NCBI GenBank assembly: GCA_025922875.1
Contig: JAICGZ010000028.1
Span: 1-33,230 of the forward strand
DNA: 33,230 bases
Direction of reading: 5' to 3'
Source: Pyrinomonadaceae bacterium
GTDB taxonomy: Bacteria; Acidobacteriota; Blastocatellia; Pyrinomonadales; Pyrinomonadaceae
Part shown: piece by piece, positions 1 through 33,230 of the stretch
How the letters are laid out: the number at the start of each line of letters is the position of its first letter
How positions within the stretch are numbered: the stretch's first letter is position 1
The notes under the pieces: generated by a model
The model's database searches: none
What the model saw: only the letters and a program-made list of their open reading frames with translations
What the model was told of the DNA's origin: nothing
Program-made: the position numbers and the translations under genes

Positions 1-1250
1 CTGGATCGATTCAACTCTTCAGGAAGTCGCTCTTGCAAGTAGCGAAGATTGGGCAAGCCGGTTAACTGATCCGTGATCGACTTGAGTTCAAACTCGGTCG
101 CTCGTTCCTGCCACTCGGCGCGTTCTAAAGCGAGTGCAACCTGTGGGCCGATTATTTCAAGCAGGCTCAGATCGACTTCGTCGTATGCTCCTCCTCCTGA
201 CTTGTCAGTGATATTGAGAACACCGATTTTGCGGCCGCCAATAGCGATTGGATAACTAATAAACGAGTTCGTCTTGTAGCCGCGCTCGCGCGGCGCAGCC
301 TTGCGTCCGGCGCTGCGCAGGTCCGTAACCATCACAGCCTTTCCCGTTTCGATAACTTCTCCCGCCACTCCTTCACCGACACGCACTGGTTCAACCAAAG
401 CGGGATCAGTCACAAGCCCACTCGAAGCCTTTAGAATCAACTCGTTCGCAGTTTCATCCAGGACCATGAGCGACGCGCGCTCCGACTGAAGCAACTCCTT
501 CGAGTTGCTAACGATCGAGTTGTAGGTTTTGCCGGGTTCGTCGCAACTGATTCTTTCGAGAAAGTGTTGCAGCGACATTCCTAGTCGTGAACGATTCTCC
601 AGCTCGCTGCGCAGGCGTTGTACTTCACGCTCGAGCTCGTGGTTGACGGGAGCTTTAGCCACCGGCGCTGGAGCCTGGACCACCTTTTCAGCGACAGTTA
701 ACTGCTTCATCCCAGACCCATTTGACGATGCCACGCTGAGTCGATGCGCTGCCCGATCCACTCGCTCCGCCATTTCTTCCAAACGTTGCGGTTCTGAGAA
801 AAGGATGTTGGTGAAGAGGTCGTCTGAAGCAATAGCTTGCAAGTCGCCTTTGCGGAGACGATCGATCAGTTGCTGGTAGTCTGAACTCTTTACGAAAGCG
901 CGCCCACCAATCACCGCGAGATTCCGTTTGCCGCCGATCCCAACCGGCTTCGCAAAACACGAGAGGCCTGCGTGACATTTGTATTCAATCATCCCGCCGG
1001 CCTTGACGGCACGAGAATGCGCCACACCACAATATGGATCGCAGAGCTGTGCGTGTTCGGGAGAAGTTTGGAAGGTATGACAAACCGAGTTGTTGTTAGA
1101 CACAACTATAGCCGGCGGCTGATGTCCATCGACAAGCAGCAGCGCCAACCCCGAAGAGCCCGCTAACGAATCCTGAACTTCCGGCCAGGAAGGCGGGGCA
1201 TCTTCGCGGTGTTCCTGAGGACTCAGGGCAATGGGGGACTTTTTAACCAT
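1..1250 (-). CDS. PocR-GAF-GGDEF sensor, probable diguanylate cyclase (C-terminus outside window)
   Basis: The frame starts at the ATG at 1250-1248, with AGAGG just upstream, and stays open to the left edge, giving 416 visible residues. Residues about 25-120 look like a PocR sensory domain: a Cys pair (CDPYCGVAH), then YKCHAGLSCFAKPVGIGG and a V-I-GGRAF strand. PocR domains bind small ligands and are often fused to signalling outputs. A short linker and predicted coiled coil follow, then a GAF domain (about 225-375) with the strands SLMVLD, GEGVAGEVIETGKAV and PIAIGGRKIGVLNIT. The last residues, SITDQLTGLPNLRYL, are the typical opening of a GGDEF domain. The signature motif itself lies beyond the window, so catalytic activity cannot be judged. 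No membrane segment is seen, so it should be cytosolic. It stands alone behind the opp operon, separated by a large palindrome. Confidence 0.85.
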   Translation of the reverse strand, partial: MVKKSPIALSPQEHREDAPPSWPEVQDSLAGSSGLALLLVDGHQPPAIVVSNNNSVCHTFQTSPEHAQLCDPYCGVAHSRAVKAGGMIEYKCHAGLSCFAKPVGIGGKRNLAVIGGRAFVKSSDYQQLIDRLRKGDLQAIASDDLFTNILFSEPQRLEEMAERVDRAAHRLSVASSNGSGMKQLTVAEKVVQAPAPVAKAPVNHELEREVQRLRSELENRSRLGMSLQHFLERISCDEPGKTYNSIVSNSKELLQSERASLMVLDETANELILKASSGLVTDPALVEPVRVGEGVAGEVIETGKAVMVTDLRSAGRKAAPRERGYKTNSFISYPIAIGGRKIGVLNITDKSGGGAYDEVDLSLLEIIGPQVALALERAEWQERATEFELKSITDQLTGLPNLRYLQERLPEELNRS

Positions 1251-1351
1251 CAACCTCTGGGCTTCCTAAAAAACCTGCATCCGCACAAAGGCAGTTTACC
1301 TTAGTGCTAAACGTCCAATAGCCGGCGTATTTCAAGCGCGAACGCTAGAAG

Positions 1352-1447
1352 CGTCTCCCTGGAGTGCGGCGGCCTGGAGCCGCTTTGGCCACGATCAGGC
1401 GTAATCTATAACAAAGCGGCGCCAGGCCGCCGCACTCCAGGGAGACG
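1352..1447. repeat. Near-perfect palindromic element, family 1 copy 1
   Basis: Two 36-base arms (1352-1387 and 1412-1447) are inverted copies with one mismatch. They enclose a 24-base loop (1388-1411). The arms contain GGAGTGCGGCGGCCTGG. The same structure with a related loop occurs at 25544-25643, so this is a dispersed element and not a one-off terminator. It lies between the oppF stop and the start of the next gene, and on the minus strand it could also end opp transcription. Confidence 0.9.
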
Positions 1448-1461
1448 TCCTGGACGGAGGT

Positions 1462-2535
1462 TTAGTGGCCTGTTTCAAGGCCAGGTGCAGCGCCTGGAGC
1501 AACGTTCTCGATATGAGGCTCTGCGGGACTGATTCGGATACAGGCCGCGAAATGTGCCGGTTTGATTTCAACTAACTGAGGAACCACCTCCCTGCATGCC
1601 TCGATCGCATACGGACAACGCGTGTGAAAGCGACATCCTGGCGGAGGGTTTATCGGCGAAGGGACGTCGCCCTCCAGCATTATACGCTGCCTGGTAGCTT
1701 CAACCTGAGGATCGGGCACCGGCACGGCTGAAATGAGTGCTTTGGTGTAAGGCATCAACGGCTCGCGGTAAATCGTCTTGGCGTCAGCTATCTCCACGAG
1801 CTTGCCAAGGTACATGACCGCGACCCGATCTGAGACGTGCCTGATCGCGCGCAGGTCATGCGAGATAAAAAGATAGGTGAGGTTCTTTTCTCGACGCAGC
1901 CGCTCAAGCAGGTTCATGATCTGCGCCTGAATGGAAACATCGAGAGCCGAGATTGGTTCGTCGGCAACAATGAAATCAGGATCGACTGCGAGCGCGCGAG
2001 CAATGCCGATGCGCTGACGTTGACCGCCGGAAAACTCATGCGGGTATCGTTTAATGAAACGCTTGCTCAAGCCCACTGTCTCGAGCAGCTCTTGCACGCG
2101 CTGCTCGGCTTCTCTTCCGCGTGCCAAGCCGAACGTCGCGAGTGGTTCACCTACGATCTGACCAACAGTCATTCGCGGGTTTAGCGATGCGTAAGGATCC
2201 TGGAAAATGATCTGGAGATGCCGGCGCTGCTCGCGTAATTGACGGCCCGACAAATGTGCGAGGTCTCGATCCCGATAGAACACGTGTCCGTCCGTAGGTT
2301 CGGTGAGCCGGAGTATCGCTCGTCCCAGAGTGGATTTACCGCAACCAGATTCACCGACCAGCCCGAGAGTTTCTCCCTCATAAATATCGAGTGAAACACC
2401 ATCGACTGCTTTCACGACGCGCTTAACGGGATTAGTGCCGATCAACCTGTCGAGTGGTCCACCTCCACCCAGATCGAAGTGAACTTTGAGGTCCCTGATC
2501 GAAAGCACTGTTGAATTAGTCACTGGTGTTGTCAT
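1462..2535 (-). CDS. oppF: Oligopeptide/dipeptide ABC importer ATPase, OppF/DppF type
   Basis: This 357-residue ATPase powers peptide uptake at the inner face of the membrane, normally as a heterodimer with OppD. Walker A is GESGCGKST, the signature is [15 protein letters not shown], and Walker B is [12 protein letters not shown], followed by an H-loop in FISHDL. The C-terminal oligo_HPY region has the [14 protein letters not shown] cysteine motif found in peptide and nickel transporter ATPases. The N-terminus carries the insert around [10 protein letters not shown], as is common in OppF. The oppD stop TAA directly abuts this ATG (TAAATG), and no clear Shine-Dalgarno sequence is visible, so translation is probably coupled. 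It is the last gene of the operon. Peptide specificity cannot be told from the sequence. Confidence 0.95.
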
Positions 2536-3564
<1,029 letters not shown>

Positions 3565-3576
3565 CTTGTTTAGAAG

Positions 3577-3658
3577 AGTCATTTTTACAGGATTGGCCGG
3601 ATGAAACATGATTTACATGTCAATCCTGATAAATCATGTCAATCCTGTAAAAATGACT
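3577..3658. repeat. Nested inverted repeat between oppC and oppD (family 3)
   Basis: The outer arms 3577-3594 and 3641-3658 are perfect 18-base inverted copies containing TTTTTACAGGATT. An inner pair, ACATGATTTA and TAAATCATGT (3606-3615, 3630-3639), is also perfect. The element begins 2 bases beyond the oppC stop, and its distal arm contains a possible oppD ATG. In the oppC-oppD mRNA it would fold into a strong hairpin, so it may reduce expression of the two ATPases relative to the permeases. It is related to 23448-23507. Confidence 0.85.
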
Positions 3659-3659
3659 T

Positions 3660-4676
3660 TCATACTGTTCGCATCTGCGGATCCAGCGCATCGCGCAATC
3701 CATCACCCAGGAAATTCAGCGAGAAGAGCGTCAGCGCCATCGTCACCCCGGGACAGATCAGTTGCCACGGGAAGACGCTGATGTTCGCGATTCCCTCAGT
3801 TGCCAGGCTGCCCCAGGACGCCAGCGGCGCCTGAACACCAAAACCGAGAAACGAAAGAAAGGCTTCAGTCAACATGATCTGCGGAATCGTTAGAGTGGCA
3901 TACACGATAACCGGACCTAACGTGTTCGGCACCAGATGGCGAAAGATAATGCGCGGTCCGGAAACTCCCGTGGCTCGCGCGGCCAGCACAAATTCCTGGT
4001 TCTTCAGCGACAACACCTGACCGCGCACTATCCGCGCCATCGTCAACCATGAAACCGAGCCGAGCGCGACGAAGAGCAGGATCAATTGACCGCGCGGCGT
4101 TTGGCTGCGAAACATGGAAAGCAGCACGATGACCAGAATTATGTAAGGCAGTGAGTAGAGCACATCGACAATGCGCATCATCACGTCATCAAGACGGCCT
4201 CCAAAATATCCGGCAATCGCGCCGTAAGTGACGCCGATCAGCAACGACACCAGCGTCGCGATGATTCCTACAAACAGCGAAATCTGTCCGCCCTGAAGCA
4301 CGCGCGCAAGTTGATCGCGGCCGGCGTTGTCCGTCCCCATCGGATGCGCCCAGGAGAACTCGCCGTCGGGACCGGTGAAAGGAGGAAACGATTTGGTTAG
4401 CCTGAGATCGTGTGAGGGAATGTAGTCAGGTGTAAATCCGAAGGTCCGTTTGATTAGTGTTGGTCCAACGATGGAAGCAACGGTTATGATGATAACGAAG
4501 ACCAGGCCAAACACTGCCAGCTTGTTCTTCAGCAGACGGCGCCATGCGTCTCGCCACAATGAAGAGCCGCGAACAAACTCTCCCGCTTCCTCCGATCGCA
4601 CGTCGGCTTCCGCGATCGCCATCTCCGGAGGAATGTGGATCAGTTCGTCTGGCTCGGTCTTTTTCTCTGTCGTCAT
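3660..4676 (-). CDS. oppC: Peptide ABC importer permease, OppC/DppC type
   Basis: This 338-residue inner-membrane permease is one half of the translocation channel. A cytosolic N-terminal tail of about 45 residues precedes the first membrane helix (AVFGLVFVIIITVASIVG), as in OppC_N families. The periplasmic segment holds the FSWAHPMGTDNAGRDQLAR motif that is characteristic of OppC. The binding-protein-dependent transport domain follows, with about five further helices and the EAA loop (FVLAARATGVSGPRIIFRH) that docks onto the ATPases. It ends with the usual DALDPQMR. The start is 3 bases after the oppB stop, so the two permeases are translationally coupled. Confidence 0.95.
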   Translation of the reverse strand: MTTEKKTEPDELIHIPPEMAIAEADVRSEEAGEFVRGSSLWRDAWRRLLKNKLAVFGLVFVIIITVASIVGPTLIKRTFGFTPDYIPSHDLRLTKSFPPFTGPDGEFSWAHPMGTDNAGRDQLARVLQGGQISLFVGIIATLVSLLIGVTYGAIAGYFGGRLDDVMMRIVDVLYSLPYIILVIVLLSMFRSQTPRGQLILLFVALGSVSWLTMARIVRGQVLSLKNQEFVLAARATGVSGPRIIFRHLVPNTLGPVIVYATLTIPQIMLTEAFLSFLGFGVQAPLASWGSLATEGIANISVFPWQLICPGVTMALTLFSLNFLGDGLRDALDPQMRTV

Positions 4677-4679
4677 TGT

Positions 4680-5606
4680 TTACTGATACCTCACACGCGG
4701 ATCGAGAAACGCGTAAGCGATATCAACCAGCAGATTCATCAACAGCAGCGTGATTGCGATGAACGCCACGATTCCGATGATCAGTGGCTCGTCGCGATTG
4801 AGTGAGGCCTGGATGAAATAGTTTCCCAAACCCGGCAGCGCGAAAATCCTTTCCACTACCACGGTGCCGGTCAGTAGAAAAGCCAACGCTGGTCCAGTGT
4901 AAGAAATCACCGGCATCAATCCGCCGCGCAACGCATGACGGATAACGACGTCCTTCTCGCTCAAACCCTTCGCGCGCGCGGTGCGGATGTAGTCAGAGCC
5001 CAGTACTTCGAGCATGCCTGCGCGCGTTAGTCGCGCGATGTACGCCATGTAGACCACCGACAAAGTAAGGACCGGCAGAATCAGGTTTCGACTCGGAAAT
5101 CCATTCCAACGAGAAGGCGGCACCCAGTACAAAGTCAAAGAAAAGATGAGCACCAGGATCGGACCGAGGACAAAGTTCGGCACTGAAATACCCAGCATTG
5201 CGACCGCCATCGACGCATAGTCCCATTTCGAGTTCTGTTTCAGTGCGGCGATGGATCCGACGGTGATGCCAACAACAAGTGCGAGTGCGTAAGCAAGAAT
5301 TCCGATAGTGGCGGATACCGGCAAGGAACGGCGAATGATGCTGTTTACCGACTGGCCTTCGTACCTGAGAGAAGTACCAAAGTCGAGACGCCCGATAATA
5401 CTCCACATCGTCTTGCCGTATTGTTGGTACCAGGGTTTATCGAGGCCGTACTTCTCGCGAATGTTGTTTTCGACTGCTGCAGATAAAGGCCTTTCGCCGG
5501 AATAAAAGTTTCCGGGCGCCAGTTTGATCAAGCCCCAGGTGAGAGTAATCACGACCAGGATCGTCGGGATCGTGATAAGCAAGCGTCTAACGATGAAGCG
5601 AAGCAT
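4680..5606 (-). CDS. oppB: Peptide ABC importer permease, OppB/DppB type
   Basis: This 308-residue integral membrane protein pairs with OppC to form the channel. It starts with the classic MLRFIVRRLL membrane anchor. The periplasmic LGLDKP-like segment (here YGLDKPWYQQYG) and LDFGTSL come next, then five further predicted helices. The EAA loop is YIRTARAKGLSEKDVVIRH. The end, FLDPRVRY, is the common terminus of this family, and the length is normal. It lies 25 bases downstream of the oppA stop in the same operon. The family assignment is secure, but whether di- or oligopeptides are moved is not. Confidence 0.95.
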   Translation of the reverse strand: MLRFIVRRLLITIPTILVVITLTWGLIKLAPGNFYSGERPLSAAVENNIREKYGLDKPWYQQYGKTMWSIIGRLDFGTSLRYEGQSVNSIIRRSLPVSATIGILAYALALVVGITVGSIAALKQNSKWDYASMAVAMLGISVPNFVLGPILVLIFSLTLYWVPPSRWNGFPSRNLILPVLTLSVVYMAYIARLTRAGMLEVLGSDYIRTARAKGLSEKDVVIRHALRGGLMPVISYTGPALAFLLTGTVVVERIFALPGLGNYFIQASLNRDEPLIIGIVAFIAITLLLMNLLVDIAYAFLDPRVRYQ

Positions 5607-5631
5607 CAGTTGATCGGCGTGAATCCGTGTG

Positions 5632-7608
5632 TCAGTCCGCGGCTAAACTCGGTGTGCCAAAATCCCACTTGGACTGATCGCGTTCGATGTAAACATATTT
5701 CCAGGGAAACAACGAAGCAGCATTTGGATACATGCCCTTCACGTATGGCTTCTTGAGCCAGTTAACAGAAGCCGTATCAATGGGAATAATTGGTTGCTGA
5801 TCGAGCATGTACGCTTCCGCCTTAGCCAGCAACTCGTAACGCTTCTTATGGTCGAGAGTGCGATTAGCTTCGTCGAGCATGGCGATGTACTTCGGATCCA
5901 ACCAACCCGTATCACTCCTGCCTCCGATGTAGAAGAGACTCAGAAATGTGAACGGGTCCATGTAATCCGCGCCCCAGGCACCGCGAGAAAACCCTTTATA
6001 TTGAAGCTTGGACCGTTGCTCCAGGTACGTCTTCCACTCCATATTTCGCAAGGGTACGGTAATTCCCAGGTTCTGTTTCCACTGCGCCTGCATCCATTCG
6101 GCCACGGACCGGTTTGCTCCCTGCGTGTTGTAGATAAACTCGACCTCGGCTACGGGAAACGTCGGACAGGAAAAACTGCCGTCGGCATTTTGGTTTACGG
6201 GATAACCAGCCTCACCAAGTAACCTGCGCGCTGCTGGAGGATCGAACGCGGGACCTTTGGGCTGAGGATAACCGGCGAAGATTCCTTCAGGAGTAAACGC
6301 CGTCAGAGGTTTTACAATCTGTCGCCAGGCCGCGTAGGCCTTCTTGTCGATCGAGAGGTTGAACGCCTTTCTCACCCTGACATCGTTCAGGGGAGGCCTG
6401 GTGGTATTCATGACCAAATAGTCGATGGCCGCTTCGACCGCATCCATGTAGTCCTTCTTATCTTTCAACACGTGCAGCCAGGGATTTGGCACCGCGTGAT
6501 TGTAGACGGCGTCAAGCTCTCCGACTTTGTACATATTCATCACAGTGTGATTGTCGATTATCGGATAGAAGTGGAGCTCGTCGAGCTTGACCGTCGCTGC
6601 GTCCCAATACATCGGATCGCGCTCGAGCACCAGCTTGTCGTAAGGTATCCATGTCTTAAGCTTGAATGGACCACAGGTGACAATATGGTCCGGCTGCGTC
6701 CAGGCGGCTCCATATTTCTCCACGACCTTGCGCGGCACGATACGGAAAACCTGGTGGGCCAGGAGTCCTAAAAAGAATGGACCCGACTGGTGTAATGAGA
6801 TTCGCAACGTGTAGTTATCAACAGCTTCGACGCCGAGATCCTCGGCCTTTACCGGCACCAGCTCTTTGCCTGCGACTGCGGCTTTCAGTTTTGGAGCGGC
6901 ATCCAGAAGCTTTGTCCTTGCCTTTTCAGTACCTGGCAACGTCAGTCGCATCGGACTATGCATCTGTCGATGGAAGGCAGTATCGGGATCTGAATGGGGC
7001 TCGTTTGCATCGGGAAGGTATTCAGGTTTTGCCTCGTCAATTGGCGTACCGCTGAGCGGGTCTGGGGGAAGACTCTCGTTGAAATCTCTGGCGAGGAGGA
7101 ACTGACCTGTTTTTGGATCGCGCACGAACACCTGTTGTTCGTTATAGGCCTGCGCGTATTTCAGATATAGAGTCTGAGAAACATTGTGAGAAGCTGTCTC
7201 TTTGGCCAGAGCCCGTCGAAAACTATAAACAAAGTCGTTTGCGTCGATCGGATCACCATTGGACCAACGCCCATTGCGTCGCAGGTGAAAAGTAAACTCG
7301 GATGAATCGTTATTAATGTGCCAGCGTTCAGCCAGGGCTGGTCGAGGAGCCAGCGTCTTGGCGTCGTATTCAACCAGACCTTCGTACAGCGCCATGTAAA
7401 GTCGTGCTTCTGGTTGGCCGTCACTGATGGCGGGGTCTAGTGATGCCGGCTCGTCTCCGGAAACGTAGCGAAGGATGTTTCGTTTAGGAGGAACGGGGTT
7501 ACCAAAATAAAGTTCATTACTGGAAACCACGGAGCACGACAGAGTGGTGCAGGCTAACGACGCCAGCAAAATCAACCCAACGATCTGTCTACACTTGCCA
7601 CTGCTCAT
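5632..7608 (-). CDS. oppA: Peptide-binding lipoprotein of the ABC importer, OppA type
   Basis: This is an extracytoplasmic solute-binding protein of the SBP_bac_5 family, which captures peptides and delivers them to OppBC. The ATG at 7608 is chosen because GGAGG lies five bases upstream; an ATG at 7626 is in frame but precedes that site. The N-terminus has basic residues, a hydrophobic stretch and cysteines (LASLACTTLSC), consistent with a lipoprotein signal, though the lipobox is not canonical. Typical family strings are EPASLDPAISDGQPEARL, LAERWHINND and FTFHLRRNGRWSNGDPI. At 658 residues it is longer than usual. The extra length sits in a polar Pro/Asp-rich insert at about 150-250, between the RRAL helix and the DNYTLRISL strand. 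It is the first gene of oppABCDF. Confidence 0.93.
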   Translation of the reverse strand: MSSGKCRQIVGLILLASLACTTLSCSVVSSNELYFGNPVPPKRNILRYVSGDEPASLDPAISDGQPEARLYMALYEGLVEYDAKTLAPRPALAERWHINNDSSEFTFHLRRNGRWSNGDPIDANDFVYSFRRALAKETASHNVSQTLYLKYAQAYNEQQVFVRDPKTGQFLLARDFNESLPPDPLSGTPIDEAKPEYLPDANEPHSDPDTAFHRQMHSPMRLTLPGTEKARTKLLDAAPKLKAAVAGKELVPVKAEDLGVEAVDNYTLRISLHQSGPFFLGLLAHQVFRIVPRKVVEKYGAAWTQPDHIVTCGPFKLKTWIPYDKLVLERDPMYWDAATVKLDELHFYPIIDNHTVMNMYKVGELDAVYNHAVPNPWLHVLKDKKDYMDAVEAAIDYLVMNTTRPPLNDVRVRKAFNLSIDKKAYAAWRQIVKPLTAFTPEGIFAGYPQPKGPAFDPPAARRLLGEAGYPVNQNADGSFSCPTFPVAEVEFIYNTQGANRSVAEWMQAQWKQNLGITVPLRNMEWKTYLEQRSKLQYKGFSRGAWGADYMDPFTFLSLFYIGGRSDTGWLDPKYIAMLDEANRTLDHKKRYELLAKAEAYMLDQQPIIPIDTASVNWLKKPYVKGMYPNAASLFPWKYVYIERDQSKWDFGTPSLAAD

Positions 7609-7688
7609 CGGAACCTCCACTAGCAAGGCAATAGCTTTAAAATCAGCGCGAGTTACGAGGAGACTCGCAAAGGAAGAGACGCTTGGAA

Positions 7689-7716
7689 GTTATCACGCGA
7701 AAGAAGCTTTGATCAA
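7689..7716 (-). promoter_or_regulatory. Weak candidate sigma-70 promoter for the opp operon
   Basis: On the minus strand TTGATC (7716-7711) and GATAAC (7694-7689) are separated by 16 bases, about 80 bases upstream of the oppA start. The -10 match is only moderate, so this is the best candidate in the spacer but far from certain. Confidence 0.3.
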
Positions 7717-7778
7717 GAAAGAGTTTCGCGCAAAAACGGAAAGGGTGCAGAGTTTACTTCCGGCATGAAAACTTTTAA

Positions 7779-7958
7779 TAGTGCGTCAGTTGGAATTTGG
7801 GATGAATACGCCGAAGGCGTTCGCTAATTTCAGCCCAAGGGTTGGAGGCTTTGCGACAACCCTGGGGATAGCCATTCCTGCTGTGGTCAACCCTGAAAGG
7901 GTTAAGCAACGCTGAAAGCGTTATCGGCGTAATTGTCAGTTTTCAAGCTGACGCACTA
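7779..7958. repeat. 180-base element with terminal inverted repeats and four internal hairpins (family 6)
   Basis: TAGTGCGTCAG (7779-7789) and CTGACGCACTA (7948-7958) are perfect 11-base inverted ends. Inside are four small hairpins: 7809-7819 (CGCC GAA GGCG), 7831-7844 (CAGCCC AA GGGTTG), 7889-7903 (AACCC TGAAA GGGTT) and 7908-7922 (AACGC TGAAA GCGTT). The spacer holds no convincing gene. The element lies between the O-methyltransferase stop and the opp promoter region and looks like a non-autonomous repeat. Confidence 0.75.
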
Positions 7959-7968
7959 CCAAACTTCT

Positions 7969-8610
7969 CTACAGCTTGACTGCGTAGCCGAGGCCATCAC
8001 CGACCGGCAACACTACGGCATGCAATTGAGGATGGTTGATGAAGTATTGATTAAATTCTCGTAACGCCACCGTGGAAGTTTCAGTATCGCCGCCTGCAAC
8101 CCTGCCGCCCCATAACAAATTGTCAACGATTACCACACCGCCGGCGCGCAAACGTTGCAGACCCAGATCGAGATACTGTTTGTATTCTTCCTTAACGGCG
8201 TCGATGAATAACAGATCGAATGTTTCCGTGAGGTGTGGCATCACTTCCAATGCTTTACCTCTTTCGATCCTTACGCGATTCATCACTCCGCCGCGCTCGA
8301 GATAATCGGAGGCCGCACGAATCATCTCTTCACTCGGCTCGATCGTCACGATCAAACCCTGCCGGCCCATGCCGCGTGCGAGATGGACCACCGAGTAACC
8401 GATCGCCATTCCGATCTCTAATGCTTCGCGAGCTCCGGTTGCTGAAGCCGTTATCTCGATAAAGCGCGCGACTTCACGATCAGCGATCGGTACGTTGTGC
8501 TCAGCAGCATATGCTTCCATCTCCGCCAGCAAAGGATCGCTTGCCGGCAGTAGTTGGTCCAGGTATTCCGCCTGTTCGCGTTTGATAATCGCGTCGAGTC
8601 GTGCCTTCAT
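7969..8610 (-). CDS. SAM-dependent O-methyltransferase (Methyltransf_3 family)
   Basis: This 213-residue cytosolic enzyme has a Rossmann-type fold. The SAM-binding motif is EIGMAIGYSVVHLARGM, followed by an acidic residue after the second strand (VTIEPSEEM). FDLLFIDAVKEEYKQYL and VIVDNLLWGGRV hold the conserved Asp/Lys and Asp-Asn positions that bind metal and substrate in catechol-type O-methyltransferases. The same motifs occur in bacterial YrrM/TrmR enzymes that methylate 5-hydroxyuridine in tRNA, so a tRNA-modifying role is possible, but I cannot tell it from a small-molecule enzyme. The start is 9 bases after the response regulator stop, so it is probably the last gene of that operon. 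No strong Shine-Dalgarno sequence is seen. Confidence 0.85.
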   Translation of the reverse strand: MKARLDAIIKREQAEYLDQLLPASDPLLAEMEAYAAEHNVPIADREVARFIEITASATGAREALEIGMAIGYSVVHLARGMGRQGLIVTIEPSEEMIRAASDYLERGGVMNRVRIERGKALEVMPHLTETFDLLFIDAVKEEYKQYLDLGLQRLRAGGVVIVDNLLWGGRVAGGDTETSTVALREFNQYFINHPQLHAVVLPVGDGLGYAVKL

Positions 8611-8619
8611 ATTTTTCTA

Positions 8620-10077
8620 TCAACTGTCTGGATTATCCTGCGCGTCTCCGGTCACAGAAACATAGCGACGACCCAGGCCGAGTTGTCGCAATTTGTGTTG
8701 CAGCGACTGCCGGTGCATGTCCAGGATCTCGGCCGCGCGCGTGACGTTTCCCTGTGTGTGTTCCAGGCAGCGGGTAATGTAACGACGTTCAAACTCGCGC
8801 CTGTCTTCACGAAAATCGGCCGTGAACGGCACCTTCAATCCATCCAGCTCTGAATCTCCGCCCTCAACGATGGTGCTCTTCGACATGCCCGCAGTGATCT
8901 CATCGGGCAAATCCTTTGGCGTCACTTCGTCGCCTTCAGCCATGATCACCGCGCGGTCAATCGTGTTTTTGAGTTCGCGCACATTTCCCGGCCAGTTGTA
9001 TTCAAGGAGGCGCTTCAGAGTCGACTGGCTGAGCGCTCGTTGCGGCAATTCATAGCGTTCCGCAGCCATTCGCAGAAACGTGTCAGCTAAAAGCGGAATG
9101 TCCTCGCGGCGCTCGCGAAGTGGAGCGATATCGACGGTAACCACACGCAACCGGTAAAACAGATCAGCGCGAAAATTACCGTTCGTGATCTCCTGTTCGA
9201 GCGGTCGATGCGTCGCACTCACAATGCGCACATCAACCGGGATCGACTCGTTTGCGCCGAGTCGCTCGATTCGCCTCTCTTCGAGCGCTCGAAGCAACTT
9301 CGCCTGCACGTTGGAGCTCATGTCGCCAATCTCATCGAGGAACAACGTGCCGCCGTGCGCCTGCTCAAACTTCCCTTCCCGGCGCGCTGCGGCCCCTGTA
9401 AAAGCGCCCTTTTCATGTCCAAACAATTCCGACTCGATTAACTCGGAAGGCAGCGCCGCGCAGTTGACTGCGACAAAGGACGCATTGCGCCGCACGCTGT
9501 TGCGCTCGTGAATCTCCCGCGCGACCAACTCCTTTCCCGTTCCAGATTCTCCACGGACCAGGACGGTCGCATCTGTCTCGGCGACTTTGTCGATCATGGA
9601 TCGCACCTTCTGCATCGCCTCCGAGTTTCCGATAAGCGCGCCTCGTTGAGAGCGCTCAACCTCGATGCGACGGCGCAACGAATAATTTTCGCGCCTGAGT
9701 TGGACTGTTTCGGCCGCGTTCTTGACGACAAGCCGCAGATCGTCGAGTTCAAATGGCTTGGAAAGATAATCGTAAGCGCCGGCTTTGACGGCTTCAACCG
9801 CCATCCTTTCGGAGCCATGCGCGGTGACGATGATCACGAGCGGTCCGTTGCCGTTGGAGGTTTTGAGTTCACGCAGGAAATCGAGGCCGCTCATGCCGGG
9901 AAGATTTACATCGAGGAGCAAGAGGTCGGGCTCGTGCTGTTTCAGCAGCGCCCGGGCAGCCTCGGCTGAGCCGGCTTCAGAGATGTTGTAGCCAAAAGTC
10001 GTGAGGGCTCGCCGCATGCCGTAACGGGCGGCTTCCTCGTCGTCAACAATCATCAATCGCAACGCGTCTTTTCTCAC
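8620..10077 (-). CDS. Sigma-54-dependent response regulator (NtrC/AtoC type)
   Basis: The product is a 485-residue transcription activator. Residues 1-120 are a receiver domain with the acidic pair in VDDEE, phospho-acceptor Asp56 (LLLLDVNLPGMSG) and Lys107 (YLSKPFE). The AAA+ domain (about 145-380) has Walker A GESGTGKE at 176-183, the sigma-54 contact loop GAFTGA at 224-229, Walker B TLFLDEIGD and the NWPGNVREL box. A Fis-type helix-turn-helix (about 440-468, NVTRAAEILDMHRQSLQHKL) ends the protein. It should remodel sigma-54 polymerase when phosphorylated, very likely by the kinase encoded at 10965-12989. The start is GTG; GGAAG is immediately adjacent, so an internal start such as the ATG at codon 9 is possible. 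It lies upstream of, and probably in an operon with, the O-methyltransferase. Confidence 0.93.
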   Translation of the reverse strand: MRKDALRLMIVDDEEAARYGMRRALTTFGYNISEAGSAEAARALLKQHEPDLLLLDVNLPGMSGLDFLRELKTSNGNGPLVIIVTAHGSERMAVEAVKAGAYDYLSKPFELDDLRLVVKNAAETVQLRRENYSLRRRIEVERSQRGALIGNSEAMQKVRSMIDKVAETDATVLVRGESGTGKELVAREIHERNSVRRNASFVAVNCAALPSELIESELFGHEKGAFTGAAARREGKFEQAHGGTLFLDEIGDMSSNVQAKLLRALEERRIERLGANESIPVDVRIVSATHRPLEQEITNGNFRADLFYRLRVVTVDIAPLRERREDIPLLADTFLRMAAERYELPQRALSQSTLKRLLEYNWPGNVRELKNTIDRAVIMAEGDEVTPKDLPDEITAGMSKSTIVEGGDSELDGLKVPFTADFREDRREFERRYITRCLEHTQGNVTRAAEILDMHRQSLQHKLRQLGLGRRYVSVTGDAQDNPDS

Positions 10078-10086
10078 TTCCAGAGT

Positions 10087-10112
10087 AGTTTAGGGCCGTG
10101 TGGCCCTAAACT
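10087..10112. terminator. Strong hairpin between the secreted-protein gene and the response regulator
   Basis: AGTTTAGGGCC and GGCCCTAAACT are a perfect 11-bp stem around the loop GTGT. No long U tract follows in the minus direction, so it could be an attenuator, an RNA-processing site or a weak terminator as well as a true terminator. Confidence 0.6.
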
Positions 10113-10143
10113 CCTAGCGCGTCGCGTGCCACAGAATCCGTGG

Positions 10144-10794
10144 CTATTTCTGAGTGCGTTTCGCGGAGACGACGAGGATGATTGCATCACCTGAGGGACC
10201 GACGTTGAGGGTGCCGACGATCACTGGTTCGGATTCACGCATGCTGATGTCAGTGGCCAGGCCTGTGCTTTCGTAGTTGAAGGCCGGGGCGATAGCCCCG
10301 TTCGCCGCAATTGCGCCGATGGTTTGAATAGGAAAGCGTGCACCGAAGTTGAATCCCTGCATTTGAACAAACTGCCCGTCAGTGGTTTGCACAAGACGTA
10401 CTTGTCGCACCTTGAACTGGCTAAAGCTGGGCGTCGATGCTGTCGCTGCCCCTGATGGCAATGCAAATGGACCACCGATCCAACTTAGATCCAAACGGCC
10501 CTCGTTCTTCACGCGATTGATCAACGTGGCCGCAAGCCGGTAGTTTTTGAACGGCAACGTTGCGCGCATCTGTTTGATGACGGGATCAAGTTGTGCAGGC
10601 AGTTTCGATTCAGCGATGTCCTGGTTGGTACCGACGATCAGGTAGAGTTGTGTATCGAGGTTTGTCTCATCTTCTTTGGTGGCTGTCTGGGGTGTGTTGT
10701 CGGCCTGAGCTTGAACACTCGAGCTGCCGGTCATCAGGCATAACGCGGCGCACAGCGCGAGCAACATCGCGTTCCAATATCTTCGGTTCTTCAT
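10144..10794 (-). CDS. Secreted protein of unknown function in the kinase/regulator operon
   Basis: I do not recognise this protein. The ATG at 10794 is chosen because AAGGAG lies 8 bases upstream; a longer in-frame version (to 10872) runs back toward a repeat and lacks a ribosome binding site. The 216-residue product starts with Lys/Arg residues and a hydrophobic core (LLALCAALCLMTG), ending in an apparent SSVQAQA signal peptidase site. The mature part has a conserved-looking block, YLIVGTNQD, followed by LPAQLDPVIKQMRATLPFKN and YRLAATLINRV. This is followed by predicted beta strands (VRQVRLVQTTDGQFVQMQ, PIQTIGAI, EPVIVGTLNVG). It resembles a compact periplasmic beta-domain. Its position between a histidine kinase and a response regulator suggests an accessory sensor or an output, but this is inference. 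The TAG stop lies in a repeat fragment (10135-10146). Confidence 0.75.
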   Translation of the reverse strand: MKNRRYWNAMLLALCAALCLMTGSSSVQAQADNTPQTATKEDETNLDTQLYLIVGTNQDIAESKLPAQLDPVIKQMRATLPFKNYRLAATLINRVKNEGRLDLSWIGGPFALPSGAATASTPSFSQFKVRQVRLVQTTDGQFVQMQGFNFGARFPIQTIGAIAANGAIAPAFNYESTGLATDISMRESEPVIVGTLNVGPSGDAIILVVSAKRTQK

Positions 10795-10863
10795 GCAAGG
10801 GTCTCCTTCGATCAAGAGTCGCGTGGGCAAGGTCACAGCCAACACGCAGGCTCGCGAAGAAAG

Positions 10864-10962
10864 TTCCCGCAAAGACGCAAAGCCGCAGAGGAAGACTCAA
10901 AGAAGAGTGCTCGCGCTTTCTTCTTTGCGCCTTTGCGCCTCCTTTGCGCCTTTGCGCGAAAT
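10864..10962. repeat. Family 2 repeat (CGCAAAGRCGCAAAG type), expanded copy
   Basis: The left arm, TTCCCGCAAAGACGCAAAG (10864-10882 onward), faces a right side that carries CTTTGCGCCTTTGCGC twice (10924-10960). The duplicated arm suggests unequal copying. It ends just beyond the histidine kinase stop (10965-10967) and fills the spacer before the secreted-protein gene. Confidence 0.8.
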
Positions 10963-10964
10963 TC

Positions 10965-12989
10965 TTACAGCGGAACACGCAGTTGAAACAACGCGCCGCG
11001 GCCATTGGAAGATTCGAGTGAGGCGGTTCCGCCAACTTCCTGAACTCGCTTACGAACGATCGCCAACCCCAAACCCGTGCCGCGTTGTCTCGTGGTGAAG
11101 AATGGTTCCCAGATCCGCTCACGAAGGTCAGCCGGCACACCTGAACCACTGTCCTGCACACTGATCAACAGATCCCCATTCGACGCCGCGGCAATCAACT
11201 CAACTCTGCCGCCCTGCGGCGTTGCCTGTAACGCGTTGAGCAACAAATTCGACAACGCATCACGCAGCGCGGAAACAGATTTTCCGGCAAGCTCGGCCTC
11301 GACTCTTACCTCGCAGTCGAGAACAATCCCCTGCTCCCTCGCGTTCGCTCGAAAGAGATCCACGACCGATCGCAGCAACTCATCGACGCTCGACGGTTGG
11401 CTCGCCGAACTCTCCTTCCTCGCGAAACTAAGCAACTGCGTCACGCTTTGACTGAGTCGATCGGTTTCACCAACGATCAAACCGAGATCGCGTTCGTATT
11501 CATTGCGAAGACTTTCATCTTCACGCATCACTTGCGCGATCGACTTTATCGCCGACAGCGGGTTCTTGATCTCGTGCGCGACAGTTGCGGCCATGCGTCC
11601 GAGCGCAGCCAAACGTTCTCGTTCGGCGAGTTCTCGTTCCAATCGCAAGTTTTCTTCCAGCAGTCGCGAGTCGTCGATCGCGAGCGCGATCTGATCCGCG
11701 AGCAGACCGAGGATTGAACGCACATCGGGGGTGAGACTCGCCGACGCAGCGTCCAGTGCCAATAAGCCTTCAACGTTATCTTCTCGCCGCAACGGATAGG
11801 CCAGCTTGAAACCCTGATCCGTCAGCAGTGGATCGTCTTCGACAGGCTGCCAATCGTTCTCTCTGGATTTTTCAAGTACTGAATTTACCCAGGGCTCGGA
11901 TTCACCGGCGAAGATCTTGAGCCGGCGCAAACCGAGTGCGCCCGTCGTGCGTTCTTCGACAAAGTGCAAAAGATCGGAGAGATCCTTGTACTGCCCGGCG
12001 TAAGATCCGATGCGAGCAACAATCTCCTTGTAAAGCGCGGCTTCGCGCTCAAACAGTTTGTGAAAGCGTTGGGCCAGCCAACCTCGCAACGGCGCGGCCA
12101 GCAGTGCCAGCGCGAGAATAAGCAGCGCCTCGACCAGTCCTGGCCTGATACCGTATCGCTGCGTCATCCAGTCGCCGATTGTGCGTATGCCGAATACGTA
12201 GACCGTCAGCACTACCGTCGCGAAAGTGACTACAATCAAACTCTCTTCGATGATGATCTCGAGGTAGCGATAACGGTAGATGTAGTAGGCCAGCAACACT
12301 GACGGGAGCAGCGAACCGAGATTGGCGATCGTCTTCAGGTACTCTCCGGCGATCGTTCCCTCACCCACACCCGCGGCGAGCGCCGCGAAGATAACGACGC
12401 CGATGCCGATAAACGACGCGGCCAGCGTGCGCATGATTCTCGTCTCACTCGGGTTGTTGCTCTTCCTGGCGATCAGCAACTCGGTCAATGCAATCAGCCC
12501 GAGCACGTACGCAATCCAGAATGCAAACGGGATCACGAAGAACGACAGCTTCGTGAACATCGGCGCGTAGTCGCCAGACCAGAGTTGCGGTACGGCTATG
12601 AGAAGAAAGACGGTCGGGACGTAACAGAGATAAACGCGCACCCGTTCGCTTCGTGTCAGCGGGCGGCCCTGCGCGTTGGCCCACAGGTGAAGGTGAACGT
12701 GAAGCAGAAATGAGTATGCGAAGGTGATACTGACAACTGCGACCGTGTCGGCTACTCGCAGAAGAGTGGTCCAGGTGTCGAAGCCGAGGTCGAAAAGACT
12801 GTGAAGAGTGACCACCAGGTTACTGGTGTGCCACCCGCCCATCGTGAGCGCGAGCGCGGCAAGTATTCGCTCGATGCTGGTCAGCTTGCTGCGGTGAGTG
12901 ACAAGCTGGAATAGCATCCAAAGCGGTAGTAACGCGCCGATGCTATAGCCGATGACCTGAAGTATTTCGAGCGGATCGAGTGGGGACAT
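10965..12989 (-). CDS. Membrane sensor histidine kinase with GAF domain
   Basis: The 674-residue kinase begins at the ATG at 12989; the longer TTG-started frame to 13025 begins inside a palindrome and is unlikely. The first 320 residues hold about nine hydrophobic helices (for example [29 protein letters not shown] and [13 protein letters not shown]), so sensing is probably within or across the membrane. A GAF-like region follows (about 345-440). The dimerisation/phospho-acceptor helix has [17 protein letters not shown] with His at about 472. The ATPase domain shows the N box ([14 protein letters not shown]), G1 (DSGSGVP), F box (EPFFTTR) and G2 (GTGLGLAIV). It should phosphorylate the sigma-54 regulator encoded two genes downstream. 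The organisation resembles PrsK-like kinases paired with NtrC-type regulators, which is a suggestion only. Confidence 0.9.
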
Positions 12990-13015
12990 CAGTCCGAGGG
13001 TAGCCAAAACACTGG

Positions 13016-13085
13016 TTTCCCGCAAAGGCGCAAAGGTGCAAAGAAAAGAGTTTGCTTCTTTGCACCTTTGCGCCTTTGCGGGAAA
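13016..13085. repeat. Perfect 30-bp inverted repeat, family 2
   Basis: Arms 13016-13045 and 13056-13085 are exact inverted copies built of CGCAAAGGCGCAAAGGTGC units around a 10-base loop. It lies between the ompA-family stop and the kinase gene. It would form a very stable hairpin in the minus-strand transcript and could end or damp transcription into the kinase. Confidence 0.92.
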
Positions 13086-13107
13086 GATTTGTTAAGTACG
13101 AAGCGCC

Positions 13108-14673
13108 CTAGTTCGCCGCGGTGTTTCGCGGCGACGTAAAAGTTATCTCAACGCGACGATTCTTTCTTTGCCCTGCAGCGGTAGTGTTCGGCGCCAGTGG
13201 GTTTGAGGCGCCCATCCCGTTGGCCTGAATTCGCATTGGATCGACACCGGCTGACTGAAAACGATCTGACAAAACGCGAGCTCGCTCCTGCGTCAACTGC
13301 TGGAGCGTGACTTCGTTGCCTTTGTTGTCGGTGTAAGCTTCGATCAGGATCTGGTAATCCGGGTTACTGGCCAACAAAGCAGCCAATGGTTCGAGCTTGG
13401 CAGCAGATGCGGTTGACAATTTCGCCGCGCGTGCATTGGTCCAGATCGTTTCCGGCAGCACCAGGCGAAATCCCGTCGCTGTCTCTTTGAGCGTTCCATA
13501 TTTCGCGAGCGTTTCTTTCAAATTCGCTTCGGCACTTCGCCTCTCGGCGGCACGCCGCTCGGCTTCGATGCGCGCCGTCTCAGCCTGCTTCTCGCCCTCG
13601 AGGCGCGCGAGCTTGAGCTTTGCGCTCTCACTGTCTGAACGCAACACCTGGATCTCGTCGCGTAACTGAGCGATCTCCACGCGCTTCTCACGCAACTGAT
13701 CGTTCGCTGTGCCGAGATCTCTTTCAGCCAACTCACGCGCGCGTTGCTCCCTTTCCAGCGCCGCACGAAGTTGTGCGACTTCTCGCTGCGAAGCTTCAGC
13801 GGTCTTCTCCGCACTTCGCACCGCTTCATCGCGCCGGCGAATCTCTTCGCGATTGCGGCGCGCAGCGCGACGGACCATCGCAACCTCTTCAGCATGTGCA
13901 CCTGATGCGGTTGCTCTGCGTGCTTCCAGGTCAATTTCCGCGGTCGGCTGATCCAAGCGCCACGCCTTCTCTGCTGCCTGCAGGTGCTCCTCGGCAGCTT
14001 GCAATTCATTCGGCGCATCCTCTGCTGCTCCGGCATACTTCGCCAGGTTCACGGCTTGTCGAGCGCCAAGCAATGACACAGGAGTCTGGCGATAATCTCG
14101 ATCGGCTACCTCAGGAACACGCGCGTCGCGAAAGTAATCACTCGAGTTTCCGATGTAACGAACGTCGACAGTTTCAACCTGGCTGCCATTCGGTCGCTGC
14201 GGCGGAAGATTTTCCATGATGACCATGCGGCTCGGTACCTTCATCAAGAAATGCGGCTCAGCAGTAAGAATTAACGCGAATGTCTGAAGTGGTGTGGTGA
14301 CATCGAGCTTCGAGTTTACGAACGAACTGCCGCTTCGCTTGATCTCACCGAGATTGTCCACCTGCCCCTCGGGTGAGATGGCCCAAAGAACGTAAGTTGT
14401 GTAGATCCCACCCAGCTCGGAGGCGCGTGGCAGATCGTCGATGCTCAACTCGACCCGTGTGCCGCGGCGGCCGGCGCGTTTCACTTTCGCCTCGCCCTTC
14501 AAACGTGGCAACGTAGTCGTCCCGCGAAATTTAACCGTCACTGTTTCATCCAAAGGATAGGTAATCGCCACGGTTTTGCGTTCTGCGTCTCGTTGTGCAA
14601 TTGCAACAGACACAAACACTAAACAAATGCTGAGCGCAAAAACGAGATGTCGACCAATACGTCTAAAAGTCAT
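13108..14673 (-). CDS. OmpA-family outer-envelope protein with long coiled coil
   Basis: The start is the ATG at 14673, 9 bases after AGGAG; a longer frame to 14802 lacks a site. The 521-residue protein has a signal peptide (LVFALSICLVFVSVAIAQ). It then has a beta-rich N-terminal part (about 20-200) and an Ala/Glu/Arg-rich coiled coil (about 215-385) that opens like the DUF4398 helical repeat. The OmpA C-terminal domain follows (about 395-510). Peptidoglycan-binding features include EAYTDNKGNEVTLQQLTQER, GMGASNPLAPN and GQRKNRRVEITF. The protein probably spans from membrane to peptidoglycan as a structural or mechanical link. It precedes the kinase gene on the same strand, separated by a strong hairpin. 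Confidence 0.9.
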   Translation of the reverse strand: MTFRRIGRHLVFALSICLVFVSVAIAQRDAERKTVAITYPLDETVTVKFRGTTTLPRLKGEAKVKRAGRRGTRVELSIDDLPRASELGGIYTTYVLWAISPEGQVDNLGEIKRSGSSFVNSKLDVTTPLQTFALILTAEPHFLMKVPSRMVIMENLPPQRPNGSQVETVDVRYIGNSSDYFRDARVPEVADRDYRQTPVSLLGARQAVNLAKYAGAAEDAPNELQAAEEHLQAAEKAWRLDQPTAEIDLEARRATASGAHAEEVAMVRRAARRNREEIRRRDEAVRSAEKTAEASQREVAQLRAALEREQRARELAERDLGTANDQLREKRVEIAQLRDEIQVLRSDSESAKLKLARLEGEKQAETARIEAERRAAERRSAEANLKETLAKYGTLKETATGFRLVLPETIWTNARAAKLSTASAAKLEPLAALLASNPDYQILIEAYTDNKGNEVTLQQLTQERARVLSDRFQSAGVDPMRIQANGMGASNPLAPNTTAAGQRKNRRVEITFTSPRNTAAN

Positions 14674-14748
14674 GGGAAACAACTCCTGGCTTAAATTCTG
14701 GGAAGATGGGCTAGAGCTTACAATGCTCTTGATGCCGCAAACAGGCGC

Positions 14749-14777
14749 ATTGTTGCCGAAGGAAGTAGGCAGGTCAA
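14749..14777 (-). promoter_or_regulatory. Candidate sigma-70 promoter for the OmpA-family gene
   Basis: On the minus strand TTGACC (14777-14772) and AACAAT (14754-14749) are 17 bases apart, about 75 bases upstream of the start at 14673. The -35 is good and the -10 moderate. Confidence 0.42.
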
Positions 14778-14798
14778 GGTAGTATCGGTTTGGGCGAC

Positions 14799-14966
14799 TC
14801 ACTTGCCTGATGTCGGGCGCTGATATTTAGTCTTACGGTAAGCCGCGATTTGCACGATGAGGACGCAGATTCCGGAGAGCAACAGTAGGTGGATCCACCC
14901 ACGCGGCGCGAAGAGTCCCAGGATCACCCAGAGAAATATCAGGCCTCCGCCAATCCACCACAACAT
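14799..14966 (-). CDS. Small two-helix membrane protein, lmo0937/DUF5670-like
   Basis: A 55-residue frame from the ATG at 14966 to a TGA at 14799. The protein begins MLWWIGGGLIFLWVILGLF, continues PRGWIHLLLLSGICVLIVQI and ends in a basic tail (YRKTKYQR). Two hydrophobic helices are joined by a short turn containing GWIHLLLL. This matches the layout of lmo0937-type mini membrane proteins and resembles the better match at 31516-31668, which has GGFIHLLLV at the same place. Family membership is by eye. It starts 5 bases after the stop of the OmpR-type regulator, so the two are almost certainly co-transcribed and coupled. Function in this family is unknown; envelope stress is a guess. Confidence 0.7.
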   Translation of the reverse strand: MLWWIGGGLIFLWVILGLFAPRGWIHLLLLSGICVLIVQIAAYRKTKYQRPTSGK

Positions 14967-14971
14967 TGCGA

Positions 14972-15703
14972 TCAGGGAATCTCGTTGAGCTTGTAACCAA
15001 CGCCACGTACTGTTAACACGTAGCGCGGATTCTTCGGATCGGTCTCGAGTTTCTTACGCAAACGATTGATGTGCGGATCGATGTTGCGCTGATAGCCCTC
15101 GTAATCGGTGCTCCAAACTCGATCCAGTAATGCGTTGCGAGACCACGCACGGCCTGGCTCAGACGCGAGCAGTTCGAGAATCTGAAACTCGAGCGGTGTC
15201 AGATCAACACGATATCCGTTGCGCATGACTTCGTGACGCCGCTTATCGATCACCAGATCGCCGACTTCGATGCGTTCGCCATCGGGTTCCTGTGCAGGTG
15301 CTCCGCCGCCGCGCCGGAGCAACGCCTCGACGCGATACTCGAGCTCTCGTGGGCTGAACGGCTTCGCCAGGTAATCGTCAGCGCCTGCTTCGAACCCGGC
15401 GACTTTATCCGACAGCGCGTCATGCGCAGTCAAAAAGAGCGCCGGAGTCTGAATGCCTCGATCGCGAACGCGTTTGAGCAACTCAATACCTGACATTCCA
15501 GGCATCGATACGTCAAAGATGAAGCAATCAAATCGTCCGGAGATCGCAGACTCGAGTGCCTCCATGCCGCTTTCGCGCTCGTCAACTTGAAAGCCGAGCC
15601 GGCGGAAGTACTCGGCTAGAAGAAGTCTCATGTCGGTATCGTCATCTGCGATCAGAAGACGCTTACCTGCATGTTTGCTGTTTGTCGTCGCTTGCTGTGC
15701 CAA
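14972..15703 (-). CDS. OmpR/PhoB-type response regulator
   Basis: The protein has a receiver domain (RLLIADDDTDMRLLLAEYF with the acidic cluster, phospho-acceptor Asp in CFIFDVSMPGMSG, Lys in YLAKPFSP). It is followed by a C-terminal winged helix DNA-binding domain (VDLTPLEFQILELLASEPG, ending VLTVRGVGYKL). The TTG at 15703, eight bases after AGGA, is preferred. A longer TTG at 15751 sits only 2 bases from a TATAAT box and would precede the likely transcription start. No kinase gene is adjacent; the nearest is at 10965-12989. It is divergent from the ABC exporter and immediately upstream of the 55-residue membrane protein. Confidence 0.9.
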   Translation of the reverse strand: MAQQATTNSKHAGKRLLIADDDTDMRLLLAEYFRRLGFQVDERESGMEALESAISGRFDCFIFDVSMPGMSGIELLKRVRDRGIQTPALFLTAHDALSDKVAGFEAGADDYLAKPFSPRELEYRVEALLRRGGGAPAQEPDGERIEVGDLVIDKRRHEVMRNGYRVDLTPLEFQILELLASEPGRAWSRNALLDRVWSTDYEGYQRNIDPHINRLRKKLETDPKNPRYVLTVRGVGYKLNEIP

Positions 15704-15752
15704 ATGTCTGATCCTGTCGGAGGGGATCTGCTTACCAAAAGATAGCGGCAAA

Positions 15753-15758
15753 ATTATA
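15753..15758 (-). promoter_or_regulatory. -10 box for the OmpR-type regulator
   Basis: A perfect TATAAT lies on the minus strand here, with no good -35 at the usual distance. Transcription would begin near 15746. The inverted repeat TTGAAT-6-ATTCAA at 15789-15806 lies just upstream and could be an operator. Confidence 0.45.
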
Positions 15759-15839
15759 ACCCAAAATGACGCAGACTCATCCCGAGAATTGAATGCCTGA
15801 ATTCAAGGGGACAAAAGAGATCGAGTAAATCACTCCGCC

Positions 15840-15869
15840 TTGACGCAAATAAGGGGGGGTAAGTATAGT
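15840..15869 (+). promoter_or_regulatory. Sigma-70 promoter for the ABC exporter operon
   Basis: TTGACG (15840-15845) and TATAGT (15864-15869) are separated by 18 bases, giving a start near 15876. The leader is about 65 bases to the ATG at 15940. Confidence 0.65.
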
Positions 15870-15939
15870 TCTTCCTTTAGGTTTGGGGCCGTCTTCTACC
15901 CTCCTTATAGCAACTGATCAGAGATTTTCGCAACCAGAG

Positions 15940-17742
15940 ATGCGTGATCTTCGCCGCCTGTTAAGATATTTACGACCTCACTGGCCAATCTTCACACTGG
16001 CCACTCTGGCAATGCTTGTCGTCGGATTGCTCGAGAGCGCCATCGGCGGATTGATCGTGCCAATCTTCGATCAGGCCTTTGTTCAAGGCGAAGGGCAGCG
16101 TACCGCCACGATTTTCGGTCTGCAACGTTTAATCCCCCGGGCTCCCCTGGAAGCCTGGAAGATGATCTCAATCCTGCTGGTTGTTTTCACCCTGGCAAAA
16201 GGGATTGCGGAGTACTTGTCGACTTACTTGATGGCTCGCATTGGCCAGTCGGCAGTCTTGAAGCTGCGGCAGGATCTTTATAGTCACTTGCTGGCACAGT
16301 CCGCGACGTTCTTCGAACGGCATCGTACCAACTATCTCGTATCGAGACTCGTATCCAGTGCCGCCGCAATCGAAACGGCTGTAACGAGCACGATCCGAGA
16401 CATGCTGCGTGAGAGCTTCACCTTGATCGCGTTTCTGTCAGCGTCCTTTTTTTACAGTTGGCGACTCACGCTCGGCTCGTTAGCGATCGCTCCGGTTATC
16501 GCTGTGCTCACGGCCAAGTTTGGCAAAGCGTTGCGTAATCTTGCGCGCGAGAGTTTCGAAGGGAGCAAACAACTGACTGACACGGCCCAGGAAGCGCTTG
16601 CCAATCAGGGTATCGTCAAAGCTTACCGGGCTGAGAAACGAGAGTCGGAACGTTTCACCGATGTGGCGAAGAGAATCGTGCGAGCAAACTTGCGGAGCGC
16701 GAGTATCGCGGGCGCTTCACCGCCGACGATCGAAATGATCGGAATCCTCTTCGTGGTGTTGCTGCTGTTTTTTGGCCAGCGCGAGATCATCGCCGGCCGG
16801 ATGAACACGGCCCAGTTCGTTACGTTCCTCTTCTTTCTATTTCGCAGCTACGACCCGATGCGCAAGCTCTCGCGTCTGCAAAACAGCATGGAGCAAGCAC
16901 TCGCTGCTGCGCATCACGTGTGGGAAGTAATGGACGAGCACGCAGCTATTAAGGAGAAGCCCGGCGCCCGAGAACTGCCAATACTGAAAAAAGAGATCGA
17001 ACTGCGGAACGTTTCATTTGGATATGCAAACGAAACTCGCTCCGTTTTGCACGACGTTAATTTGAAGATACCAGCCGGCACGATGGTGGCTTTGGTGGGC
17101 GAGTCAGGCGGTGGCAAGTCTACTTTGACGAAGCTGCTGCCGCGTTTTCACGATCCGAGCTCAGGCGCGGTTTTGTGGGATGGCGCTGATATCCGAGACG
17201 TAACGATTTCGAGTCTGAGAAAGCAGATCGCACTTGTCACTCAGGAGACAGTACTTTTCAACGATACGGTCCGCCACAACATAGCGTACGGTAAACCTGA
17301 AGCAACCGATGCGGAGATTGAAGAGGCCGCATTGATTGCTTTTGCTCACGACTTCATTCGCGAACTGCCCGATGGGTACGATACGATTGTCGGCGAGCGC
17401 GGCATCTTTCTTTCCGGCGGTCAACGCCAGCGGCTTGCTATCGCACGTGCAATCCTGGTCAATGCCCCTGTTCTGGTTTTGGATGAGGCGACGTCGGCAC
17501 TCGACGCTGAATCGGAACGTCTGGTCCAACGAGCAATCGGCAACCTGGTCCGGAACCGAACGACAATCGTCATCGCTCACCGCCTCTCAACCGTGCGGCG
17601 CGCGGATGTGATCGTGGTGATGGAAGCCGGGCGAATTATAGAAATGGGCACGCATGCTGAACTGTTGTCCCAGGGCGGACAATATCGAAAGCTCTACGAG
17701 CTTCAATTCGCGGACGAGGAAGAACTGGTGGCACTGAGCTGA
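15940..17742 (+). CDS. ABC exporter, MsbA-like lipid or multidrug flippase
   Basis: A fused permease-ATPase half-transporter of 600 residues that would act as a homodimer in the inner membrane. The start at the ATG (MRDLRRLLRYLRPHW) is typical for the family; an in-frame TTG at 15883 is less likely. The first 325 residues form six helices, with coupling regions around EALANQGIVKAYRAE. The nucleotide-binding domain has Walker A GESGGGKST, Q-loop ALVTQETVLFND, signature LSGGQRQRLAIARAI, Walker B VLVLDEATSALD and the H-loop IVIAHRLST. MsbA moves lipid A precursors, but related exporters move drugs, so the substrate is not settled. It is the first gene on the plus strand, followed by yicC after 57 bases. 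Confidence 0.88.
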   Translation: MRDLRRLLRYLRPHWPIFTLATLAMLVVGLLESAIGGLIVPIFDQAFVQGEGQRTATIFGLQRLIPRAPLEAWKMISILLVVFTLAKGIAEYLSTYLMARIGQSAVLKLRQDLYSHLLAQSATFFERHRTNYLVSRLVSSAAAIETAVTSTIRDMLRESFTLIAFLSASFFYSWRLTLGSLAIAPVIAVLTAKFGKALRNLARESFEGSKQLTDTAQEALANQGIVKAYRAEKRESERFTDVAKRIVRANLRSASIAGASPPTIEMIGILFVVLLLFFGQREIIAGRMNTAQFVTFLFFLFRSYDPMRKLSRLQNSMEQALAAAHHVWEVMDEHAAIKEKPGARELPILKKEIELRNVSFGYANETRSVLHDVNLKIPAGTMVALVGESGGGKSTLTKLLPRFHDPSSGAVLWDGADIRDVTISSLRKQIALVTQETVLFNDTVRHNIAYGKPEATDAEIEEAALIAFAHDFIRELPDGYDTIVGERGIFLSGGQRQRLAIARAILVNAPVLVLDEATSALDAESERLVQRAIGNLVRNRTTIVIAHRLSTVRRADVIVVMEAGRIIEMGTHAELLSQGGQYRKLYELQFADEEELVALS

Positions 17743-17781
17743 ATAGGTCTTATATGACCTATATGTCCTATAGGACCTATT
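17742..17781. repeat. Compound palindrome after the ABC exporter (family 5)
   Basis: AATAGGTC (17742-17749) pairs with GACCTATT (17774-17781). ATAGGTC also pairs with GACCTAT (17756-17762), and GTCCTATAGGAC (17765-17776) is a perfect 12-base palindrome. Two alternative folds are therefore possible. The first base overlaps the exporter stop codon. An A-rich run follows, with the yicC start 18 bases further on. Confidence 0.75.
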
Positions 17782-17799
17782 AGAAAAAATTCTAGAACC

Positions 17800-18678
17800 A
17801 TGAAATCAATGACAGGCTACGGCAAAGGGATGGTGGCGGGAGACGATTTCTCTGTCTCCGTCGATCTCAAGACCGTAAACAATCGCTTCCTGGACATACA
17901 TCTCCGCGTCGGCTCCGAGCTGTCAGCACTCGAACCTCTCATCAAGAAGCGCATCACTTCACGGCTGTCGCGCGGGCGCGTCGACGTCACCGTCAGCATG
18001 GAAAGGGCGGCGCAGATCGCCTACGAGCTCAATCGACCGCTCATTGCCGGCTACGTCAGTGCGTTGAAGCAGCTACAGCAGGATTTTGACATTGCCGGAC
18101 AACTCGACATCAACGTCATCGCTAGAATTCCCGGCGCGATCCAACCGGCTCGAAACGGCATCGACGAAAGAATGACTACCGCGCTCGAACAAGCCTTGGA
18201 CCAGGCGCTCGACGAACTCGAGAAGATGCGCGAGCAGGAAGGTGAAGCACTCAAACAAGAGTTGCGCGAACGCGTCCGCAAGATTGAGTCGCTGGTGCCC
18301 GTAATCGAAGCGTCTGCCGCGGGCCTGGCGGACGCGTATCGCATGCGCCTGCAAAAACGTATTGGAGAACTACTCACTCGCGGCGGGCAAGTCGTCGAGA
18401 TAGATCCAGTGAGACTGGCGCAGGAAGTTGCTTATCTCGCGGATCGCAGTGACGTGAGTGAGGAGATGGTCCGGCTGCGCAGTCATCTTTCACAGTTTCA
18501 GGAGGCGCTTGATGCACCGGGTGAGGCCGGGAAGATGCTCGATTTTCTTTTGCAGGAACTCAATCGCGAAGCCAATACGACCCTGTCGAAATCTACCGAT
18601 CTGATCATCAAGGAAGCGGGACTGGCGATAAAAGCAGAAGTCGAGAAACTCCGCGAACAGGTTCAGAATGTCGAGTAG
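17800..18678 (+). CDS. yicC: YicC-family endoribonuclease
   Basis: This 292-residue protein has the family's invariant opening MKSMTGYGKG and the N-terminal string DLKTVNNRFLDIHLRVG. The C-terminal DUF1732 region has QEVAYLADRSDVSEEMVRL and LDFLLQELNREANT, followed by a closing helix. E. coli YicC is reported as an RNase acting on small RNA, so a role in RNA turnover is likely; targets here are unknown. The charged helical middle (about 125-190) is normal for the family. It overlaps gmk by 11 bases, the standard arrangement yicC-gmk-rpoZ. No good ribosome binding site precedes its ATG. Confidence 0.93.
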   Translation: MKSMTGYGKGMVAGDDFSVSVDLKTVNNRFLDIHLRVGSELSALEPLIKKRITSRLSRGRVDVTVSMERAAQIAYELNRPLIAGYVSALKQLQQDFDIAGQLDINVIARIPGAIQPARNGIDERMTTALEQALDQALDELEKMREQEGEALKQELRERVRKIESLVPVIEASAAGLADAYRMRLQKRIGELLTRGGQVVEIDPVRLAQEVAYLADRSDVSEEMVRLRSHLSQFQEALDAPGEAGKMLDFLLQELNREANTTLSKSTDLIIKEAGLAIKAEVEKLREQVQNVE

Positions 18679-19342
18679 AGTGAAGGAATTGCAACTGGCA
18701 CGACCAGTTAACAACAACACGTCGAGGGGAACTCTCTTCGTCGTCAGTTCACCATCGGGCGGCGGCAAGGGCACGATCATCCGGCACGTGCTGGCTGTTG
18801 TCGAGAATCTCAGCTATTCTGTCTCCTACACGACTCGCGCGCCACGTCTCGGTGAGGTCGATGGCCGCGAGTATTTCTTCATCAGCCGAGACATTTTCGA
18901 TGAGATGACCGCCGCGGGCGAGTTTCTGGAATGGGCCTGTGTGCATGGGAATTTTTACGGCACTGCCAAGCGACAGGTCGCCGAAGAGACGGCTGCGGGA
19001 CTGGACATCATTGTCGAAGTCGACGTCCAGGGCGCGGCCAGTGTGCGGCAGTTGCTGATGGATTCCGTGAGCATCTTTATTCTGCCGCCTTCACCGGAGG
19101 TCCTGCGGCAAAGATTACTGGCCAGGGGCACAGACAGTCCGGAGGAACTCGAAGTTCGCTTACGTAATGCGCCGGAAGAGCTCAAGCAGTACTCCGCTTT
19201 CGATTACGTAATCATCAACGATGAAATCGAGAAAGCAGTTAAACAGCTTGCCTCGATCATTTATGCCGAGCGAGCGCGCTGCATGCGACAGGAAAGTTTG
19301 GTTCGCGAAGTAATCAAAGATTTCATGTCAGGACAAGAGTAA
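18668..19342 (+). CDS. gmk: Guanylate kinase
   Basis: Guanylate kinase converts GMP and ATP to GDP and ADP, an essential step in making GTP and cyclic-di-GMP precursors. The P-loop is SSPSGGGKGT (27-36). GMP-binding features include SYTTRAPRLGEVDGREYFF and GEFLEWACVHGNFYGT, and the catalytic lid region holds RLLARGTDSPEELEVRL. DIIVEVDVQGA is the usual Walker B-like strand. The length (224) includes about 20 extra residues before the first strand. The ATG lies inside the end of yicC, so translation is coupled. It is followed by rpoZ after 14 bases. Confidence 0.95.
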   Translation: MSSRVKELQLARPVNNNTSRGTLFVVSSPSGGGKGTIIRHVLAVVENLSYSVSYTTRAPRLGEVDGREYFFISRDIFDEMTAAGEFLEWACVHGNFYGTAKRQVAEETAAGLDIIVEVDVQGAASVRQLLMDSVSIFILPPSPEVLRQRLLARGTDSPEELEVRLRNAPEELKQYSAFDYVIINDEIEKAVKQLASIIYAERARCMRQESLVREVIKDFMSGQE

Positions 19343-19356
19343 TTAATCATAGATTC

Positions 19357-19617
19357 ATGGTAGAAGGAGCAACCCGAGTGGCTACAACGACTGAGATAGT
19401 TGAAGGTGAAATGGAAGGAAGTGCCGGGCAGGAAGTTGATTCAAAATACCGTCTGATAATCCTCGCCGCGAAGCGCAGCAAACAGCTACAGCGCGGCGCA
19501 CAGCCCCGAATTGAGATCGATCCGCAAAAACACAAGCCCACGCGTATCGCGCTGGAGGAAGTGATGCGCGGCCGCGTGCACTTTGAAATCAAAGAAGAAG
19601 ACGGGAACACGGATTAG
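19357..19617 (+). CDS. rpoZ: RNA polymerase omega subunit
   Basis: This is a small 86-residue subunit that helps assemble the beta-prime subunit. The conserved core SKYRLIILAAKRSKQLQRGA is followed by KPTRIALEEVMRGRVHFEI, matching omega proteins in other phyla. The first 25 residues, acidic and low in complexity, are outside the conserved core. An internal start is possible but no better site is visible. It is last in yicC-gmk-rpoZ. The 3' end overlaps the first bases of an inverted repeat, and the last codons (NTD and stop) are part of it. Confidence 0.93.
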   Translation: MVEGATRVATTTEIVEGEMEGSAGQEVDSKYRLIILAAKRSKQLQRGAQPRIEIDPQKHKPTRIALEEVMRGRVHFEIKEEDGNTD

Positions 19618-19671
19618 ACGGATCTTTTAAAGAGATCTGCGCTGATCTGAAAAAAATCCGTGTAATCCGTG
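19608..19671. repeat. Family 4 inverted repeat, probable bidirectional terminator between rpoZ and ETF-QO
   Basis: CACGGATTAGACGGAT (19608-19623) pairs with ATCCGTGTAATCCGTG (19656-19671) with one mismatch. The loop holds a run of A at 19650-19656. Genes on both sides converge on it. The stop codons of both genes lie in or beside the arms. Confidence 0.8.
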
Positions 19672-19672
19672 G

Positions 19673-21349
19673 CTACATTCCTTTGTAGTCTGGACCACCG
19701 CCGCCTTCCGGTGTGACCCAGTTGATGATCTGATAGGGATCCATGATGTCGCACGTCTTGCAGTGCACGCAGTTCGTGAAGTTTATCTGCAGACGCCGGT
19801 TCCCGTTTCCACCGTCCTCAACCATCTCGTAAACAGCCGCAGGACAAAACCGCTGGCATGGATTGCCGTACTCCTCCGCGCAACGCGTCGAGCAAATGTT
19901 CGTATCGAGCACGTGCAGGTGCACGGGCTGGTCTTCGTCATGGCCCACCGCGGCGTGGTAAACGTCAGTCACTTTATTGAAAGTCAACTTGCCGTCGAAA
20001 CGTAAGTCAGTGTAGCGCTGCTCGATCTTGTCGCCGCGATAACCGTACGACGAAAGCTTCCTCATCTCTTCGTGACCCGGAACCGCGTGGTCACGATTGA
20101 AAATGCCCCAGGCGCGCCCACCGGTTATGAATTGCAGACCCGAATTAATCAGCCCGGGCCAGCGACCGTGTTTGAAGGCAGAGTGAAAGTTTCTCACCTT
20201 GCGCAGTTCCGGCATGATCCAACTCTCGTTCACGAGCTGTTCGTAGCGTTGCAACTGTTTCGCGGAATAGTCTTTCGCGAGCAAAGCTTCGAGGATCACT
20301 TCAGCCGCCAGCATTCCGCTCTTGATCGCGGAATGAATTCCCTTCAATCGTTGTGGATTCAGCAATCCTGCGCAGTCACCGGCCAACAGCACTCCATCAG
20401 CGTACATGCGTGGTATCGCGAAGTATCCGCCGGCGGTGACTGTCTTGGCTCCGTAGCGAATCATTTTGCCGTCTTTAAGCAAGCCAGCGATATAAGGGTG
20501 TGTCTTGAAACGTTGAAACTCGGCATGCGGATCGATCAACGGGTCCTTGTAATCGAGCCCGGTGACGTAACCAATATTCAGCACACGATTCTGCATTCCG
20601 TAAATCCAGCCGCCGCCATACGTCGAAGAGTCAGAAGGAAACCCTAACGTGTGTGTGACACGGCCCGTTGGATAACGATCGTCGGGCAACTCCCATAACT
20701 CTTTCACACCGACGCTATAGACTTGCGGCTCACGACCCTCGGCAAGTCCCAGACGCTCGACGAGCTGTTTCGTCAGCGAGCCGCGCGGTCCTTCACCGAG
20801 CACAGTGACCTTCGCGTGTAGGTCGACACCCGGTTCGTAGTTGGCCTTCCGTTTACCCTCCTTATCGATCCCCTTGTCACCAGTGCGCACGCCGAACACT
20901 CGGTCTTCATCGTCGTAAAGCAGATCGGCGCCGGGAAACTCTGGAAAAATATTCACGCCCGCCTCTTCACACTTCTCACCCAACCACGCCGTCAAGCGAT
21001 TCAGTGAGACGATGTAGTAGCCATGGTTCTTGAGAGGCGGTGGTGTAATCGGAGAACGAAGAGCGAATTTCGGCGTCAGGTACAGGAAGGCATCGTCCGT
21101 AACTGGCGACTCCAGCGGCGCGCCTTGTTCTTCAAAGTCGGGAATGAGTTCGCGCAGCGCTTTCGGATCCATTACCGAGCCGGAAAGGATGTGTGCTCCG
21201 ACGGCGGCGCCTTTTTCGATAACCGCGATCTCGATGTCGCCCAGTTCGCTGTGTTGTTTGACGAGTCGGGCGAGGTGAAGCGCTCCACTCAAATTGGCCG
21301 GACCCGCGCCCACAAACACAACGTCAAATTCTAAAGTTTCACGTTCCAT
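19673..21349 (-). CDS. Electron transfer flavoprotein-ubiquinone oxidoreductase
   Basis: This membrane-associated enzyme passes electrons from reduced ETF, which collects them from fatty acid and amino acid dehydrogenases, to the quinone pool. The ATG at 21349 gives 558 residues. The FAD dinucleotide motif is [32 protein letters not shown] and the [20 protein letters not shown] block are family hallmarks, and [20 protein letters not shown] is the second FAD motif. Near the C-terminus CPAAVYEM and [19 protein letters not shown] supply the 4Fe-4S cysteines. No ETF alpha/beta genes lie in the window. No ribosome binding site is visible because a repeat abuts the start. Both ends of the gene touch the same repeat motif. 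Confidence 0.95.
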
Positions 21350-21352
21350 AGC

Positions 21353-21406
21353 CACAGATTACACAGATTCCAGCGATTGTTCCAACACGAGTAATCTGTG
21401 TAATCT
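21353..21406. repeat. Family 4 inverted repeat between divergent ETF-QO and YyaL genes
   Basis: AGATTACACAGATT (21356-21369) and AATCTGTGTAATCT (21393-21406) are perfect 14-base inverted copies. The element fills nearly the whole 64-base divergent spacer, leaving little room for normal promoters. Confidence 0.85.
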
Positions 21407-21413
21407 CTTGATT

Positions 21414-23465
21414 ATGGCAAACCATCTTATTCACGAAACCAGCCCTTATCTATTGCAACATGCTCATAATCCAGTCGATTGGTACCCGTGGGGCGAGGAG
21501 GCCTTTGAAAAGGCGCGGCGCGAGAACAAACCCGTCCTGCTCAGCATCGGTTATTCGGCGTGTCACTGGTGTCACGTGATGGCGCATGAATCGTTTGAAG
21601 ACGAACAGATCGCGGAACTGATGAATGAGTACTTCGTGAATATCAAAGTCGATCGTGAAGAGCGACCCGATCTGGATCAGATCTACATGAATGCCGTGCA
21701 GATGATGACTCATCACGGCGGTTGGCCCATGACGGTGTTCCTCACTCCCGAAGCAGTTCCCTTTTACGGCGGCACATACTATCCGCCTCAGGACCGCTAC
21801 AACATGCCGGGGTTTCCTCGCGTCTTGATCAGCGTCGCTGAAGCATATCGAGACCGGCAGGATGATATTCGCGAGACAGGCGCGTCGCTCGTCAATGAGC
21901 TCCAGCGACTCAGCGCACCCAGCGGCTCCGATAATCCGATCGAAGTCGAATTACTTGATCGGGCTTATACCAGCATCGTCAGAAGTTACGACCCGGTACA
22001 CGGCGGTTTCGGCGGCGCGCCGAAATTTCCACCCGCAATGACGCTGGAGTTTTTGCTTCGCACATACGTTCGCACCGGCAATCGCGAGGTACTCGAGATC
22101 GTGGGCAATACGTGTCAAAAAATGGCGAACGGCGGCATCTACGATCAACTGGGCGGCGGCTTTCATCGTTACTCCACCGATGCCAGGTGGCTCGTCCCTC
22201 ACTTCGAAAAGATGCTGTACGACAATGCCCTGCTCTCGCGACTCTACCTTCACTACTTTCAACTAAGCCAGAATCAATCCGCACGCAACACGGTCGAAGG
22301 CATTCTCGATTACGTTCTGCGTGAGATGACTGATCCCGCAGGTGGTTTTTACTCGACGCAGGACGCTGACTCGGAAGGTCATGAAGGAAAGTTTTTCGTC
22401 TGGGACATCAAAGAGATTCAAACGGCCCTCGGCGAGACTGCTGCTGCCCGGTTCTGCGATTACTACAACGTCACCGAGTCAGGAAACTTCGAAGGCAAAA
22501 ACATCCCGAATGTAACGCGCTCGCTTGAAGACGTTGCGGTAGCACACAACATTACTGTTTCCGAACTGGCAGCATCGCTAAACGAAAGCAAGCGCATACT
22601 GTTTGAACTCCGTGAGTCTCGAATCAAACCCGATCGCGATGAAAAAATACTCACCGCGTGGAATGGTCTGATGCTCGCGAGTTTTGCTGAAGCTGGAGTT
22701 ATTCTAAACCGGCCCGATTACACGGACGCCGCCCGGCGAAACGCGGAGTTTGTGCTTGCGAATTTGCGGCGTCATGGGGTCCCGCTTCGCACTTGGAAAG
22801 GCGGCATTGCCAAGTTCAACGGCTATCTCGAAGACTATGCGTTTCTGATCGAGGGACTCGTCACCTTGTTTGAAACTACGGGCGAGTATCGCTGGCTTGA
22901 AGAAGCGCGGGCATTGACGGATCGGATGATCGAAGAATTTTGGGACAACGATAACAAGGGCTTTTTCTTTACCGGCAAGAGTCACGAAAACCTGATCGTG
23001 CGTTCAAAAGACTACTTTGATAACGCGACGCCGTCCGGGAATTCTGTTGCCGCCATGGTGCTCTTGCGTCTTGCAATTCTTACCGGTGATGAAAACTATC
23101 GCGAGATTGCGACCGCGACTCTTCGTGAAGTCAGTGACTCGATTCGCCGCTATCCTTCGGCGTTCGGATACGCACTCTCCGCGGCTGACTTCCTGCTCTC
23201 GACGCCTAAAGAAGTCGCGATCGTCGGGAATAACGCGGCGGACATACGTCCCCTTCTCGAGGAGACCTGGCGAACGTACTTGCCAAATAAGGTTGTCGCT
23301 CCGGGTTTCGACGGCGCTCAGCCCATCCCACTCCTCGAAAACCGCCCATTGCTCAACGGCCAGCCGACCGCATACGTGTGCGAACATTACACGTGCAAAC
23401 AGCCGGTAAATGAGCCATCCGCCCTGGCCGCTCAACTCGCGATTGGGCAGGATTTACACGATTGA
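21414..23465 (+). CDS. YyaL-type thioredoxin-fold/six-hairpin protein (DUF255, SPATA20 family)
   Basis: The start at 21414 gives the family's usual opening, [18 protein letters not shown]. An in-frame longer version runs through the adjacent repeat into the ETF-QO gene and is not credible. The first 165 residues are a thioredoxin-like domain with the CxxC-type motif [14 protein letters not shown], then [10 protein letters not shown] and [11 protein letters not shown]. The rest (about 190-680) is an alpha/alpha toroid resembling glycosyl-hydrolase-like six-hairpin domains, with [10 protein letters not shown] and [14 protein letters not shown]. At 683 residues the length is normal. The function is not established; redox or sugar-related roles have been proposed for relatives. 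The last codons (GQDLHD) lie in a repeat arm. Confidence 0.9.
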
Positions 23466-23507
23466 ACAACATTTACATGTAAATCCTGTTTAAGCTTGTA
23501 AATCCTG
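23448..23507. repeat. Family 3 repeat overlapping the YyaL stop
   Basis: CAGGATTTACA begins at 23448, inside the coding end. It faces two inverted copies of GTAAATCCTG (23479-23488 and 23498-23507), with ACATTTACATGTAAAT in the middle. It resembles the oppC-oppD element. It could act as a terminator for the YyaL gene, although no U tract is present. Confidence 0.75.
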
Positions 23508-23519
23508 GGAAACTATTTC

Positions 23520-23548
23520 TTGACGCTTTTGCTCAGAAAGCCTATATT
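23520..23548 (+). promoter_or_regulatory. Sigma-70 promoter for the HD-GYP/GGDEF gene
   Basis: TTGACG (23520-23525) and TATATT (23543-23548) are separated by 17 bases, giving a start near 23555 and a leader of about 90 bases. The leader contains GGGGTCCCC just before the ATG, which may sequester the ribosome binding region. Confidence 0.65.
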
Positions 23549-23645
23549 TACCACCGTGCCAAACAGTGTTTGTCACCATCCCAAGCACGCTAAATTACCT
23601 TACAACTGACGCAGTACCAGACTATAAGGATTGGGGTCCCCAGCA

Positions 23646-25535
23646 ATGCTGAATGCCGTCTCGAATCAGAGTCTTGCCTATGCTGCTTTGGGTTTGCTGA
23701 TCTCTACCCTCATCTACCTGCTCTATCGCTTCAATGAGCGACGTCTCGAAGAGATCAAACATGCTGAGGCCGAGCGACGGCGTCATGCCGAAGAGATGGC
23801 CAGCATTCATATGAACACGATCGAATCGCTGGCCATCGCGATCGATGCGAAAGATCAAACAACCCACGGCCACGTGCGTCGCACACAGATCTACGCGACA
23901 GAGTTGGGAACGCTGTTCAACGTCTCCGAACCGGAGCTGCGCGCACTTCACGCGGGCGCTCTGCTTCACGACATCGGCAAGCTTGCAGTGCCTGAATACA
24001 TTCTCAACAAACCCGGCAAACTCACCGAAGCAGAATTCGCGAAGATGAAGATCCATCCGACTGTTGGTGGCGATATTCTCAAGCGTGTCAACTTCCCTTA
24101 TCCCGTCGAAGACATCGTGCGCTATCACCATGAAAAGTGGGACGGCAGCGGCTATCCCAAAGGACTGAAGGGCGAAGCCATTCCACTCGTTGCGCGCATT
24201 ATTTCCGTCGTTGACTTCTACGACGCCACACGTTGCGATCGGCCTTACCGCAAAGGAATGAAACGCGAAGAGTCGCTTGCACTGCTGCGTAGCATGGTCG
24301 GCACTGCCTTCGATCCGAAGGTTGTCGAGACGTTCATCGCGCACGTCGAAGAGTTCGATCGAATGATCGACTCGCAAGACATCCAGGAACAAGTCGCGTC
24401 CACGCCTGAAGCGGATAATGAAACGAGTACCAAACCCGATGCGGGCCTGGCTTCAGACGTCCTCGGCGCTTTCGAAGAAGCAACCGGATTCCGATCCATA
24501 AGCAACGCCCAGCGAGAAGTTTTTGCTCTTCATGAAATCGCGCAGACGATCGGATCTTCACTGAATTTGAGCGACACGGTGACGCTGGTCGCAAATAAAT
24601 TGCGTGCGATCGTGCCTTTCGACACTTGTGTGATCTACCTGGTCGACGAGCCATCCGGCAAAGCGATCGCGGCGCACGTGGTAGGTGAAAATATCGAGTT
24701 GTTCAAGCGGCGCCGGATCAACATCGGCGACGGCATCACGGGCTGGGTGATAGCTAACTCCCGTTCGATGTGCAACGCCTCGCCGGAATTGGACCTAACC
24801 GGCATTCCCGATGATGTAGTGAAACGCTTTCGCGGTGTACTCGTGTCGCCATTAACACGTGAAGATGGTGCTTTTGGAGCGATTGCGCTGTACTCGCAGA
24901 GTCGCACTTCATACACGACCGAACACGTGCGCTTACTGGAGTCAGTTTGCCAGCACGCTTCGAGCGCTCTCAACAACGCTTTGACCTACGAAAAGACACG
25001 CGAGAGCGCGCTCGTCGATCCGTTGACTGAACTGCCAAACGCGCGCGGCTTCTACATGATGCTCGAGCAGCGCATCGCCGAATGCCAGCGCATGAACAAA
25101 GAGCCGCTCGCGGTGGTGTGTATGGACGTCGACGATTTCAAGATCGTCAACGACAAGTATGGACATTCAATCGGCGATCGTTTGCTTGCGAGTGTTGCGG
25201 GAGTAGTGCGGCGCGAGTTGCGGCAGATGGACATTCTGACGCGCTACGCGGGCGATGAATTCGTTGCGATCATGCCGATGGCGTCGAGCAAGATGGCTGC
25301 GTCAATCAGCGAGCGCATGCGAAATGCGGTTGAAGATCAACTGTTTTCAGTGCGCGCCGGGACGATGGTCGGTTTGGGTGTGAGTCTCGGCGTCGCCTGC
25401 TTCCCCGAAGACGGCGAAACGACCGAGGAACTATTGACCACGGCCGCACGCAGAATGCAGCGCGACAAAAACGCACGCAAGACCGTTCTCACCGTCGCCC
25501 AAGCCGGCGTCAAATCGATCGACATGATGACCTGA
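23646..25535 (+). CDS. HD-GYP, GAF and GGDEF cyclic-di-GMP protein
   Basis: This 629-residue protein has one N-terminal helix (LAYAALGLLISTLIYLLY) that anchors it in the membrane, then a short coiled coil. The HD-GYP phosphodiesterase domain (about 60-240) is complete: GHVRR, LLHDIGKL, IHPTVGG, RYHHEKWDGSGYPKGLKG and VVDFYDA. A GAF domain follows (about 290-445). The GGDEF domain (about 455-620) has DPLTELPNARGF, MDVDDFKIVNDKYGH and YAGDEF in place of GGDEF. RQMD five residues before it fits the inhibitory I-site. It could both degrade and make cyclic-di-GMP. The ATG at 23646 is preferred over a TTG at 23631. The gene is alone behind its own promoter and is followed by a large palindrome. Confidence 0.92.
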   Translation: MLNAVSNQSLAYAALGLLISTLIYLLYRFNERRLEEIKHAEAERRRHAEEMASIHMNTIESLAIAIDAKDQTTHGHVRRTQIYATELGTLFNVSEPELRALHAGALLHDIGKLAVPEYILNKPGKLTEAEFAKMKIHPTVGGDILKRVNFPYPVEDIVRYHHEKWDGSGYPKGLKGEAIPLVARIISVVDFYDATRCDRPYRKGMKREESLALLRSMVGTAFDPKVVETFIAHVEEFDRMIDSQDIQEQVASTPEADNETSTKPDAGLASDVLGAFEEATGFRSISNAQREVFALHEIAQTIGSSLNLSDTVTLVANKLRAIVPFDTCVIYLVDEPSGKAIAAHVVGENIELFKRRRINIGDGITGWVIANSRSMCNASPELDLTGIPDDVVKRFRGVLVSPLTREDGAFGAIALYSQSRTSYTTEHVRLLESVCQHASSALNNALTYEKTRESALVDPLTELPNARGFYMMLEQRIAECQRMNKEPLAVVCMDVDDFKIVNDKYGHSIGDRLLASVAGVVRRELRQMDILTRYAGDEFVAIMPMASSKMAASISERMRNAVEDQLFSVRAGTMVGLGVSLGVACFPEDGETTEELLTTAARRMQRDKNARKTVLTVAQAGVKSIDMMT

Positions 25536-25543
25536 GAGATTTG

Positions 25544-25643
25544 AGCGCCTCCTTGGAGTGCGGCGGCCTGGCGCCGCTTTGTTTCCGATCTTGCGTTATC
25601 GAGACCAAGGCGGCGCCAGGCCGCCACACTCCAAGGAGGCGCT
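25544..25643. repeat. Near-perfect palindromic element, family 1 copy 2
   Basis: Arms 25544-25581 and 25606-25643 (38 bases) differ at two positions and enclose a 24-base loop, the same size as in the copy at 1352-1447. The loops share CGATCnnGCGTnATC. It fills the spacer between the HD-GYP gene and the pdhA promoter and may end transcription of the former. Confidence 0.92.
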
Positions 25644-25646
25644 CTT

Positions 25647-25675
25647 TTGCCCGCGCGGCTGCCGTCGCTTATAAT
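25647..25675 (+). promoter_or_regulatory. Sigma-70 promoter for pdhA, near-leaderless
   Basis: TTGCCC (25647-25652) and a perfect TATAAT (25670-25675) are separated by 17 bases. Transcription would begin near 25682, only about 4 bases before the ATG at 25686, so the mRNA has almost no leader. The -35 box starts 4 bases after the palindrome ends. Confidence 0.7.
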
Positions 25676-25685
25676 CCGTCCCTTC

Positions 25686-26825
25686 ATGAGCAAACAAACA
25701 GCAGCGCCACCTTCTGCCGCTAAAGCCGAAGAGCAACAAAGCTCTACCGGCGCCGGCGTGATGGATGCACCCACAGACGTTGATCAAGAACAACTCAAAC
25801 GCGAAAGAGACACCGCAAAGGAACAACAGAAAGATCGGCTCGCTGGACTTAGCCCCGATCACCTGATCGAACTCTACCGGCAAATGCTCTTGATTCGTCG
25901 CTTCGAAGAGAAGTCGGCGGAAGTTTACGTTGCCGGCAAGATCGGCGGGTTTTGTCACCTCTACATCGGCCAGGAAGCAGTGGGCGTTGGCGCGATCGCT
26001 GCCCTTCGAAAAGACGACTACGTCCTTGCAAGCTATCGCGAACACGGCCTGGCGCTGGCAAAAGGAATGTCAGCGAGATCGATCATGGCTGAGTTATTCG
26101 GCAAGGTCACTGGATGCTCCAGGGGCAAAGGCGGCTCGATGCACATGTTCGACAAGGAACTCGGTTTTCTTGGCGGTCACGCGATCGTTGGCGGTCAGAT
26201 TCCACTCGCGACAGGAACAGCTTTCGCCTCGAAGTATCAAGGGACCGATCAAGTGACGCTCTGTTTCTTCGGCGAAGCCGCAGTCAACCAGGGCGCATTC
26301 CATGAATCGCTGAACATGGCCCAGCTTTGGAAGCTCCCGTGCATCTACATCTGTGAAAACAACCAGTACGGCATGGGCACATCCTTGGCCCGCGCAATGT
26401 CTCTGCGCGACATCGCACAAAAAGCCTGCGCGTATGAGATGGCCGCGGAGTTTGTCGATGGCATGGACGTGCTCGCCGTTCGCGAAGCGACGATGCGCGC
26501 GGTGGAACGTGCTCGCAAAGACTACCTGCCGACGCTACTGGAGATTCGCACTTACCGTTTCATGGGCCATTCGATGTCGGACCCGGGAAACTATCGCACG
26601 CGCGCCGAAATCGAGAAGTATCAGGAACGCGATCCGATCAAGCTCTTCTCCGCTAGTTTGCTCGAAGAAAAGGTCGTCGATGAGAAGGCCCTAGAAGAGA
26701 TTGATCGCAAAGTGCGTGAAGAGGTTGAAGACTCGTTGCGTTTTGCCGAAGAGAGTCCTGTCCCCGATCCGGAAGAACTCTACACCAACGTTTACGCCAA
26801 TCCCATCGATCCCAGCCGGAAGTAG
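25686..26825 (+). CDS. pdhA: Pyruvate dehydrogenase E1 component, alpha subunit
   Basis: This is the thiamine-diphosphate-binding half of the E1 decarboxylase that feeds acetyl groups to E2. The ATG at 25686 is preferred because the promoter lies just upstream of it. Residues 1-50 are a polar, low-complexity tail not usual in short PdhA proteins. Then LLIRRFEEKSAEVYV and GFCHLYIGQEAVGVG are typical of PDH, not branched-chain, E1 alpha. GSMHMFDKELGFLGGHAIVGG contacts substrate and cofactor. The cofactor motif runs from GEAAVNQGAF (196 on) to ENN at 224-226, with Glu in place of the usual Asp of GDG. The phosphorylation-loop region YRFMGHSMSDPGNYRT is present. It is followed by pdhB after 9 bases. 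Confidence 0.92.
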   Translation: MSKQTAAPPSAAKAEEQQSSTGAGVMDAPTDVDQEQLKRERDTAKEQQKDRLAGLSPDHLIELYRQMLLIRRFEEKSAEVYVAGKIGGFCHLYIGQEAVGVGAIAALRKDDYVLASYREHGLALAKGMSARSIMAELFGKVTGCSRGKGGSMHMFDKELGFLGGHAIVGGQIPLATGTAFASKYQGTDQVTLCFFGEAAVNQGAFHESLNMAQLWKLPCIYICENNQYGMGTSLARAMSLRDIAQKACAYEMAAEFVDGMDVLAVREATMRAVERARKDYLPTLLEIRTYRFMGHSMSDPGNYRTRAEIEKYQERDPIKLFSASLLEEKVVDEKALEEIDRKVREEVEDSLRFAEESPVPDPEELYTNVYANPIDPSRK

Positions 26826-26834
26826 ACTCTCTTT

Positions 26835-27818
26835 ATGGCAACAATCACGATACGCGAAGCACTCAATCAGGCCCTGCGCGAAGAATTGGCCCGCGACGAA
26901 AAAGTTTTCTTAATGGGCGAGGAAGTAGCCGAATACGACGGCGCCTACAAAGTCACCAAAGGACTGCTTAACGAATTCGGTCCCAAAAGAGTTATCGACA
27001 CGCCGATCACTGAGCTCGGCTTCGCCGGACTCGGAGTTGGCGCAGCGATGGCTGGACTCAGGCCGATCGTCGAGTTCATGACTTTCAACTTCTCGATCCT
27101 CGCCACCGATCAGATCATCAACTCCGCCGCGAAGATGCTTTACATGTCGGGTGGTCAGTTCAACATTCCGATCGTGTTTCGCGGTCCAGGCGGCTCGGCG
27201 TTTCAGGTTTCGTCTCAGCATTCTCAGGCACTCGAGTCGTGGTATGCATACTTTCCGGGACTGAAGGTCGTGATGCCCTCGACTCCGGCTGATGCCAAAG
27301 GCCTTTTGAAGTCTTCAATTCGCGACGACGATCCTGTCATTTTCATCGAACAGGAAAGAATGTATGGGCAGAAGGGCGAGGTTCCTGACGATCCTGACTT
27401 CACGATTCCTTTGGGTGTGGCGGACATCAAGCGAGAAGGAACGGATGTGACGATCGTGGCGCGATCGCTGATGGTTCCAATCGCGCTCAAAGCAGCGGAG
27501 ACACTCGAGCAGCAGGGTGTTTCGTGTGAAGTGATCGATCCGCGGACTATCCGGCCACTCGACATCGATACGATCGTCGAGTCGGTTAAGAAGACGAATC
27601 GTCTGGTGGTAGCTGAAGAGTCGCATCCGATTTGTGGAGTGAATGCGGAGATCAGCGCGCAGATCATGGAACGCGCGTTCGACCATCTCGATGCTCCGGT
27701 GAAACGCGTTTCGGGAGCGGACGTGCCGATGCCTTACGCGAAAAACCTCGAGACTCTTGCTTTACCGGATGTGAACAGGATCGTCGCTGCTGTACGCGAA
27801 GTCGCTTATCTCGATTAA
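26835..27818 (+). CDS. pdhB: Pyruvate dehydrogenase E1 component, beta subunit
   Basis: The partner of E1 alpha; together they form an alpha2-beta2 heterotetramer that decarboxylates pyruvate. Conserved strings are [50 protein letters not shown] and GPGG, then [20 protein letters not shown] and the C-terminal transketolase domain ([21 protein letters not shown]). The 327-residue length is normal. No clear ribosome binding site is seen within the 9-base gap after pdhA, which suggests coupling. A repeat separates it from the E2 gene in the same operon. Confidence 0.94.
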
Positions 27819-27834
27819 TGTTCTAATAATAATA

Positions 27835-27898
27835 TTTCCCGCAAAGGCGCAAAGGTGCCAGGTTTTCAACTTTGCCGTCTTTGCACCTTTGCGCGAAA
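27835..27898. repeat. Family 2 repeat between pdhB and pdhC
   Basis: TTTCCCGCAAAGGCGCAAAGG starts at 27835, and the return arm ends GCACCTTTGCGCGAAA (27883-27898). The arms are less perfect than at 13016-13085; the return arm has lost one unit. It lies inside an operon, so it may give E2 a different dose from E1. Confidence 0.8.
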
Positions 27899-27923
27899 CT
27901 TTTCTGGGCAGAAAAGGAACTGA

Positions 27924-29237
27924 ATGGCAACGAAGGTAATCATGCCGAAGCTCTCCCCAACAATGGAGGAGGGACAAATCTCGCGTTGGTTGAAAAAAGA
28001 AGGTGACAAGGTCTCCATGGGCGAGCCGCTTGCCGAAATCGACACCGACAAGGCGACGATGGAAATGCAAGCACTTGCAAACGGGGTCCTGCGCAAAATT
28101 CTTATTGACGAAGGACAATCGGCGCCGCTCGGCCAAACAATCGCGGTGATTGGCGAGGCTGATGAAGACATCGCGTCTTTGATTTCGGAAGCCCCCGCGG
28201 CCGCGCCGCCAAAACAGGAAGAGAAGAAAGAGGAACCGCCGCCACCGAAGCAGGAGCAGCAGCCGGCGCCTCCTCAGCCGCAAGCAAAAGCAGCCGCCGC
28301 TGCCGCAAGCAATGTCGATGGCCGCCAGCCGCAAGCCGCTGCGTCTGATTCGGGTCGAGTCCTCGTCTCGCCACTTGCTGCACGCATGGCGGCGGAAGCC
28401 GGTCTGGATTTGCGATCACTTCAGGGCAGTGGTCCCGGCGGGCGCATCATCAAGAAAGACATTGAAGCCGCGCTGACTCAACCGAAGGCCGCACCTGCTG
28501 CGCCGGGTTTTCCACGCGCTGTCGAACCTGGACGATTCCAACAAGCAGCCGCGTCAGGTTATCGTGATGAGCCGGCGAGTGAGATACGAAGGGTCATTGC
28601 GAAGCGCCTGGTGACCTCGCTCGGTCCCGTCCCGCACTTCTTTCTCACCACCGAAATCGAGATGGACCGCGCCGCTGAAATGCGAAAAGGCATCAATGCC
28701 CTCGATCCCGATCTCAAGATCAGTATCAACGACATAATTATCAAGGTTACCGCAGCGGCATTGATGCAACACCCGGAAGTCAATGCGTCGTTTCAGGAGA
28801 AGTTTGTCCGGTATTACGAACACGCCGACATCGGTGTGGCGGTAGCGATTCAGGATGGACTGATCACGCCAGTGGTTCGTTCCGCGGATCAGAAGTCGCT
28901 CAGCGAGATCGCAGCCGAGGTACGCGAACTCGCCGATCGCGCACGTTCAAGAAAGCTCAAGCCGGAAGAGTATACGGGTGCGAGCTTCTCGATCAGTAAC
29001 TTGGGAATGTTTGGAATTGATGAGTTTACCGCGGTTATTAATCCGCCTGAGGGCGCGATACTTGCGGTAGGCGCAATGACTGCTAAGCCGGTTGTGCGTG
29101 ATACCGAAATCGTGATCAGGCAAATAATGCGCGTCACGATGTCGTGCGATCACCGCGTCATCGACGGCGCCACCGGCGCGAAGTTTTTGCAGACTTTCAA
29201 AAAGATCCTGGAAAACCCGCTCTACCTGGTGGTCTAA
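27924..29237 (+). CDS. pdhC: Pyruvate dehydrogenase E2, dihydrolipoamide acetyltransferase
   Basis: The 437-residue core subunit transfers acetyl from lipoate to CoA. One lipoyl domain (1-80) carries the lipoylated Lys43 in EIDTDKATMEM. An Ala/Pro/Gln-rich flexible linker follows (about 90-140), then the peripheral-subunit-binding domain (about 147-184, SPLAARMAAEAGLDL and GPGGRIIKKDI). The catalytic domain (about 210-437) ends with DHRVIDG; His410 and Asp414 are the active-site residues. AAGGA lies six bases before the ATG. The E3 gene is absent from the window, so lipoamide dehydrogenase must come from elsewhere. The stop is three bases from a fragment of the palindromic element. Confidence 0.95.
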   Translation: MATKVIMPKLSPTMEEGQISRWLKKEGDKVSMGEPLAEIDTDKATMEMQALANGVLRKILIDEGQSAPLGQTIAVIGEADEDIASLISEAPAAAPPKQEEKKEEPPPPKQEQQPAPPQPQAKAAAAAASNVDGRQPQAAASDSGRVLVSPLAARMAAEAGLDLRSLQGSGPGGRIIKKDIEAALTQPKAAPAAPGFPRAVEPGRFQQAAASGYRDEPASEIRRVIAKRLVTSLGPVPHFFLTTEIEMDRAAEMRKGINALDPDLKISINDIIIKVTAAALMQHPEVNASFQEKFVRYYEHADIGVAVAIQDGLITPVVRSADQKSLSEIAAEVRELADRARSRKLKPEEYTGASFSISNLGMFGIDEFTAVINPPEGAILAVGAMTAKPVVRDTEIVIRQIMRVTMSCDHRVIDGATGAKFLQTFKKILENPLYLVV

Positions 29238-29239
29238 GT

Positions 29240-29255
29240 GCACTCCAAGGAGGCG
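29240..29255. repeat. Fragment of family 1 palindrome after pdhC
   Basis: GCACTCCAAGGAGGCG matches the outer part of the right arm of the 25544-25643 element except for the first base. No second arm is present, so it is a remnant. It fills most of the 27-base convergent spacer. Confidence 0.6.
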
Positions 29256-29264
29256 TTTAATCTT

Positions 29265-31049
29265 CTAGGCAGCGCGGGCTTCCCGCTTGAAGCAGCCGAG
29301 AATCTCATCCGCGTCGAGCGTGTCGCGTTCCATCAACAACTCAACCAGACGTCCAATCGATTCCTGCTCGGCGGTCACGATCGCACATGCTCGCTCGAGC
29401 TGCGAATTGATCAACTCGTTCGTCGCTTCCTCAACCTTGTCGAGCAGGCTTTGGCTGCGCTGCTGGTCGGGCTGCCCCAGGTGAATCGGTCCTAGGCGGC
29501 TCATACCAAACTCACTGACCATTCGTCGCGCAATCTCGACCGCACGTTCGATGTCGTTTGAAGCGCCCGCTGTCATGGTCGAAAGCAATATCTGCTCGGC
29601 CGCACGACCACCCAGTAACAGCGCAATCTGATCCTCCAGGTATTCGCGCTTCTTCATGAACCGGTCGCGCTCGGGCAACGACTGCGTCACGCCCAAAGCA
29701 CGCCCGCGCGGCAGAATCGACACCTTGTGAATCGGGTCGCCATTCTCGACGGCGAGGCCGACTGCTACGTGTCCCGCTTCGTGAACCGCGGTCGCATAGC
29801 GCTCGTCTTCATCCATCATGAAGCCCTGGCGCTCGGCGCCCATCAGGATGCGGTCGCGTGCAATCTCGATGTGTTTTCGTTCAACAGCTTCGGCGTCATC
29901 ACGCGTGGCCGCGATGGCGGCTTCGTTCATGAGATTTGCGAGCTCTGCTCCGGAGAAACCCGGAGTGCCGCGTGCGATCCATTGCAAGTCGAGACCTGAT
30001 TCGAGTTTGAGGTTGCGTGCGTGAACCTTCAAAATCGCTTCACGACCTGACACATCCGCGAGGTTGACCGCGATCTCACGATCAAATCGTCCCGGTCGTG
30101 TGAGCGCCTTGTCGAGGATGTCGGGCCGGTTGGTTGAAGCGATAACGACTACGGCCGTCGACTGATCGAATCCATCCATCTCGACGAGCAACTGGTTGAG
30201 CGTTTGATCCTGATCGGCAGACGCTGAGTCGCCGCCGCGCCCGCGCTGGCGTCCAAGTGCGTCAATCTCGTCGATGAAAATAATGCAGGGGGAAAGCTTT
30301 CTTCCCTTTGCAAACAGATGCCGCACGCGAGCAGCGCCCAAGCCGGCAAACTTCTCCTGGAAGCTCGATCCTGAAGCGGCAAGAAACGCCACGCCGGCTT
30401 CCTTAGCAGCCGCGCGCGCAAGCAGCGTCTTGCCTGTGCCCGGAGGGCCGTAAAGAAGGATACCGCGCGGGACACGCCCACCAAGGCGGCTGAACCGCTC
30501 TGGATTGCGTAGAAACTCGATCGTCTCAGTTAACTCCGCACGCGCCTCGTCAACACCGGCAACGTCATCGAAACCCACGTCCTGCTTGCCATTGTGGTTT
30601 TCCAACTCAAACGAGCCACGCCCGCTCATACTCGCGTAAATCCGCCAACCCGCAAACGCGATCAGGCCAAGCGTCAATACGGGCAATCCCCAGCTAATGA
30701 AGCTTGCTAACAATCCCGGCTGTATTGGCTTGAACTCCACCGGCACCTTGTTTTTCCGGAATAGCTGCACCACTTCATTCTGCGGGGCTTCTCCGGTGAC
30801 AGTCGCCTGCACGAGCGAGCCGTCAGCCCTGGTCACGGTCAGCGTCTCTCCTTCCACCTGAAGCGCAACTGCGCCACCGGCTTCAGCGAAACCGTAGAGC
30901 TGCGAGTAGTTGATCTTCTGAACAGGGGGCTGCTGCCGTTGGTAGGTAACGATGATGGCGGCAATGCAAAGAGAGAAAGTGATCGTTGCCAGGATCGCCA
31001 GCGCTAATCTGCGAGCGCGAAGCGATACCTTCGGCGGGGGGGTGGGCAT
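29265..31049 (-). CDS. ftsH: ATP-dependent zinc metalloprotease FtsH
   Basis: This membrane-anchored AAA+ protease degrades misassembled membrane proteins and some regulators. The ATG at 31049 is fixed by GGAGG seven bases upstream; an ATG at 31082 is further upstream. Two helices (about 16-36 and 115-138) flank the periplasmic domain. The AAA domain has Walker A GPPGTGKT at 201-208, Walker [13 protein letters not shown] and the second region of homology ([12 protein letters not shown]...RFDR). The protease zinc site is HEAGH at 423-427, with the third ligand Asp499 in [10 protein letters not shown]. The pore loop reads KFAG at 233-236 where most FtsH have FVG. At 594 residues the C-terminal tail is short. 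It converges with pdhC. Confidence 0.93.
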
Positions 31050-31082
31050 AAATAACCTCCAAGGGGCCGCGCGAAGATCCAC

Positions 31083-31433
31083 TCCGGCGGTTCGTCAAAA
31101 TCTAAAGCACAAAGAGTCGGGTTTAGGAGTTAGGAGAAGATTCTGAGACAGGACTCTAAAACTCCGGCGCGTCGCACGAACGCTGGTGCCACTTTAACAG
31201 CCAACAATGTGTGAAGTCCAGAACAACTTCGTGAAATTTGTAACCTTTGCCTCAAATCTCCGAACCTACAGAGAAGCGCAGAACGCACAAAAGGTTTTCC
31301 CGCAGCGAATTCTTTTTGAATTTAGCGCCTCCCGTCCGGCTTGTATTTTATTCGTGTCATCCATGGCAGATTGGTGGTGTGTTTTAGTACGCACCTTGGT
31401 GCTGAATCGTGGAAAACTCGCTATTTACCGAAA
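31083..31433. other. Gene-poor spacer upstream of ftsH and of the small membrane protein
   Basis: No convincing gene is seen. A plus frame of 96 codons (31207-31497) lacks a ribosome binding site and family features. Scattered remnants resemble repeats: AACTCCGGCGCGTCGCACG near 31166 (compare 10110-10128) and TTCGTGTCATCCATGGC near 31351 (family 4-like). The ftsH promoter should lie at the left end, but no clear -35/-10 pair stands out. Confidence 0.5.
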
Positions 31434-31449
31434 CGGCATGGTCGTTGCT
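31434..31449 (+). promoter_or_regulatory. Candidate sigma-54 promoter (-24/-12)
   Basis: CGGCATGGTCGTTGCT fits the TGGCACGR-N3-TTGCW pattern with two mismatches. GG (31435-31436) and GC (31447-31448) have the exact 10-base spacing that sigma-54 requires. The predicted start is near 31460, about 56 bases before the small-protein ATG. Confidence 0.42.
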
Positions 31450-31515
31450 AAATCCCATAGCGATTGCTTTTGTACCAACGAAATTTGGGCGTGGTAGACA
31501 AAAGGAGGAAAACAA

Positions 31516-31668
31516 ATGCTTTGGACGATTTTTGTAATTCTCTTGGTTCTGTGGTTACTCGGCGTGGTAAGTAGCTACACAATCGGTGGATTCATTCATC
31601 TGTTGCTCGTATTGGCCCTGGTGGTGCTGTTGATCAACATCATCGGTGGGCGTCGGACAGTGGTATAG
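31516..31668 (+). CDS. Small membrane protein, lmo0937/DUF5670 family
   Basis: A 50-residue protein, with a strong AAGGAGG seven bases before the ATG. It begins MLWTIFVILLVLWLLGVVSS, continues YTIGGFIHLLLVLALVVLLI and ends in a basic tail (GGRRTVV). Two helices are joined by a Gly-rich turn, which is the standard layout of this family of tiny membrane proteins found widely in soil bacteria. No function is established. It sits alone between a candidate sigma-54 promoter and a pair of terminator hairpins. A related 55-residue protein is encoded at 14799-14966. The excellent ribosome site and family match make it a real gene despite its size. Confidence 0.88.
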   Translation: MLWTIFVILLVLWLLGVVSSYTIGGFIHLLLVLALVVLLINIIGGRRTVV

Positions 31669-31743
31669 GCAAACTACACACTGTTTGCCCTGCTCGACGC
31701 CCGACACATCCGTCGACTCGGAATGAAAACGTCGGGCGTCTTT
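31668..31743. terminator. Tandem hairpins, probable bidirectional terminator
   Basis: GGCAAAC/GTTTGCC (31668-31674, 31683-31689) is a small hairpin touching the stop codon. GACGCCCGAC/GTCGGGCGTC (31696-31705, 31731-31740) is a perfect 10-bp stem followed by TTT. It lies between convergent genes. Confidence 0.65.
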
Positions 31744-31747
31744 GATA

Positions 31748-33230
31748 TCAGGTAAGTGGTAGATCTAAAACGCTAATGATTCGCCCTACGGGATACACAT
31801 TCATTCGTGGATCCCAGTAGGGCGAACGCTTGTAGAAGAACCGCAAACGCGCGGAGGGGCTGGCGGCGAATTCTTCGTCGCTCGCAAGCAGATCGGCAAA
31901 CTCCTTTGCAAGGGCAGGATCGTTAGCCATCATTTCGCGCGCAAGCGTCTCGAGTACGTAGTGCTCGGCGTACTCTTTCTCCTCGAAAACCGCATTGAAG
32001 AATCCCCAGCGCGCCAGTGAGTCGGGCGCTTCGGGTTCCAGCAAGTTCAGAATAACTCTGCCCGCACGCTGGGCAAGCGGCACAACGACCGATCCCGCCG
32101 GAAATGTTCTGGTTTCCAAAATGCGCTCAACATCGAACCGAGGCATCAGGCGGCCTTCGAATGGACCAGGTGGCCAGCTCACGTTCGTAAAACGATAACT
32201 CTCAACTTCGATTGGCGCAGAGGCGGCCAACGTCTTCATCTCCAGACCGTGCGCTTTCAAAACATCAATGACCTCGCCCCACTGAAATGGAACAATGTAA
32301 TCAAGCGGCGGAGCTGCTGCCTTCTTCACTCGGAATGTCTGGTACATCGGCACCGTCAGGTCCAGCGGCTCTCGACCATAGATGACTCGCAAATCTCCTG
32401 AGACATCGCTGTGCTCCGTCCTATACTCGAACGCCTTCAACTCAAACGGAGTCGTTTCTTCGGTCAGTTCAAAATCGAGCGGATAGAGTTGATTTGGATC
32501 GTAATCGTGACCTGCGGCGACTGTGCGCTCATCCGCTTCACGACCGAGCCTGCGCAAGCGCTCAGGATCGCGGTTGGCTTCCGTCAATGCGGCACGCAGG
32601 AAATCGTAAGTTCCGATTACTCGCGACCGGTAATCTTTGAGCATGTGCGTTTCAATCAGGATACCCGGACGATTTCTGGCGGGAACGAATCCGGTCGAGA
32701 AGCGCGGTGAACCGTTGAAGTCTCGCGTGCCTAACGTCAGGTCGCGATTGTCGATGAACTCGAGATACCAGGAGATCACGTTGCCGGCCGCCGCGGTTGC
32801 AGGTGCAACTCTGCCTCCGAAGATCTCTCGTTCCCAATCAACGATCGCGGGATCAACTCCGGCGTGGTGTTCGTGGTGGTAGGTGATATTGCAGCGATAG
32901 TCAGCACCGTCAGTCACGTGGCAATCGATAAATAGATCCGGTTGCCATTCATTCCATAGACGAAGCCAGGCACGCGTTTCAGGCGTGTCGGCTTTCATGT
33001 AATCGCGATTGAGATTTTGATAGGTGCTCGTGGTGCGCCAACCCATCTCGCCTGGACCATTTTGATTGATGCGATTAAACGGACTGGGTCTTTCATGACC
33101 GTCAGTGTTGTAAATCGGGATGAACAGCAGCACTACGTTATTCAGTATTCCGGTGACGGTTTTAGTGATGCCGATGTCGCGAAGTAAAGCGAAACCCGCG
33201 TCTTTACCGTCAGGTTCACCCGCGTGAATA
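31748..33230 (-). CDS. M14-family zinc carboxypeptidase (N-terminus outside window)
   Basis: The frame is open to the right edge; 493 residues are visible and the true start lies outside. The first visible residues, IHAGEPDGKDAGF, carry the M14 zinc motif HxxE. NTDGHERPSPFNRINQNGPG and the YQNLNRDYMK strip follow, and LFIDCHVTDG supplies the third zinc ligand His. Such enzymes remove C-terminal residues from peptides or cell-wall peptides. The long C-terminal part (about 230-490) is not catalytic and may be a beta-rich accessory domain. Any signal peptide lies outside the window, so location is unknown, but many relatives are secreted. A peptide-importer operon in the same window makes peptide scavenging plausible, though the genes are distant. 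Confidence 0.88.
   Translation of the reverse strand, partial: IHAGEPDGKDAGFALLRDIGITKTVTGILNNVVLLFIPIYNTDGHERPSPFNRINQNGPGEMGWRTTSTYQNLNRDYMKADTPETRAWLRLWNEWQPDLFIDCHVTDGADYRCNITYHHEHHAGVDPAIVDWEREIFGGRVAPATAAAGNVISWYLEFIDNRDLTLGTRDFNGSPRFSTGFVPARNRPGILIETHMLKDYRSRVIGTYDFLRAALTEANRDPERLRRLGREADERTVAAGHDYDPNQLYPLDFELTEETTPFELKAFEYRTEHSDVSGDLRVIYGREPLDLTVPMYQTFRVKKAAAPPLDYIVPFQWGEVIDVLKAHGLEMKTLAASAPIEVESYRFTNVSWPPGPFEGRLMPRFDVERILETRTFPAGSVVVPLAQRAGRVILNLLEPEAPDSLARWGFFNAVFEEKEYAEHYVLETLAREMMANDPALAKEFADLLASDEEFAASPSARLRFFYKRSPYWDPRMNVYPVGRIISVLDLPLT

Follow-up and report, generated by a model that had tools for sequence, protein, structure and literature searches.

The locus examined here raises the question of what kind of element is represented by two near-perfect palindromes of about 100 bases lying far apart in a single window. 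The window is the whole of a 33,230-nucleotide contig (C28) from the 6.8-Mb, 542-contig genome of a member of the Blastocatellia (Acidobacteriota), designated G000. An initial annotation read the pair, together with the loop that they share, as a functional RNA or as a mobile element recognised by a protein, and not as a simple terminator. Both palindromes were recovered by a mechanical inverted-repeat search. Copy 1 has 36-nt arms (1352-1387 and 1412-1447) that are 97% complementary and 24 nt apart, and copy 2 has 47-nt arms (25543-25589 and 25598-25644) that are 89% complementary; the 36/38 arms and 24-nt loop first described at copy 2 are the outer part of this same hairpin. Folded as single-stranded DNA, copies 1 and 2 lay 10.8 and 14.0 standard deviations, respectively, below dinucleotide shuffles, and equally stable shuffles numbered 0/200.

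Analysis of the arms revealed that each has the layout 5'-TGGAGT-GCGGCG-loop-CGCCGC-TTTG (consensus arm, CGCCTCC[C/T]TGGAGTGCGGCGGCCTGGCGCCGCTTTG). In the single-REP fold, the arm forms a six-pair GCGGCG/CGCCGC stem with the GGAG foot one base before it and GGAGT outside. The arm thus has the form of a REP, an imperfect palindrome with a 5' tetranucleotide at its foot, and the tetranucleotide is GGAG in the window, in its copies and in the RAYT-flanking REPs described below, not GT[AG]G. Because each arm is itself a REP and the two are inverted across a short spacer in one ~96-nt hairpin, the palindrome is very probably a REPIN (an inverted REP doublet), that is, a small, non-autonomous mobile hairpin element. 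Its features are collected in Table 1.

Table 1. Coordinates of the two REPIN copies and their parts in the window
Feature	Position	Strand	Description
REPIN copy 1	1352..1447	.	Near-palindrome including conserved outer CTCC...GGAG; covariance-model match 1352-1447, both strands
Left REP, copy 1	1360..1387	+	TGGAGT + GCGGCG/CGCCGC-type hairpin + TTTG; stem GCGGCGgcctggAGCCGC, one mismatch; single-REP fold
Spacer/loop, copy 1	1388..1411	+	GCCACGATCAGGCGTAATCTATAA
Right REP (inverted), copy 1	1412..1439	-	
REPIN copy 2	25544..25643	.	Between GGDEF/HD-GYP-type gene (stop 25535) and pyruvate-dehydrogenase E1-alpha-like gene
Left REP, copy 2	25554..25581	+	TGGAGTGCGGCGGCCTGGCGCCGCTTTG (consensus)
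Spacer/loop, copy 2	25582..25605	+	TTTCCGATCTTGCGTTATCGAGAC
Right REP (inverted), copy 2	25606..25633	-	

The two window copies are not the full extent of the family. A DNA similarity search of G000 gave 80 strand-wise matches at about 40 places, the arm 13-mer matched 80+77 times compared with 13+9 for a reversed control, and 34 copies were used to build a covariance model, which gave 71 strand-wise matches, corresponding to about 36 full copies. A further ~30 copies are cut by contig ends, as expected because the repeat breaks the assembly. The search of relatives that the initial annotation had proposed, carried out with the same model, also found dozens of copies in the same-genus genomes G004, G007 and G013 (56, 64 and 68 strand-wise matches, respectively). 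Forms with an internal deletion, in which the outer stem alone is retained, were seen at L033, L056, L079, L084 and L096, and fragments also occur. The copies are mostly intergenic: by crude ORF calling, 15 of 26 scored copies lay clear of every ORF of 110 aa or longer, and in several of the 11 that overlapped one, the start seems to have been predicted too far upstream. At one locus (L047, about 1493-1588; G000:C12:21205-21300), a REPIN lies in frame within a 690-aa ORF, between the halves of an ArsA-like ATPase (ArsA assigned by eye).

Bases in the arms are strongly conserved as far as position -5 (CTCC) and weakly to about -13, and no conservation is left past -16. Arms of one copy match each other above the expectation for different copies (30/35 versus 18 expected at -1; 20 versus 12 expected at -7), a pattern that can come from selection but also from arm-to-arm repair.

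It is very unlikely that the element is a bidirectional terminator or mRNA-stabilising hairpin under selection, with mobility secondary. Many copies do lie just past a stop codon, mostly between codirectional genes, and the REP ends in a TTTGTT-like sequence. However, a T4 run was present outside the hairpin in only 9/70 flanks (3/68 in the control), so that there is no general terminator signature, and copy number in the covariance-model search ranges from none to dozens among species of one genus. On this point, the initial annotation was right to set a simple terminator aside. Copy 2, which lies upstream of a promoter-like TATAAT of the pyruvate-dehydrogenase E1-alpha-like gene, bears on the same question. 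More distant relatives carry a terminator-like hairpin and T-run in the orthologous gap, but in the three nearest relatives, whose left flank is 76 to 82% identical, the REPIN is absent and the gap holds other sequence, some of it repetitive. Copy 2 is therefore mobile or was lost in three close relatives, and the gap has the look of a recurrent landing site. Orthologues of window positions 25536-25690 (L340, L341 and L342) differ among close relatives in their repetitive and palindromic content.

A short, palindromic, multicopy element that lacks coding capacity might also be a MITE, a deletion derivative of a DDE-transposase IS with terminal inverted repeats and target duplications. The target-site check suggested at the outset revealed no duplication reaching 4 bp, whichever of the tested boundary offsets was used; this is the outcome that Y1 transposition predicts and that DDE elements do not. 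Moreover, the arms have internal REP structure and adjoin Y1 transposases in relatives, and we regard a MITE as slightly less probable still than a terminator.

The least probable reading is a structured noncoding RNA family with a functional loop: the hairpin is stable and the two window copies have CGATCnnGCGTnATC in common in their loops (CGATCAGGCGTAATC; CGATCTTGCGTTATC), but an Rfam search gave no covariance-model match at gathering score, the loops differ in G013, a related genome with many copies, and both strands of the copies match the model nearly equally well. Across the family, the spacer is mostly 22 to 26 nt with a small CGATC...GATCG stem, and the loop is only loosely kept; the shared loop of the window copies thus reflects their recent common descent. 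The loop motif first noted is real, then, while the case for a loop function is weakened by the G013 loops. The functional-RNA half of the original proposal is unsupported: different genomes share little of the loop, and recognition as folded ssDNA accounts for the structure.

The REPIN reading directs attention to a partner transposase, and the search for a REP-associated transposase that had been called for located one RAYT clade in relatives. A search with NF047646 identified a (broken) RAYT gene with GGAG REPs to either side in the same-genus genomes G008 and G001, and a homologue search of 294 genomes identified 19 Acidobacteriota RAYT loci of this type. Exact TGGAGTGC was found within 900 bp at 18/19 of these and as an inverted flanking pair at 16/19. 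Two Verrucomicrobiota RAYT loci also carry an inverted TGGAGTGC pair (2/2); they were found through their REPs and are not independent of the association count. In total, the exact inverted pair was present at 18/21 clade loci compared with 0/40 other RAYT loci (Fisher p 1e-12). The GGAG-REP-flanked RAYTs form one clade in the tree (support 98/94). Three of four tested score above the cut-off of NF047646, the NCBI REP-transposase model, and the clade proteins retain the H-Y-H and Y..NP motifs and match the solved TnpA-REP structure 4er8 (phmmer, E 7e-5). Relatives thus have RAYTs that lie between two inverted family REPs, of subtypes related to that of the window; no RAYT flanked by exactly the window subtype (GGCCTGGC centre) was found in the genomes examined. 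The REP that flanks the RAYT of G013 (GCGCTGAC type) is unlike that genome's abundant REPIN, and the clade RAYT there contains a stop. Tandem 19-nt GGAGTGCGGCGGCTCTTTT units adjoin a clade RAYT at L201 1369-1464 (G048:C29). Together with the copy number, the REP-type arms and the absence at the orthologous site, the link to one RAYT clade supports the proposal of a mobile element recognised by a protein.

No clade RAYT was found by homologue search in G000, G004, G010 or G007. G000 comprises 542 contigs with many copies at contig ends, and its gene may truly have been lost or may fall in an assembly gap, since the repeats break contigs. Its REPIN copies are either orphans after RAYT loss, which has been reported for E. 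coli strains (PMC3733652), or the RAYT gene lies in the unassembled part. Loss and assembly gaps are likewise the two candidate reasons why REPIN-rich genomes (G000, G004 and G007) mostly show no clade RAYT. The sole RAYT of G000 (C139), which falls outside the clade in the tree, was considered as the REPIN partner and rejected, as its flanks hold a different repeat and no GGAG REP. At L060 985-1340 and 2022-2555, this gene has as its neighbours other REP-like repeats, GGCGGGGC..GCCCCGCC and GGGCTATGCCCC, together with an array of ~20-nt CGGCTCTGCCGCCGGATGTTA units.

Evidence for covariation of the stem comes from the related REPs, because the arms within G000 are nearly invariant (3/21 pairs changed on both sides). 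Among RAYT-flanking REPs, 134/170 stem cells were paired, compared with a mean of 94 and a maximum of 111 in 2000 shuffles; the inner stem pairs switch among GC, CG, TA and AT with pairing kept. The foot and first two stem pairs are constant, partly by way of collection: TGGAGTGC was required for inclusion, and the constancy of the tag rests on the 18/21 versus 0/40 locus comparison. The refuting condition set by the annotation, a lone pair of copies devoid of covariation, does not hold: copies are many and the related REPs covary.

These data suggest that the window palindrome is probably moved by a single-strand-DNA transposase. When the locus is single stranded (for example, as lagging-strand template), each REP would fold, and a Y1 (HUH) transposase of the RAYT family would bind the REP hairpins with their GGAG guides. 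A nick would then be made near the conserved pyrimidine stretch outside GGAG (CTCC in G000), the position being the predicted cut site. By single-strand transposition, the doublet could be excised or copied to new intergenic sites without target duplication, and the RAYT would act in trans on the non-autonomous REPIN, G000 being a genome with no detected clade RAYT. In the TnpA-REP model, A and G at guide positions 3 and 4 choose a CT cut (PMC8266576). GGAG has A and G at the same positions, and CT is present in the CTCC outside the element; by analogy, GGAG may be the guide tetranucleotide, with a putative cut at CT.

G000 also contains a second palindrome, AGTAGTGGGTCAGTTTGAATTGTGC ... GCACAATTCAAACTGACCCACTACT, which occurs with a REPIN at its centre and, about as often, without one (L103, L109, L110, L114-L117, L119, L121 and L124); several of the empty ones are centred on CTCC-NN-GGAG. 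This palindrome is either a long ancestral form, a favoured target or the scar that excision leaves. The outer extension TAGTGGGTCAGTTTGAATTGTGC was rejected as part of the element, as conservation is nil beyond ~16 bases and the extension occurs also without a REPIN; it is treated here as a separate repeat. Elsewhere in the window, a perfect 30-base inverted repeat with a 10-base loop (TTTCCCGCAAAGGCGCAAAGGTGCAAAGAA; 13016-13085) is unrelated to the REPIN and is perhaps another dispersed family, and near-palindromes of ATCCTGTAAAT- and ATCCGTGTAATCCGTG-like sequence lie at 3577-3658, 19608-19671 and 23448-23507.

To assess the wider distribution, about 85,000 genomes were searched for exact TGGAGTGCGGCGRCNNGNCGCCGCTTTG, which yielded at least 114 stretches. 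The matches listed represent Acidobacteriota, Planctomycetota, Verrucomicrobiota with Kiritimatiellae and Lentisphaerae, Armatimonadota, Methylomirabilota, Fermentibacteria, Sumerlaeota, Chloroflexota, Chlamydiae and Proteobacteria, at least about ten phyla in all; these taxa are record labels, mostly of MAGs, among which single contaminant contigs are possible. An inverted partner lay within 150 bp of 57/125 REP matches listed, compared with 0/89 in the control. Across phyla, again among the matches listed, the CTCC outside the REP is not kept, and only a T two bases before TGGAG is.

Described RAYT-linked REPs carry a GT[AG]G tetranucleotide (PMC6006769), and the REPINs of Pseudomonas fluorescens SBW25 are inverted REP doublets with a spacer (PMC3116915). 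Like the SBW25 elements, those described here form one long hairpin, are dispersed and mainly extragenic, show compensatory changes and are tied to a RAYT type; unlike them, they carry GGAG in place of GT[AG]G, belong to another phylum and RAYT clade, and have a cognate RAYT unseen in G000 (PMC3116915). With the E. coli REP/BIME and TnpA-REP system they share a guide tetranucleotide 5' of a GC-rich hairpin and an HUH/Y1 transposase between inverted REPs, but the guide is GGAG, the HUH motif is HYH and no stem bulge is shown here (PMC8266576). The TIRYT/TIRtron elements of Acidobacteria similarly have Y1 transposases flanked by inverted repeats, some of them repeated genome-wide; their flanks are described as TIRs, and it is by this description that they are set apart from the REPs with a constant GGAG foot found here (PMC3733652). 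REP dimers inside a longer palindrome recall the GTAG-15 dimers in target palindromes of Anabaena variabilis, although here the outer palindrome also occurs REPIN-free in the same genome (PMC3733652). A search of mostly open-access literature found no paper joining GGAG, RAYT and extragenic palindromes. Its architecture and the association with RAYTs in relatives make the element a REPIN, though not one built of canonical GT[AG]G REPs; what sets it apart within this known kind is the GGAG tag, matched to one RAYT clade. More tentatively, and with rather less than even confidence, we propose that GGAG REPs and their RAYT clade could form a separate class of single-strand mobile DNA, distinct in guide specificity and spread horizontally through many phyla, and that in this lineage REPINs may enter or leave the CTCC-NN-GGAG centre of the second palindrome, leaving empty copies.

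Definitions of REP/RAYT systems have so far leaned largely on GT[AG]G tags and on Proteobacteria. With its change at the second base, its occurrence in about ten phyla among the matches listed and its link to one RAYT clade, the GGAG tag offers a natural test of the model in which the guide sets the cut site. The GGAG REPIN also explains a common repeat of Acidobacteriota and the PVC group that breaks assemblies and creates spurious small ORFs, and it provides a clear presence/absence system in which to follow the fate of REPINs after RAYT loss.
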